The translations under genes were made by a program, and so were the position numbers. The notes under the pieces were generated by a model. The model made no database searches. It saw nothing but the letters and a program-made list of their open reading frames with translations, and was not told the DNA's origin. A DNA stretch of 64,000 nt from Candidatus Thiothrix anitrata (GTDB lineage Bacteria > Pseudomonadota > Gammaproteobacteria > Thiotrichales > Thiotrichaceae): NCBI RefSeq assembly GCF_017901155.1, contig NZ_CP072800.1, forward strand, positions 1,391,283-1,455,282, written 5' to 3'. The first letter of the stretch is position 1. Every line of letters starts with the position of its first letter. This document shows positions 1-64,000 of this stretch, piece by piece.

Positions 1-2
1 TG

Positions 3-338
3 CTGCGCAAATGGGAACCCCGTTTAGGCGTTACCGTGCAGGCGTATTTTCTTCAGCGCATGAAAACCAAGTGGGGGAGCTGCAACCACAAGGCAGGGAA
101 TATTCGCCTCAATACCGAACTGGTGAAAAAACCCAAGAATTTGGTGGAATACGTGGTGGTGCATGAGCTGATTCATCTGCTGGAGCCGACCCACAATGAC
201 CGTTTCATTGCGCTTCTCAGCGAACATTACCCGCAGTGGCGCGAGGCGCGGAGCGAACTGAACGCATTGCCCTTGGCATCATTTTCACTTAATCATCTCA
301 TTCAAACTGAAAACACACATGAAAGCATCCACTGGTAA
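3..338 (+). CDS. YgjP-like metallopeptidase, 5' end outside the window
   Basis: This is the C-terminal part of a YgjP/WLM-type zinc metallopeptidase (DUF45 group); the reading frame is open to the left edge, so the start is missing. The visible 111 residues contain the family's WGSC motif and a zinc-binding HELIH motif followed by a second histidine in EPTHNDRF, the usual gluzincin-like arrangement for this family. The substrate of YgjP proteins is not settled. The gene ends with TAA about 97 bp before the next gene on the same strand. Family assignment is firm from the motifs; cellular role is unknown. Confidence 0.85.
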   Translation: MRKWEPRLGVTVQAYFLQRMKTKWGSCNHKAGNIRLNTELVKKPKNLVEYVVVHELIHLLEPTHNDRFIALLSEHYPQWREARSELNALPLASFSLNHLIQTENTHESIHW

Positions 339-434
339 ACTAGGTGAGGCACATCTGCGTCATGTGTTCCTATTTTCATGGCAGGATGGGTTAACGGTGC
401 GGGTGTGATTTATATTGATTGGTAAGGATTTGAA

Positions 435-1148
435 ATGAAAACGAAGATTTTAGCGTGCTTATTGCTCACTATGGGTTTAACAGGGTGTGGTGAGGAAAAA
501 CAGGTTGCTCCGGCAACTCCGGCAACACCGCCCGCTCAGACAGCTTTGCCACCGGAGGCTCCGGCGATTGGCACGTCGATTCAGGCGTTGGTGAAGCCCA
601 GCGATGAGGAATTGGCGAAACGCAAGGCAGAAGATGCGCAATTTACCGAGCTCGAATGGGAAAACCTAGAGTTGCCGGGGCAGGGTTTGGCGGATATTTT
701 GAAGAAATATCAACCGCAGATTGATGCAATTCCTGAAGGTGATCCTGCTGAAGAGGCTCTGCTGGAAAAAATGCAGGGGGAACTTAATATGGCTCCGGTG
801 AATCCCGAACTTCACGGCAAACAGGTGAAAATTCCGGGATTCATTTCCCCGTTGGAAGTAGACGAAAAGCAAGGTTTGGTGAAAGAGTTTTTGCTCGTAC
901 CTTACTTTGGGGCGTGTATCCATGTGCCGCCGCCGCCGTTGAATCAAACGCTGTTAGTGCAGCCGCTGCCCGGAAAAAGCGTGGGTATGGAACGTATGTA
1001 CGAGCCAGTGTGGGTATTCGGCACGATGGTGGCGGAGAAAGTGAAAACTAATTTGGCGGAAGCGGGTTATCAAATCAAAGAAGCACGGGTGGAAATGTGG
1101 CAAGAACCCGCGACACCAGAACCCGTTGAGCAGCCCGCCAAACAGTAG
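435..1148 (+). CDS. DUF3299 domain lipoprotein
   Basis: The product has 237 residues. It begins with a lipoprotein signal peptide whose lipobox is LTGC near residue 18, followed by an Ala/Pro-rich linker. The C-terminal half carries the DUF3299 signature: a KIPGFISPLE segment, then FLLVPYFGACIHVPPPP and a Gln-rich turn. The function of DUF3299 proteins is not established; they are predicted periplasmic and lipid-anchored here. The start is supported by a GGTAAGGA ribosome site just upstream. The gene stands alone between the metallopeptidase and a lytic transglycosylase on the same strand. No promoter could be assigned with confidence. Confidence 0.85.
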   Translation: MKTKILACLLLTMGLTGCGEEKQVAPATPATPPAQTALPPEAPAIGTSIQALVKPSDEELAKRKAEDAQFTELEWENLELPGQGLADILKKYQPQIDAIPEGDPAEEALLEKMQGELNMAPVNPELHGKQVKIPGFISPLEVDEKQGLVKEFLLVPYFGACIHVPPPPLNQTLLVQPLPGKSVGMERMYEPVWVFGTMVAEKVKTNLAEAGYQIKEARVEMWQEPATPEPVEQPAKQ

Positions 1149-1382
1149 TATAGCGACAGCATTTATCCTGCCTAGGCGTGCTTTGCAAGCCTTGTGCATG
1201 TCATTATCCGATTTATTGGTATAACTTCTTAAAATCAATGCAAAATACCATCTTGCTTTATAACTGATTGATAACTAAATAGGTGGGGATTATCATTCAG
1301 CTTGAGTTAAGTTTTGAATGGTGAGTAAAATATGCCTCTGCTGGCAGCATTTATCAAAATCGAATGGATTAGAAGAATACTT

Positions 1383-2264
1383 ATGGAAAAGAAACTCTCA
1401 GTCGCGCTTAGTATCGCGATGCTTTTTGCTATTGTCATTATGGTTGTGCCGTCGTCGCCTGTTCATGCAACGGCTAAACAAGTAGCCCAGTCCTACACCC
1501 CACAAAAAGCCGCTAAATCCTTGAAATCACGCAGTCGTTCCGTCAAAAAGCGTCGAATAGCTCGTCGTGGTGGCGGCGGGTGTCAAACCTTGAGTGGTTC
1601 AACGCTGCAACAAAAAGCCAGTGCTTATCAGCAGGCAATCCATAGTGCTGCAAGTCAGCACGGTGTGAGTAAGAATTTGATTAAAGCAGTGATTACCATT
1701 GAAAGCTGCTTTAAATCCAAGGCGCGTGGTGCAGCAGGTGAAAAGGGTTTAATGCAGTTGATGCCGGGAACTGCACGGCGTTTTAACGTGCGTGATGGTT
1801 ATAATGTTTGGCAAAACGTTAATGGCGGAGCGCGTTATCTTGGATTGTTGTTACAACGTTATGACGGTAATACCCGGCGTGCGGTGGCGGCTTATAATGC
1901 AGGGGAGGGTAATGTCCGGAAGGCTGGTGGTATCCCGAACCCTGCTTACGTGGGTAAAGTGATGCAAGCTTATGGAAAGTTTTCTGGCACGAAAGAGTCT
2001 GCTCTGGCTTTCCAAAAACAAGTAGTACGCCCGTTGCAAGTTGCGCCAGCGACTTCCGGTAAAGTGTTGCCTTGGGCTGATTTAAATACCGTAAAAGTTG
2101 CCAGCAAGGCAGTCGTGAGTGCGGAGCGTTATAAAGTGCAGCCTGGCGACACGGTCTATCAGGTCATGCGGGTGACCGGCGTGCCTGTGCCGGAAATCAT
2201 CCGTTTAAACCAACTGCCCGCACCTCATGGTATTAAGGCGGGGCAGGTATTGCGCTTACGTTAA
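1383..2264 (+). CDS. Lytic transglycosylase with C-terminal LysM domain
   Basis: This is a predicted periplasmic murein hydrolase of 293 residues that cleaves the glycan strand of peptidoglycan. The ATG at 1383 is preferred over 1332 because it places a normal signal peptide (Lys-rich start, hydrophobic core, VHA cleavage site) at the N terminus. A basic Lys/Arg/Ser linker follows. The SLT domain spans about residues 78-190, with the catalytic Glu at about residue 107 (ITIESCF) and the GLMQLMP and AYNAGEGNV motifs. A single LysM domain (YKVQPGDTVYQV to the C terminus) should bind peptidoglycan. It converges on the polyphosphate kinase gene with only 4 bp between the stops. Confidence 0.9.
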   Translation: MEKKLSVALSIAMLFAIVIMVVPSSPVHATAKQVAQSYTPQKAAKSLKSRSRSVKKRRIARRGGGGCQTLSGSTLQQKASAYQQAIHSAASQHGVSKNLIKAVITIESCFKSKARGAAGEKGLMQLMPGTARRFNVRDGYNVWQNVNGGARYLGLLLQRYDGNTRRAVAAYNAGEGNVRKAGGIPNPAYVGKVMQAYGKFSGTKESALAFQKQVVRPLQVAPATSGKVLPWADLNTVKVASKAVVSAERYKVQPGDTVYQVMRVTGVPVPEIIRLNQLPAPHGIKAGQVLRLR

Positions 2265-2268
2265 GCGT

Positions 2269-3354
2269 TTAGCCGTTACTCACACCAAAGCTGGCTCGCC
2301 CTACAATCAGCGGGTCAGCTTGACCGATATTACGCAGGTCTTTGCCTTTGTACTCCATTTTGGTAAGTACATGGCGCATGGCATTGAGGCGGGCGCGTTT
2401 TTTACAGTCGGATTTGACAATGATCCACGGGCACTCTGAAGTGTCGGTGTGGAAGAACATCGCTTCTTTAGCCTTGCCGTAGTCATCCCATTTTTCGAGG
2501 GAAGCCAAGTCAATCGGGCTGAGTTTCCACTGCTTGAGCGGGTGAATTTCACGTTCTTTGAAACGGCGGCGTTGTTCTTTGCGGCTGACCGAGAACCAGA
2601 ACTTAATCAAATGAATGCCGCTGTTGACCAGATGGCGTTCCAGTTCCGGGGCTTGGCGCATGAACGAGAGGTATTCTTCATCGGTGCAAAAGCCCATGAC
2701 GCGCTCAACACCCGCACGGTTGTACCAAGAGCGATCCATCAGCACGATTTCACCGGCAGACGGCAAATGCTGGATGTAACGCTGAAAATACCATTGCCCA
2801 CGTTCCATTTCGGTCGGCTTTTCCAACGCCACGACACGCGCGCCACGTGGGTTGAGGTGTTCCATGAAACGCTTAATTGCTCCACCTTTCCCGGCTGCAT
2901 CACGGCCTTCAAATAGGATTACTACACGCTGCCTAGTTTCTTTGACCCAAGCTTGTAGTTTGAGTAATTCAACTTGTAGATGATATTTTTGCTTTTCATA
3001 GGACTTGCGTGACAGACGATTTTTGTAGGGGTAAACCGCATTGCGCCAATCGTCTACCAATTCATCATCCGGGCTGATGGGCATCTTGGCTTCAAATTTC
3101 TGCCAACGCAATAACGCAGCCTTAAGAGCTGCTGCATCATCGGGGGATGCACCCTCAAGAATCGCGCTGATGGCTTTCAGGGTGTTTTCGTTATCGGTGG
3201 GGGGCGGGTCAAGGTGTTCGATAATGTCTTCTGCCGCTGCAATTTTTGCATCTTGCGCTTCAGAACTGGCTTGCAGAACCGCAAAATCTTCTACGCCAGC
3301 GGCGGTTATTTCAGCGTCTATCAGGGTTGGATTCGGGGTTTTTTCTTGCGCCAT
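2269..3354 (-). CDS. ppk2: Polyphosphate kinase 2 family protein
   Basis: PPK2 enzymes transfer phosphate between polyphosphate and nucleotides. The 361-residue protein has an N-terminal helical extension of about 100 residues and then the PPK2 kinase core. The core shows a Walker A loop GRDAAGKGG at about residues 150-158 and the lid/Walker B motif DRSWYNRAGVE at about residue 207. Whether it favours NDP, NMP or GDP cannot be read from sequence alone. The ATG at 3354 is chosen over the in-frame GTG at 3366 because a GGAG ribosome site lies at the right distance before it. It is transcribed alone, convergent with the transglycosylase gene. Confidence 0.92.
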   Translation of the reverse strand: MAQEKTPNPTLIDAEITAAGVEDFAVLQASSEAQDAKIAAAEDIIEHLDPPPTDNENTLKAISAILEGASPDDAAALKAALLRWQKFEAKMPISPDDELVDDWRNAVYPYKNRLSRKSYEKQKYHLQVELLKLQAWVKETRQRVVILFEGRDAAGKGGAIKRFMEHLNPRGARVVALEKPTEMERGQWYFQRYIQHLPSAGEIVLMDRSWYNRAGVERVMGFCTDEEYLSFMRQAPELERHLVNSGIHLIKFWFSVSRKEQRRRFKEREIHPLKQWKLSPIDLASLEKWDDYGKAKEAMFFHTDTSECPWIIVKSDCKKRARLNAMRHVLTKMEYKGKDLRNIGQADPLIVGRASFGVSNG

Positions 3355-3462
3355 TATTTGCTCCACAGGATTGTTGTCGTTAAAAACAGTAACCCCATCA
3401 TGTTAGTCGGATTGTGGTGCGTTTGTACTGATAAATGTCACTACCCGATTGGGTTGATCAAT

Positions 3463-4161
3463 TTACTGGCAATTCGCGAGTTTGTAACCCACCCCGTGGA
3501 CGGTTTCGATAATATTTTCGCAGCCTTTTTCCGCAAATTTCTGGCGAATGTGGCGAATGTGGCTGTCAATGGTGCGGTCACTTACGTAGACATTGCCGTC
3601 ATACGCGCTGCCCATAATGGTATCGCGGCTAAATACCCGCGTCGGCTGGCGTGCAAACAGGTGCAGCATGGCAAATTCGGTAGCGGTCAGGGTAACGTTT
3701 TGCCCCTGCCAACTGGCGGTGTGTTGTTGTGGTTGAATTGTGAGCTTGCTCAGGCGCAATTCACCGGGGGTAATCGCCGCGCTGCTTGGTGTGAGTTGCT
3801 GGCTGCGTTTGAGAATCACATTAATGCGGGCGACTAATTCACGTGGGCTAAACGGTTTGGTGACGTAATCATCGCCACCGATTTCTAACCCCAGAATGCG
3901 GTCAATTTCATCATCCCGCGAGGATAAAAACAGAATCGGTACATCGGAAAACTTACGCACTTCGCGGCACACTTCCAAACCGTCAAGTTCCGGCATATTG
4001 ATGTCGAGCACGATCAAATCCGCCGCTTGCGCCCGGAATAAATCCAAGGCTTGTCGCCCGTCTTCGGCGAGGGTGGGTTGCATCCCGGCTTTTTCCAATG
4101 CGAAACTGATCACGTCGCGGATGTGCGGGTCGTCGTCGGCGATGAGGATGTGTTTATTCAT
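3463..4161 (-). CDS. OmpR-family response regulator (orphan)
   Basis: This is a two-component response regulator of 232 residues from the ATG at 4161. The receiver domain has the acidic pocket at Asp10/Asp11, the phospho-acceptor Asp53 in LIVLDINMPELDG, and the conserved Lys in VTKPFSPREL. A C-terminal winged-helix DNA-binding domain (OmpR/PhoB type) carries the recognition segment VSDRTIDSHIRHIR. A TTG at 4188 could add nine residues, but they are not family-like. No histidine kinase gene lies next to it in this window, so partner and target genes are unknown. About 240 bp of non-coding DNA separate it from the rhtB-like gene. Confidence 0.9.
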   Translation of the reverse strand: MNKHILIADDDPHIRDVISFALEKAGMQPTLAEDGRQALDLFRAQAADLIVLDINMPELDGLEVCREVRKFSDVPILFLSSRDDEIDRILGLEIGGDDYVTKPFSPRELVARINVILKRSQQLTPSSAAITPGELRLSKLTIQPQQHTASWQGQNVTLTATEFAMLHLFARQPTRVFSRDTIMGSAYDGNVYVSDRTIDSHIRHIRQKFAEKGCENIIETVHGVGYKLANCQ

Positions 4162-4427
4162 GGGGGTAACTATAAAGCAAGCGGGCAAAGTAATTCCAGT
4201 CAGCGACGCTAAAGCCGCTAACCGGAACCGAAGGAGTCTTATGGGTTGTCAAACCCAGCGGGATAACAGCTTGTAAACATCCGATTATTGTTGGCATCGT
4301 CCGTTTCCCGGTTCATGTGAGTAGTGTCAGGAATGGATAGTACGCGCCACTTGTGCAGGTATTGACGCGCCGATGTGGAGGGAGCACGGAAAGATTTTGC
4401 AGATTTGGTGCAGGGTGGGAATGTTCA

Positions 4428-5042
4428 TCACACGAGAAAAATCCGCAAAGCCAATAAAATCAGGATAACACCCAGAATTCGCTCGACCCACACCTGATGT
4501 TGCCGCAACCATTCCAGCCATTTACCTTGTGACAAAACCGCAGCCACCAGCACATACCAAGCACCATCCACGATAGCAATCGTGCTGACAAACACGATTT
4601 TGGCAGTCAGGCTCATACCTTCCTGCACAAACTGGCTGAACAGCGCGAGGAAAAACAGCCCAACCTTGGGGTTGAGCAACGCCATCAGCAAGCCGTCACG
4701 GGCAGCGTCCAGCAGCGTGGCTTGATGCGTGTGAATAGCGGCGTGTCGCCCCGTGTGCGCTGTTGCCATCAAGCCCTGATAGCCCAGCCACAGCAGGTAA
4801 ATTGCCCCGGCGTAGCTAATGGCTTTGACCAACAGCGGCGATTGTTGCAGCAGCAAAACCAGACCGAGTACCGAAAGCAGTGCGTATAAACCGATGCCCA
4901 GCGCGTGGGAAACGCCAGTCACCATGCCGTGCAAGCGCGAATGATTGAGGGTGTTGCGCAGCACCACAGCAAGGCTTGCACCGGGGAACATTGCACCCAT
5001 CAAACAGATAGCGAGTAGGGAAAACCAATCGGTTAAGGGCAT
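4428..5042 (-). CDS. LysE/RhtB family amino-acid exporter
   Basis: This is an inner-membrane exporter of about 205 residues in the LysE/RhtB translocator family, which pumps out amino acids such as homoserine, threonine or related compounds. The sequence shows about six hydrophobic segments and the family's N-terminal pattern with Pro-Gly (MFPGASLAVVLRNTL). The start is set at ATG 5042, preceded by GAG; the longer reading adds a Cys-rich segment that is really the end of the upstream gene. The upstream ATPase gene ends only 10 bp before it, so the two are probably co-transcribed. The substrate is not predictable here. Confidence 0.85.
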   Translation of the reverse strand: MPLTDWFSLLAICLMGAMFPGASLAVVLRNTLNHSRLHGMVTGVSHALGIGLYALLSVLGLVLLLQQSPLLVKAISYAGAIYLLWLGYQGLMATAHTGRHAAIHTHQATLLDAARDGLLMALLNPKVGLFFLALFSQFVQEGMSLTAKIVFVSTIAIVDGAWYVLVAAVLSQGKWLEWLRQHQVWVERILGVILILLALRIFLV

Positions 5043-5052
5043 TTCACGTAAC

Positions 5053-6243
5053 TCAATACAACATCCCAAACAACCACAACGGAATCCGCCTGCCATCGCC
5101 GATGACTACATCATCGACCACCGCATAGCCATCTGGGTGCTGTGCCAGTTGTTTGAGCGTCTTACCCGCGCCGCCAATTTCAAATACCCAGCGGTCATCC
5201 ACGAGAAAATCGCCCTTGTCGTGGTAATGCACCTGATACTGGTAACTCAGTTGTGAGACAAAAAAACTTTCGCGTAGCGAGCCGACATTGGGGCTGGCGC
5301 ACAGCGCGTAAAACAGGTTGGTGTTATCCAGCAACAACTTGTCCGGTTTGTTGACGGTGCGCATTCCGCCGCCGCCGCGCACGATATGTACCAGACTGCC
5401 CGCGCTCATGCTGTCGAGATAGCGTGAAAGCGTCGGCCAGGACGTACCCACCCCCGCGCTCAGTTTGGAAATGTTCAATTCCACCGGGTCAGTGCTGCAC
5501 AGCATGTACAGCAGCTTTTTCAGCTTATCCAGTTTGCCGGGGTCGATGCTGTAGAGGCTGGCAAGGTCGGAATCAATCGTCAGGTTGATCACTTCCAGCA
5601 GCTTGCTGGTGTAATTATCCAGCGATTCGCGGTAGAACGGGTAAGCACCGTAATGCAGGTATTTCTTGAACTGCTCAATCGGGCGCAGCGTTTGCATGAC
5701 GTTTGCCGCAAGGTTGGCGTGATTGGCGAGGATGTCGGGCAGGGCATAGGCCGCGAAACGTTGCCCGGTTTCGATTTCCATGAATTCACGCAATGACAGT
5801 ACCGGCAATTCATGTACCACCGCACGCCGCGACAAATCCGCCAATTCGTGTTCCAGCCGTAACGCCGACGAACCGGAAAAGATCACCTGCAAATCAAAGG
5901 TATCGCGGATCGCCTTGAGGTGAATGGCAAAGCCCTTGCTCTTGTGGATTTCGTCAATCAGCAGCAGTTGCCCGCCTTCCTGGTAAAAGGTTTGCGCCAA
6001 GGCATACAGATCTACATCCACCATCGCCGGGTGGTCACAGGCAATATAGAGGATGCGGGAGGCTTCCAAGCCGCAGCTTTGCGCGTGTTGCAGCAGCACG
6101 GTGGTCTTGCCACAACCGCGTGCGCCCTTGATACCGATCAGTTGTTCGCCGAAGTCGATGCGAGTGTGCAGGAAACGGCGGTATTCTGGTTGCCGTCGGG
6201 CGAGGATCAAGGCGGATGTCTGACGGAGGATGGGGGAGATCAT
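5053..6243 (-). CDS. AAA ATPase (AAA_14/DUF4143-like group)
   Basis: This 396-residue protein has a P-loop ATPase domain at the N terminus with Walker A around residues 41-48 (GARGCGKTT) and Walker B LLLIDEIH, followed by the sensor-like FSGSSALRLEH. The C-terminal half has a winged-helix-like stretch and a nuclease-like tail (VDDRWVFEIGGAGKT). Proteins of this layout are common and scattered in bacteria, but their function is unknown. It lies divergent to the neighbouring TA pair and 10 bp before the rhtB-like gene. Two more ATPases of the same broad group occur in this window (24971-26365 and 32302-33495), each near accessory genes. Confidence 0.8.
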   Translation of the reverse strand: MISPILRQTSALILARRQPEYRRFLHTRIDFGEQLIGIKGARGCGKTTVLLQHAQSCGLEASRILYIACDHPAMVDVDLYALAQTFYQEGGQLLLIDEIHKSKGFAIHLKAIRDTFDLQVIFSGSSALRLEHELADLSRRAVVHELPVLSLREFMEIETGQRFAAYALPDILANHANLAANVMQTLRPIEQFKKYLHYGAYPFYRESLDNYTSKLLEVINLTIDSDLASLYSIDPGKLDKLKKLLYMLCSTDPVELNISKLSAGVGTSWPTLSRYLDSMSAGSLVHIVRGGGGMRTVNKPDKLLLDNTNLFYALCASPNVGSLRESFFVSQLSYQYQVHYHDKGDFLVDDRWVFEIGGAGKTLKQLAQHPDGYAVVDDVVIGDGRRIPLWLFGMLY

Positions 6244-6335
6244 CGTCTGTAAAACCTGTTTTAGTAAAAAGTGGCTTTTGTCTAAAGTGTAGTTTAGAGT
6301 AGAAAGCGAAAATTATCACATGTTGTTTTTCACGT

Positions 6336-6369
6336 AAAAGCGTGCTACACATGAAAGCGTGGAGGTGAT
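6336..6369 (+). promoter_or_regulatory. Direct repeats and strong ribosome site before the TA pair
   Basis: Two near-identical copies of AAAGCGTG lie at 6337-6344 and 6354-6361, spaced 17 bp apart. A third AAAGCG occurs at 6303-6308. The GGAGGTGAT ribosome site at 6361-6369 matches the 16S rRNA tail almost perfectly, which should give strong translation of the antitoxin. The repeats are candidate binding sites for the antitoxin; that is inference. Confidence 0.4.
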
Positions 6370-6372
6370 GAC

Positions 6373-6618
6373 ATGAAACAGAATATTACGCTTTCGTTGG
6401 AAAAAGAACTGCTCCAGAAAATTAAGGTACTGGCAGCGCAACGTTCTACGTCAATCAGTGCCTTGCTGACAGCGGAGCTGGAGCGTTTGGCAAAGAAAGA
6501 CGATGCCTACCTGCAAGCGATGGAGCAAGCACTAGCTTCGATGGAAAAAGGTTATGACTTCGGCGGTGGCAATTACTTAACACGCGAGGAAATGTATGAC
6601 CGCAAAAACTTTCGTTGA
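6373..6618 (+). CDS. Antitoxin of a VapBC-like pair (DUF6364-type)
   Basis: This 81-residue protein starts MKQNITLSLEKELLQKIKVLAAQ, the ribbon-helix-helix pattern of DUF6364/CopG-like antitoxins; the C-terminal part would bind the toxin. The stop overlaps the start of the PIN-domain gene by 23 bp, the usual antitoxin-first layout with translational coupling. An almost perfect ribosome site precedes the ATG. It probably represses its own promoter through the direct repeats just upstream; this is inferred from how such systems work. Confidence 0.8.
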   Translation: MKQNITLSLEKELLQKIKVLAAQRSTSISALLTAELERLAKKDDAYLQAMEQALASMEKGYDFGGGNYLTREEMYDRKNFR

Positions 6619-7054
6619 TAGCAACATTTTGTTGTATGTCTACGATCATGCGGCTGGCTGGAAGCAGGAAATCTGCAAACAAGTCGTGCAGGATTTGTGG
6701 CGACAGCGTTGCGGGGTGATTAGCACGCAGGTCATGCAAGAGTTCTACAACAATGCCACCCGTAAATTACGCAAGCCGATGACTTATGAGGCCGCCAGAG
6801 CCGAACTGAAATTGTACGAAGCGTGGGAAGTCGTGCAGGTTGACCCGTCATTGATTCAGATAGCCTCCAGCATTCAGGAAATGGTGCGGCTGTCGTTTTG
6901 GGATTCGTTGATTGTCGCGGCAGCGCAGCGGGCAAACGCCAGCGTTTTGTTGAGCGAAGACCTCAATCATGGGCAAGTGATTGGCGGGGTGCGTATTCAT
7001 AATCCGTTGTTGAATCAGGTGCAGGAAGAGGGTGGACGTTACTTACACGACTAA
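6596..7054 (+). CDS. PIN-domain ribonuclease toxin
   Basis: This is a PIN-domain protein of 152 residues, a likely VapC-type toxin that cuts RNA. The acidic metal-binding set is complete: Asp8 (FVDSN), Glu49 (QEFY), Asp103 (FWDSLIVAAA) and Asp122 (SEDLNHG). It overlaps the upstream antitoxin gene by 23 bp and converges with the TumA-like gene, overlapping its 3' end by 4 bp. The RNA target is unknown. Confidence in the PIN fold is high; the toxin role rests on the gene pairing. Confidence 0.88.
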   Translation: MTAKTFVDSNILLYVYDHAAGWKQEICKQVVQDLWRQRCGVISTQVMQEFYNNATRKLRKPMTYEAARAELKLYEAWEVVQVDPSLIQIASSIQEMVRLSFWDSLIVAAAQRANASVLLSEDLNHGQVIGGVRIHNPLLNQVQEEGGRYLHD

Positions 7055-7410
7055 GCCGCTAAACTGCTCAACGTAAAATCGGTATGAATTTTCTGGTAAG
7101 GAATGCTCACACCCTTGTCATCTTGCTCAACAATACCCAATTCTTTCAATGAATTAACATCATCATGAATGCGATGCACATCCCGTTGGGTTTGCCGTGC
7201 CAATTCACGCAGGCTGACTTTGCCCAGCCGTTGCAGCTTGCTAATCAGTTCCCAACGTTTGGGGGTAATAGCGCGAAACAGTGCGGAAGGTGATTCAAAC
7301 GTCAGGAATTCGCCCGCGTATTCGCCGGTTTTCCAGGTGTTAACGAAACGCTGCTGCATTTCCTGCATGGCAGCATCTTCATCCAGAATGCGGATTGTCA
7401 GTGTTCTCAT
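7051..7410 (-). CDS. HTH antitoxin-type regulator, TumA-like
   Basis: This 119-residue protein has a winged-helix segment (LISKLQRLGKVSLRELARQ then DVHRIHDDVNSLKELGIV) like the HVO_A0114-type DNA-binding proteins that partner TumE/DUF6516 toxins. The start ATG overlaps the stop of the preceding toxin-type gene by 4 bp (ATGA), so the two are translationally coupled with the toxin first, the reverse of the VapBC order next door. It should bind DNA and neutralise the partner; both are inferred from the pairing. Confidence 0.7.
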   Translation of the reverse strand: MRTLTIRILDEDAAMQEMQQRFVNTWKTGEYAGEFLTFESPSALFRAITPKRWELISKLQRLGKVSLRELARQTQRDVHRIHDDVNSLKELGIVEQDDKGVSIPYQKIHTDFTLSSLAA

Positions 7411-7697
7411 GCTTGCCTCCTGATACGTTGTACGTCAGCGAAAAAATCAGCCATCAGTTGTTCCACCGTCGTGAAAATGTAGGCTTCTTCGTGTTCGCCG
7501 TAATGCCGATGGTCGCCTTTGGGGCGTTCGTTGTCGTAGCCTACTACGCGCTTATGTTCCGCATTACCGTAAAAGAGCCGATATTTGTAATGGTGCTGAC
7601 TACCCAATACAGGTTGGGGAACTTGCCATACCACGACTTCGATAATCATACCGTCGTTGTAATCAAATCGGTCTTTGTAGAGTTGCGTTGCATTCAT
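7407..7697 (-). CDS. TumE/DUF6516-like toxin
   Basis: This protein of about 96 residues has the DUF6516/TumE pattern: an early DGMIIEVVVWQVP strand region, then YKYRLFYGNAEHKRVVGYDNERPKGDHRHYG with a run of basic and His residues, and a C-terminal helix (VEQLMADFFADVQ). Such proteins are annotated as TA toxins of unknown target. The ATG at 7697 is preferred; an in-frame TTG at 7733 would add 12 residues. It overlaps the HTH gene by 4 bp and is divergent from the large SEFIR gene. Confidence 0.65.
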   Translation of the reverse strand: MNATQLYKDRFDYNDGMIIEVVVWQVPQPVLGSQHHYKYRLFYGNAEHKRVVGYDNERPKGDHRHYGEHEEAYIFTTVEQLMADFFADVQRIRRQA

Positions 7698-7804
7698 GTT
7701 GTCATGTATAGCAACAAATAACGGGGTGGTCAATTTGGTGAAAGAAAATCCTTGTGATAAACGGTATGATCAGTCCTATCGAAAAGTGAATAGGGCTTGC
7801 TCAT

Positions 7805-10702
7805 ATGACCAAGGTTTTCATCAGTTACAGCCATGATTCTGACGCACACCGCGAGTTTGTGCGCGGCATATCCGACCGTTTGCGTAAGGAAGGGCTGGAT
7901 TGTCTGATTGACCTGTATGTGAATGGCTTTCCACCCGAAGGCTGGCAACGTTGGATGGAAAACCAGATCGAAGCGGCTGATTTTGTGTTGCTGGTTTGCA
8001 CCGAAACTTATTTGCGGCGTTACCGTGGGCAGGAAACTGACGGTGGGCGCGGTGTGACATTTGAAGGCGTGGTTATTTCACAAACGCTTTACGACCACTA
8101 TTACCGCAACACCAAGTTCATCCCGCTAATTCCGACGCATGGCAGTCTGGATCATGTGCCGCTAACACTGAAATCCTATTCGAGGTACTACCTGCCTAGT
8201 GATTACGACAAGTTGTATCGTGTGCTGACGGGGCAGGCTGAATACATTGCGCCGCCGTTGGGAGAAATCCGTTCCATGCCAGCAGCGAATGGACATGTGC
8301 CAACTTTCATCCACTCCGACCGCCTCCCCACCGTCAAAGGCGGCTTCTTCGGACGTACCGCCGAACTGCAATTGCTGAACAACGCATGGTCTGGCACAAC
8401 ACCCACCACCACCGTAGAGACGCAAAATCTTGCGTCTCTACCAACACCACCCACAACAAACACCACCACCCGCATCATCCAGTTCATCGCCCCCGGCGGC
8501 ACAGGCAAAACCAAACTGCTGCGCCACTGGCTCGACCACACCGCCGACATTCCGGTGCTGATTGCGTGGTCGTTCTATTCGCAAGGGTCAAGCGAAGACA
8601 AGCAGACTTCCGCCACGCCGTTTTTCAGCCATGCGTTTGCCAAGCTGGGTTCGACCCGAGAGCGGTTTGCGTCGGAAGAGGACAAGGGCGACCACCTCGC
8701 CGAGTTGCTGCACGGCAAACGCTACGTGCTGGTGCTGGATGGTCTGGAGCCGCTGCAACACGGCGGCGCGGCGATGCGCGGCGAACTCAAGGACAAAGCC
8801 ATCCGCCAGTTGCTGCGCCAGCTTGCCCGCCATCCGTGCGGTTTGTGCATTATCACCACGCGGATTGCGCTGCATGAACTCAGTGACCGCGACGCGCCGA
8901 CCGTCATCCGCCACGATTTGCAGAACCTGACGGTGGCGGATGGCATCCAGTTGCTGCAATCGCTGGGGGTGACGGGCAGCGCGGCGGAACTGGGCAAAGC
9001 GGTGGGTGAATACGGCGGTCATGCGCTGGCATTGAGTTTGCTGGGGAATGTATTGCGGCTGCGGCATCAGGGCGATGTGCGCAAGCGCGATACGCTCAAG
9101 GCACTGGTCAAAGCAAAGGGCAATCAAGACAGCCGCCACGCCTTCAAGGTGATGCAGGCTTACGCGGAATGGTTTGCGGGCGAGCCAGAACTGGCGTTGC
9201 TGCATTTGCTGGGGCTGTTCGATCACCCCATCGGGCAAGAGGTGCTGCAAATGCTGTGGGATGCGCAGATTCCGCACCTGACCGCAGGCATTGATGAAGA
9301 TGAATGGCTGGAAGCCATCGCCAGTTTGCGCGAAGAACACCACCTGTTGTCGCAGCATGATGGCGGCGGCGACCTCGACTGCCACCCGCTGATCCGCGAA
9401 TACTTCGGCGGGCAACTGCAAACCCAGCAACCGCAAGCGTGGCAGCAGGCGCATGAACGGCTGTACGAGTACTACAAAGCCCTGCCGGAGAAGGAGTTGC
9501 CCGATACGCTGGAAGAAATGCAGCCGCTGTTCAGTGCGGTGGCGCATGGGTGTGCGGCGGGGTTGCATCAGCAGGCGTTGGAGGAGGTTTATTGGCCTCG
9601 TATCAAACGCAAAAAAGAGGGTTTCATCGTCAAAAAACTCGGTGCTTTCAGCGATGACCTCGCTACCGTAGCGCATTTCTTCACGACCCCGTGGCACACC
9701 CCCGCAGCGGGTTTGGGGGAGGCAGAAAAAGCCGTATTGCTGAACTGGGCAGGCTTCGGCTTACGCGCCTTGGGGCGGCTGCGTGAGGCACTGGAGCCTA
9801 TGCAGGCAAGTGTTGAAATGCGTGTAAAACAAGAAGAGTGGAAAGCTGCCGCAGCCAACGCCAGCAACCTCAGCGAACTGCGACTCACCCTCGGCGATGT
9901 GGCGCAAGCGGTGGAGAGCGGCGCACGCAGCAGCCGCTACGCCGACCAGTCCGGGGATATGTTCCAGCGCATGGGTAAACGCACCACCCACGCCGATGCC
10001 CTGCATCAGGCAGGGGACACCGCAGCCGCCCTTGCCCTGTTCCGGGAAGCGGAGCAACTCCAGCAGGAACGCCAGCCTGCGTACCCGCGCCTGTATTCGC
10101 TGCAAGGTTTCCGCTACTGCGACCTGCTGCTGGCGCAGGGCAGCACGGCGGAGGTGCTGGAGCGGGCGGAATATTCCATCGAAATTGCAAAGCAAAACCG
10201 ATGGTTGCTGGACATTGCACTGGATCAACTCACCCTCGGACGCGCCCATCTGCAACAGGCTCTTCTCTCCCCCTCGCCCGCTTCGCGGGAGAGGGGGCAG
10301 GGGGGTGAGGGTCTTCACTGGCTGGAGCAGGCTGTCGCTGGTTTGCGTGCATACGGAAGCTTGCAACATTTACCTCGCGGTCTGCTCGCCCGCGCTGCGC
10401 TGCACCGCCACACCCGCAACTTCGCCCGCGCCCGGCAGGACTTACAGGAAGTGTTCGACATCGCCGACGGCAGCGGGATGCGGCTGCATTTGACGGATTA
10501 TCATTTGGAAATGGCGCGGTTGTTGGTGGCGGAGTCTCTTGCTCCTTCCCCCCTTGCGGGGGAAGGTTGGGAAGGGGGGAATAGCTGCGAAGCGGCTGAC
10601 CCTGCGTACCACATCGAAGCCGCCGCCAAGCTAATCAACGAAACCGGCTACCACCGCCGCGACAAAGAACTGCTGGAATTACAGCAAGCTATTGCTAATT
10701 AA
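7805..10702 (+). CDS. SEFIR-STAND NTPase-TPR protein, possible defence sensor
   Basis: The 965-residue protein has three parts. Residues 1-150 form a SEFIR/TIR-like domain beginning KVFISYSHDSDAHREFV and containing GWQRWMENQIEAADFVLLVCT. Next is a STAND-type NTPase with Walker A GGTGKT at residues 231-236, Walker B YVLVLDG at 307-313 and a downstream winged-helix-like region. From about residue 580 to the end, helical TPR-like repeats follow (ARSSRYADQSGD, HADALHQAGDTAAALALFREA). Known relatives with this layout act as sensors in immunity or signalling: the repeats sense, the NTPase oligomerises, the SEFIR/TIR domain acts. That role is inferred here. Three palindromic repeats are translated inside it, near residues 204-213, 820-836 and 912-926. 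It sits beside two TA pairs and 14 bp before glnE. Confidence 0.82.
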   Translation: MTKVFISYSHDSDAHREFVRGISDRLRKEGLDCLIDLYVNGFPPEGWQRWMENQIEAADFVLLVCTETYLRRYRGQETDGGRGVTFEGVVISQTLYDHYYRNTKFIPLIPTHGSLDHVPLTLKSYSRYYLPSDYDKLYRVLTGQAEYIAPPLGEIRSMPAANGHVPTFIHSDRLPTVKGGFFGRTAELQLLNNAWSGTTPTTTVETQNLASLPTPPTTNTTTRIIQFIAPGGTGKTKLLRHWLDHTADIPVLIAWSFYSQGSSEDKQTSATPFFSHAFAKLGSTRERFASEEDKGDHLAELLHGKRYVLVLDGLEPLQHGGAAMRGELKDKAIRQLLRQLARHPCGLCIITTRIALHELSDRDAPTVIRHDLQNLTVADGIQLLQSLGVTGSAAELGKAVGEYGGHALALSLLGNVLRLRHQGDVRKRDTLKALVKAKGNQDSRHAFKVMQAYAEWFAGEPELALLHLLGLFDHPIGQEVLQMLWDAQIPHLTAGIDEDEWLEAIASLREEHHLLSQHDGGGDLDCHPLIREYFGGQLQTQQPQAWQQAHERLYEYYKALPEKELPDTLEEMQPLFSAVAHGCAAGLHQQALEEVYWPRIKRKKEGFIVKKLGAFSDDLATVAHFFTTPWHTPAAGLGEAEKAVLLNWAGFGLRALGRLREALEPMQASVEMRVKQEEWKAAAANASNLSELRLTLGDVAQAVESGARSSRYADQSGDMFQRMGKRTTHADALHQAGDTAAALALFREAEQLQQERQPAYPRLYSLQGFRYCDLLLAQGSTAEVLERAEYSIEIAKQNRWLLDIALDQLTLGRAHLQQALLSPSPASRERGQGGEGLHWLEQAVAGLRAYGSLQHLPRGLLARAALHRHTRNFARARQDLQEVFDIADGSGMRLHLTDYHLEMARLLVAESLAPSPLAGEGWEGGNSCEAADPAYHIEAAAKLINETGYHRRDKELLELQQAIAN
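8414..8441. repeat. Perfect 28-bp palindromic repeat in the SEFIR gene
   Basis: The sequence has two perfect 12-bp arms (GTAGAGACGCAA and its complement) around AATC. It is read in frame as the linker between the SEFIR and NTPase domains. It resembles the short GTAGAGACGC mobile palindromes known from cyanobacteria and some other bacteria; that identity is from memory and not checked. Confidence 0.8.
10265..10311. repeat. GC-rich REP-like palindrome in the SEFIR gene (copy 1)
   Basis: A C-rich arm, a short CGCTTCGCGG turn and a G-rich arm, followed by a GGTGAGGG tail, form an imperfect hairpin read in frame within the TPR-like part as SPSPASRERGQGGEG. It matches the layout of the element at 10541-10580 and one near the start of trmO. 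Confidence 0.7.
10541..10580. repeat. GC-rich REP-like palindrome in the SEFIR gene (copy 2)
   Basis: CCTTCCCCCC, a TTGC turn and a complementary G-rich arm are followed by TTGGGAAGGGG. It is read in frame as APSPLAGEGWEGG near residue 915. Its arm-turn-arm-tail structure is shared with 10265-10311 and 40821-40856. Confidence 0.7.
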
Positions 10703-10716
10703 CGGTAAACCATCTG

Positions 10717-13371
10717 ATGACATTAACCGATGCACTTTTCACCGCCAGCCCTTACCTGCAACACCAGCTTGCCCGCCACCCCGAATGGCAAGCTTACGTG
10801 GAATCCAGCCAGCCTTACACTGCGGGCGCATTGTTGGCAAACATTGTTGCCGAAGTCCTCGCCCAACCCGATTACGACAGCGTATTGCGCACGGTACGGC
10901 TGATCCGCAACCGTGAAATGCTGCGCATTGCTTACCGCGACCTGATGGGCATGGCGGAACTCGCCGAAACCTTGCAAACCACGTCCGACCTTGCTGACGG
11001 TTTGGTGGAAGCGGCTTACCAATGGAGTTACGCCGAACTCACCGCCAAACACGGCATTCCACGCAGCCGCAGCGGTGAACCCCAGCAGATGGTGATTATC
11101 GGCATGGGCAAACTCGGCGGGCAGGAACTCAACTTTTCCTCCGACATTGACATGATTTTCGCCTTCCCCGAAGCGGGCGCAACCGATGGCAGGCGCGACC
11201 TCGATAACCAAACTTTTTTCACCCGCGTCGGGCAACGGATGATCGCCATTCTGGGGCAAACCACTGCCGATGGCATTGTGTACCGCGTCGATATGCGCTT
11301 ACGCCCCTTCGGTGAAGTTGGCGCACTCGCGCTGTCGTTCGATGCGATGGAGCATTACTACGAAACCCACGGGCGTGAATGGGAGCGTTACGCCCTGATC
11401 AAAGCGCGGGTGATGGCGGGTGACAAACACAATGGCGCGGAATTGATGGCACGCTTGCGCCCGTTTGTATTCCGCCGCTACCTCGATTACGGCGCGATTG
11501 AGCAATTGCGCGATATGAAGGCGATGATTAACCGCGAAGCTGAACGCCGGGGTAAATACCTCGATGTGAAACTCGGCACCGGCGGTATCCGCGAAATCGA
11601 ATTTACCGCGCAAGTGTTTCAGTTAATGCGCGGCGGGCGGATTCCCGAATTGCGGGGGCGTAGTTTGCTGCCGACGTTGGATGCGTTGCTGGCGCAACAA
11701 CTGCTGACGGCGGAAGAGTTTGGAGTATTGCAACCGGCGTACCATTTTCTGCGCCGCACGGAAAACCGCCTGCAAATGTGGAACGACGAACAGACGCATT
11801 CGCTGCCAACCACGCCGGAACGCCAAGCCCGCCTTGCCAGTTCGATGGGCTTTGCGGATTGGGCGAGTTTTGAAGCGGAACTCAATCGTCATCAGCGGGC
11901 GGTAGCGCAGATTTTCCAGCGCGTGTTTGCGCTCGAAACGCAGGAAAGTCAGCCGATGCCGGAACATCCCGCGATTCAAGCGCTGTTGCACAGCCGTTTG
12001 TACAACACCTTGACCGATACGGGGCGTAGCCGTTTGAATCGCTTGCTGCCTGCCTTGTGGGATGCGTGCAAGGTGCTGGCTGATCCCGAACAGGCGTTGG
12101 AACGGTGTTTACGGATTGTGCAAAAGATTGCACCGCGTTCCGGCTACATTGCCATGTTAGCGGATCACCCGAATGCATTGGAGCAGTTCGTGCGTTTGGT
12201 TAGTGATAGCTTGTGGATTACCAGCCAGTTGACCGATCACCCGATTTTGCTGGATCAATTGCTGGATTCGCGTCAGTTGTATACGCCGCTGGATCGTGAG
12301 CAATTGGGCGCGGCATTGCGGCTGGAATTGGAGCGTATTGATCAGGGCGACACCGAACAGGTGATGGAACGCTTGCGCCAATTCAAGCAGGCGCAGGTGC
12401 TTCGGGTGGCAGCGGCGGACATTACCGGCGTATTGCCGCTGATGAAGGTGTCGGATCAGTTGACCTGGATTGCCGAGGCGGTGCTGGAAGAAACCCAGCG
12501 GCACGTGTGGGCGACGATGACGGCACAAACGGGTGTGCCGTGTTACAAGGATGAGGTTGGGGAAGCGCAGCAAGCGGGGTTTGCGATTATTGCTTACGGC
12601 AAACTGGGCGGCTTGGAACTGGGTTACGGGTCTGATCTCGATATTATTTTCCTGCACGACAGCCACGGCACGGCGCAGCAAACCAATGGCAAAAAGACGC
12701 TGGAAAATGCGGTGTTCTATGCGCGTTTCGCCCAAAAAATTATTCATACGCTGACGACGTTTACCCCAGCGGGACGCTTGTACGAAACCGATACGCGCTT
12801 GCGCCCCAGCGGGGCTTCGGGTTTGCTGGTCAGTAGTTTGAATGCGTTTCGCACCTACCAGCAGGAAAAGGCGTGGGTGTGGGAACATCAGGCGTTGTTG
12901 CGGGCGCGGGTGGTTACGGGAACGGAGCGTTTGCGGGCGCAATTTGAGCAGGTGCGCCATGACATAGTGTGCCAACCGCGTGACAAGGCGGTATTACGCA
13001 AGGAAGTGATTGCGATGCGCCAGAAAATGTGGGAAAGCATGGCGAGTAAGGATGCCCGAGTGTTTAACCTGAAAAAAGATCCTGGCGGGGTGACAGACAT
13101 TGAATTTATTGTGCAATTCCTGATTCTGGCACACGCGCATGAACACCCGGAATTGGTGCGCTGGAGCGACAATATTCGCCAACTGGATTCGTTGCAGGTG
13201 GCAGGCGTTTTGCCAGCGGATACGGCGGAAGCATTGGCGGATGCCTACCGCACCTTGCGTGACCGTATCCACGAACTGTCGTTGCAGGAGCAGGAAGCAG
13301 TGGTTGATGCGGGGCAGTTTGTGTGCGAACGGGAGGTGGTCAGGGCGGCTTGGGTTGCTTGCCTTGGTTAA
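10717..13371 (+). CDS. glnE: Bifunctional glutamine synthetase adenylyltransferase/deadenylase
   Basis: GlnE adds and removes AMP on glutamine synthetase in response to PII, tuning ammonia assimilation. The 884-residue protein has both nucleotidyltransferase halves: N-terminal GMGKLGGQELNFSSDIDMIF (deadenylase) and C-terminal AYGKLGGLELGYGSDLDIIF (adenylylase), joined by the regulatory linker. It is shorter than the E. coli protein (946 residues), mostly through a missing N-terminal stretch of about 35 residues. No clear ribosome site precedes the ATG, and the SEFIR gene ends 14 bp upstream, so it may depend on read-through or an internal promoter. The 3' end overlaps the convergent HtrA-like gene by 4 bp. 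Confidence 0.95.
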   Translation: MTLTDALFTASPYLQHQLARHPEWQAYVESSQPYTAGALLANIVAEVLAQPDYDSVLRTVRLIRNREMLRIAYRDLMGMAELAETLQTTSDLADGLVEAAYQWSYAELTAKHGIPRSRSGEPQQMVIIGMGKLGGQELNFSSDIDMIFAFPEAGATDGRRDLDNQTFFTRVGQRMIAILGQTTADGIVYRVDMRLRPFGEVGALALSFDAMEHYYETHGREWERYALIKARVMAGDKHNGAELMARLRPFVFRRYLDYGAIEQLRDMKAMINREAERRGKYLDVKLGTGGIREIEFTAQVFQLMRGGRIPELRGRSLLPTLDALLAQQLLTAEEFGVLQPAYHFLRRTENRLQMWNDEQTHSLPTTPERQARLASSMGFADWASFEAELNRHQRAVAQIFQRVFALETQESQPMPEHPAIQALLHSRLYNTLTDTGRSRLNRLLPALWDACKVLADPEQALERCLRIVQKIAPRSGYIAMLADHPNALEQFVRLVSDSLWITSQLTDHPILLDQLLDSRQLYTPLDREQLGAALRLELERIDQGDTEQVMERLRQFKQAQVLRVAAADITGVLPLMKVSDQLTWIAEAVLEETQRHVWATMTAQTGVPCYKDEVGEAQQAGFAIIAYGKLGGLELGYGSDLDIIFLHDSHGTAQQTNGKKTLENAVFYARFAQKIIHTLTTFTPAGRLYETDTRLRPSGASGLLVSSLNAFRTYQQEKAWVWEHQALLRARVVTGTERLRAQFEQVRHDIVCQPRDKAVLRKEVIAMRQKMWESMASKDARVFNLKKDPGGVTDIEFIVQFLILAHAHEHPELVRWSDNIRQLDSLQVAGVLPADTAEALADAYRTLRDRIHELSLQEQEAVVDAGQFVCEREVVRAAWVACLG

Positions 13372-14591
13372 GGTACTGGCGACAAGCGTCCAATATCAAC
13401 TTGCAATGTTTCACGTTGGCCAAGTCGTAACACTTCCAGTTGCTGACGGCTGCCGGGTGCGCTAGCTGCCACACGGTTACGGAATTCGCCGACATCGAAA
13501 ACGGGCCGTCCTGCGTAGCCGATAATCAGATCGTCCACTTGTAGGCCTGCTTTGGCCGCTGGCGAGTTGGGTTGTATCTCGGTGACCAGAATGCCGTTTT
13601 GACCGCGTTCCAGTTGCATTTTTTGTGCGACTTCACGTGTTAATGGCTGGAGTACCGCGCCAATCTGTCCACGTACCACCGAGCCTTGTTGGATGAGTTG
13701 GTTTGCGACCGTGGTGACGAAATTGATCGGAATAGCAAAACCAATCCCCATATAACCACCGCTACTGCTGAAAATGGCGGTATTCATACCGACTACCTGC
13801 CCATCCAGATTGACTAAAGGCCCGCCGGAATTGCCCGGATTAATCGCAGCATCAGTTTGAATGAAATCTTCATAGTCGTTGATACCTAGTTCGGTGCGGC
13901 CTATGGCACTGACTACGCCTACTGTCAGGGTATGTTGTAAGCCAAACGGGTTACCTATCGCCATAACCCACTCCCCGACCTCCAGTTTTGAGGTGTTACC
14001 CAGTGGCAGAGGAGGCGCATCCACCACAGGAATTTCCAGCACGGCAATATCGGACTGCGCATCCACACCCTTAACCTTTGCCTCTAGTTCCTGCCCATTC
14101 AACAGCATTACCCGCACCTGACGGGCATCTTTAACTAAATGACTGGTGGTAAGAATGTAGGTGTATCCACCTGCTTTTTTGAATACAAAACCCGACCCTT
14201 GGGCAACATCCAATAAATCTTCTGGTGGTAAATCAGCAGGTGGTTTGGGCAATTCGCCTAAGTAACGCTTAAGAAATTCTTCATCAGCGGGCGATAGTTG
14301 TAGGGTGGTGGTATCAATAGGGTATTCCGACTGTACCGATACTACCGAGGGTGAAACCTGTCGGGTGACAGCAGCAAAAGCCTTGCCGGATTCACGTGGG
14401 TTGAGCAACGGATCGTATTTGCCTTGTAGAGTCATACAGCCGGAAAGCAAGACGGTAATAAACCCGACTGACAGAATTTTAATCATCTTGGGCGGTAAGT
14501 TTGCAACCGAATTGCGTTGGCGTGGATTATCTGCCGCCATAACCGGTTGCGTCCAATTAGGCTTGCGTTTTCGGTCGATGATGGCTGGCAT
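13368..14591 (-). CDS. HtrA/Do-like serine protease with PDZ domain, lipoprotein
   Basis: This 407-residue trypsin-like protease has a His in TTSHLVKDARQ, Asp in SDIAVLEI and Ser in GNSGGPLVN, forming the triad, plus one PDZ domain at the C terminus. The N terminus is odd: about 35 hydrophilic residues precede a hydrophobic segment ending in the lipobox LSGC. The ATG at 14591 has an AGGA site at good spacing; the ATG at 14486 would give an ordinary lipoprotein signal but has no ribosome site. It is probably a periplasmic, membrane-anchored quality-control protease similar to DegS/DegP; substrate unknown. Confidence 0.88.
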   Translation of the reverse strand: MPAIIDRKRKPNWTQPVMAADNPRQRNSVANLPPKMIKILSVGFITVLLSGCMTLQGKYDPLLNPRESGKAFAAVTRQVSPSVVSVQSEYPIDTTTLQLSPADEEFLKRYLGELPKPPADLPPEDLLDVAQGSGFVFKKAGGYTYILTTSHLVKDARQVRVMLLNGQELEAKVKGVDAQSDIAVLEIPVVDAPPLPLGNTSKLEVGEWVMAIGNPFGLQHTLTVGVVSAIGRTELGINDYEDFIQTDAAINPGNSGGPLVNLDGQVVGMNTAIFSSSGGYMGIGFAIPINFVTTVANQLIQQGSVVRGQIGAVLQPLTREVAQKMQLERGQNGILVTEIQPNSPAAKAGLQVDDLIIGYAGRPVFDVGEFRNRVAASAPGSRQQLEVLRLGQRETLQVDIGRLSPVP

Positions 14592-14752
14592 GATGGCGTT
14601 CCTAGTTTGTTGGGTCTGTCCTCAAGGATAGCATGGAGCGAATTGATGCCACTAATCAAAAACTGCCCTGCTTGATCATATGCTTGATCAACGGCTATTT
14701 GATGTTGGAGGTGTTGATAATGCTGCGGTGGGCTGGATTAAGTTGTAGGCAT

Positions 14753-14789
14753 AAAAAAAGCCCAAGTCATTGAAACTTGAGCTTTTTTT
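14753..14789 (-). terminator. Probable terminator of tRNA-Asn
   Basis: An imperfect hairpin, with AAGC and CAAGT pairing to ACTTG and GCTT, is flanked by A7 on one side and T7 on the other. It can therefore work in both directions. It lies just 3' of tRNA-Asn on the minus strand. Confidence 0.75.
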
Positions 14790-14795
14790 GAATAG

Positions 14796-14871
14796 TGGCT
14801 CCTCGAACTGGACTCGAACCAGTGACCCACGGATTAACAGTCCGTTGCTCTACCGACTGAGCTATCGAGGA
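14796..14871 (-). tRNA. tRNA-Asn (GTT)
   Basis: On the minus strand a 76-nt cloverleaf starts TCCTCGATAGCTCAG. It has the anticodon loop CTGTTAAT (anticodon GTT), a GGTTCGAGTCC T-loop and an encoded 3' CCA. The acceptor arms TCCTCGA and TCGAGGA pair fully. Confidence 0.97.
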
Positions 14872-14891
14872 ACTGTCGGTTTGAGGCGCGT

Positions 14892-14920
14892 ATATTATTT
14901 AAGAGTTGTGATTGCGTCAA
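14892..14920 (-). promoter_or_regulatory. Promoter of tRNA-Asn
   Basis: Read on the minus strand, TTGACG (14915-14920) and TAATAT (14892-14897) are separated by 17 bp. A GC-rich ACGCGCC discriminator follows, typical of stringently controlled stable-RNA promoters. The -35 overlaps the last codons of dusA. Confidence 0.75.
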
Positions 14921-15885
14921 GTGATTTTTGCTAAAGCATCGCGTAATAATTTCACACCCGCATCCGGCTTGTGGGCGTTCTCGCTGATGAGCCGCCGAAA
15001 CGCACGCGCCCCTGGCATTCCTTGAAATAATCCTAGCAAGTGGCGGCTGATATGCCCCAGTGGTACGCCCGCATCCAGTTGCGCCTGCACATAGGGCAAC
15101 ATTGCCAATAACGCCGCCTGACGCGATTCCAGCGGGGCAGGTGTGCCGTAAAGCAGTGGGTCAACCTGTGCCAGCAGCCAAGGATTATGGTAAGCCTCAC
15201 GCCCGACCATGACACCATCGACGTGCTGTAAATGCTGCTGGCATTGTTCCAGTGTGGTAATGCCACCGTTAATAATGATTTCGAGCGCAGGGAAGGCTTG
15301 CTTGATTTGGTACACCAGATCGTAACGCAGCGGTGGAATGTCGCGGTTTTCTTTGGGACTTAAACCTTTCAGCCATGCTTTACGGGCATGGATAATAAAC
15401 GTCTGGCAGCCTGCTTGTGACACGGTGTCAATGAAGTGGTGTAAATCGGCGTAATCTTCCTGGTCGTCAATGCCAATGCGGTTTTTTACGGTGATGGGAA
15501 TAGCGACAGCGGCTTGCATTGCACTCACGCATTCCGCAATGAGTTGTGGTTCAGCCATTAAACACGCGCCGAATGCACCTTTTTGCACGCGCTCGCTGGG
15601 GCAGCCGACATTCAGATTGATTTCATCGTAGCCGTAATCTTGTGCAATACGGGCGCACTGGGCTAATTCCTGCGGCTCACTGCCGCCGAGTTGTAACGCG
15701 ACGGGGTGTTCTTGCGAATTAAAGCGCAATTGCCGCGCAGGATCGCCGTATAAAATCGCACCTGTTGTTACCATTTCGGTGTATAAGATCGCTTCTTTTG
15801 TAAGCAATCTATGAAAAAAACGGCAATGCCGGTCAGTCCAGTCCAACATTGGGGCTACGGTAAATTTTCGGTTAAGCTTCTTCAT
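14917..15885 (-). CDS. dusA: tRNA-dihydrouridine(20/20a) synthase
   Basis: DusA uses FMN and NADPH to reduce uridine 20/20a in the tRNA D-loop. The 322-residue length and motifs fit: KFTVAPMLDWTDRHCRFFHR at the start, the catalytic Cys in INLNVGCPSERVQKGAFGACLM, and the FMN-binding INGGITT and DGVMVGREAY. It is transcribed toward tRNA-Asn, whose promoter begins inside its 3' end. It is divergent from a small membrane-protein gene. Assignment to DusA rather than DusB or DusC rests on the N-terminal and Cys-region motifs. Confidence 0.95.
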   Translation of the reverse strand: MKKLNRKFTVAPMLDWTDRHCRFFHRLLTKEAILYTEMVTTGAILYGDPARQLRFNSQEHPVALQLGGSEPQELAQCARIAQDYGYDEINLNVGCPSERVQKGAFGACLMAEPQLIAECVSAMQAAVAIPITVKNRIGIDDQEDYADLHHFIDTVSQAGCQTFIIHARKAWLKGLSPKENRDIPPLRYDLVYQIKQAFPALEIIINGGITTLEQCQQHLQHVDGVMVGREAYHNPWLLAQVDPLLYGTPAPLESRQAALLAMLPYVQAQLDAGVPLGHISRHLLGLFQGMPGARAFRRLISENAHKPDAGVKLLRDALAKIT

Positions 15886-15943
15886 ATACTATTTTGGGGG
15901 CAAGGGCTTACGACAACAACACAAGATGCAAGAGGACAATCTT

Positions 15944-16135
15944 ATGCTGGATATGGATACTGTGGTTAATTTCTTATTGGGTCTCGCTATTATTGGTGTT
16001 CCCGCTTTCGTTTTTTACCGTTTGGGGATGCAAGTCGGCGTTGATAAAGGCGTGCGTCGTCAATTGGTGCGTGAACTGATGGCGAACGGCATTCTCGAAG
16101 AAGCAGACATGAGCATTCGCGGCACACGTCACTGA
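15944..16135 (+). CDS. Small single-pass membrane protein, unknown function
   Basis: This protein of 63 residues starts at the ATG at 15944, chosen because an AGAGGA ribosome site lies 8 nt upstream; the ATG at 15926 would place that site inside the gene. One transmembrane helix (VVNFLLGLAIIGVPAFVFYRL) is followed by a charged tail (GVRRQLVRELMANGILEEAD). No family is recognised. It is divergent from dusA and followed by repeat sequences. Confidence 0.6.
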   Translation: MLDMDTVVNFLLGLAIIGVPAFVFYRLGMQVGVDKGVRRQLVRELMANGILEEADMSIRGTRH

Positions 16136-16160
16136 CTCAGCCGTAAGCCGCAAGGCGATG

Positions 16161-16217
16161 CTTCGGCTACGCTCAGCAACCAAGAGTGTGGCAACACTTC
16201 GGCTTCGCTCAGTGACC
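16161..16217. repeat. CTTCGGCT(T/A)CGCTCAG direct repeats
   Basis: Two copies of about 21 bp, beginning CTTCGGCTACGCTCAG at 16161 and CTTCGGCTTCGCTCAG at 16197, lie between the small membrane-protein gene and the mutM 3' end. They look like members of a dispersed intergenic repeat family. No ORF is visible here. Confidence 0.6.
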
Positions 16218-16225
16218 GAAGTGAG

Positions 16226-17038
16226 TCAATGCTGACAAACAGGGCAGAACCAAGTGGAACGTTGGCCTTGGGTGAGGTGACGGATAGGGGTTTGGCAAAC
16301 GCGACAGGGTTCATCCGCCCGTCCGTAAACCTTCAGCTCCAGTTGAAAATACCCCGGCGCCCCATCTTCACGTACAAAATCGCGCAGGGTTGTTCCCCCG
16401 CGTTCAATGGCGTAGGTCAAAATCTCGCGGATACTATTCGCCAGCTTGAGGTAACGTTCACGGGATATGCGTCCTGCTACGCGGCGTGGGCTTATCCCGG
16501 CGTGGAACAATGCTTCACAGGCGTAAATATTGCCCACGCCGACAACGATGTGAGCATTCATAATGAACGCCTTCACATTCACTGTGCGTGAGCGCGATTG
16601 GGTGAACAGGTAATCCCCGTCAAATCCCGCCTCTAACGGTTCAGGCCCCAATTCACGCAGCAACGGGTGTTGCTGCACGGGGTCTGCCGTCCATAACAAT
16701 GCGCCAAAACGACGCGGATCGTGGTAACGCACGATGTTACCGCTGGCAAGCAATAGATCGAAATGGTCGTGTTTACGCGGCGATAGCGTCGCGTCGACAA
16801 TGCGTAAACTGCCCGACATTCCCAAATGGATTAACGCTACCCCAGCAGGTGTGTGTAGCAGGATGTATTTACCGCGCCGGGTTAATTGCTGCACAGTTTG
16901 CCCGACGAGGCTTTGAATGCTGTCGGGAACTTCCCAGCGTAAGCGCGGTTGGCGCACTGTTACCCCGGTGATGGTTTGCCCCAACAGATACGGCTCAATG
17001 CCACATCGGATGGTTTCGACTTCGGGTAATTCAGGCAT
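16226..17038 (-). CDS. mutM: Formamidopyrimidine-DNA glycosylase
   Basis: MutM/Fpg removes 8-oxoguanine and formamidopyrimidines from DNA and nicks the backbone. The 270-residue protein starts PELPEVET after the Met, giving the catalytic Pro and Glu, has the conserved lysine in RGKYILLH, and ends in the zinc finger with two CxxC pairs (CRVC and CPVC). The 5' end overlaps the chorismatase stop by 8 bp, so the two genes are probably co-transcribed. All catalytic elements are intact. Confidence 0.96.
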   Translation of the reverse strand: MPELPEVETIRCGIEPYLLGQTITGVTVRQPRLRWEVPDSIQSLVGQTVQQLTRRGKYILLHTPAGVALIHLGMSGSLRIVDATLSPRKHDHFDLLLASGNIVRYHDPRRFGALLWTADPVQQHPLLRELGPEPLEAGFDGDYLFTQSRSRTVNVKAFIMNAHIVVGVGNIYACEALFHAGISPRRVAGRISRERYLKLANSIREILTYAIERGGTTLRDFVREDGAPGYFQLELKVYGRADEPCRVCQTPIRHLTQGQRSTWFCPVCQH

Positions 17039-18044
17039 AAATTCCTTCCATTTCCACCATTAAATCAGCGCGGCATACATCGCCTTGCAAATACAACACG
17101 GTCGGTGCGTGCGGCTGCTGGGCTAAATAGCTATCTAACGCGGCTTGCAGCAAGGGCAGGGTAGTGCGGTCATGCACATACACTTTGAGCTGGGTTAATG
17201 CGCCAACGCTGCGCACCGGCAAACCCAAGGTGTCATCGCCGTGTTCGAGCAACGCTTCCAGATTGCGCAAGGTTTCGTGAAGCTGTGCGAGCGGATCGCC
17301 CGTGTGCAAGGTTTCATGCCCGACTATGCTGGTCGTGCCGGAAATGTACAGGTGTTGGGTTTGCCCCCACGCTTTAACCGTAGCGCGTGAAAACGCGGGG
17401 CTAACCGGGCCGTATTGCCGTGGGTACAAAAACGCGCTGGTTTGACGCGGATTTTCCAACTGCATTCCGGCGGCTTGCGCAGCAATAAAGTACAGTTGTA
17501 ACCCTGCTTGTTGCGTGCCAATCGCGGTGGCGGCGGGTGGGGAATAGGCGAAATTACCGTGTGCGTCGAGTGCATCCTGCCGCCCTAAGCAAAACACTTG
17601 GTAACGATTGAGTTCACTTTGTTGCGTAGTAATCGCCGGGAAGTAGTTCCACATCCGCAATAAATACGGGTAGCCGCGCTGTTGTAGCAGTTCAAACACT
17701 TGCTGGTAAGCATCCCGGCTGGCTTGGCGAAAATCGCTGAAATCCGCTTCTTCCAATAGTAAATGCCCGAATAGCACCTGATCATTTTCACTGTAGGTAA
17801 TACTGGCGTGTTTGCCGTAGCGTACTGGGGTAGGGCTTAACCATTGCTCAGTACAGGCAACGGCGTTTAACAGCGGCAAACCAATGTTGAAAATCGGGCG
17901 GTTAGCATCCAGCGTTGCCGCTTTATCCGCAAAGCCAACCGCAGCTAACAGGTGCAGCTCCTTATGGAGCTGGGCTGAATTTTTTTCCGCCAACATCGTG
18001 ATGGAAAACGGCGCGGCGTGGGTCAGGGTAGGTGCTTCTCTCAC
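17031..18044 (-). CDS. Chorismatase-family protein (FkbO/Hyg5/XanB2-like)
   Basis: The 337-residue protein has the chorismatase layout: an N-terminal core with FGHLLLEE, a central LLRMWNYFPAIT plus RYQVFCLGRQDAL, and a C-terminal LYISGTTSIVGHETLHTGD. Relatives split chorismate into 3-hydroxybenzoate, 4-hydroxybenzoate or a dihydroxy product plus pyruvate. In Xanthomonas, XanB2 feeds ubiquinone and xanthomonadin. Which product is made here cannot be told from sequence. A GTG at 18044 is the start used; an ATG at 17996 is possible and neither has a strong ribosome site. It overlaps mutM by 8 bp and follows the NQR/CBS genes on the same strand. Confidence 0.8.
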   Translation of the reverse strand: MREAPTLTHAAPFSITMLAEKNSAQLHKELHLLAAVGFADKAATLDANRPIFNIGLPLLNAVACTEQWLSPTPVRYGKHASITYSENDQVLFGHLLLEEADFSDFRQASRDAYQQVFELLQQRGYPYLLRMWNYFPAITTQQSELNRYQVFCLGRQDALDAHGNFAYSPPAATAIGTQQAGLQLYFIAAQAAGMQLENPRQTSAFLYPRQYGPVSPAFSRATVKAWGQTQHLYISGTTSIVGHETLHTGDPLAQLHETLRNLEALLEHGDDTLGLPVRSVGALTQLKVYVHDRTTLPLLQAALDSYLAQQPHAPTVLYLQGDVCRADLMVEMEGIYA

Positions 18045-18114
18045 AGACGTTACGAAGGTTAAGCTGAAAACGCCGGATTATGTCACGTTTTGCGGTGTGA
18101 TGCTGTAAGCGAAA

Positions 18115-18531
18115 TTAAACAGCAACACCGGATTCACGAATTTTCCGCAGTGCTTTCAGCACATCCAAGCGCGTAATGACTCCCACCACCCGGTTATCAT
18201 CAATGACGGGATAGCGACGGTAATGATCATCCATGAACATTTTTGCCACATCAAGAATGTTATCTTGCGCATCCACGGTGCGAATATCCCGCGACATACG
18301 TTCGCCTACCGTGCCACGCCAGCCGGAGTGATAACCTGCGCGTAACGCGGCATCAATACAGTCAGTGACAGACAGAATTCCAATCAGATTACCGAGATTG
18401 TCGACTACCACGCCGCCAAACAAATTGCGTTCAGTAAAAATGGTGACGACTTCGGTGATGTCCTGATTCTCGCGCAGGGTAGCCAATCGGTTAGACATGT
18501 AATGGCGTACTGCTAAAGAAATATTCGACAT
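18115..18531 (-). CDS. Two-CBS-domain protein
   Basis: This 138-residue cytoplasmic protein consists of two CBS motifs (about residues 10-60 and 80-135), ending each with the typical GILSVTD and GVITRLDVL. CBS pairs bind adenosyl ligands and regulate partners. A strong AGGAGGAG ribosome site precedes the ATG. It lies 33 bp after nqrM on the same strand and may be in the same transcript. No fused effector domain is present, so its partner is unknown. Confidence 0.88.
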   Translation of the reverse strand: MSNISLAVRHYMSNRLATLRENQDITEVVTIFTERNLFGGVVVDNLGNLIGILSVTDCIDAALRAGYHSGWRGTVGERMSRDIRTVDAQDNILDVAKMFMDDHYRRYPVIDDNRVVGVITRLDVLKALRKIRESGVAV

Positions 18532-18564
18532 GGTTGGCTCCTCCTGCCAGTGTTTTCGGGGCTT

Positions 18565-18777
18565 TTATGCCTGCTGACGTGCAGCTTGTTGTTGCGCCAA
18601 TTGGCGTTGGCGTTTCTCACAAGGATTAGAACAGGAACAGTCACTTTTTTCTATGCCCGGAATATTGGATAAGCCACCACAGCTTCCCTTTAGCGTGCGG
18701 TTGCTGAAAAGCCAACCAATCGCTAGTCCCAATATAGCCAACCCAAAAATGAGAAAAGTTAATAGAAAAACTTTCAT
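18565..18777 (-). CDS. nqrM: NQR iron-delivery maturation factor NqrM
   Basis: NqrM (DUF539) is needed to insert iron into the NqrD/NqrE site of the Na+-NQR. The 70-residue protein has one N-terminal membrane helix (LLTFLIFGLAILGLAIGWLF) and then four Cys in the order C-GG, C-S-C, PC, as in the family (GSCGGLSN, DCSCSNPCEKR). It is 189 bp downstream of nqrF on the same strand, with a hairpin between them. The C terminus is Gln-rich. Confidence 0.9.
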   Translation of the reverse strand: MKVFLLTFLIFGLAILGLAIGWLFSNRTLKGSCGGLSNIPGIEKSDCSCSNPCEKRQRQLAQQQAARQQA

Positions 18778-18905
18778 GGTTATTTACCGTTAATCTTAGT
18801 AATTCGGAATATTATCATGCTGCACTGCAAAAACATTTCGTATTTAGGAATTTTGCGTTACTATTGCTGTGGGTTAGGCAACTAACCCATTTCCTCCTAG
18901 CGGTT

Positions 18906-18926
18906 CGGGGTGGGCTTTCCACCCCG
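18906..18926. other. Perfect 8-bp hairpin between nqrF and nqrM
   Basis: The arms CGGGGTGG and CCACCCCG enclose a GCTTT loop. On the minus strand no U-run follows, so a full Rho-independent stop is unlikely; mRNA processing or protection of the nqrA-F transcript is possible. On the plus strand CTCTTTATT follows, but no plus-strand gene ends here. Confidence 0.5.
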
Positions 18927-18966
18927 CTCTTTATTGCGATAAATCAATAAGTTCCCCCTTTTGGTG

Positions 18967-20187
18967 CTAACCGCCAAAATCATCCAGCAAGATATTTTCT
19001 TTTTCCACGCCAATATCCAATAGCATCCTTACTACGGCAGCATTCATCATTGGCGGCCCACACAAATAATATTCGCACTCTTCCGGTGCAGCGTGATCCT
19101 TTAAATAATTTTTATAGAGCACATCGTGAATAAACCCGACATACCCCGTCCAATTATCTTCCGGCTGCGGTTCGGATAAGCCCATGTGCCACATAAAATT
19201 CGGGTTTTCTGCCGCCAATGTATCAAACTCATCCACGTAAAATGCTTCACGTAAACTTCGCGCACCGTACCAAAATGACATTTTGCGCTTACTTTTCAAG
19301 CGGCGTAACTGGTCGTAAATGTGCGAACGCATCGGAGCCATGCCCGCGCCACCGCCGATAAACACCATTTCATTACCGGTTTCACGCGCAAAGAATTCGC
19401 CAAAAGGCCCTGATACCACGACTTTATCGCCCGGTTTCAGGTTGAAAATAAACGAGGACATTTTGCCCGCCGGAATGTCATTTTTACCCGGTGGCGGCGT
19501 GGCAATGCGCACATTCAGCATCACAATATCATCTTCTTCAGGGTAACTTGCCATAGAATAGGCACGCAATACCGCTTCGGTGACGTGTGACTCAATGTCC
19601 CACAGCTTGTATTTATCCCAATCGCCCCGGTATTCGGGCTGTATATCGAAATCGCTGTATTTAAGATCATGCGGCGGGCATTCAATTTGGATGTAACCCC
19701 CAGCGCGAAAGTCGATCTTCTCGCCCTTTGGCAATTCCACCACCAACTCTTTGATGAAGGTGGCTTTATTCTCGTTGGAACGCACCGTGCATTCCCACTT
19801 TTTCACCCCGAAGACTTCTTCCGGCACTTCGATTTTCATGTCTTGTTTGACGGCAACTTGGCAGGCAAGGCGTTCACCGTGCGCGGCTTGACGACGGTTA
19901 ATATGACCCTCTTCAGTCGGCAATAACGAACCACCGCCTTCCAAGACCCGCACCTTGCACTGAGCGCACGTACCGCCGCCGCCACAGGCAGACGATACGA
20001 ATAAGCCCTTATCCGCCAAGGCACCCAGCAATTTTGAACCGGGTTTTACCACCAGTTCTTTTTCACCATTGACCAGAATGCGTACATCGCCGGTTGCCAC
20101 CAGCTTAGAGCGGGCAAACAGGATGAGGGCAACTAATGCCAATACAATCAGGGTAAACAAGGCTACCCCTAACATTACGGTTGTCAT
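18967..20187 (-). CDS. nqrF: Na+-NQR subunit F
   Basis: NqrF accepts electrons from NADH through FAD and passes them to a 2Fe-2S centre. The 406-residue protein has one N-terminal membrane helix, a plant-type ferredoxin domain with ligands Cys68, Cys74, Cys77 and Cys109, and a ferredoxin-reductase part with RAYSMASYP (FAD) and [13 protein letters not shown] (NADH). It ends the nqrA-F run, 10 bp after nqrE. All cofactor residues are present. Confidence 0.97.
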
Positions 20188-20197
20188 GCGATTCCCC

Positions 20198-20794
20198 TTA
20201 CAACTGGATACCGGAGAAGGACATGAAGCCTAATGACATCAGCCCGACGGTAATGAAAATAATCCCCAAGCCTTGCAAACCCGCTGGGACATCGCTGTAT
20301 TTCAGCTTTTCGCGAATACCCGCCAGCACCACAATCGCCAGCAGCCAGCCAAAGCCACTACCAACGCCATACACCACGCTTTCGCCGAAAGTGTAATCAC
20401 GTTCCACCATGAATAACGAACCACCTAAAATGGCGCAATTCACCGTAATCAGCGGCAAAAACACCCCCAGCGCGGTATACAACTTCGGCACAAAACGGTC
20501 GAGGAACATTTCCAGAATCTGCACAATCGCCGCAATCACGCCGATATAGCTAATCAGCCCCAGAAAGCGCAAATCCACGCCTTCCAGCAAGACATTTTCC
20601 TTGAGGAACAGGTTAAGAATCAGGTTATTGGCGGGAACGGTAATGGCTTGCACCACCACCACCGCAATTCCCAGCCCTAGGGCGGTTTCGATCTTTTTGG
20701 AGATGGCCATGAAGGTACACATCCCCAGAAAAAACGTCAGTGCCATGTTTTCCACAAACACGGCTTTGAAGAATAGGCTCAGCGCGGCTTCCAT
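20198..20794 (-). CDS. nqrE: Na+-NQR subunit E
   Basis: This integral membrane subunit of 198 residues has six helices. With NqrD it forms the membrane iron site in the centre of the complex. The conserved Cys segments [10 protein letters not shown] and [10 protein letters not shown] are present. Its start overlaps the nqrD stop by one base (TAATG), a sign of coupled translation. Confidence 0.96.
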
Positions 20795-21456
20795 TAGCGA
20801 TCTCCCAATGCCTTGAGTTCGTGGATGCGGAAATCGGGTTTTTCCACTTGTTCAGGCTGCATAGTACGGATCACCCAAATCAGCATCCCAATAATGAAAA
20901 ACGCGCTGGGTGGCAACAGCATCATGCCGTTGGGCTCATACCAGCCGCCATTTTTCACCAACGGTAAAATTTCGTAGCCAAACAATGCGCCCGAACCAAA
21001 CAGCTCCCGCAAAAATGCCACGAAAACCAAAATCAGGCTGTAACCCAAACCGTTACCGATGCCATCGAGGAAACTCATCCCCACCGGATTTTGCATGGCG
21101 TAAGCTTCTGCCCGCCCCATGACAATGCAGTTGGTAATGATCAAACCGACAAACACCGACAACTGTTTCGCGGTGTCATAGGCATAGGCTTTCATAATCT
21201 GATCGACCACGATAACCAGTGAGGCAATAATGGTCATTTGCACAATAATGCGGATATTACTGGGAATATGATGGCGAATGGCACTGATGGAGGCGTTGGA
21301 AAACGCCGTCACCGTGGTCAAAGCGGCTGCCATTAACAAGGCATTTTTCAGGGAAGTGGTCACTGCCAAGGCAGAACATATCCCCAAAATTTGCAGCGTA
21401 ATCGGGTTATTGCTGATCAGCGGGCTGACCAGCACTTTGCGGACTTCAGAACTCAT
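20794..21456 (-). CDS. nqrD: Na+-NQR subunit D
   Basis: This integral membrane subunit of 220 residues is homologous to NqrE, in inverted topology. It carries the matching Cys segments [12 protein letters not shown] and [13 protein letters not shown] that bind the iron centre. It overlaps nqrC by 4 bp (ATGA) and nqrE by 1 bp. The gene order nqrC-nqrD-nqrE is the standard one. Confidence 0.96.
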
Positions 21457-22253
21457 ACGCCACCTCCGTCACGGATTTTTTGCAGGTAAGCGCCGAAACC
21501 ATCCGCGCCCATCCAGAATTTCACCAAATTATTGACCCCGTTGCTGGTCAGGGTTGCGCCGGAAATCGCATCCACCTGATACGCGGCCTTGTCACCCTCA
21601 GTTGCCGCACCTTTGACCACGCTCAGCGCAACGTCACCGCTGGCATCAAACAATTGCTTGCCCTGCCACTCGGCTTTCCAGTCGGGGTTATCAATTTCCC
21701 CCCCCAAACCCGGTGTTTCAGCGTGTTCATAGAACCCCAAACCCAACACGGTGTTGGCATCGGCTTGTAAGGCAAGGAAACCGTGCATCGTCGACCACAG
21801 ACCATAACCACTGACCGGCAGAATAATTTTCTGCAATTGCCCTTGCGGGTCTTTCACCAAATACACCGTGGCGTATTTTGCGCGGCGTTTGATCGACGCA
21901 ATGTCTTGTTCCTTGGTCAGCACCAGGTTTTGCTTGGGGTCAACAGCGGCTGAACGCGCATCGAAGGTATTGGGGTCAATGCCTTCCACATACGCGCCGG
22001 TTTGTAAGTCAACCACTTTGGCTTCGACTTGCTGGAACAATTCCTCAACGGATTTTCCCGGTTGCATCAAACCGCCGATTTGCAGAATATTGCGTTTTTT
22101 GTCCAGCAACTTATTCACATCCTGCACGGGTTTGAGTGCCACCGCCGCGTAAGAAACCGCTATCGAACACACCAAACACAACGCTAATGCCACAATCACG
22201 GTTTTGGTCTTGCTGTCATTAGGCAGTTCGAGAAATTGGCTTAATAGACTCAT
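21453..22253 (-). CDS. nqrC: Na+-NQR subunit C
   Basis: This 266-residue subunit has one N-terminal membrane helix and a periplasmic FMN-binding domain. The flavinylation motif [10 protein letters not shown] is present, with Thr234 the residue expected to carry covalent FMN. The FMN transferase ApbE that modifies it is not encoded in this window. The gene overlaps nqrB and nqrD by 4 bp each. Confidence 0.96.
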
Positions 22254-23473
22254 GATTTTGCTCCTGCTGTTTGGCGTTGCAGGCGGCGTTTGATATTGGC
22301 TTTCATCACCCCGTAGTCAATCAACGGCGCGAACATATTGGCAAACAAAATTGCCAACATCATGCCTTCGGGGAATGCGGGGTTGATCACACGAATCATG
22401 ACCACCATAACCCCAATCAGCACCCCGAACCACCAACGTCCGCTATCAGTATGCGCCGCTGTAACCGGATCGGTTGCCATAAACATCATGCCAAACGCAA
22501 ACCCACCCATGACCAAATGCCAATACCAAGGCACGGCAAACATCGGATTAGTGTCGCTGCCAATGGTGTTGAACAAGAGCGACATTACCACCATGCCAAA
22601 CATCACCCCCGACACAATCCGCCAGTTGGCAATGCGCGTAACCAACAGGAATGCCCCACCAATCAGGATCGCCAGTGTGGAGGTTTCCCCCAAAGACCCT
22701 GGAATCGTACCGAGGAAGGCTTCCCACCAAGTATATCCCCCTGCCAAAATGGCATCGACACCACCACTTGCCGCCGCTGACAGTGCAGTTGCCCCCGAAT
22801 GCCCATCCACGGGAACCCAAACGGTATCCCCCGACAAATACGCCGGGTAGGCAAAGAACAAAAACGCTCGCCCTGCCAACGCGGGATTGATGAAGTTTTT
22901 ACCTGTACCACCGAAGACTTCCTTGCCCAGAATCACCCCGAACAAGATACCCAAGCCCACCATCCACAAGGGCGTGGTTGCTGGCAATACCAACGCATAC
23001 AGAATCGAGGTAACGAAAAAGCCTTCATTGACCTCATGCCCGCGCACCATCGCAAAAATCACTTCCGCCATGCCGCCGACAATAAACGTGGTCATGTAAA
23101 CGGGCAGGAAATACAGCAGCCCGTGGGCAAAATTATCGAAAAAGTTGCTAGGGTCGTAACCCACCATGCCCAGAATCGCACCGCGCCAGCCTTCTGCGTG
23201 TTCCAGCCCCAACGATTGCATCGCCAGATTGGCTTGCAAGCCGGTGTTGTAACACGCCATAAACATCACGGGAAAGGTTGCCAACCACACATAGCCCATT
23301 ACCCGTTTCAGATCGAGCGCATCGCGCACGTGGGGTGCGCCGACGGTACGATTCGGTGGGCTGTACAACAAGGTATCCACCATTTCAAACAAGCCGTAGT
23401 ACTTGTGGTACTTGCCGCCACGGGCAAATTTCGGCTCAATCCGGTCGAGAAAACCGCGTAATTTCTTGATCAT
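22250..23473 (-). CDS. nqrB: Na+-NQR subunit B
   Basis: This 407-residue membrane subunit has about ten helices, carries riboflavin and covalent FMN, and forms part of the sodium path and ubiquinone site. The flavinylation motif [12 protein letters not shown] gives Thr229 as the FMN attachment residue. The N-terminal cytoplasmic stretch that contacts NqrA is intact. It begins 3 bp after nqrA and overlaps nqrC by 4 bp. Confidence 0.97.
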
Positions 23474-23476
23474 GGT

Positions 23477-24820
23477 TTATTCCCCCTTTTCCAGCATCCG
23501 CAAGCATTCACGCAAGGCAGGGCCGTATTCGTACTTGCTGTGGCACACAAACGTACACAGTGCGAGGTCGTCTTCATCCAGTTCCAACGCCCCTAGCTGT
23601 TGCGCCATCACCGTGTCACGCACCAACAAGGAACGCAGCAATTGCGTGGGCAAAATATCCAGCGGCATCACCGTTTCGTAATTGCCAATCGGCACCATTG
23701 CCCGTTCGCTGCCATGTTGGGTCGTGGTCATTGCATACGATTCCTTGCGGACACCGGGGCGAAGGAACACATTCATGACCGAAAACTGCTGCTTTAGCCA
23801 AGGTTGCAACCAATGCATAAACACACGCGGCTGACCTTCGGCAATCACTGCCACTTGCACGGTGTAACGCCCCAGATACGCGCTCCAACCCGCTGCACGG
23901 AAACCCGCCAACAACGAACCGGCAATCACGCGGCATTGCTGGCAATCGAGTTGCCCTTCCACAATGTCATCGGTGCTTGCGCCCAAACGGGTACGCAGCA
24001 AGCGCGGCTTTAACACCGTCGGACCTGCCAGCGAAATAATGCGTTCCACGTACAGCTTGCCGGTGGTGAAAAGCTTGCCAATCGCAATCACATCCTGATA
24101 GCCGATGTGCCATACGGTTTTGTGTTCGCTAACAGGATCAAGGAAGTGGATGTGCGTACCGGGCAAACCTGCCGGATGCACTCCCGACCATTCGTGATAG
24201 CTGATATTGCTGGCGGTCGCTTTAGGGATGGCATCGCCTGCTTTGTGATTGACGAATACCTTGGGGGCAAGTTTGGCAATCAGCATCAAACCGTGCTGGA
24301 AGGCTTCCGCCTGTTCCGCCAAGATAATCGCGGGGTCGGCAGCCATTGCGTAGGTATCAATCGCCGTGACGAAAATGGAAGCAGGTGAACTGTCGGCTTT
24401 AGGCACTTTGCTATAAGGGCGGGTACGGAACGCAACCCACTGCCCAGAATCCAGCAATTGCTGGCGAATGCTATCCGCATCCAATGTCGACAATTGCTCA
24501 GGGGAATAAGCGGGGAAACTGACTGCCTCTTCCTGCGCATCCAACTGAATGACGACCGAGTTCAGCACCCGCTTCGCCCCCCGGTTGATCGCTTTGATGA
24601 CACCGCCGCCCGGTGAAGTGAAATTAACGCCCGGACTCTTGCGGTCAGTGAACAGAACCTGTCCACATTGTACCCGATCCCCTTCCTGAACTTGCAAAGC
24701 AGGGCGCAAGTCGTGGAAGTCACGCCCCAACACGGCAACCGTCTGGGGGGCAGGGTGTGCATAAACCGCTTGTTCCGGCTTACCCGTAATGGGCAAATCC
24801 AGACCTTTTGTGATTTTCAT
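23477..24820 (-). CDS. nqrA: Na+-NQR subunit A
   Basis: This soluble 447-residue subunit sits on the cytoplasmic face next to the quinone site. It starts [17 protein letters not shown], the usual family start, so the ATG at 24820 is used rather than the in-frame TTG at 24832. It is the first gene of the nqr operon, with a promoter about 66 bp upstream. The central [14 protein letters not shown] and the C-terminal Cys-containing segment are as expected. Confidence 0.97.
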
Positions 24821-24885
24821 GTGCTGCAACAACGCTCTTGAGGGGAAATGCGCCCGCCGTCGTTAGCGGACGTTTAAGCTTGCGA

Positions 24886-24914
24886 ATTATCAAGAAATGT
24901 CGACAATGTTGCAA
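24886..24914 (-). promoter_or_regulatory. Promoter of the nqr operon
   Basis: On the minus strand TTGCAA (24909-24914) and GATAAT (24886-24891) are spaced by exactly 17 bp, upstream of nqrA. A leader of about 60 nt would follow. No operator was recognised. Confidence 0.6.
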
Positions 24915-24970
24915 GCGCACATGGGAAATAATGCGTATTTTTAGCTTTTCAGGGGAAAAGTGTCAGCACT

Positions 24971-26365
24971 TTAATGGTGCGGGGTTGCACCATAATCGTC
25001 AGCAATCACCACACCCAAGCGTTCTACTAAATACAAAGGCAACGAAACCAGCGTGTAATTAACGTCCTTGCGCTGATTGTCGCTATTCACCACCGCATGG
25101 ATGGTGCTAACCGCAGGCAAACACGCATCAAACCGCACCGCAAACGGCGCTTGTTTCTCCGCCATGAACTGGTGTAGCGATTTCATGCTGCCACTTGCGC
25201 CCGCCTTGACTTCAACGGGGATGATTTGCCCCTCTAGTACCACAACAAAATCCAGCTCAGCATTGGCAGAACGCCCTTCCCTAAGCCAATAAGTCAATTC
25301 CCGATTGGGTGATTCCGCCAGCAATGCCTGTAAGTGTTGCCCAATGAATTGCTCGGCAATCGCCCCTTCGTTGACCAGTTTGAGGTCATCGAATTGGGAC
25401 AGCGTGCGCCAATTGAGACCGCAAATGGCATTCATCAAACCAACATCCAAAAACAGCAGTTTGTAAACCTTTTCTTCAAGGCTGGCTTGCAGCGGCAATC
25501 CTGAACAATGGCTGTGAACGACCTTGCTGATAACCCGCGCCATGCACAATAATTCCAGATCTTTTTTGAGGACGGCACTCTGATCCTCTCGCGAGATATT
25601 GCTGTATTTAACTTTCACACCGACGTTGCGAGCGGCGAAGTTAAAAACATCCAACATTCGGTTCTGGTCGCGATTTTTGCCGTACTTGGGGAAATCGTCA
25701 CGGTAGGTTTCAATAATCGAGTTATGAACGTCACTCACTGCTTGGTAGCTGCGTGTTTCCGCAAATGCAGCCACAGCTTCCGGCATTCCACCCACGAAAT
25801 AATAGCTGCGCAACAGTTGCAATAGCCGTTGGTGAGCCATTTCACCGATCTCGCTACCCGGCTGGTATTGCGTCACCACTTGATACAGCTTGTCCTCACC
25901 CAATGCCAGCAAGAACTCGGAAAAGGTCATCGGCCCCATGTGCAGGTATTGAACCCTGCCCACTGGCATCGAAAACTGGTGTGCGGCTAACACAAACTCC
26001 AGCAGTGAACCCGCACACAGCACAGGTAATTGCGGGCGGTCTTCGTAGAAATAACGCAAGGCGGGAATCGCTTCCGGCACGGCTTGAAGTTCATCCAGAA
26101 ACAGTAATGCCGATTCATTGACAGCAGGCATACGCGGCAAGGCTTCGATTTGTTGCAGGATTTGTTCCGGGTCATTGCTGGCAAAGGTATTTGCCAAGGT
26201 TGGGTAGCGTTCCAGATTGGCAGTCATTAAGGTCATGCATTGCTGTGCGGCGAATAATTGCACCAAAGTGGATTTGCCGACTTGTCGTGCTCCCCTAATA
26301 ATCAACGGTTTGCGGTTTTTATTGTGTAACCAGCGGGTCAGGAATTGTAGCTGTTGGCGTTGCAT
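24971..26365 (-). CDS. AAA_14/DUF4143 ATPase
   Basis: This 464-residue protein has Walker A RGARQVGKSTLV near residues 20-31, Walker B ALLFLDELQ, the CAGSLLEF sensor region and a C-terminal DUF4143 part with a nuclease-like ELDFVVVLEGQIIPVEVK core. The function of this family is unknown; it is widespread and often in accessory regions. It is divergent from the Phd/VapC pair, with an operator-like palindrome at 26385-26400 just before its start. It lies between the nqr promoter and a TA cluster. Confidence 0.88.
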   Translation of the reverse strand: MQRQQLQFLTRWLHNKNRKPLIIRGARQVGKSTLVQLFAAQQCMTLMTANLERYPTLANTFASNDPEQILQQIEALPRMPAVNESALLFLDELQAVPEAIPALRYFYEDRPQLPVLCAGSLLEFVLAAHQFSMPVGRVQYLHMGPMTFSEFLLALGEDKLYQVVTQYQPGSEIGEMAHQRLLQLLRSYYFVGGMPEAVAAFAETRSYQAVSDVHNSIIETYRDDFPKYGKNRDQNRMLDVFNFAARNVGVKVKYSNISREDQSAVLKKDLELLCMARVISKVVHSHCSGLPLQASLEEKVYKLLFLDVGLMNAICGLNWRTLSQFDDLKLVNEGAIAEQFIGQHLQALLAESPNRELTYWLREGRSANAELDFVVVLEGQIIPVEVKAGASGSMKSLHQFMAEKQAPFAVRFDACLPAVSTIHAVVNSDNQRKDVNYTLVSLPLYLVERLGVVIADDYGATPHH

Positions 26366-26384
26366 AAAGGCTTGCCTCAGTCAG

Positions 26385-26400
26385 GTGATGAGGTCATCAC
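26385..26400. promoter_or_regulatory. Operator-like palindrome upstream of the ATPase gene
   Basis: GTGATGA and TCATCAC are perfect 7-bp arms around GG, 20 bp upstream of the ATPase start. It looks like a dimeric-repressor site; the binding protein is unknown. Confidence 0.45.
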
Positions 26401-26422
26401 TATAGCACAAATCCACAATGAG

Positions 26423-26477
26423 TATGATTTTAGGGGTGTATTTTCATGTAGTCACTATGATTTTATGGGTGTGTTTT
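26423..26477. repeat. Direct repeat, two 22-bp copies, 33-bp period
   Basis: TATGATTTTAGGGGTGTATT at 26423 and TATGATTTTATGGGTGTGTT at 26456 (each extends two T further) differ at two positions. A 33-bp period equals about three helix turns, so both copies face the same side of DNA. This suggests protein-binding sites in the ATPase/Phd intergenic region. Confidence 0.6.
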
Positions 26478-26512
26478 GCTAAGGATGATCAAGTTCTGTC
26501 ATTGGCGAGTGC

Positions 26513-26542
26513 TTGAAATAAGATACATACTTTATGTATTAT
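26513..26542 (+). promoter_or_regulatory. Promoter with overlapping palindrome, Phd/VapC pair
   Basis: TTGAAA (26513-26518) and TATTAT (26537-26542) are spaced 18 bp apart. A perfect inverted repeat, ATACATA-CTT-TATGTAT at 26523-26539, overlaps the spacer and -10. An antitoxin or antitoxin-toxin complex bound there would block transcription; this is the usual TA autoregulation, inferred here. Confidence 0.6.
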
Positions 26543-26570
26543 GCAAACAATCAGTATTTGAGGTAACACA

Positions 26571-26852
26571 ATGGCAAACCTGCTTACTCCCCGGATTTCC
26601 GCCACCGAACTGGCGCGGAATCTCGCTTCCGCCATTGATCAGGTGCGCGTATCGCGCTCCCGCCTGATCATTACACGCGGCAATCAAGACGTGGCTCAGC
26701 TTGTTCCCGTGATTAGCAATGGCGCAACCTTGGCAGACTTGGATAGGTTGTTGAAACGCCACAGCCTCAGTCAGGAAGAAAAACGCGCCTTCAGCCAAGA
26801 CCTGCGCACCATCCGTGAGGCGGCAGTATTGCCGACATCAGCATGGGATTGA
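26571..26852 (+). CDS. Phd/YefM-family antitoxin
   Basis: This 93-residue protein has the Phd/YefM fold signature at the N terminus (RISATELARNLASAIDQV, then LIITRGNQDVAQLVP) and a charged C-terminal tail for toxin binding. It overlaps the start of the PIN-domain gene by 10 bp. A palindrome on its own promoter is consistent with autoregulation. The RBS TGAGGT lies just upstream. Confidence 0.85.
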   Translation: MANLLTPRISATELARNLASAIDQVRVSRSRLIITRGNQDVAQLVPVISNGATLADLDRLLKRHSLSQEEKRAFSQDLRTIREAAVLPTSAWD

Positions 26853-27304
26853 TCATCGACACCAACATTTTCATTGATGCGGAAAACGGACGGCTGGAAT
26901 TGGGAGCAATCCCGGTATTGCAAACCGAACCAGTGTTTATTGCGGCGATCACGGTATCAGAACTGCTTGCCGGGGTTAAGCTTGCCAAAACCCCGGAGGA
27001 ATACATGCACCAGCACGCCTACGCCGAGAGCATCCTCAATAGCATTCCGGTGCTGGATTTTGATACTGAAGTAGCTCGCACTTATGCGGAATTGTATGCG
27101 CAAGCTTTGGGGCAACAGCGGCGTGGTAATTTGAATGTGCATGACCTGCAAATTGCGGCGACGGCGCTGGTGCAGGGTTATAGCATCTTGACTACCAATG
27201 TTGATGATTTCAAGGGCATTCCCGGCGTGAGGCTGATCAGCCCGTATGCATTGCAGGGGAATACGATTCACGAAGAGCAGGCGAGTTACGCCCCAAGTTC
27301 TTAA
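26843..27304 (+). CDS. VapC-type PIN-domain toxin
   Basis: This 153-residue PIN protein has all acidic catalytic residues: Asp6 (IIDTN), Glu40 (SELLAG), Asp101 (VHDLQIAATA) and Asp121/Asp122 in the TTNVDDF motif. It is a likely site-specific ribonuclease acting on tRNA or rRNA; its target is unknown. It is the second gene of a Phd/VapC pair and overlaps it by 10 bp. Confidence 0.9.
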   Translation: MGLIIDTNIFIDAENGRLELGAIPVLQTEPVFIAAITVSELLAGVKLAKTPEEYMHQHAYAESILNSIPVLDFDTEVARTYAELYAQALGQQRRGNLNVHDLQIAATALVQGYSILTTNVDDFKGIPGVRLISPYALQGNTIHEEQASYAPSS

Positions 27305-27309
27305 TAGTC

Positions 27310-27338
27310 TTGAAATGATGCCCATATTCATCAATAAT
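27310..27338 (+). promoter_or_regulatory. Promoter and possible operator of hipBA
   Basis: TTGAAA (27310-27315) and AATAAT (27333-27338) are spaced 17 bp. An inverted repeat TGATG-N8-CATCA at 27316-27333 fills the spacer. HipB-type repressors bind repeats with an 8-bp spacing, so this is a plausible site. Confidence 0.55.
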
Positions 27339-27372
27339 TCCAAAAAATCCTATTTTGATGAGTATAACTATC

Positions 27373-27615
27373 ATGTTAGCAGCCATCGGTGACACCATCC
27401 GCGCTACCCGCAAAGCACGCGGCTGGAGCCAGCAACAACTGGCCGACTTGTGCCATCTCGACCGCACCACCATCGGCGCACTCGAACGCAACGATTTCAA
27501 CGACCTTGGCATCCGCAAAGTCGAGCGCGTATTAATGGTGCTAGGCAAAACCCTCACCACCAAAGATGTAGGCTTACCCACGCTCGACGATTTAAAGGCA
27601 CAACAACATGGCTGA
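27373..27615 (+). CDS. hipB: HipB-like XRE-family antitoxin
   Basis: This 80-residue protein is a helix-turn-helix repressor of the XRE/Cro type (IRATRKARGWSQQQLADLCHLDRTTIGALE), matching HipB. In the HipBA module it binds and restrains HipA and represses the operon. The ATG at 27373 is used; ATG 27358 is also in frame. It overlaps hipA by 8 bp. Symbol assigned from gene pairing and motif. Confidence 0.82.
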   Translation: MLAAIGDTIRATRKARGWSQQQLADLCHLDRTTIGALERNDFNDLGIRKVERVLMVLGKTLTTKDVGLPTLDDLKAQQHG

Positions 27616-28855
27616 AGTCGACGTTTACACCGGACACGGTTCACAACCAGCACTCACCGGACGACTGAGTGCCAACCAGCAACAACACGTTTTCAGCTAT
27701 CGCCACGATGCCCGCGAAGCCTTATCGCTGACCATGCCACTACGTCACGAAAGCTACAGCTACGCACAACTGCACCCTATTTTCCAGATGAACCTGCCCG
27801 AAGGCGCATTGCGCGAAGCCTTGGAGCGCATGACCGCCAAGCAATACGGCAGCGACGACCTGACCCTGCTCACCATTCTCGGCACGCATCAAATCGGGCG
27901 CATGGCCTACGCACTGGCAGACCAGCCCTTGTGCCATCCCACTGACCAGCCCTTAACCTTGCAAGCCTTACTGAATAACCCAGATGCCAACCTGTTCAGC
28001 GAATTATTGCAACGTTATGCCCAACAATCCGGGGTCGCTGGAGTACAACCCAAAGTTTTGCTCGACCTGCAAGGGCATCTGACTTTGCCGCTGGAACACT
28101 ACATCGTCAAAAGCTGGGGGGCGGATTACCCGCATCTGGGCTGCAACGAATACCTGTGCATGAGCATTGCCAAAGATGCTGGCTTGACCGTACCGGTGTG
28201 TTACCTCAGCGACAACGCCAAGCTGCTGATCAGCCAACGTTTCGACATTGACAGCAACGGCGAAGCTTTGGGCTTTGAAGATTTTTGCGTACTGCAAGCC
28301 AAAAGTACCAAACAGAAGTACGACAGTTCGCTGGAAAGTTGTGCCAATACCATCCGCCAATTTGTTTCCGCCGAACACCAAGCGCAAGCCTTGCATGACC
28401 TGTACAAACTCACCTATCTCAATGTCAGGATCAGAAATGGCGATGCGCATCTGAAAAACCTTGGAGTACTTTATTCACGGCTGCAAGACTTTCGTGTGGG
28501 CGAAATACCCGCGATGACGCGCACACTCGCGCCGGTATTTGATCTGGTTAGCACCGTTCCGTATTTGCCGCACGACACGATGGCATTGACCCTGACCGGC
28601 TCGAAACGCTGGCCGAAGCGCAAAGTGTTGCACACGTTTGCCCGCTACCATTGCCTGCTTGATACGCAACAAATTGAGGAGAGTGAGGCAGCCGTGGAAC
28701 AGGCTATTCAGCAAAACTTGCCGTTGTTGGAACGTTTTCAGCAGCAATATGCGGGGTTTGAGCCGATTGCGGAACGCTTGTATGCTTTACTGGCAACTAC
28801 TTCTGCCGATGCTCATAAACTCCATCCCAAGAATCCGGCAAGCTTTGCGGAATAA
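27608..28855 (+). CDS. hipA: HipA-family serine/threonine kinase toxin
   Basis: This 415-residue kinase-like toxin follows hipB. HipA phosphorylates glutamyl-tRNA synthetase in E. coli and triggers growth arrest; the target here is not known. It has the N-terminal Couple_HipA part (FQMNLPEGALREAL), the SGVAGVQPK autophosphorylation/P-loop region, the NGDAHLKN catalytic loop and the FDLVS metal-binding motif. All catalytic residues are present. Its 3' end overlaps the convergent cyclase gene by 59 bp, which is unusually long. Confidence 0.88.
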   Translation: MAEVDVYTGHGSQPALTGRLSANQQQHVFSYRHDAREALSLTMPLRHESYSYAQLHPIFQMNLPEGALREALERMTAKQYGSDDLTLLTILGTHQIGRMAYALADQPLCHPTDQPLTLQALLNNPDANLFSELLQRYAQQSGVAGVQPKVLLDLQGHLTLPLEHYIVKSWGADYPHLGCNEYLCMSIAKDAGLTVPVCYLSDNAKLLISQRFDIDSNGEALGFEDFCVLQAKSTKQKYDSSLESCANTIRQFVSAEHQAQALHDLYKLTYLNVRIRNGDAHLKNLGVLYSRLQDFRVGEIPAMTRTLAPVFDLVSTVPYLPHDTMALTLTGSKRWPKRKVLHTFARYHCLLDTQQIEESEAAVEQAIQQNLPLLERFQQQYAGFEPIAERLYALLATTSADAHKLHPKNPASFAE

Positions 28856-30992
28856 GTGCGGCAATCCGTTGTAAAAACATCCCCGCGATATGCTCGTCGG
28901 GCGATTCAATCAAGATGCGTGCAAACAGTTTCGAGGCGTGTTCCCAGTCGCGACACCAGTAGCAGCGCATCGCACGTTCGTGTAAGTCGTGCAGGCGTTG
29001 CAATGCGGGGGAAAGTTCAGCGGTTAAACCCAGCGGATGGTACAACAATACCGTTTCGCGTTTGCCTTTAACCCGTACCCGATCAATGGTGCGGAAGGTG
29101 ATGCCTTGGCATTGCGCGGCGGTGTGTTCGCTGACCAGAATATCCACGGCGTAAAAGCGCGTGAGGGATTCAATCCGTGCCGCTAAATTGACCGCATCGC
29201 CCAGCACCGTATACGCACGGCGATGGTCTGAACCCATGTCGCCGACGTTCATGTCCCCGGTGTTAATGCCGATGCCCAGTTGTAGCGGAGTAATCCCGAA
29301 CTGGCGAAACTCGTCAGCTTTGTCGGTGAGCATTTTGCGTAACCCCATCGCGCATAATACCGCTTGGCGGGCATGGTGCGGTTCGCGCAACGGTGCATTC
29401 CAAAACGCCATCACCATATCGCCGATGTATTTATCAATCGTGCCACTATGGTGGAAAATAACTTCGGTAGCAGCATTCAGATAGCTGTTGAGCAAATGTT
29501 TTAGCGTTTGGGTATCAAGGCGTTCCGCAATGGAAGTGAATTCGTGCAAGTCAGCAAACAGCACACTCATTTCGCGTTTTTCTCCGGCGAATGTGGTGTC
29601 GTTTGGTTGTGCGAGAATGCGGCTGATGTGTTCAGGCGGGACATATTGCCCAAACAGGTATTGCAAGTTATGGCGCGTGCGGTTTTCGCGTAATAGGTCG
29701 TAAATGACGAATAAGCCAGTCAATAGCATAATCAGCACAAGGCTAGGCAGTAAATCCAAGCGGATCTGTTGTTCGCGCCATACCCACACATTAGCGACCG
29801 TGATCAGCAGCATCATTAACCCGCCGCAGATGAGTAATTGGCGCGGGCCGCACTGCGGATAGATGAATAGCAACACTAAGGTAAGTCCGAGGAGTAGCAG
29901 TAATTCAGCGGTAAGCCCCCACGCGGGTTCGTGTAACAAGGTTTCAGGGTTAAGCAAGCCGCTGATAGCGTAGGCATGGAGGAACGTTCCTGGTACTTCG
30001 GCGTGGATTGGCGTGGTTTTTAAATCGCCTAGCAAGATGGCGGAGGCACCAATAATGACGATAGCACCTTCGAGGCTGTCAGCTACGTTGCCAGTGTTGC
30101 GCATAATATCGGTGGCGGAGATAACCGTGAAGGGGGCTTTGCCGGTGTTAAAGGGGATTAAAATGCTGCCGGTTTGATCGGTGGGAATGGTTTTATTGCC
30201 GACGCTAATACCGGAGTAAAAATTTGTGCTGCCGATGCGGGCAGTATGCGCTTGCCAGTCGTTTTCCAACAAAAAACGCTGTACCGTGGCTAATGCCAGT
30301 GAGGGATAAAGAAAGTCATCGTAGGCTTTAAATAGTGGCAACCGCCGTGCCGTACCATCAGTGGCTAAATAGGTATTGATGAAGCCTTCTGCTTTGCTGG
30401 CTTGTTGAAGAATCGGGGTGTTGGTTGCGTAACCGGTGGCCTCAGGGAAACTGAGCAGATTGTCCGGTTGCGGTTTGGCATTGCTGGGTAATTCACCGGT
30501 GACGAAGCGTCCTGAGTGAAACAAAAAGCCTGAAACGACATCGTATTTTGCAAAGGCTGCGGCAAGCTGGCGGTCTTCTGCGGTGGCGCGTGAGGTGATT
30601 GGGCAGTAATCCGCGCTGCATTGTTGGGTGGGGTTGTCTTCTTGTGGTTCGGGTTCAGTAACTCCAAATAACACATCCAACACAATGACTGCGGGTTGTT
30701 TCTCGCCTAGGCGTTCGATCAGGGTAACGACTCGCTCACGCGGCCAAGGCCAGCGTCCTTCTTGTTTTTGGCTTAATTCGTCAATGTCGATGATAACAAT
30801 CGGTGGTTCTTGTGCTTTGGGCGCAAAACCCTCACCCAGCCGCAAGCGCAGGTCATAAAGTGCCATTTCGGCGCGTTCCAGTACGTGCGCAATCGGATTG
30901 GGGGGGGAGGCCAACGCTACGATTAACACAACACTAAACAGCAAGCCGATGAGGATTTCGGGGGTATGTTCTCGGTATTTCTGCCACATCAC
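28797..30992 (-). CDS. CHASE2-domain class III adenylate cyclase
   Basis: This 731-residue membrane cyclase has an N-terminal helix (residues 13-29), an extracytoplasmic CHASE2 sensor (about 40-345), three membrane helices (about 361-378, 386-403, 414-431) and a cytoplasmic class III cyclase domain (about 470-650). The metal ligands Asp481 and Asp525, the base-selecting Lys521 and Thr595, and the transition-state Asn602 and Arg606 are all present. Lys plus Thr points to ATP rather than GTP. The signal sensed by CHASE2 is unknown. A Crp-type regulator gene is 70 bp upstream on the same strand, and a FecR-domain gene lies beyond it. Confidence 0.9.
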   Translation of the reverse strand: MMWQKYREHTPEILIGLLFSVVLIVALASPPNPIAHVLERAEMALYDLRLRLGEGFAPKAQEPPIVIIDIDELSQKQEGRWPWPRERVVTLIERLGEKQPAVIVLDVLFGVTEPEPQEDNPTQQCSADYCPITSRATAEDRQLAAAFAKYDVVSGFLFHSGRFVTGELPSNAKPQPDNLLSFPEATGYATNTPILQQASKAEGFINTYLATDGTARRLPLFKAYDDFLYPSLALATVQRFLLENDWQAHTARIGSTNFYSGISVGNKTIPTDQTGSILIPFNTGKAPFTVISATDIMRNTGNVADSLEGAIVIIGASAILLGDLKTTPIHAEVPGTFLHAYAISGLLNPETLLHEPAWGLTAELLLLLGLTLVLLFIYPQCGPRQLLICGGLMMLLITVANVWVWREQQIRLDLLPSLVLIMLLTGLFVIYDLLRENRTRHNLQYLFGQYVPPEHISRILAQPNDTTFAGEKREMSVLFADLHEFTSIAERLDTQTLKHLLNSYLNAATEVIFHHSGTIDKYIGDMVMAFWNAPLREPHHARQAVLCAMGLRKMLTDKADEFRQFGITPLQLGIGINTGDMNVGDMGSDHRRAYTVLGDAVNLAARIESLTRFYAVDILVSEHTAAQCQGITFRTIDRVRVKGKRETVLLYHPLGLTAELSPALQRLHDLHERAMRCYWCRDWEHASKLFARILIESPDEHIAGMFLQRIAALIPQSLPDSWDGVYEHRQK

Positions 30993-31062
30993 GGCTTAAA
31001 TGTGGCACAGATTTGTGAAAACAGCGACGTGAAACTTTAAGCAATGCCTAGAAATCGTAGAC

Positions 31063-31704
31063 TTACCAACGTGGTGGAAGTTTCTTTTCTATTTTAATTT
31101 TTTTGTTTTCAATGCGGATGTAGCCGCCTTTACGCAAATCGCTCAAAATTCGGCTAACCATTTCACGTGATGAACCCACCATTTCTGCAATGTCCTGATG
31201 GGTTAGGCGTGGCGTGGTTTGGTGTTGTTCGCTGGCCGACGCTTCGTTGAGCAGTACGCGGGCAACACGCCCATAAACGTCGAGCGTTGATAAAGAGCGG
31301 ATAGTGTCATCCAGTGCCCGTAAGCGGCGTGCCAATACCCGTAACATCGGCAGTAATTGTTCCGGGTGTGTTGTCACAAAGCGGTGAAACGCTTCTTGGG
31401 TTAAACACAACAGGTGGCTTTTGGCAACGGTCATTACCGAGGCGGAGCGCGGTTCGTCATCCAACAGACTGAGTTCCCCGAAAAAATCCCCGGCATTGAG
31501 AAATGCCAACAGGGTTTGCCGTCCTTCCGCGTCGGTGGCGTAGACTTTCATGCGCCCTTCTATGATCAGGTAGAGCGAATTGCTGCGTTCGCCTTGGGTG
31601 ATGATGACGCTGTTTTTGGTGTAGTGGATGGCGTGGGTCAACGTGAGCAGGTATTCAATTTGTGCGGGAGTGAGTTTTTCAAAGAGTGGAATGTTTGAAA
31701 ACAT
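31063..31704 (-). CDS. Crp/Fnr-family transcription regulator
   Basis: This 213-residue regulator has an N-terminal cNMP-binding domain with GELSLLDDEPRSASV, close to the cAMP-contacting phosphate cassette of CRP (Gly-Glu, then Arg-Ser), and a C-terminal winged helix (LTHQDIAEMVGSSREMVSRIL). No Fnr-type Cys cluster is seen. It is upstream of the cyclase gene on the same strand, so it is a likely reader of the cyclase product. A 7-bp inverted repeat lies 31-56 bp upstream. Confidence 0.88.
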   Translation of the reverse strand: MFSNIPLFEKLTPAQIEYLLTLTHAIHYTKNSVIITQGERSNSLYLIIEGRMKVYATDAEGRQTLLAFLNAGDFFGELSLLDDEPRSASVMTVAKSHLLCLTQEAFHRFVTTHPEQLLPMLRVLARRLRALDDTIRSLSTLDVYGRVARVLLNEASASEQHQTTPRLTHQDIAEMVGSSREMVSRILSDLRKGGYIRIENKKIKIEKKLPPRW

Positions 31705-31734
31705 AATGCCTTCTCCAATGGGATAGCACTGATT

Positions 31735-31760
31735 ATGGCATGAATTCCGAAATATGCCAT
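31735..31760. promoter_or_regulatory. Inverted repeat upstream of the Crp-type gene
   Basis: ATGGCAT and ATGCCAT are separated by 12 bp in the divergent region between the Crp-type and FecR-type genes. It could be an autoregulatory site or a leader hairpin. It does not match the E. coli CRP consensus. Confidence 0.35.
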
Positions 31761-31880
31761 TCAGCGGGAAGTTTGCGCAGTTGATCTGTGGTGGCTGCGG
31801 ATTTCGCGCAGAATGTTACGGGTGAACTATGCTTAGGGCAGGGTATTGCACGGTAATCTAAATCTAAAGGGAGTTGATTT

Positions 31881-32207
31881 ATGCCAGCAACAGGACGTGA
31901 GCAGGCAGGTGTTGTTCTTTCCAAACGTGGAAAAGTCACCGCTAAGGGTGTCGATACAGAGGCGCGAATTCTCAAGCGCGGCGATCCGGTGTACGTCGAT
32001 GACACTATTTATACAGTGCGGGGGGCTAATGCGCAGTTAAAAATGCGTGACCGTAATGTGGTGATGTTGCGCGGTGGCAGTAGCTTTCGGGTGAATATGT
32101 ACCGCCCGCGCTATGCCGCGAGCAGCCTGCGTTATGAATATATCAGCGGCGTTCTGCGCGAAAGCCGCCGTGATCCGGTGTTAACGGGGTTGGGTATCAC
32201 GGGTTAG
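31881..32207 (+). CDS. FecR-like domain protein
   Basis: This 108-residue protein has the FecR-domain pattern: GKVTAKGVDTEARILKRGD, then VYVDDTIYTVRGANAQLKM, a strand ending GGSSFRVNMYR, and a closing YISGVLRES. Such domains are usually extracytoplasmic, but no signal peptide is visible here, so its location is unclear. A GGGAG ribosome site precedes the ATG and a strong terminator follows. FecR-domain proteins commonly neighbour CHASE2 cyclases; the same pairing is seen here. Confidence 0.7.
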   Translation: MPATGREQAGVVLSKRGKVTAKGVDTEARILKRGDPVYVDDTIYTVRGANAQLKMRDRNVVMLRGGSSFRVNMYRPRYAASSLRYEYISGVLRESRRDPVLTGLGITG

Positions 32208-32211
32208 GATG

Positions 32212-32260
32212 CGCTATTGCAAATCCAAGGTTGAACTTGCGATTTGCAATAGCGTTGTTT
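32212..32260 (+). terminator. Terminator after the FecR-like gene
   Basis: Perfect 14-bp arms, CGCTATTGCAAATC and its complement, enclose a 15-nt loop. TTGTTT follows. This is the longest perfect hairpin noticed in the window. Confidence 0.8.
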
Positions 32261-32301
32261 AAGCTAGTGATTCCAAAAGTTAATTAGTTGAAAGCTGTCC
32301 C

Positions 32302-33495
32302 ATGATAAAGCGCAGTATCGTTCCTGAATTGCTGGAAAGTAGTAGGGAATATCCGGTTGTCACCGTATTCGGGCCGCGTCAGTCCGGTAAAACCGTGTTG
32401 ACTCAACAGTGTTTCCCGGATAAGCCTTATTACCTGCTGGAAGATCCTGATACGCGCCTAGCCGCAGAAACTGATCCGCGTGGATTCCTTGGGCAAATGC
32501 CAAACGGTGCGATTCTGGACGAAATTCAGCGTTTACCACTGTTGTTATCTTACATCCAAGGTGTCGTCGATAAAACCCAGCAACCGGGTATGTTCATCCT
32601 GACTGGTAGCCATCAACCGGATTTGCACATGGCGGTTAGCCAGTCACTGGCAGGGCGCACTGCGTTATTAACGCTATTACCGCTGGCGCGGGAAGAGTTA
32701 CAACAGATTAAAACCGTTTGGAATGCTTTTGATCTCATTTACCAAGGAGCTTTTCCGCGTTTGCATAGCCAGCAATTGCAGCCTAATCGCTTTTTTAACG
32801 GCTACTTGCAAACCTACGTAGAGCGCGATGTACGAGCTATTTTAAACGTCAAAGACCTCAGTCGTTTCCAGCAGTTTTTAGTGTTGCTGGCGGGGCGTGT
32901 TGGGCAGGTGGTGAATTACGCGGCACTTGCTAATGATGTGGGGGTTTCTGCTACCACGATCCAGCAGTGGATTAGCGTGCTGAAAGCTTCTTATATTCTG
33001 TTTGAGTTGCCGCCTTTTTTCGCCAATATCCGTAAACGTGTGGTGAAATCACCCAAGTTGTATTTTACTGATACGGGATTGGCTACTTTCCTTCTCGGTA
33101 TTCAATCCGCTGAACAGGTGGCGCGTGATCCGTTACGCGGCAATTTATACGAAAATCTGATGATTATCGAAATCCTTAAAGCCCATTTGAATCGAGGATT
33201 GCGCCCCGAATTGTATTTTTACCGTGACTCTCAAGGAAATGAAGTGGATTTACTCATTCGTCAGCGGGGTGGTTTGCTACCCATTGAAATCAAATCCTCT
33301 GCAACTTTTTCCACCGATTTCCTCAAGGGTATTGAAAACTTTCGGTCAGCTTCACCTGACTGTCTGCCGGATGCACTGGTGCTGTATAACGGCGAACAAT
33401 CTTATCAAGTGAATCAGGTGCGAATTTTTAATGGGATGCACGCTGAATTATTGACTCAAACATTGGGTGAAACTGTCAGCCGCGCTTTGCAATAA
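32302..33495 (+). CDS. AAA_14/DUF4143 ATPase
   Basis: This 397-residue protein has Walker A VFGPRQSGKTVLT, Walker B NGAILDEIQRLP, the FILTGSHQP sensor and the DUF4143 region (RDSQGNEVDLLIR, LLPIEIKSS). It is a close layout match to typical DUF4143 ATPases, more so than the other two ATPases here. Function unknown. Its 3' end overlaps the convergent znuA gene by 48 bp. It is preceded by a strong terminator, so it probably has its own promoter. Confidence 0.9.
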   Translation: MIKRSIVPELLESSREYPVVTVFGPRQSGKTVLTQQCFPDKPYYLLEDPDTRLAAETDPRGFLGQMPNGAILDEIQRLPLLLSYIQGVVDKTQQPGMFILTGSHQPDLHMAVSQSLAGRTALLTLLPLAREELQQIKTVWNAFDLIYQGAFPRLHSQQLQPNRFFNGYLQTYVERDVRAILNVKDLSRFQQFLVLLAGRVGQVVNYAALANDVGVSATTIQQWISVLKASYILFELPPFFANIRKRVVKSPKLYFTDTGLATFLLGIQSAEQVARDPLRGNLYENLMIIEILKAHLNRGLRPELYFYRDSQGNEVDLLIRQRGGLLPIEIKSSATFSTDFLKGIENFRSASPDCLPDALVLYNGEQSYQVNQVRIFNGMHAELLTQTLGETVSRALQ

Positions 33496-34356
33496 CGCAG
33501 GGTAAGTATCCGCGTTCAGCGGAATTTTCATGCCCAGCGGGTCGAGTTCGCCAATCCGCAAATTCGTGCCTTCCGTTAAGGTTTTTACCAATGCGGGTGG
33601 GAATTGCGGTTCCTGAAATAGGCACGCGGCCTGTTGTTCGGTGATAATGCGACGAATGTCCTGCACATGCCGTGCGCCTGGTAAACGTGATATGTCCAGC
33701 GTTACCGCCCCGGCAAATTTCAGCGCGTAGTGGGTGTCAAAGTGTTGCCACGCATCGTGAAAAGCGAGGTAAGGCCGTGTTTTTACCGCCGCCAATTGCG
33801 TTTTAATGCGGCTGTCAGTGGCATTGATCTGTTGTATTAACTGTGCTGCATTGTTGTGGTAACGGGCACGGTTGGCGGGGTCAACTTCGCTCAATACCTG
33901 TGCAATTTGCTGAGTCATGGCAATGGCATTCGCCGGATTAAGCCATATATGCCAATCTTTTCCTTCCTCATGCCCTGCGTGTTCAGTGTGATGACGGGCA
34001 TACAAGTGCTGGATGCCTTGTGTTTGTGCTAACGCGACACGCTGAGTGTTGGGTGGTAAATTGCTCAATGATTTGCCGAGGAAACTCTCCAAACCCTCAC
34101 CGATATAAAGCACTGCGCTGGCTTGTTCTAGCAGGCGTTGATCCGATGGTTTAAGGGCGTAATGATGAGGGGATGCGCCATCCGGTAATAATTGATGCAA
34201 TCTGATGGCTCCCTGATCACCACCAGCGACTGCGTATAGCAAGGCTTGCACCGGTTTGATGGTGCTGATCACTAAGGGTTTGCCGTCGGTTTCCTGTTGG
34301 CAGGACTGTAAAACAGGCACACATAACAACAGGAATACCGTTAGAATACGTAACAT
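33448..34356 (-). CDS. znuA: Zinc ABC transporter substrate-binding lipoprotein
   Basis: ZnuA captures zinc in the periplasm for ZnuB/ZnuC. The 302-residue protein starts with a lipoprotein signal (LQSC lipobox), then has a zinc-ligand His in PDGASPHHYALKPSD, a short His-rich loop (ARHHTEHAGHEEG) and the DWHIWLNPANA motif, with later His in AFHDAWQHFDTHY. It is divergent from znuC with only 30 bp between starts. The 3' end overlaps the ATPase gene by 48 bp. Confidence 0.92.
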   Translation of the reverse strand: MLRILTVFLLLCVPVLQSCQQETDGKPLVISTIKPVQALLYAVAGGDQGAIRLHQLLPDGASPHHYALKPSDQRLLEQASAVLYIGEGLESFLGKSLSNLPPNTQRVALAQTQGIQHLYARHHTEHAGHEEGKDWHIWLNPANAIAMTQQIAQVLSEVDPANRARYHNNAAQLIQQINATDSRIKTQLAAVKTRPYLAFHDAWQHFDTHYALKFAGAVTLDISRLPGARHVQDIRRIITEQQAACLFQEPQFPPALVKTLTEGTNLRIGELDPLGMKIPLNADTYPALLQSAADSFTQCLSQ

Positions 34357-34386
34357 TTTTCCACTCTTTTAAAACATTGGCAGTCT

Positions 34387-35157
34387 ATGTCTACCGCAAT
34401 ATTGGCAAAACTGGCGCAGATCGGCTTGAGTTTCGGGCAGCGCGTCATTTTGCACGATGTCAGCCTCGAAGTGTATCCGCAGCAGGTGATTACTGTCATT
34501 GGCCCTAACGGTGCAGGGAAATCCAGTCTGTTACGGGTGTTATTGGGCTTGCAACAACCTGCAAGTGGTACGGTTTGGCGAATGCCGGGATTACGCATAG
34601 GTTATGTGCCGCAAAAATTTCAGGTTGACCCGTTGTTACCGCTAACCGTTAGCCGTTTTTTAAGCTTAACCCCTGTGAAGGCCAGTCGTGCGGCTATTGA
34701 GCAATGCGCGGAGGAAGTGGGGGTGCTGTCACTTTTGGGGCAAGCGGTGCAAGCGTTATCCGGGGGCGAATGGCAGCGGGTATTGCTGGCGCGGGCGTTG
34801 CTCAATCAGCCGCAAATGTTGGTGCTGGATGAGCCGGGGCAGGGGGTGGATGTGAGTGGTTTAAGCGAGCTTTACCAATTGGTGAACCGGTTGAAGCAAA
34901 CCCACCATTGCGGAGTGTTAATGGTGTCGCACGATTTGCATTTGGTGATGGCAGCGAGTGATCAGGTGTTGTGTTTGAATCGCCATATTTGTTGCTCTGG
35001 TAAGCCCGAAGCGGTGTCGCGTCACCCGGAATATTTACGTTTGTTTGGTGGTTTGCCAGCGGCAGGTTTGGGTATTTACACGCACCATCACGATCATCAA
35101 CACGATATGCACGGTTGCGTGGTGCCGATACACGGGCAAGGGTGTCGGCATGGATGA
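34387..35157 (+). CDS. znuC: Zinc ABC transporter ATP-binding protein
   Basis: ZnuC is the ATPase of the zinc importer. The 256-residue protein has Walker A GPNGAGKSS, Q-loop YVPQKF, signature LSGGEWQR, Walker B MLVLDEPGQGVD and switch VSHDLH. The C terminus is His/Cys-rich (THHHDHQHDMHGC), a possible zinc-binding tail. It overlaps znuB by 8 bp. The 30-bp gap to divergent znuA leaves little room for ordinary promoters. Confidence 0.95.
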   Translation: MSTAILAKLAQIGLSFGQRVILHDVSLEVYPQQVITVIGPNGAGKSSLLRVLLGLQQPASGTVWRMPGLRIGYVPQKFQVDPLLPLTVSRFLSLTPVKASRAAIEQCAEEVGVLSLLGQAVQALSGGEWQRVLLARALLNQPQMLVLDEPGQGVDVSGLSELYQLVNRLKQTHHCGVLMVSHDLHLVMAASDQVLCLNRHICCSGKPEAVSRHPEYLRLFGGLPAAGLGIYTHHHDHQHDMHGCVVPIHGQGCRHG

Positions 35158-35938
35158 TTTTATTGTACGTGCGTTATTGGCGGGTGTTGCGGTAGTGCTG
35201 ATGGGTGGTGTGCTGGGGGTGTTTTTGCTGTGGCGGCGTATGGCGTATTTTGGTGATACGTTGGCACATTCGGCGTTGCTGGGGGTGGCATTGGGTTTGA
35301 TGACCGGAATGAATGTGAATGGCTGGATCATTCTGGTGTGTGTGTTGGTGGCGTTGCTGATGCTGTATGTGCAATACACTCCCGCGCTGAGCAGCGATAC
35401 TTTGCTCAGTATTATTGGGCATAGTGCGTTGGCTTTGGGGATGGTGGCACTGGCGTTTTTGCCGGATGTGCGGGTGGATTTGATGGGGTATTTATTCGGT
35501 GATATTTTGGCAGTAACCCGTGCTGATCTTGGGTTAACTTGGGGGATGGTGGTGTTGGTGTTGGGTATAATGGTGTTTTTATGGCGGTCGCTATTAGCCA
35601 TTGCGGTTCATGCGGAATTGGCGCAGGTTGAAGGAGTGCGGGTGTGGTGGGTAAGTGCCGCTTATATGGTGTTGGTCGCATTAATGGTGGCAGTGGCGAT
35701 GAAGGTGGTAGGAGTGTTGTTGTTGACCGCGTTGTTGATTATTCCGGCTGCTGCGGCGCGGAGATTTGCACGTACTCCAGAACAAATGGCGGTATTTGCA
35801 GTGTTGTTGGGGTGCTTGGCATTATCAGGAGGTATGTGGGCATCACTGCAATGGGATACGCCCACTGGCCCCAGTATTGTGGTGGTTGCCAGTATGGTAT
35901 TTGTGTTGGTGCAGCTTGTGCCGCGTCGTAATACCTGA
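35150..35938 (+). CDS. znuB: Zinc ABC transporter permease
   Basis: ZnuB forms the membrane channel of the zinc importer. The 262-residue protein starts MDDFIVRALLAGVAVVLMGG and has about eight hydrophobic helices, with LGVFLLWRRMAYFGDTLAHS typical of the family. The start at 35150 overlaps the znuC stop by 8 bp; a longer in-frame reading from 35045 lies within znuC and is not used. Gene order znuC-znuB with divergent znuA is classic. Confidence 0.95.
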   Translation: MDDFIVRALLAGVAVVLMGGVLGVFLLWRRMAYFGDTLAHSALLGVALGLMTGMNVNGWIILVCVLVALLMLYVQYTPALSSDTLLSIIGHSALALGMVALAFLPDVRVDLMGYLFGDILAVTRADLGLTWGMVVLVLGIMVFLWRSLLAIAVHAELAQVEGVRVWWVSAAYMVLVALMVAVAMKVVGVLLLTALLIIPAAAARRFARTPEQMAVFAVLLGCLALSGGMWASLQWDTPTGPSIVVVASMVFVLVQLVPRRNT

Positions 35939-35958
35939 GTAATTTACTGCGAGAGGGC

Positions 35959-35977
35959 TATTGTGCGATGCACAATA
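35959..35977. repeat. Short palindrome downstream of znuB
   Basis: TATTGTGC and GCACAATA enclose GAT. No U-run follows, so a terminator is not certain. It lies in the 131-bp gap between znuB and coaD. Confidence 0.45.
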
Positions 35978-36000
35978 AGATGTTACAACTTAATGACTAA

Positions 36001-36600
<600 letters not shown>

Positions 36601-36664
36601 TATTGATAGAAGTTAATGTTATGCTCCCCTCCAGCCTGATAAAATCACGCGGAATAAGATTTGA

Positions 36665-36928
<264 letters not shown>

Positions 36929-36947
36929 GCTGTTAGTTCGACACGTC

Positions 36948-37073
36948 TTATGCAACGCCTGCCGTGTGAGCAGGCGTTTTTGTTGGTGCGCCGGGTTTTG
37001 CGTGGTTGTTACCGGTGGTGAGTAACACTGAAAAGCTCAGCAATAATACGGGCAGGAAAGCGGCTGATTTCAT
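36948..37073 (-). CDS. Candidate 41-residue secreted peptide coupled to META gene
   Basis: A 41-codon ORF starts at ATG 37071-37073, overlapping the TGA of the META-domain gene as ATGA. The predicted peptide has a signal-peptide-like hydrophobic start (MKSAAFLPVLLLSFSVLLTT) and a Pro/Thr/Ala-rich tail. The yfhL terminator hairpin lies within its 3' end on the opposite strand. No homologue is recognised; coding is supported only by the start overlap and signal-like composition. Confidence 0.4.
   Translation of the reverse strand: MKSAAFLPVLLLSFSVLLTTGNNHAKPGAPTKTPAHTAGVA
36955..36981 (+). terminator. Terminator after yfhL
   Basis: Arms ACGCCTGC and GCAGGCGT enclose CGTGTGA and are followed by a run of T. 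It is a typical Rho-independent terminator for coaD-yfhL. Confidence 0.85.
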
Positions 37074-37531
37074 AGGCGTTTAGTGGCTGGTGCGCTGACG
37101 AATGACAACAAAACCTTACGTTGCGCATCCAGTAATTGCAGTTGATCACGGCTGGCGGTGTAGGTGCTAGCTTGCGCCAAACGATCAAGGTAATCGCGCT
37201 CTAGCTGATCGCGTTCGCCGATACAGGCCATTTTAGTCGCGCCGATGGCTCCGGTTCCAAACACCCCGTCGCTGCTGGCGGTATAACTGCCAAAGAAGCT
37301 GTTGCAGCCCGAATAACCACTCATGCGGTTACTGTCGAAACTTATGGATAATGGGCGTTCAGTCTTGAGTGTTGCCCCCTTAAGTGTTTTCAAATGCCAT
37401 TGCGTGCCGTTCAAGTTCAAAGTGGCGTGTGGTTTGGTATTGGCTTCGAGGCTGCACGCGGAAATTACCGCCAAGCCCAGTAAGACTAGCAGCAATTGCC
37501 CGACCAATGAAGTTAGAAAATTCTTCACCAT
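37070..37531 (-). CDS. META-domain (HslJ-like) lipoprotein
   Basis: This 153-residue protein has a lipoprotein signal with lipobox ISAC near residue 26 and a META domain (NGTQWHLKTLKG, ISFDSNRMSGYSGCNSFFGSY, GATKMACIGERDQLERDYLDRL). META/HslJ proteins are envelope-associated with poorly defined roles. Its stop overlaps the start of a 41-codon ORF by ATGA. It is convergent with yfhL. Confidence 0.88.
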   Translation of the reverse strand: MVKNFLTSLVGQLLLVLLGLAVISACSLEANTKPHATLNLNGTQWHLKTLKGATLKTERPLSISFDSNRMSGYSGCNSFFGSYTASSDGVFGTGAIGATKMACIGERDQLERDYLDRLAQASTYTASRDQLQLLDAQRKVLLSFVSAPATKRL

Positions 37532-37672
37532 TACTCATCACCTCCGGTTTGTTGTTATGCTTTATAGAGTGGTAAATCAGCAGAAAGTTTTCACTAATCA
37601 TCGGCGATTTACTGACGAGATGCAAAATAAAGCAGATAAACTGCGCGGCAATGCGATAAGAGGATGGTCGTC

Positions 37673-38434
37673 ATGTTTCTTTTTAAAAAATTGCTGTCAT
37701 ACAGCCTGATGCCCTTGAGTGTGACGCTGGTGTTGCTGGTGCTTGGGCTGCTATTACTGTGGTTTTCGCGGCGGCAACGTTTGGGGAAAGTGTTGGTGAC
37801 AATGGGCGTTATGTTGTTCTTGGCGTTGGGTTACGGTTGGGGCTTTGCTCCGGCACTTAAAGCGTTGGAGCGCGAATACCCCGTTGTCGTGGATGCCAGT
37901 CATTTGGCGGGGTTAAAGTGGGTGGTGGTTTTGGGTGGCGGCACATCGGCGGATACTACATTACCGCTGGCGACGCGTTTGACGGATGCATCCTTGGCAC
38001 GATTGGTGGAAGGGGTGCGGCTCTATCGGCAAATGCCGGGGGCAAAGTTATTGGTATCGGGCGGTAGTGTGTTTGGTTACGGTTCCGATGCTGATGCAAT
38101 GCAGGCATTGGCGATTGGATTGGGGGTGAATCCAGCGGATATTGTGCTGGATATGGAATCACCGGACACCGAAACCCAAGCAAAATTGATTCGGACAATG
38201 GTGGGTAATGAGCGGGTGGTATTAGTGACATCAGCATCACACATGCCACGTTCGGTGGGTTTGTTCGAGCGTGCGGGGGTTGGGGTGTTGCCCGCGCCAA
38301 CACATTATTTGGTGCAAGACAATGCCGGATTTAGTCCCACTGACGTATTCCCTTCGCACAAAGGCTTTTTGGAAGCACAGCGAGTCGTCCATGAGGAATT
38401 GGGCATGTTATGGGGACGGTTGCGTGGGCAATAA
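37673..38434 (+). CDS. YdcF/ElyC-type DUF218 membrane protein
   Basis: This 253-residue protein has two N-terminal membrane helices, then a DUF218 domain with VVVLGGG, KLLVSGGSVFGYGSDADAM, MESPDTETQAKL and VLVTSASHMPRSVGLFERAG. ElyC is linked to envelope biogenesis in E. coli; YdcF-type proteins bind nucleotides. The ATG at 37673 is chosen because an AAGAGGA site sits at the right spacing; ATG 37664 lies on that site. Confidence 0.88.
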   Translation: MFLFKKLLSYSLMPLSVTLVLLVLGLLLLWFSRRQRLGKVLVTMGVMLFLALGYGWGFAPALKALEREYPVVVDASHLAGLKWVVVLGGGTSADTTLPLATRLTDASLARLVEGVRLYRQMPGAKLLVSGGSVFGYGSDADAMQALAIGLGVNPADIVLDMESPDTETQAKLIRTMVGNERVVLVTSASHMPRSVGLFERAGVGVLPAPTHYLVQDNAGFSPTDVFPSHKGFLEAQRVVHEELGMLWGRLRGQ

Positions 38435-38520
38435 TTCGCGGGTGGTTTGTGACTTTTTTCCTATTGTGTTGCCGCTCTTCGGCGTAATCTGAGAGTGTTG
38501 AAACGAAGGAGAATAGTGTG

Positions 38521-38955
38521 ATGAAACCCATATTGTTAGCCGCGGGTGTCGTGGCTTTATTGCTTAGCCCGGTCGCTGCATTGGCAGATCAGTGCGCTTA
38601 CGTTACCCAAAAGCAGGCGCAGACAGCCGCTGCGTATTTGCCCGCTGGTAAGGCGTTCGTGAATTTTTGTGAGCCGTGCGGTGATACCTTGTTTCCGGCA
38701 AAAGATAGTGTGGCTGCGGCGAGTTCTGTGGTGAGTGCGTTGCCTGCCAGTACTACGGGGTTGGATCAGGATTACTGGGAACTCCAGGTCAATGGGGTGG
38801 GCGTGGATTTGGCTTATGTTTACGCCAAGCAGCCTAACGGCATATTCATCAATTTGGCGAAATTAGCGCATTGTCCAACTCAGGGTGTTTGGAGTGCGTA
38901 TGACACTAAGGGGCGCAAAATAAAACTGCGTAAATTACCGGGTTTGCCGCGTTGA
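38521..38955 (+). CDS. Periplasmic four-Cys protein, unknown function
   Basis: This 144-residue protein has a clear signal peptide ending ALA before DQCAYV. The mature part has four Cys (DQCAY, NFCEPCGD, AHCPTQ), likely two disulfides. No family is recognised. An AAGGAGA ribosome site and ATG 38521 set the start. It is 86 bp after the YdcF-like gene, on the same strand. Confidence 0.7.
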   Translation: MKPILLAAGVVALLLSPVAALADQCAYVTQKQAQTAAAYLPAGKAFVNFCEPCGDTLFPAKDSVAAASSVVSALPASTTGLDQDYWELQVNGVGVDLAYVYAKQPNGIFINLAKLAHCPTQGVWSAYDTKGRKIKLRKLPGLPR

Positions 38956-39040
38956 TGAGCGGGCTTGTTTGTTGCCGTCTTGCGCTGTGAACGCCTTTGA
39001 CCTACAGTTTCCCCATAAATGAAAACAGGGTGAGCTAGTC

Positions 39041-39235
39041 ATGCGGTACAAGAAAATTATCCAAGCATACGAATCAGTAGCTTTGATGGCGCAGGATTGG
39101 GATGTATTGATGGATGCTATGAATAATCCGCAGCCACCCAATGAGCGTTTGCGTAAAGCCTTTGCCCTGCATAAACAATATGTCAGGCAGGAGTGGGCTG
39201 TGGTTGGCAACAATAAAGATTCGCTAACTACCTAA
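39041..39235 (+). CDS. Small hypothetical protein
   Basis: This 64-residue mostly helical, soluble protein has no recognised motif. A GGTGAG site precedes the ATG. It lies between the four-Cys protein and the hexamer-array membrane protein on the same strand. Coding is supported by the start context and a complete, low-bias ORF. Confidence 0.5.
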   Translation: MRYKKIIQAYESVALMAQDWDVLMDAMNNPQPPNERLRKAFALHKQYVRQEWAVVGNNKDSLTT

Positions 39236-39297
39236 GCGCGATTTTTCCGCCCCGCTCCGCTACAATCAGTCCAACTTATCGACACGGGGAATGTTGG

Positions 39298-40806
39298 ATG
39301 CCAGCTCTTGAATACAGCGAATGGATTGACACGATCACGCTCATCCTGACCGTTTCTGGTCTTATTCTGGGTCTTATCTATACCCAAATCCTGCAACATG
39401 CGGATGACCGTGCCGATTTGATTGCTTCCTTGAGGGATGGGAAAGTCCGCCGTTTGTATCAGGGCGGCGTGAATTGGTTGTTGCGTGGCTTGCAAAAGCT
39501 CTACGGCAACAAAGACTCTTTGCAGGCGTTTAGCGTTTCTTTCTTGTTGTCCTATCTCTATCCCTTTCTGTTTTTTATCCTGACCTACAGCTATTTTGAC
39601 GGTACGCACTTGTTTTCGGGAAACCCATTGCTACCTGCTGATTCTCCCTATCGCCCTTATTTCTTTCCCGGATTGGTGTTGTTCGCCCTTGTGATGTTTG
39701 TCGCTATCAAGTTTTTTGCAGGGAATAGCGACCGTGCCGATGTGTGGGGTAAGGCGCAATTGCAACGGTTTGGCTTGCCACCGACGGCGGCAGATCAGGT
39801 ATGGCGTGTGTTGATGGGGGTGATTGCTGCGCTGTTGAGCTGGTTTTATGTATATAGCGGAAGTGTGGGCTGGGCGGTAGTTTATTTTGGTTTGGGATAT
39901 TTGTATGGCGTTTTCTTTGTCGCTGGCGCTGTCGCTTTCGCTGGCGCTTTCGCTGGCGCTTTCGCTGGCGCTTTCGCTGGCGCTGTCGCTGGCGCTGTCG
40001 CTGGCGCTGTCGCTTTCGCTGGCGCTTTCGCTGGCGCTTTCGCTGGCGCTGTCGCTGGCGCTGTCGCTGGCGCTGTCGCTTTCGCTGGCGCTTTCGCTGG
40101 CGCTGGCGCTGTCGCTGTCGCTGGCGCTGTCGCTGTCGCTGTCGCTGGCGCTGTCGCTTTCGCTGTTGGGTGGCCTTGGGGCGTTAATTATAATACGTCG
40201 TTGATGTTTGCGTTTTTCTATCTGGCGTTGCCGTTGGTGAATGCGGTGCTGGATTGGTTGTCTTGGTGGGTGAGTCGTTTCTTTCTGGAGCGGACGGCGC
40301 AAGAGTCGCGTGTGCGGGTGATTGTGCTGGATGTGGTGCTGGATTTCGGGGTGGCGGTGCTGTTCATGCTGGCGTTGTGTTTGCTGCTGCCAGGGGGGGC
40401 GATATTGCTGGATAGTTTGTATGCGGGCTCGGTGGATGTGGAAACGGGGGTTCCGGCGCAAACGGGCTGGCAGGAATACGCGGTGTGGGCGCGGGATGAT
40501 CCGTGGGGCAAGGGCATCATGGTCACGCTGATGCTGGTGACGACGCTGATTCCGACGCTGCTGCATATTCTGCTGGGGTTGATGGCATTTTTCATCCACG
40601 GTTTCAAAGGTGCGGCATTGGCTGATTTTCTGGAGCAACCTCGTAGAAATTGGCGTGACGGAATCGCGAGTCTGTGGATATTTGGTTATGGCGTGTTAGC
40701 AGGCGCGGCTTTGTGGGCAATGTATCAGGTGTTCCAGTACTTCGCCCACTGGCCTATCGCGCAGTGGTTGTATGATTTCACGGGATATTTCTATGACCTC
40801 CCGTGA
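39298..40806 (+). CDS. Large membrane protein with (V/G/F)-Ala array
   Basis: This 502-residue integral membrane protein belongs to no family I recognise. Membrane helices occur near residues 10-30, 80-97 and 120-140. Then residues 208-289 are 41 consecutive dipeptides of Val, Gly or Phe followed by Ala (14 Val, 17 Gly, 10 Phe), forming long runs with Gly every fourth residue. Several further hydrophobic segments follow, with a C-terminal region of several helices. The array is encoded by 41 NNCGCT hexamers, so copy changes keep the frame. A GGGGA site precedes the ATG. The 3' end overlaps trmO by 14 bp. Confidence 0.75.
   Translation: MPALEYSEWIDTITLILTVSGLILGLIYTQILQHADDRADLIASLRDGKVRRLYQGGVNWLLRGLQKLYGNKDSLQAFSVSFLLSYLYPFLFFILTYSYFDGTHLFSGNPLLPADSPYRPYFFPGLVLFALVMFVAIKFFAGNSDRADVWGKAQLQRFGLPPTAADQVWRVLMGVIAALLSWFYVYSGSVGWAVVYFGLGYLYGVFFVAGAVAFAGAFAGAFAGAFAGAVAGAVAGAVAFAGAFAGAFAGAVAGAVAGAVAFAGAFAGAGAVAVAGAVAVAVAGAVAFAVGWPWGVNYNTSLMFAFFYLALPLVNAVLDWLSWWVSRFFLERTAQESRVRVIVLDVVLDFGVAVLFMLALCLLLPGGAILLDSLYAGSVDVETGVPAQTGWQEYAVWARDDPWGKGIMVTLMLVTTLIPTLLHILLGLMAFFIHGFKGAALADFLEQPRRNWRDGIASLWIFGYGVLAGAALWAMYQVFQYFAHWPIAQWLYDFTGYFYDLP
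39919..40164 (+). repeat. 41-copy hexanucleotide array (GTCGCT/GGCGCT/TTCGCT)
   Basis: The 246 bp are exactly 41 hexamers, each GTCGCT, GGCGCT or TTCGCT. Blocks recur at a higher level: a unit of about 66 bp, (FAGA)3(VAGA)2VA, is seen more than once. All six frames remain open through it. Slippage would add or remove whole dipeptides. Confidence 0.95.
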
Positions 40807-41572
40807 TGCTGTATCTTCCTGCTCCCTTGATAAGGGGAGGCTGGGAGGGGTTTCTTCTGCGGTGGAAGGGGTTTCCTTCAATCCCATCGGCATTATCTCC
40901 TCCCCCTACAAAGAAAAGTTCGGCATCCCCCGCCAGCCGGGTTTAGTCACCGAAGCGCAAGCCACACTCACCCTATTGCCGCCCTACAATCAGTCGGAAA
41001 CGGTGCGTGGTTTGGAGCAGTTTTCGCACGTTTGGGTGATTTTTGTGTTCCATGCTACCCAAGATCAGGGTTGGAAACCGACAGTGCGTCCACCGCGTTT
41101 GGGGGGTAATGCGCGGCTTGGGGTGTTTGCGACGCGCTCGACATTTCGCCCGAATCCGTTGGGGTTGTCGGTGGCGAAGTTATCCGCCATTCAGGTGCAG
41201 GGGCGTACTATCAGCTTGGTGTTGACAGGGGCGGATTTGCTGGACGGTACGCCGGTATTGGATATTAAACCGTACTTGCCGTATGCTGACGCGCTTTCGC
41301 AAGCCAGCGCAGGTTTTGCGCAAGACACGCCGCCAGCGATGCAAACGGTGAGCTTTAGCGCGTTGGCGAGTGCGCAATGTGAGCAACAGCAAGCCCGTTG
41401 GCAAACCAATATGCGCCGTTTAGTCGAGCAAATTTTAAGTCAAGATCCCCGGCCTTCTTACCAACACGGGCAACCGCAAGGGCGGGTGTATGCGATGCGC
41501 TTGTACGACTTCGACCTGCGTTGGCACTACACCCCAGCGGGTATTGAAGTGCTGGAATTATCCTCCAACTAA
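40793..41572 (+). CDS. trmO: tRNA-m6t6A37 methyltransferase TrmO
   Basis: TrmO methylates the t6A37 base of tRNA-Thr using SAM. The core begins FNPIGIISSPYKEKFGIPRQ and continues QFSHVWVIFVFH, GVFATRSTFRPNPLGLS and DLLDGTPVLDIKPY, all family hallmarks. The start is uncertain: ATG 40793 has a GGGA upstream and overlaps the previous stop; ATG 40772 is also in frame. Either gives an unusual N-terminal extension of about 30 residues made partly of a REP-like repeat. The catalytic domain is intact. Confidence 0.9.
   Translation: MTSRDAVSSCSLDKGRLGGVSSAVEGVSFNPIGIISSPYKEKFGIPRQPGLVTEAQATLTLLPPYNQSETVRGLEQFSHVWVIFVFHATQDQGWKPTVRPPRLGGNARLGVFATRSTFRPNPLGLSVAKLSAIQVQGRTISLVLTGADLLDGTPVLDIKPYLPYADALSQASAGFAQDTPPAMQTVSFSALASAQCEQQQARWQTNMRRLVEQILSQDPRPSYQHGQPQGRVYAMRLYDFDLRWHYTPAGIEVLELSSN
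40821..40856. repeat. REP-like palindrome near the trmO start
   Basis: GCTCCCTTGATAAGGGGAGG followed by CTGGGAGGGG has the arm-turn-arm-tail form of the elements at 10265 and 10541. It is read in frame as the N-terminal extension of TrmO. Confidence 0.6.
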
Positions 41573-41585
41573 TACAATTCGATTT

Positions 41586-43067
41586 ATGCTAAAAACTGTT
41601 TTTTTGTCTGGGCTACTGTCTTTGTTTACTTGCTCCGCTGTGTGCGCGGCTGACGCGCCCGTGGTGTTGCCGATTCCGGTAGTTACGCCGCCACAACCGG
41701 CAGAGTTAACCCTGATCCGCCAGCAGCAAACCACCGGCTTGCCCGATGAAATTCGTGAATGGATGCAGCAAAAGGCCATTCCTGAAGCGAATTTGAGCGC
41801 GTATATCCGCGATTTGAACGCTAACGCTCCGCTATTAATCCACAATGAGAATGTGCCGCGCAATCCGGCTTCGACCATGAAGTTGGTGACTACTTGGGTG
41901 GCATTGAAACTGCTGGGGCCTGCTTACACTTGGAAAACCGAGAGTTGGTTGCGTGGTGAACTCAAAGACGGGGTGTTAACTGGCGACTTGATTCTCAAAG
42001 GTTATGGCGATCCGTTTTTGACAGACGAAGCGTTTCGCGAAATGCTGCACGATTTGCGCCTCAAGGGGTTGAAGGAGATTCGCGGTAATTTGGTGGTGGA
42101 TAACAGCTACTTTAATTTACCTTTGCAAGACCCAGCGGCCTTCGATGGTGAGCCATCTAAGGTGTATAACGCGACCCCTTCAGCGTTGATGTATAACTTT
42201 CAGGCAGTGCGTTTATTATTTGAGCCGGACGAGTTGGGTAAGCGGGTTAAGGTTACGCCGTTCCCGACAATTCCCGGTTTGCAGGTGGATAATCAACTGA
42301 AGCTGTCGAGTGGTGGTTGTAAGAAAGCGCATTACCGCCCGGGAGTGCAGCGCGAAGGCAATGTGGTGAAATTGGTGGGTTCTTACGCCACGGGTTGCGG
42401 GCAGAATTTTATTTTACGGGTATTGTCTTCGCCGGAGGAAAATGTGTTTCACGCTTTTCGGGACGTGTGGCATTCACAAGGCGGGGTATTTAACGGGCAG
42501 TTGCAAACAGGTGTAGTGCAGCAAGGCGATCTGCGGTTTCATACGCACGAGTCGCGCACCCTTGGGGAGCAAATCCGTTTTGTGAATAAATGGAGCAATA
42601 ATGTGATGGCACGGCACTTGTTCTTAACGGCAGGTGCGCACACTGGCGGAGAACCTGCTACGCTTGAGAAGGCGCGTGCTGCAATGAGCGGTGTGTTGGA
42701 ACAGGCGGGAATTCAGCTTGATGGTATGGTGGTCGAAAACGGTTCAGGATTATCACGTCAGGAACGTATGAGCACCCGTCAGTTGGGACAGTTGTTGGAG
42801 GCTGCTTGGCGTGACCCGTATATGCCGGAGTTTATGGCTTCGATGCCCGTTCTGGGTGAAGATGGGACGCTGGCTAAACGTCTTGATGATACAGAATTAC
42901 GTGGGCGTAGCCATATGAAAACCGGCACGCTTAAAGACAGTAGTGCGATTGCTGGTTATATGTTGACCCGTTCCGGTAAGCGTCTGGTCGTTGCCTTGGT
43001 TTATAACGGTAATGGAGCAGGGAGCGGTGTGCAGGATGCTTTGTTAGAGTGGGCATTCGAGCAATAA
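41586..43067 (+). CDS. dacB: D-alanyl-D-alanine carboxypeptidase/endopeptidase (PBP4)
   Basis: DacB trims peptidoglycan cross-links in the periplasm. The 493-residue protein starts at ATG 41586 with a signal peptide (VCAADA cleavage region). Its active-site motifs are all present: SxxK in ASTMKLVTTW, SxN in WSNNVMARHL and KTG in HMKTGTLKDSSAIAGYM. It is followed 26 bp later by tamA. Confidence 0.93.
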   Translation: MLKTVFLSGLLSLFTCSAVCAADAPVVLPIPVVTPPQPAELTLIRQQQTTGLPDEIREWMQQKAIPEANLSAYIRDLNANAPLLIHNENVPRNPASTMKLVTTWVALKLLGPAYTWKTESWLRGELKDGVLTGDLILKGYGDPFLTDEAFREMLHDLRLKGLKEIRGNLVVDNSYFNLPLQDPAAFDGEPSKVYNATPSALMYNFQAVRLLFEPDELGKRVKVTPFPTIPGLQVDNQLKLSSGGCKKAHYRPGVQREGNVVKLVGSYATGCGQNFILRVLSSPEENVFHAFRDVWHSQGGVFNGQLQTGVVQQGDLRFHTHESRTLGEQIRFVNKWSNNVMARHLFLTAGAHTGGEPATLEKARAAMSGVLEQAGIQLDGMVVENGSGLSRQERMSTRQLGQLLEAAWRDPYMPEFMASMPVLGEDGTLAKRLDDTELRGRSHMKTGTLKDSSAIAGYMLTRSGKRLVVALVYNGNGAGSGVQDALLEWAFEQ

Positions 43068-43093
43068 CTGGGTAAGGATAATGGAGCCACCTA

Positions 43094-44869
43094 ATGAAAA
43101 AAATGTTGTGGAGCTTGTGTTTGATGGGGGTGGCTGCACCGGTGTCTGCGGCGTTTTTTCAACAAAAAGCGGATGAACAAAGCGAAGCGAAAACGGAATC
43201 GCCGGTAAAAGTGAATGTGCAAGGTGCGGACGATGCTCTGGCAGATAATGTGCGGGCATTGTTGCCATCATTACGTGCTTTAAAGTGTGACTCTCCCGCT
43301 GAGCGAGTAGCGCGTTTTATTGAGTCTTCCGATGATAAATTGCAGGAAGCAGCTGAGGCGATGGGTTATTACGATGCGCGTTTTAATGTAACTCCGGTGC
43401 GGCAGGCGCAATGTTTGGCGTTAAATGTCGCGGTTGCGCCCGGTGAGCCAGTGAGAGTGACCGATGTTAAGGTGCAAATTACTGGTGATGGTAAAGATTT
43501 GAGTGTGTTCCGTGAGTTAACAGCCGCACCTCCTTATCGGGTGGGCGATGTCTTGGTGCTCCGGCAATACGAGGATTTTAAAACGAGTTTAGGTCGGGCA
43601 GCTACCAGCAATGGCTTTTTTGATGCCGAATATATCACGCGCACCATTGAGGTTGATCCTGATACCCTTCAGGCGCAAGTACACATCCATTTTGATACGG
43701 GCAAGCGTTATCGTGTTGGCAAGGTGGCGGTGAAACAGGATGTGCTGGATGATAAGCACTTGCAACGATTTGTTAGGGTGCGTCAAGGTGATGTTTATGA
43801 GGCGGATGCCATTCGTAAGCAGCAGCAATTGCTGGAGGGGGCAAGCTATTATTCGGAAGTGCTGGTGAGCAGCGATTTCGAGCAGGCGGTCAATGGCGAA
43901 GTCCCAGTCAATATCGAGGCTAAACGCCGTAAACGTTACAGTTATACCGGGAAGGTGGGTTATGCCACTGACACTGGTGCACACCTTGAGACTGGCATGG
44001 ATATTCATTGGGTCAATGCTAAAGGGCATAAGCTCAATGCACGCGGCAGCGTTGGTCAAGACCAACAGTCCGCTGAGGTCACTTATAAAGTGCCGCTGTG
44101 GAACCCGGAACACGAATACACCAGCCTTGGGGTGGGTTGGAAACAAAGCGATAACGGTGACATTGAAAGCCGCGCCACCAAAGTGGGGGTGGATTACAAC
44201 CGCCGTAATAAAAGCGATTGGCAACAAACTGTTTTCATTAATTATCTCGATGAAATCACTCAGGTAAACGGTGAGGCTGCGACTAAGGCGCAATTAACTT
44301 TGATCGGGGCGCGGGTCAAGAAAACCAAAGTTGACGATACACCCTTTGCCGGTAATGGTTGGACGTTGGGGGCGGAATTACAAGGGGCGCAACAAGGTGT
44401 ATTGAGCGATCAAAGCGTGTTGCAAGCGAAGTTGCATGGCAAGCGTTTACAAACTCTGAGTAATAACGGCAAAGTGATCGTGCAAGCTAATCTGGGCACG
44501 ACCTTGACTGATGATTTGAATGAAATGCCAAAGTCGTTACGCTTTTTTGCGGGTGGGGTTAATTCGGTGCGGGGTTATGATTTTGAATCTTTAGGTGAGA
44601 AAAACGCCGAGAGTGAAGTCATTGGTGGCAAACATTTACTCACTGGTAGTCTGGAGTACGAACATCCGTTGGTTGATAAGTGGAGTGCGGCTGCGTTTGT
44701 TGATGCAGGGAATGCATTTGATGATAGCCGTAACTTGACGATGAAAGTGGGAGCCGGTTTTGGAGTTCGCTGGAAATCCCCATTGGGCAAGCTTCGGGCA
44801 GATTTGGCAGTTCCTAAAGACGATACGCGTGACATGCATTTTTACTTCGGTTTGGGGCCTGATTTGTGA
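43094..44869 (+). CDS. tamA: Translocation and assembly module subunit TamA
   Basis: TamA is an outer-membrane Omp85 protein that helps fold autotransporters and other envelope proteins. The 591-residue protein has a signal peptide, about three POTRA domains, and a C-terminal barrel with the Omp85 motif FFAGGVNSVRGYDFESLG and a terminal GLGPDL strand. It overlaps tamB by 4 bp (GTGA). Confidence 0.93.
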   Translation: MKKMLWSLCLMGVAAPVSAAFFQQKADEQSEAKTESPVKVNVQGADDALADNVRALLPSLRALKCDSPAERVARFIESSDDKLQEAAEAMGYYDARFNVTPVRQAQCLALNVAVAPGEPVRVTDVKVQITGDGKDLSVFRELTAAPPYRVGDVLVLRQYEDFKTSLGRAATSNGFFDAEYITRTIEVDPDTLQAQVHIHFDTGKRYRVGKVAVKQDVLDDKHLQRFVRVRQGDVYEADAIRKQQQLLEGASYYSEVLVSSDFEQAVNGEVPVNIEAKRRKRYSYTGKVGYATDTGAHLETGMDIHWVNAKGHKLNARGSVGQDQQSAEVTYKVPLWNPEHEYTSLGVGWKQSDNGDIESRATKVGVDYNRRNKSDWQQTVFINYLDEITQVNGEAATKAQLTLIGARVKKTKVDDTPFAGNGWTLGAELQGAQQGVLSDQSVLQAKLHGKRLQTLSNNGKVIVQANLGTTLTDDLNEMPKSLRFFAGGVNSVRGYDFESLGEKNAESEVIGGKHLLTGSLEYEHPLVDKWSAAAFVDAGNAFDDSRNLTMKVGAGFGVRWKSPLGKLRADLAVPKDDTRDMHFYFGLGPDL

Positions 44870-47800
44870 AGCGATGGTTGCACTACCTCCTGATTCATCC
44901 GTTAGCGGCAGTGTTGCTGGTTCTGTTGCTGTTGTTGGTGGCGATGGTGTTATTGGCTACTTCCGGTGGTGGTACGCGCTTATTGGCGAGTGCAGCCCAA
45001 CGGGTTGTGCCGGATTTGGTGTTGGAGGGTGTGGATGGCGCATTAATCCATGATCTAAGCGTGCAACGGGCGCAGTGGCAGGATGCTGGTACGCAGGTCG
45101 CTATGCACGAGATTAGCTTACAGCACCAAATGGACTTGGGTGCGCCCTTGGTTTGGCAGGTGGAGCGTTTACAGGTAGGTAAGTTGGTGATTCGCTTGCC
45201 TGCTGAATCAACCGATGAGGCTGAGGCTTCAGCATTTACTCCGCCGAATGTCTTGCTGCCTTTTAAAATCAATGCTGAGGATGTCAGCATTAAGACCCTC
45301 GAAATCTGGCAAGGTGACAAGCCTTTGCGGTTTCGCGAGGTGCGGTTGGTAGGGAATACGGGTGATGGTGCGTTGCATCTGGATAAGTTGCAAGCACAGT
45401 TTCATGATGCTGATGGTAAGGTGGATTTGACTGCGCAAGGTGATGTGGGGTTACGCAAACCGCACGCGCTTGATGTGCAGCTTACTGTCGATTCTGCACA
45501 CGGCGCGTGGGGCGTGGGTAATAGTACCCTGCAATTCGGCGGTGAATTGCAGCGTTACCGCATCAATGCGGATGTCGATTGGCAATATGCTCAGTACTCG
45601 CGTTATCGGGCTAGTTTGCAGGGTGATGGTACGTTTAACGCATTGCAGGTCGAAAGTTTAAAGCTTAACGGTAAGGCAGGGGATGTGACGCTTACCGGTA
45701 AACTAGACTGGGAAGACAGGTTGCGTTGGGATGCAACCCTTACCGGCACAAAACTCAATCCGGAAAGTTTTAGTAAAGATATGTCCGGTAGTCTTAATGT
45801 GGCGTTGACCTCGCAAGGTCAATGGGCAGCAGGCAAGCTGCAACTCACCTTAGATGTAACCCAGCTACAAGGCCGTTTGCGCGAATATCCCGTAGATGCC
45901 AAAGGCAAAGCCGCGTGGGATGGCAAGCAACTGCAATTGGAAAAAGTTACCGCGCAAGTAGGCAATAACCAATTACAAGCCGAAGGCGGTGTGGGTGAGG
46001 TGCTGGATTTACGCTGGAAAATCGACGCAAACAATCTCGCCACTGCTTGGAAAGGGTTGGAAGGTAGTCTCAAGGGTGCTGGCACATTGCAGGGCACGCT
46101 GGCAAAACCGCAACTGCAAGCCGAGTTAAAAGGCAATAAATTACGCTACCAAGATTACCGTCTGGGGGCTGTGGACGCGCAAATCAGTCAAAGCGGCGAG
46201 GTGTATACCCTCAAAGCAGATGCGCAAGATTTTCGTAGTGGTGACACGCTGTTGAAAACCCTCAAGCTCGACGGTAAAGGTACGTTGGAAAATCACAACG
46301 TCAGTGCGCAACTGGTTCACGCCGAAGGCAAAGCTGAGTTCGCCGCAAGCGGTGCTTGGCAAAATCAGCAATGGCGCGGCACGGTGCAGAATTTAGCACT
46401 ACGCGATACTGCCGCAGGCGATTGGACAATGGCGAATGCGGTCAAGCTCGAAGCATCCGCCACGGCGGCTAACAGCTCAGAAATTTGTTTGGTGAGTCGC
46501 GGGTCGCGGGCATGTGGCAAGCCTACTTGGTCAAGTGAGCAGGGCATGACCTTGGTGGGTAATGTGCAGCAAATTCCGCTGCTGATGTTGCGCCCTTGGT
46601 TGCCGGAAGATTTGAGCTCGGATGGTTCGGTGAGTGCTGATTACCGTTTTGAACAGCGCGGTGGTAGGCCAGTAGCGAACGCTAGCGTGCGTTTATCCGA
46701 TGGCAGTATGACCTTGCGTGGGGAAAAAGGTAAGTCTGAAACCGTGCGTTACACCAATGCCCGTGCCGATTTAAGCTTGAATGATCGGCAGTTGAAAGGT
46801 AAGGCGCAGGCCGATCTCAGTGGTTATGGCACGCTACGCGCTGATGGCGGTTTAACCTTGTCGCCACAAGACGGTAATCACCGCATCAATGCACGTTTAG
46901 CGGCGACGTTGCCGGATATTGCTTGGCTGGAACGTTTGTCGCCACAAATTGAGCGATTACAAGGTGGCATCACGGCGGATTTGCAAATAAGTGGTGCGCT
47001 CAGCAAACCCAGTGTGGCTGGTGCGGTGCGCCTAACTAATGGGCAAGTGCATTTGTCAGAGGCAGGGGTAACGTTAGAAGCGATTAATGCGGTAATGCAG
47101 GCTAGTGGTAATGAGCGTGCGACCTTAACCGGCACCTTGCGAGCGGGGCAGGGTGTGTTAAATGCCAATGGCTCGCTGTCATTGGCTGATTTGCCCCGTT
47201 GGCGGGCGGATGTGAGTTTGCAGGGTGATAACTTGAAGTTGATGGATACCCATGAGGTGCAGGCGTGGTTTTCGCCACGTTTACAGTTTCAGGTGAGTCC
47301 GGGCAGTGTGGCGGTAACGGGGGATGTGGCTATTCCGCAGGCAGTGGTGAATTTGCGTGAAATTCCGCCGACAGCAAGCGTGCGTTCCAGTGATGTTGTT
47401 ATTGTCGGGCGGCGGGCGGCTGCGCGTCCTTCGGGTGTGTTGGTGAAGGATGCGCCGCTGGATATTCAACCCAATGTCAGTATCACTTTGGGTGATAAGG
47501 TGAAATTTAACGGTTTTGGGTTGGATGCGCGTTTAGAGGGCAGACTGCGGGTATTGCGCACCCGGCAGGATGTTGTGGCTGAAGGTGTGTTGAGTGTGGT
47601 CGATGGTTTATATAAAGCCTACGGGCAAAATCTTGCGATTGAGCGGGGGCGTTTGCTGTTTAATGGCCCATTGGATAATCCAGGGTTGGATGTGAGGGCC
47701 GTGCGCGAAGTTGAGGGTGGTGACATTAAGGTGGGCATGGCCTTGGTGGGTACGGTACGTAAGCCTGAATCGACGTTATTTTCAAGTCCACAGCAGACGC

Positions 47801-48189
47801 AAAGTGATACTTTAAGTTACTTGTTAACCGGACGCGCAATGGCGGGATTGAGTGGGGATCAGTCTTCCTTATTGGTCGATGCAGTGACACAACTGGGTGT
47901 GGCGGGCGGAGAAAGTTTGGTGCAGCAGTTTGGCGGGAGTTTGGGTTTGGATAATCTGGGTTTGAACACTAAGAATGGCGACATTACCCAAAGCGAATTA
48001 TCCTTGGGTAAACGCTTGGGGCCGCGATTGTATGTACGCTACATTGTGAGCTTGTTTGACTCGTTACAGCGCGTGGCGATCACCTATCAAGTGAATAAGC
48101 GGCTTCAGGTGGAGGTGAAGTCGGGTCTCCATCAAAGCGTGGACTTGATTTATAAAATTGATACTAATAAGGGGGGTTTGGGGCCTTGA
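44866..48189 (+). CDS. tamB: Translocation and assembly module subunit TamB
   Basis: TamB spans the periplasm and works with TamA; this AsmA-like group is also linked to phospholipid transport. The 1107-residue protein has one N-terminal membrane helix, a long beta-rich repeat body and the C-terminal DUF490 domain (SYLLTGRAMAGL, LSLGKRLGPRLYVRYIVS). It starts with GTG overlapping the tamA stop, so the two are coupled. Confidence 0.93.
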   Translation: MKRWLHYLLIHPLAAVLLVLLLLLVAMVLLATSGGGTRLLASAAQRVVPDLVLEGVDGALIHDLSVQRAQWQDAGTQVAMHEISLQHQMDLGAPLVWQVERLQVGKLVIRLPAESTDEAEASAFTPPNVLLPFKINAEDVSIKTLEIWQGDKPLRFREVRLVGNTGDGALHLDKLQAQFHDADGKVDLTAQGDVGLRKPHALDVQLTVDSAHGAWGVGNSTLQFGGELQRYRINADVDWQYAQYSRYRASLQGDGTFNALQVESLKLNGKAGDVTLTGKLDWEDRLRWDATLTGTKLNPESFSKDMSGSLNVALTSQGQWAAGKLQLTLDVTQLQGRLREYPVDAKGKAAWDGKQLQLEKVTAQVGNNQLQAEGGVGEVLDLRWKIDANNLATAWKGLEGSLKGAGTLQGTLAKPQLQAELKGNKLRYQDYRLGAVDAQISQSGEVYTLKADAQDFRSGDTLLKTLKLDGKGTLENHNVSAQLVHAEGKAEFAASGAWQNQQWRGTVQNLALRDTAAGDWTMANAVKLEASATAANSSEICLVSRGSRACGKPTWSSEQGMTLVGNVQQIPLLMLRPWLPEDLSSDGSVSADYRFEQRGGRPVANASVRLSDGSMTLRGEKGKSETVRYTNARADLSLNDRQLKGKAQADLSGYGTLRADGGLTLSPQDGNHRINARLAATLPDIAWLERLSPQIERLQGGITADLQISGALSKPSVAGAVRLTNGQVHLSEAGVTLEAINAVMQASGNERATLTGTLRAGQGVLNANGSLSLADLPRWRADVSLQGDNLKLMDTHEVQAWFSPRLQFQVSPGSVAVTGDVAIPQAVVNLREIPPTASVRSSDVVIVGRRAAARPSGVLVKDAPLDIQPNVSITLGDKVKFNGFGLDARLEGRLRVLRTRQDVVAEGVLSVVDGLYKAYGQNLAIERGRLLFNGPLDNPGLDVRAVREVEGGDIKVGMALVGTVRKPESTLFSSPQQTQSDTLSYLLTGRAMAGLSGDQSSLLVDAVTQLGVAGGESLVQQFGGSLGLDNLGLNTKNGDITQSELSLGKRLGPRLYVRYIVSLFDSLQRVAITYQVNKRLQVEVKSGLHQSVDLIYKIDTNKGGLGP

Positions 48190-48256
48190 TTGAGTGCGGA
48201 TGTTAATTCGGTGATTGGGCGGGCTAAATTAATCGTAAAATTTTACTTTATCACGG

Positions 48257-48285
48257 TTGACATTGGTCTGTTATTCACTCAAAAT
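48257..48285 (+). promoter_or_regulatory. Promoter of the tRNA-tuf transcript
   Basis: TTGACA (48257-48262) is exactly 17 bp from CAAAAT (48280-48285). A GC-rich GCCGTCC discriminator follows, and an A/T-rich stretch (about 48225-48250) lies upstream like an UP element. The first tRNA starts 16 bp further on. Confidence 0.78.
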
Positions 48286-48301
48286 GCCGTCCTTTCCAGT
48301 T

Positions 48302-48386
<85 letters not shown>

Positions 48387-48453
48387 TATTTTTTATTGGT
48401 TTATACGTCCAGCTTGATTCATTCCGTGATCCGGCGTGAGTAGACGGCTTCAG

Positions 48454-48527
<74 letters not shown>

Positions 48528-48554
48528 CTACTGGCTGAGTCGTTAAATGGTTTT

Positions 48555-48630
<76 letters not shown>

Positions 48631-48663
48631 AATATTCAGAAATGTAACGGGAAGTTAACGATC

Positions 48664-49854
48664 ATGGCAAAGAGTAAATTTGAACGTAATAAGCTGCACG
48701 TAAACGTCGGTACAATTGGCCACGTTGACCACGGCAAAACCACGCTGACGGCGGCGCTCACTGTTGTGCAGGCACGTAAGTTTGGTGGCGAAGCAAAAGC
48801 TTATGACCAAATTGACGCAGCTCCAGAGGAAAAAGCGCGTGGTATTACCATCTCCACTGCGCACGTTGAATACGAATCTGATACCCGTCACTACGCTCAT
48901 GTAGACTGCCCGGGTCATGCTGACTATGTTAAAAACATGATTACTGGTGCGGCACAGATGGATGGTGCGATCTTGGTTTGTTCTGCTGCTGACGGCCCAA
49001 TGCCGCAAACACGCGAACACATCCTGCTGTCCCGTCAGGTTGGCGTTCCTTACGTTGTCGTCTACATGAACAAATGTGACCTTGTTGATGATGAAGAGCT
49101 GCTGGAGTTGGTTGAGATGGAGCTGCGTGAGCTGCTTTCCAGCTATGACTTCCCTGGTGATGATACCCCGATCGTCAAAGGTTCGGCGCGTATGGCCTTG
49201 GAAGGCGATCAATCTGAGATTGGTGAGCCTTCGATTGCGCGTCTGATTGAAGCGATTGATACCTTCATTCCCGACCCGGTGCGTGCTGTTGATGGTAGCT
49301 TCCTGATGCCGGTTGAAGACGTATTTTCTATCTCTGGTCGTGGTACAGTAGTTACTGGTCGTATCGAGCGTGGTCTGATCAAGGTTGGTGAGACCATCGA
49401 AATTGTTGGTATTCGTGCTACCCAAACCACCACGGTTACCGGCGTTGAAATGTTCCGTAAATTGCTGGATCAAGGTATGGCGGGTGACAATGTAGGCTTG
49501 TTGTTGCGTGGTACTAAGCGTGATGACGTAGAGCGTGGTCAAGTGCTCTGCAAGCCGGGTTCCATCAAGCCGCATACCAAGTTTGAAGCGGAAGTCTATG
49601 TTCTATCGAAGGACGAAGGTGGTCGTCACACACCATTCTTCAAAGGCTACCGCCCACAGTTCTACTTCCGTACCACAGACGTTACTGGTGCTTGCGAGCT
49701 TCCAGAAGGCGTTGAAATGGTCATGCCGGGCGACAATGTTAAGTTGGTCATCTCCTTGATCAATCCAATCGCAATGGAAGAAGGTCTGCGTTTTGCCATC
49801 CGTGAAGGCGGTCGTACCGTCGGAGCGGGTGTTGTTGCTAAGATTATTGAGTAA
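48664..49854 (+). CDS. tuf: Elongation factor Tu
   Basis: EF-Tu brings aminoacyl-tRNA to the ribosome. The 396-residue protein starts [20 protein letters not shown] and has [19 protein letters not shown] and NKCD GTPase motifs. It follows tRNA-Tyr-Gly-Thr and precedes tRNA-Trp-secE, the classic tufB context. A second copy probably lies after fusA, outside the window. Confidence 0.98.
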
Positions 49855-49916
49855 GTAAGTAAGTACTTGCTTCTTTAAGGGGTGGGGGTTATCCTCCCGC
49901 TCCTTGTTCGCTTTAC

Positions 49917-49992
49917 AGGGCAATAGCTCAATTGGCAGAGCGGCGGTCTCCAAAACCGCAGGTTGGGGGTTCGATTCCCTCTTGCCCTGCCA
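49917..49992 (+). tRNA. tRNA-Trp (CCA)
   Basis: This 76-nt tRNA has anticodon CCA (TCTCCAAAA loop), acceptor AGGGCAA and an encoded 3' CCA. It sits between tuf and secE, as in many gammaproteobacteria. Confidence 0.97.
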
Positions 49993-50087
49993 TCTTTTAT
50001 AGATGGCTTTGGATAGTGGATTGTCAGTTAACGTTTTATGCAGTGGACTGCCCAAAGTCATACGGCTTCAGGTTTTTGGATAAGAAT

Positions 50088-50480
50088 ATGTCAGTAAATA
50101 CCGAAGAACAGGGCTCATCACTCGATACAGTAAAGCTCATTCTCTCCCTCGCCCTGTTAGTAGCAGGTATTGCGGGGTTTTACTATTTTGAGACTTGGCA
50201 GGGTGAGCCGGTATCGGTGCTTTTCCGGGTCTTGGGTATGCTGGTCTTTGTCGGAGTTGCTGTATTTGTGGCGTTGACCACGCTTAGTGGCAAGCGTTTG
50301 TTGGGCTTTATGTCAAATTCGCGCCTAGAAGTCCGCAAAATGGTCTGGCCTACTCGTGCGGAAACACTCCAGACAACATTGATGGTTATGGTGATTGTGT
50401 TGGTTTTAGCGATTTTCCTCTGGGGTGTTGACTCGTTGCTCGGTTGGGGTGTGAGAAGTCTGCTTGGAGGGGGGGTCTGA
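50088..50480 (+). CDS. secE: Preprotein translocase subunit SecE
   Basis: SecE stabilises SecY in the Sec translocon. The 130-residue protein has three membrane helices and the conserved [17 protein letters not shown] segment before the last helix. The stop overlaps the nusG start by one base (TGATG). Confidence 0.96.
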
Positions 50481-51013
50481 TGGCACTGCGCTGGTATGTT
50501 GTTCAGGCCTATTCCGGGTTTGAGAATCAAGTCAAGCGCTCACTGGAAGAGCGTGTTGTGCGTTTTGGTTTGGAAGATGCTTTTGGTCGCTCGTTGGTTC
50601 CCACTGAAGAAGTGGTCGAGATGCGTGATGGTCAAAAGCGTAGGAGTGAGCGTAAATTCTTTCCGGGCTATGTGTTGGTCGAAATGGAAATGAATGACGA
50701 AACTTGGCATATGGTCAAGGAAACTCCAAAGGTTTTGGGTTTTATCGGTGGTAAGGCTGACAAGCCAGCTCCGATTACCCAGAAAGAAGTGGATAATATC
50801 CTGCGCCGTATTGAAGAGGGTGCGGAGAAACCGCGTCCAAAAGTTCTCTTTGAAGTGGGTGAAGTGGTGCGCGTAACCGAGGGGCCATTCAAAGACTTCA
50901 ACGGTGTTGTTGAAGAAGCAAATTATGAAAAAAGTCGCTTGTTAGTGGCAGTGCAAATTTTTGGTCGCTCAACGCCCGTTGAGCTAGAGTTCTATCAGGT
51001 CGAAAAAGCCTGA
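50480..51013 (+). CDS. nusG: Transcription elongation/termination factor NusG
   Basis: NusG binds RNA polymerase and aids elongation, Rho and antitermination. The 177-residue protein has the NGN domain ([32 protein letters not shown]) and a C-terminal KOW domain ([20 protein letters not shown]). Its start overlaps the secE stop. Confidence 0.97.
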
Positions 51014-51067
51014 TCAGATAATCAAGGGAAGCCGTCAGGCGTTATTACCCATTTATAGGAAAGTATC

Positions 51068-51499
51068 ATGGCAAAGAAAGTCATTGGCTATATCAAGCTA
51101 CAAGTTCCGGCTGGTAAAGCAAACCCAAGTCCACCTATCGGGCCTGCGCTGGGTCAGCGTGGTCTGAATATCATGGAGTTCTGTAAGGCATTCAATGCGG
51201 CTACTCAGAATCTTGAGGCGGGCTTGCCTACTCCAGTTGTTATTACTGCGTATAGTGACAAAAGCTTTACGTTCGTAATGAAAACTACACCAGCTTCTGT
51301 TTTGTTGAAGAAGGCTGCGGGCATCAAATCGGGTAGTGCTAAGCCGAACAGCAATAAGGTGGGTAAGGTCACTGTTGCGCAGTTGGAAGAAATTGCTAAA
51401 GCAAAAACTCCAGACTTGACAGCGGCTAGCATGGATGCGGCAATCCGCACCATCGCGGGTACTGCTCGCAGCATGGGTCTTGAAGTGGAGGGTGTGTAA
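51068..51499 (+). CDS. rplK: 50S ribosomal protein L11
   Basis: L11 forms the GTPase-associated stalk base. The 143-residue protein has [20 protein letters not shown] at the start and the C-terminal rRNA-binding domain. An AGGAAAG site precedes the ATG. It is one base from rplA. Confidence 0.97.
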
Positions 51500-51500
51500 G

Positions 51501-52196
51501 ATGGCAAAGTTGACTAAACGCCAAAAGGCAATCGCTGAGAAAATCGACCGCACTAAGGCTTACGCTGTTGCTGATGCACTGGATACCCTGAAATCTCTGC
51601 CACGTGCAAAGTTTTTGGAAAGTGTTGATGTGAGCTTCAACCTCGGTGTTGATCCACGTAAATCTGACCAAGTTGTGCGTGGTTCTACTGTATTACCAAA
51701 CGGCAACGGCAAGACTGTTCGCGTTGCGGTATTTGCACAAGGCGCAAACGCTGAAGCAGCAACGGCTGCGGGTGCTGATATTGTGGGTTTCGATGATCTG
51801 GCTGCTGAAATCAAAGCGGGCAAGATGGATTTCGACGTGGTTATTGCCAGCCCAGACGCGATGCGTGTGGTAGGTCAATTGGGTCAAATCCTTGGTCCAC
51901 GTGGTTTGATGCCTAACCCTAAGGTTGGCACAGTAACACCAGACGTTGCTGGCGCGGTTCGTAATGCTAAAGCGGGTCAGGTACGTTACCGTACTGATAA
52001 AGCCGGTATCATCCATTGCTCCGTTGGCAATGTTGATTTCGATACCGACAAGCTGGTTGGCAATATCAATGCCTTGGTGGCAGATTTGGTGAAAATGAAA
52101 CCATCTACTTCCAAAGGTGTTTACCTGAAGAAAGTTTCCGTATCCACTACGATGGGTGCTGGTTTGACAGTCGATAATTCATCACTGTCTTACTAA
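51501..52196 (+). CDS. rplA: 50S ribosomal protein L1
   Basis: L1 builds the L1 stalk and represses its own operon by binding the rplK leader. The 231-residue protein has the [19 protein letters not shown] motif. The start at 51501 is directly after the rplK stop. Confidence 0.97.
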
Positions 52197-52284
52197 TCGA
52201 ATTGGGACGATTTTGAGCGTCCCTGTTTCTGGCTTCCACGGATGGAAGCTGCCGCAAGGCAAGAAGATATACAGGATGTATGTC

Positions 52285-52362
52285 GTCAAAGACCGTAGGT
52301 GCTTCTTTAGGAGCTTAATGGTTCTGCATCTAATGTAGAGAGCCTGCGCAGATGGCGTTACC
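52285..52362 (+). promoter_or_regulatory. L10(L12) autoregulatory leader
   Basis: The 270-bp gap before rplJ contains GACCGTAGGT, GCTTAAT and GCCTGCGCAGATGGCG in the order of the known L10 leader RNA. L10-L12 binding there represses rplJL translation. The match is from memory of the family. Confidence 0.65.
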
Positions 52363-52466
52363 CGAGTCAGTAAGATGGTTTGGGACGCTGTTTCCTTCGC
52401 GAACCGGGGTTTTCCGGTGAGTGATCGATAAATGGTGGATTGTCCGCCAAACCAGGAGTAGATAAC

Positions 52467-52985
52467 GTGGCATTAACACTGCAAGAGAAAAAAGAGATTA
52501 TCTCTGAGGTGGCCGCAGTTGCTGCAAGTGCTTATTCTGCGGTAGCTGCTGAGTACCGTGGATTGACCGTAGCTCAACTCACTACGTTGCGTCAAAACGC
52601 ACGTAAGAATGGGGTGTACCTGCGTGTTGTGAAGAATAATCTGGCACGAATCGCCGTTAAAGATACAGCTTTCGAGTGTATCCAAGATGGTTTGGTTGGT
52701 CCGTTGGTATTGGCGTTTTCTCAGGAAGACCCAGGCTCAGCGGCACGCCTGATTAAAGACTTCAAGAAAGACAAAGCCAATGACAAGATGGAAGTAAAGT
52801 TCGTCGCGATCGACGGCAACATGCTCCCACCTTCTGAATTGGATCGTCTGGCGAAATTGCCAACCCGCGATCAGGCACTAGCCACCTTGGCTGCTGTCCT
52901 GCGTGCACCGTTGGATAAATTCGCTCGCACTCTTGCTGCATTGCGTGACCAAAAAGCTGAAGCCGCTGGCATTAGCTTAGACTGA
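52467..52985 (+). CDS. rplJ: 50S ribosomal protein L10
   Basis: L10 anchors the L12 dimers to the ribosome. The 172-residue protein starts with GTG at 52467 (MALTLQEKKEIISEV), with an AGGAG site upstream; the ATG-like reading further up is inside the leader. The EYRGLTVAQLTTLR segment is conserved. Confidence 0.96.
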   Translation: MALTLQEKKEIISEVAAVAASAYSAVAAEYRGLTVAQLTTLRQNARKNGVYLRVVKNNLARIAVKDTAFECIQDGLVGPLVLAFSQEDPGSAARLIKDFKKDKANDKMEVKFVAIDGNMLPPSELDRLAKLPTRDQALATLAAVLRAPLDKFARTLAALRDQKAEAAGISLD

Positions 52986-53013
52986 TTACTGATTTAGGTT
53001 TTGGAGAAACAAA

Positions 53014-53391
53014 ATGGCTTGTACTAAAGAAGATATGTTGGAAACCTTTGCCAACATGACGGTAACTGAAATCGTTGATCTGATTTCAGCAATCGAAGAA
53101 AAGTTTGGCGTAACGGCTGCTGTTGCTGTTGCTGCTGGCCCTGCTGCGGGTGGCGAAGCTGCTGCTGCGGTTGAAGAGCAAACTGAATTCAACGTTGTTA
53201 TGACTAGCTTCGGTGCTAACAAAATCAACGTTATCAAGGTTGTCCGTGGCGCAACTGGTCTGGGCTTGAAAGAAGCGAAAGACATGGTTGAAGGCGTTCC
53301 TTCTGTTGTGAAGGAAGGCGCTAGCAAGGAAGATGCAGAAAAGCTGAAGAAAGAACTGGAAGATGCAGGCGCAACTGTCGAACTGAAGTAA
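53014..53391 (+). CDS. rplL: 50S ribosomal protein L7/L12
   Basis: L7/L12 recruits translation factors. The 125-residue acidic protein has an N-terminal dimerisation part, an Ala/Gly hinge and the C-terminal domain ([20 protein letters not shown]). A GGAGAAA site precedes the ATG. Confidence 0.98.
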
Positions 53392-53433
53392 GGTTGGCAT
53401 GTTGTTCTGCGATTAGTTCTTCTATCGCATACA

Positions 53434-53465
53434 GGCTGACAATGCATTTTGCATTGTCGGCCTTT
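53434..53465 (+). terminator. Attenuator hairpin between rplL and rpoB
   Basis: A stem built from GCTGACAATGC and GCATTGTCGGC is followed by CTTTT. In E. coli this gap holds a partial terminator that lowers rpoBC relative to rplJL; the same is likely here. Confidence 0.7.
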
Positions 53466-53537
53466 TCTCGCTTATTAAGCTTGCCTAAAGAACCGGCATG
53501 AGTTGGCCGGAATTCCGATTCCAGAAGAGGAAAGACG

Positions 53538-56500
53538 ATGGGACTGAGTTATACCGAAAAAAAACGAATCCGCAAAGATTTTGGGAAGCGACCACAGATT
53601 CTGGAAGTGCCCGACCTGCTCACGATTCAGTTGGAGTCCTATCGGCAATTTTTGCAGTTGGACAAGCTGGTTGACGATCGTCGCAGTGTTGGTCTTCATG
53701 CGGCTTTTTCTTCCGTTTTTCCAATCGTCAGTTACAACAACTATGTTGCGTTAGAGTATGCTGATTACCGTTTGGCAGAGCCTGTATTCGATGTGCAGGA
53801 GTGCCAATTGCGTGGCTTGACGTTTGCTACGTCGCTGCGGGTGAAGTTACGTTTGGTCATTTACGATAAAGATGCCCCTGCGGATGCCAAAGTCATTAAA
53901 TCTATCAAGGAACAAGATGTTTACCTTGGTGAATTGCCGTTGATGACAGATAAAGGCACCTTCATTATTAACGGGACTGAGCGCGTTATTGTTTCCCAGT
54001 TGCATCGCTCACCTGGTGTGTTCTTTGAGCACGACAAAGGCAAATCTAACTCGGCCGGTAAGCTGCTGCACAGTGCGCGGGTTATTCCTTACCGTGGTTC
54101 GTGGTTAGACTTTGAATTTGACCCTAAAGATTCCATTTTTGTGCGTATCGACCGTCGTCGCAAATTGCCTTCGACCATTTTGCTGCGTGCGTTAGGAATG
54201 CAGAATGAAGATATTCTTGATTACTTCTTTGATAAAATTGCTATTCATCTGAGTGATAGTGCTATTGAGATGGAACTTGTTCCTGAGCGTTTACGTGGTG
54301 AATTGGCATCGTTCGATATTATGCTTGATGGCACGATGCTAGTTGAAACAGGTCGCCGGATTACTGCGAAACATATTCGTCAGTTGGAGAAGTCTAGCTT
54401 GAATAAGTTGGTCGTGCCGCAAGACTATATGAACGGCAAGATTTTAGCGCATAATATTATCGACTCCTCCACAGGTGAATTGTTGGCGAAGGCCAATGAT
54501 GAAGTGACTGATGTTTTGTTGGAAAAGTTGCGTGATAACAGCGTGAAAAACTTTAGTATACTGTATACCAACGAGTTGGATCGCGGCCCGTTCATATCCA
54601 ATACATTGAACATCGATAGCTCAAACAGTGCCTTGGAAGCGCAAATTGAAATTTACCGGATGATGCGTCCGGGCGAACCGCCAACTAAAGAATCCGCTGA
54701 AAACTTGTTTAATAACTTGTTCTTCACCGATGATCGTTACGATTTGTCAGCGGTCGGTCGAATGAAATTCAACCGTCGTTTAGGACGTGAAGAGGCGACT
54801 GGTGCGGGTGTATTGAATCAGGATGATATTTTAGCGGTGCTAAAAAAGCTGATCGACATCCGTGATGGTCGTGATGATGTGGATGATATTGACCACCTCG
54901 GCAACCGCCGCGTGCGTAGTGTCGGCGAGATGGCGGAAAATGCCTTCCGTGTCGGCTTGGTGCGTGTTGAGCGTGCAGTCAAAGAACGTCTAACAATGGC
55001 GGAAAGCGAAGGTTTAATGCCGCAAGAGTTGGTGAATTCCAAGCCGGTGTCAGCGGCAATCAAAGAATTCTTTGGTTCCAGCCAGTTGTCCCAGTTTATG
55101 GATCAAAACAATCCGCTGTCAGAAGTAACTCATAAGCGTCGTATTTCTGCTTTGGGGCCTGGTGGTTTGACACGTGAACGTGCAGGCTTTGAGGTGCGTG
55201 ACGTACATCCAACCCACTACGGTCGAGTTTGCCCGATTGAAACACCGGAAGGCCCGAACATCGGCTTGATCAATTCATTGGCGGTGTATGCGCGTACTAA
55301 TGACTATGGTTTTTTGGAAACGCCTTATCGTAAAGTTATTGATGGTAAGCCGACCATGCAGATTGATTATCTGTCGGCGATTGAAGAGTCCAATTACGTA
55401 ATCGCACAGGCGAGTGCGGAGTTGGATGAAAGTGGCTCCTTGTCAGATGAGTTTGTCTCTTGCCGTCATCGTAATGAGTTTACCCTGATGCAGGCGGATA
55501 AAGTTCAGTACATGGACGTTTCGCCAAAACAGATTGTGTCTGTTGCCGCTTCGTTGATCCCATTCTTGGAGCACGATGACGCGAACCGTGCGTTGATGGG
55601 TTCCAACATGCAACGTCAGGCTGTGCCGTGTTTGCGTGCAGATAAGCCGTTATCTGGTACCGGGATGGAGCGTGCTGTTGCGCAGGATTCCGGTTCGGCA
55701 GTTACGGCACGTCGTGGTGGGGTGATTGACTCTGTGGATGCAAGCCGTGTGGTAGTGAGGGTTAATGATGACGAAGCCAATGAACAGGGCGGGGTCGACA
55801 TTTACAGCCTGATCAAATACACCCGTTCTAACCAAAATACCTGCATTAACCAGCGTCCGATTGTGCGCGTGGGTGATCTGGTAGCGCGTGGCGATGTGCT
55901 GGCTGATGGTTCTTCCACTGACTTGGGTGAGCTGGCGTTAGGGCAGAATATGTTCATCGCGTTCATGCCCTGGAATGGCTACAACTACGAAGACTCGATT
56001 TTGCTGTCTGAGCGCGTGGTTGATGAAGACCGTTATACATCGATTCACATTGAGGAAATGGCGTGTTTGGCACGTGATACCAAATTGGGGCCGGAAGAAA
56101 TTACCGCAGATATTCCTAACGTGAGCGAAAGTTTGCTGGCGAAGTTGGATGCTTGCGGGATTATCCATGTCGGTGCGGAGGTGAAGCCAAACGATATTCT
56201 GGTAGGTAAGGTCACCCCTAAGGGTGAGAGTCAATTGACACCGGAAGAAAAGTTGTTGCGTGCGATTTTCGGTGAGAAAGCGTCTGACGTAAAAGATACT
56301 TCTTTGCGTGTACCGAGCGGTATGGCGGGTACAGTTATCGACGTGCGTGTATTTACCCGTGACGGCGTTGAGCGTGATGCGCGTGCTTTGGCAATTCAGG
56401 AAGAAGATTTGAAGAAAGTCCGTAAGGACTTGCGTGATGAGTTGCGTATTTACGAGGCGGATATTTTCGATCGTTTTGCGAAGTTGGTGGTGGGTAAAGA

Positions 56501-57620
56501 GGCTGTAGGTGGGCCAAATCGTTTAACAGCAGGTGCTGTCGTTACACAGATGTATCTGGATAGTCTGGAGCATAAGGATTGGTTCGCGATCCGTATGCAG
56601 GATGAAGACATCAATGTGCAGTTGGAGGCATTAAGTCAGCAGGTTGACGAGAAGAAAAAATATTACGAAACGCGTTTGCAGAAGCAACGGGATAAGCTGA
56701 TGGCTGGTGATGATTTGGCGCCTGGCGTGTTGAAGATGGTCAAGGTTTATATCGCGGTCAAGCGTCGAATGCAGCCGGGTGACAAAATGGCGGGGCGTCA
56801 CGGTAACAAGGGTGTGGTTTCACGCATTGTTCCGGTAGAAGACATGCCATATCTGGAAAATGGGCAAACTGTTGACATCGTATTGAATCCGCTAGGGGTT
56901 CCTTCGCGGATGAACGTTGGTCAGGTTTTGGAAACTCACTTGGGTTGGGCGGCTAAAGGCTTGGGTGAGAAAATTGGACGCATGATTGATGCGAAAGCGC
57001 GGATTGACGAGTTGCGCCAATTTATCAGTGAAGTTTATGCCACTGGTGGCAATCCTAACCAAGATCAGATTATTGATGATTTGACTGATGATGAAGTCAT
57101 TGCGCTGGCAGCCAATTTACGTAAAGGTGTGCCAATGGCAACCCAAGTGTTCGATGGTGCTGATGAGGCTGAAATTAAAGCGATGTTGCGCTTGGCAGAT
57201 TTGCCGGAAAGCGGTCAAACCTTGCTGCATGACGGGCGTACTGGCGATGCATTTGAGCGTAAAGTAACCGTTGGTTATATGCATATGCTCAAGCTCAATC
57301 ACTTGGTTGATGACAAAATGCACGCACGTTCAACCGGGCCATACAGTCTCGTTACGCAACAGCCATTGGGCGGTAAAGCACAATTCGGTGGTCAGCGTTT
57401 CGGGGAGATGGAAGTCTGGGCATTGGAAGCTTACGGTGCGGCTTATACCTTGCAAGAAATGCTTACGGTTAAGTCGGATGACGTGAACGGACGTAACAAG
57501 ATGTACAAAAACATCGTTGACGGCGATCACTACATGGAGGCCAGTATGCCTGAGTCCTTCAACGTGTTGATGAAGGAAATCCGCTCGCTGGGTCTGAATA
57601 TCGAACTGGAACGGGATTAA
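53538..57620 (+). CDS. rpoB: RNA polymerase subunit beta
   Basis: The 1360-residue beta subunit is full length. The rifampicin-site block [16 protein letters not shown] and [13 protein letters not shown] is wild type at the usual resistance positions. The catalytic-region [10 protein letters not shown]-type segment ([17 protein letters not shown]) and [12 protein letters not shown] are intact. It begins after an AGAGGAAAG site and is 6 bp before rpoC. Confidence 0.98.
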
Positions 57621-57626
57621 TCAGCC

Positions 57627-61814
<4,188 letters not shown>

Positions 61815-61860
61815 GTGTCCAGTCATTGTTGGGTTTAAGTGATTGGTACGGAAAACTTTC

Positions 61861-61889
61861 TTGACATGAGGTTTTCCGACCCCTAAAAT
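61861..61889 (+). promoter_or_regulatory. Promoter of the rpsL-rpsG-fusA operon
   Basis: A consensus TTGACA (61861-61866) is exactly 17 bp from TAAAAT (61884-61889). It lies between rpoC and rpsL and gives the str operon its own promoter in addition to read-through. Confidence 0.78.
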
Positions 61890-61901
61890 CTGTCGTCCTC
61901 A

Positions 61902-61930
61902 AACAGACCGATTTTCGGTCTGTTGTCTTT
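61902..61930 (+). terminator. 9-bp hairpin in the rpsL leader
   Basis: AACAGACCG and CGGTCTGTT enclose ATTTT and are followed by GTCTTT. It starts about 6 nt after the expected transcription start, so it may attenuate the new transcript or stop rpoC read-through. Confidence 0.6.
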
Positions 61931-61989
61931 ATGGGGACTAGGCAGGCCAGGCAAGTTCCTCGTGGCAGGTTAGGAGACATTTTAGATTT

Positions 61990-62364
61990 ATGGCAACAGT
62001 TAACCAGTTGGTGCGTAAGCCGCGCCAGAGCAAAGTAGAGAAGAGCAAGGTTCCGGCGTTGGAAGCTTGTCCACAACGCCGTGGTGTTTGCACTCGTGTG
62101 TACACCACTACGCCGAAGAAGCCAAACTCCGCGATGCGTAAGGTTGCGCGTGTGCGTTTGACCAATGGTTTTGAAGTCACTAGCTATATCGGCGGTGAAG
62201 GTCATAACCTCCAAGAGCACTCGGTTGTTCTGATTCGTGGCGGTCGTGTAAAAGACCTGCCAGGTGTCCGTTACCACACTGTTCGTGGCAGTTTGGATAC
62301 GCAGGGCGTTAAAAACCGTAAACAGGCGCGTTCCAAATACGGCACAAAGCGTCCTAAAAAGTAA
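61990..62364 (+). CDS. rpsL: 30S ribosomal protein S12
   Basis: S12 helps decode at the A site. The 124-residue protein has [16 protein letters not shown] with Lys43/Lys44 and [14 protein letters not shown] with the wild-type lysine, both streptomycin-sensitive forms. Confidence 0.98.
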
Positions 62365-62380
62365 TTCACAGGTGATATGA

Positions 62381-62854
<474 letters not shown>

Positions 62855-62872
62855 TGACAAGAGTGACCATCA

Positions 62873-64000
62873 GTGGCGCGTAGCACACCTATTGAGCAGT
62901 ACCGTAATATTGGCATCATGGCGCACATTGATGCTGGTAAGACTACTGCTACTGAGCGTATTCTGTTCTATACAGGTGTGTCTCATAAGATTGGTGAAGT
63001 GCACGATGGTGCGGCGACCATGGATTGGATGGAGCAGGAGCGTGAGCGTGGTATTACGATTACCTCCGCTGCTACCACTTGTTTTTGGTCGGGAATGGAT
63101 AAGCAGTTTCCGCAGCATCGGATCAATATTATCGACACGCCGGGGCACGTTGACTTCACGATTGAAGTCGAGCGTTCGTTGCGGGTGTTGGACGGTGCGA
63201 TGTTTGTGTTGTGTGCCGTAGGTGGAGTGCAACCGCAATCGGAAACTGTATGGCGGCAGGCAAACAAATACCATGTGCCACGCATGGCGTTTGTTAATAA
63301 AATGGATCGCTCTGGTGCAAACTTTCTGCGCGTTTACGAGCAGTTGAAGAGTAAGCTGAAGGCGAATCCGGTTCCATTGCAATTGCCGATTGGTGCGGAA
63401 GAGCACTTTGTTGGTGTTGTTGATTTGATTCGCATGAAAGCGATTATGTGGAACGATGCTGATCGGGGTGTTAGCTATGATGCCGTTGATATTCCGATCG
63501 ATATGTTGGCTTCTTGTCAAGAGTGGCGCGAAAAGATGGTGGAGGCGGCGGCTGAAGCGGATGATCTATTGATGGATAAATACCTTGAGGGAGGGGATTT
63601 GTCTGCTGATGAGATTGTTGCTGGTTTGCGTAAGCGCACCATTAATCTTGAGATTGTGCCAATGACCTGTGGCTCTGCCTTTAAGAATAAAGGTGTGCAG
63701 GCAGCGTTGGATAAGATTATTGAGTTGATGCCATCGCCTTTGGATGTTCCTGCTATTAGTGGGCATTTGAATGATAAGGCTGAAACGCAGGCTGAGCGTC
63801 ATGCGAGTGATGATGAGCCATTTGCAGCATTAGCATTTAAGATTGCTACGGATCCGTTCGTTGGTACGTTGACGTTTTTCAGGGTTTATTCTGGTATTTT
63901 GACAACGCAAAGTGCAGTCTATAACCCTGTGAAGGGTAAGCGTGAACGTATTGGGCGTTTGGTGCAGATGCACTCTAACTCGCGCGAAGATATTGATGAG
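62873..64000 (+). CDS. fusA: Elongation factor G, 3' end outside the window
   Basis: EF-G drives translocation on the ribosome. The gene starts with GTG at 62873 ([13 protein letters not shown]) and is open to the right edge, 376 codons visible. The GTPase motifs [17 protein letters not shown] and NKMD are present. It is 18 bp after rpsG. Confidence 0.97.

What the first reader, a model, noticed from the sequence alone, without database searches (positions are those of the whole stretch)
7805..10702. SEFIR-STAND-TPR protein as a possible uncharacterised defence system
Seen: a SEFIR/TIR-like N terminus, a STAND NTPase with Walker A at residues 231-236 and Walker B at 307-313, and a TPR-like C terminus, beside two TA pairs. 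Established: proteins with a TIR-type effector, STAND core and repeat sensor act in bacterial immunity and signalling. Inference: this is a single-gene anti-phage sensor whose SEFIR domain is the effector. SEFIR effectors are less studied than TIR ones.
Basis: partly seen in the sequence, partly recalled or inferred. Interest (0 to 1): 0.75.

Follow-up and report, generated by a model that had tools for sequence, protein, structure and literature searches.

The report
Bacterial immune-receptor gene with swappable effectors
A sulfur bacterium carries a gene built like animal and plant immune receptors, and in related species the same gene, often at the same chromosomal spot, has had its presumed killing part and its presumed sensing part exchanged.

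Summary
Window 7805-10702 (+) encodes 965 aa: a SEFIR domain (Pfam E 3.5e-14), a STAND NTPase (GGTGKT 231-236) and a TPR superhelix; the host is inferred to be Thiothrix. The modelled core resembles a solved STAND-TPR protein, MalT, Apaf-1 and plant NRC2. The Glu at residue 87 is kept in 35 of 35 bacterial SEFIRs compared, not in human Act1.

The larger finding is modularity. Among 39 distinct cores (this one included) the N-terminus is SEFIR (17), TIR (10), membrane segment (5), hydrolase (2), HTH (2), ATPase (1), or a short adaptor beside a separate SEFIR gene (2); the labels need 23 changes on the core tree (shuffled mean 26.1). One chromosomal site holds different effectors in eight genomes, in six other receptors with a 96-99% identical NTPase; the TPR region is diverged or replaced. 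The genome's paralogue is a split SEFIR + STAND pair sharing a 47-aa domain without Pfam match, also found on TIR, SIR2 and trypsin-like proteins.

Best reading: an NLR-like immune receptor with a SEFIR, probably NADase, effector: a new variant of known kinds. Neighbours showed no defence-gene enrichment; phage defence is inferred.

The parts
7805..10702 (+). SEFIR-STAND-TPR receptor gene, 965 aa
7805..8284 (+). SEFIR effector domain, residues 1-160; conserved Glu87 at 8063-8065
8308..8344 (+). Effector/receptor junction (protein IHSDRLPTVKGGF): DNA similarity to relatives with other N-termini begins here
   Evidence: BLASTN pieces begin at 8308 or 8309 in L026, L052, L030, L025 (two genes) and L050, at 8302 in L043
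8346..9484 (+). STAND NTPase and following helical region, about residues 181-560 (GR..EL 183-188, Walker A 231-236, Walker B 307-313)
   Evidence: omega 0.05-0.15 for residues 220-430 in 10 of 11 pairs, 0.25 in the eleventh
8414..8441 (.). In-frame palindromic repeat R1 (GTAGAGACGC...GCGTCTCTAC), loop before Walker A
   Evidence: (8 places in the genome); pLDDT under 50 at residues 199-219
9605..10699 (+). TPR region, presumed sensor; residues 601-815 are 29-82% identical in 11 relatives compared
   Evidence: DNA similarity stops at 9609-9663 and resumes at 10366-10370 in L024, L041, L052, and stops at 9590 and resumes at 10206 in the second gene of L043
10262..10312 (.). In-frame palindromic repeat R2 between TPR helices (exact pattern match 10287-10311)
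   Evidence: pLDDT under 50 at 823-832
10542..10579 (.). In-frame palindromic repeat R3 in a TPR loop (exact pattern match 10544-10566)
   Evidence: pLDDT under 50 at 915-929
5053..6243 (-). AAA_14 ATPase gene, marker of this chromosomal site in 8 genomes (96-98% aa identity)
6373..7054 (+). Small putative antitoxin + PIN toxin pair, kept at the site in L026 and L049
7051..7733 (-). TumE + HVO_A0114 pair; the BLASTN pieces of the other genomes at this site do not cover it
10717..13371 (+). glnE, starting 14 bases after the receptor gene; beyond the AAA_14 gene instead in L024, L040, L043

Best explanation
It is a bacterial NLR-like (STAND) immune receptor. At rest the STAND NTPase, about residues 181-560, holds the protein inactive (inferred from Apaf-1, MalT and NRC2). 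A molecule of an invader, most likely a phage protein, binds the fast-diverging TPR superhelix (residues about 600-965; inferred). Nucleotide exchange lets the NTPase oligomerise and brings the SEFIR domains together, which then act as a TIR-like NAD+-consuming enzyme using Glu87 and stop the infected cell (inferred). Shown here: the three-part build, SEFIR sequence and fold with an invariant Glu, strong constraint on the NTPase, block exchange of effectors and of the TPR region among close relatives at one chromosomal site, and a split paralogue in which SEFIR and receptor share a homologous domain.
For: Domains and fold. Glu87 kept in 35 of 35 distinct bacterial SEFIR stretches, Ile at that position in human Act1. 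39 distinct cores with seven kinds of N-terminus; 23 label changes on the core tree, minimum 9, shuffled mean 26.1. Same AAA_14-linked site in 8 genomes: SEFIR in 4, TIR in 1, hydrolase in 1, hydrolase + TIR in 1, four receptors in 1. NTPase 93-99% identical and omega 0.05-0.15 in 10 of 11 pairs; residues 601-815 29-82%, omega 0.36-0.63 in the 6 pairs where it could be estimated. Split SEFIR-X / X-STAND paralogue. SEFIR listed in print as NAD+-depleting defence (passages).
Confidence: 0.7

Rival explanations
1. A kin- or strain-recognition (incompatibility-like) receptor of a filamentous bacterium: the polymorphic TPR senses proteins of unlike strains and the exchanged effectors kill or arrest the cell, as NLR-like het genes do in fungi.
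For: Effector and TPR region vary at one fixed site among species; no defence-gene context seen. The idea is in print for STAND systems of multicellular bacteria (PMC10907252, section 19 read).
Against: No cell fusion or delivery route is known here (recalled); SEFIR and STAND proteins have phage precedents; only between-species, not within-population, variation was seen.
Confidence: 0.12
2. A MalT-like signalling or regulatory protein (STAND-TPR) answering a small metabolite or peptide, with the SEFIR domain as a protein-interaction module, as in animal IL-17 receptors.
For: MalT and the STAND-TPR protein 6mfv are among the best fold matches, and Rap/NprR peptide sensors also match the TPR part; two relatives carry an HTH; glnE follows 14 bases downstream.
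Against: 27 of 39 N-termini are SEFIR or TIR, the SEFIRs with an invariant Glu, and the kinds are exchanged almost freely; glnE lies elsewhere in L024, L040, L043; a metabolite sensor should not be among the most diverged parts.
Confidence: 0.13
3. A decaying gene kept open by chance, riddled with repeats.
For: Three palindromic repeat families lie in one ORF; some relatives are split or truncated (L051).
Against: Omega 0.05-0.15 in the NTPase in 10 of 11 pairs; the repeats keep the frame and sit in low-confidence loops of the model; 39 distinct cores.
Confidence: 0.03

Closest known systems
bSEFIR (bacterial SEFIR defence; PADLOC PDLC03957)
   Same: N-terminal SEFIR domain, E 1.2e-41; listed elsewhere as an NAD+-depleting system (table and text passages of PMC12322248, a passage of PMC12774641)
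   Different: only positions 39-197 of the 412-position profile match; here a STAND NTPase and TPR follow
Avs / antiviral STAND and bacterial NACHT proteins
   Same: N-terminal effector, central STAND NTPase, C-terminal repeat sensor (described in passages of PMC10907252)
   Different: SEFIR effector and an AP-ATPase/MalT-like NTPase; PADLOC returned no Avs profile at E up to 1
STAND-TPR protein 6mfv, MalT, Apaf-1, plant NRC2
   Different: no SEFIR; other outputs
Prokaryotic SEFIR domain 5y8e/5y8f
   Same: sequence E 3e-19 and fold; Glu aligned with Glu87
   Different: solved as a domain of 144-154 residues without a receptor
Fungal NLRs with SEFIR/TIR-like N-termini
   Same: SEFIR-like effector on an NLR (passage of PMC9815663)
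   Different: eukaryotic; sequence relation to this protein not tested
Effector-associated domains (EADs) of Kaur et al.
   Same: small non-enzymatic domain shared by a core protein and its separately coded effector (passages of PMC7159879 and PMC8195603)
   Different: the 47-aa domain X here gives no Pfam match, in a library that holds EAD1 and EAD8

Membership tests
SEFIR domain (Pfam PF08357) | profile score over the curated cut-off | tested here: met
   53.8 bits against 23
SEFIR/TIR NAD+-consuming enzymes | conserved Glu in the C-helix region | tested here: met
   35 of 35 distinct bacterial SEFIR stretches carry Glu; a 36th hit, a TIR protein with no residue there, was left out. That it equals the TIR catalytic Glu is inferred
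SEFIR/TIR NAD+-consuming enzymes | NAD+ cleavage | not testable with these tools
   needs an assay
bSEFIR single-gene defence system | match over the full length of the family profile | tested here: not met
   positions 39-197 of 412 only
bSEFIR single-gene defence system | protection against phage | not testable with these tools
   no experiment
STAND NTPase | Walker A, Walker B and fold of NTPase plus helical domains | tested here: met
Avs (antiviral STAND) | three-part effector-STAND-repeat build | tested here: met
Avs (antiviral STAND) | match to an Avs profile | tested here: inconclusive
   none returned at E up to 1; that this library holds Avs profiles is recalled
Avs (antiviral STAND) | recognition of a phage protein | not testable with these tools
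   needs co-expression
Effector-associated domain (EAD), for the 47-aa domain X | small domain present both on a core protein and on a neighbouring effector, copies of one locus related | tested here: met
   SEFIR-X and X-STAND adjacent, local scores 138 (L048) and 143 (L023), reached by 0 of 500 shuffles each; trypsin-like-X and X-SIR2 about 5 kb apart
Effector-associated domain (EAD), for the 47-aa domain X | match to a named EAD family | tested here: not met
   0 Pfam families at E up to 5 for X alone (HMMER's filters drop most weak matches); EAD1 and EAD8 not found in the genome, searches without a positive control; the published EAD alignments were not compared

The most novel reading that the evidence does not exclude
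Thiothrix keeps an allelic immune-receptor locus: a core NTPase onto which effector cassettes (SEFIR, TIR, hydrolase, membrane, ATPase) are exchanged at one junction and sensor cassettes at others, with a previously unnamed 47-aa adaptor domain that lets SEFIR, TIR, SIR2 and protease effectors be recruited in trans, so that a family of receptors draws on a shared pool of death effectors; in-frame palindromes mark the joints and may help the exchange.
Probability: 0.3. Interest if true: 0.75.

Novelty: new variant of a known kind. Interest (0 to 1): 0.55.

Why it matters
It gives a natural series of receptors with nearly the same switch and different effectors or sensors, so effector and sensor specificity can be tested by simple domain swaps. 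The split paralogue in the same genome offers a minimal test of adaptor-mediated effector recruitment. If the SEFIR is a NADase, it would bear on whether the scaffold role of SEFIR in animal IL-17 signalling goes back to an enzyme that lost its activity.

Tried and rejected
Defence-gene context: looked for and not found. PADLOC at E up to 1e-5 listed 48 families over 150 neighbour proteins and 287 families over 140 control ORFs; only the first 25 of each list were shown, no family had more than 3 members in the first or 2 in the second, and the control number is inflated by many related models (restriction-modification, PDC-S01) matching few proteins. The neighbours were 150 of 185 non-redundant proteins from 33 of 38 sources, those over 900 aa dropped and the rest drawn at random, with one listed reference replaced by the TumE gene. 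The controls were 140 of 203 ORFs of the window's own genome, from regions partly chosen because they hold palindromes, so not random. Recurring neighbours are PIN-type toxin-antitoxin pairs, a DUF3037 pair (HipA-like partner: recalled) and, at the shared site, rnf-like genes.

Mobility: no plasmid or phage record carries most of the protein.

Positive selection in the sensor: omega 0.36-0.63 in 6 of 11 pairs, not estimable (saturated) in 5; the 11 were chosen by me from 38 other cores.

Palindromes as the cause of the exchange: not shown. The effector junction (8308) lies about 100 bases before the first palindrome (8414), and relatives without a palindrome there share the junction. The general inverted-repeat finder did not list the three palindromes at all (7 other pairs); they rest on pattern searches. 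My palindrome score was harsh: at site 2 only 1 of 20 met both score and shuffle limits, 7 of 20 the shuffle limit alone.

Avs kinship by profile: inconclusive. Foldseek ranks for the full model are mixed with unrelated repeat proteins. Papers: passages only for PMC8195603, PMC7159879, PMC13142454, PMC12322248, PMC12774641, PMC9815663, PMC11797021, PMC3733652; passages and section 19 for PMC10907252; the original bSEFIR paper was not seen. That I met no description of SEFIR-STAND-TPR in Thiothrix rests only on the searches.

Full report

HOST. The window is G000:C1:1391283-1455282 of a 3.55 Mb single-contig genome. The closest named relatives are Thiothrix, and contigs of genus mates have the lengths of named Thiothrix records (G053:C6 and NZ_JAFMPM010000006.1, T. 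fructosivorans, both 1938437 bases). The name of the host is therefore inferred; that Thiothrix is filamentous is recalled.

EFFECTOR EXCHANGE. A match was found in 29 of 60 family genomes and at 17 loci of genome contigs. Among 39 distinct cores whose N-terminal boundary was visible, the window's included, the N-terminus is SEFIR in 17 (two subtypes, 11 and 6), TIR in 10 (three subtypes), a membrane segment in 5 (by a simple hydrophobicity count), alpha/beta hydrolase in 2, HTH in 2, a KGGVGR-type ATPase in 1, and domain X in 2. Representatives were checked in Pfam: SEFIR, TIR_2, HTH and AAA_31 over cut-off; the hydrolase at or below it; the KGGVGR name is recalled. On a tree of the NTPase region (39 rows; 14 of 36 inner branches starred) the ten labels need 23 changes; the minimum is 9, and shuffled labels need 26.1 on average, as low in 7 of 200. 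The nearest rows to the window gene carry SEFIR, membrane and TIR N-termini, at path lengths 0.029-0.034.

ONE SITE, MANY EFFECTORS. In 8 of the 13 genus genomes (loci: window, L024, L026, L040, L041, L043, L049, L051) the receptor lies beside the same AAA_14 ATPase gene, 96-98% identical in protein. The site holds SEFIR in four (window, L024, L040, L041), TIR in L026, hydrolase in L049, hydrolase plus TIR in L043, and in L051/L052 two SEFIR genes, a KGGVGR one and a TIR one. Of these eleven other receptors, six (L024, L026, L040, L041, the second of L043, and L052) have an NTPase 96-99% identical to the window's; the two hydrolase and three of the four array receptors are diverged throughout (46-60% in BLASTP), so there more than the effector differs. 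L026 and L049 match the window DNA at 92.4% and 95.9% up to 7083, lose it, and regain it at 8308 and 9372. Similarity to relatives with other N-termini begins at 8308 or 8309 in six comparisons (L026, L052, L030, two genes of L025, L050) and at 8302 in L043. The SEFIR module with 49 bases upstream (from 7756) is kept in L024, L040 and L041, and up to 8118 in L048.

SENSOR EXCHANGE. Against 11 relatives that I chose the NTPase (residues 220-430) is 93-99% identical in ten, omega 0.05-0.15, and 67% in L027 (omega 0.25). Residues 601-815 range from 29% to 82%. L041 and L024 keep 94% and 91% of the SEFIR and 96% and 98% of the NTPase but only 32% and 29% of this region; their DNA similarity stops at 9609 and 9614 and resumes at 10366 and 10370. 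Omega there is 0.36-0.63 in six pairs and not estimable in five. This is rapid divergence and block replacement, not proof of positive selection. L034 and L046 show another exchange: a far-diverged NTPase (branch 2.65) joined to the family TPR.

TWO-PIECE VERSION AND DOMAIN X. The genome's other SEFIR (G000:C1 at 3448 kb, locus L048) is a 228-aa SEFIR protein followed, three bases after its stop and in the same frame, by an 839-aa STAND-TPR protein. The end of the first and the start of the second are homologous over 47 residues (score 138; best of 500 shuffles 51); so are those of the pair in L023, which is two bases apart and in different frames (score 143; best shuffle 50). X alone gives no Pfam match at E up to 5. 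In the same genome X also ends a trypsin-like protein (Trypsin_2, 26.2 bits, just under its cut-off of 27.6) and begins a SIR2_2 protein about 5 kb away, beside Trypco1 and nSTAND1 genes; it ends a TIR protein in L146 (BLASTP 57% over 44 residues) and a protein of L051 that looks membrane-bound and Ig-like (Pfam below cut-off), next to a CHAT protein. X was found in 12 of 60 family genomes. This is the pattern that Kaur et al. describe for effector-associated domains (passages), and it shows a SEFIR coded apart from, and next to, this kind of receptor. Homotypic binding is inferred.

IN-FRAME PALINDROMES. Three unrelated palindromic repeats lie in this ORF, from about residues 204, 820 and 913, in loops of low confidence; in the whole window the patterns matched only here. 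Genome-wide the exact patterns occur at 8 places (R1), 31 half-sites (R2) and 10 places (R3), with none for the reversed control patterns; 4 of 8, 16 of 31 and 8 of 10 lie inside mechanical ORFs of at least 100 aa, the window copies counted. By arithmetic from these counts, a gene of this length should hold about 0.007, 0.03 and 0.008 of them. Relatives carry palindromes, often different ones, in the same loops. Site 3: 22 of 23 delimited genes have at least 12 aa there; 10 meet both my score and shuffle limits, 13 the shuffle limit alone. Site 1: 6 of 28 are long, 5 meet both (the window gene is listed twice). Site 2: 15 of 20 are long, 1 meets both, 7 the shuffle limit alone (shuffle-only counts by hand from its rows). 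Repeats inside genes are known (passages of PMC3733652). A role in module exchange is possible, not shown.

DISTRIBUTION AND CONTEXT. SEFIR occurs in 14 of 398 genomes of the phylum; outside the window genome its 13 matches lie in open frames of 203-478 aa. The STAND-TPR core occurs in 7 of 369 class genomes at E up to 1e-20. Nitrosomonas and a Methylococcaceae bin carry it too.

MECHANISM. Shown: build, fold, conserved Glu, constrained switch, exchanged effector, diverged TPR region, split version with a shared domain. Inferred: ligand from phage, oligomerisation on binding, NAD+ consumption, cell arrest. The rivals are strain recognition (0.12) and MalT-like regulation (0.13).

VERDICT. The added value is the exchange series at one locus and domain X.

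Noticed in passing
L144:6593-11781 (G000:C1 about 52.6-57.8 kb): Second conflict-system-like locus of the same genome: trypsin-like-X, Trypco1, nSTAND1, X-SIR2; relatives in L145 and L146 (in L146 with TIR-X and an nSTAND1-HEAT protein).
   Followed up: partly
L048:8241-11450: SEFIR-X and X-STAND-TPR genes in one frame, with one codon between the stop and the next ATG; a similar pair in L023:11221-14495 is two bases apart and in different frames.
   Followed up: yes
L051:1-3651 and L041:2012-2668: Proteins that look membrane-bound (in L051 with weak Ig-like matches) and end in domain X; the one in L051 lies next to a TPR-CHAT protein, upstream of the receptor array.
   Followed up: partly
window 8414-8441, 10262-10312, 10542-10579; L085-L118: Palindromic repeats read in frame inside a good part of the ORFs that hold them elsewhere in this genome (4 of 8, 16 of 31, 8 of 10 for the three patterns).
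   Followed up: partly
L034:8001-10898, L046:8344-11253: Chimeras: SEFIR and family TPR with a far-diverged NTPase, so the NTPase module is exchanged too.
   Followed up: no
L051:8642-15466: Two SEFIR receptors of the array lie in two ORFs each (649+341 and 658+283 aa); described only.
   Followed up: no
window 5053-6243: AAA_14 ATPase, 96-98% identical across eight genomes at the variable site; matches PADLOC candidate PDC-S01 (E 5e-24), but AAA_14 and PDC-S01 matches also occur among the control ORFs.
   Followed up: partly
L018/L057 and L022: Receptor relatives with an XRE-type HTH in the effector place, hinting at a transcriptional output.
   Followed up: no
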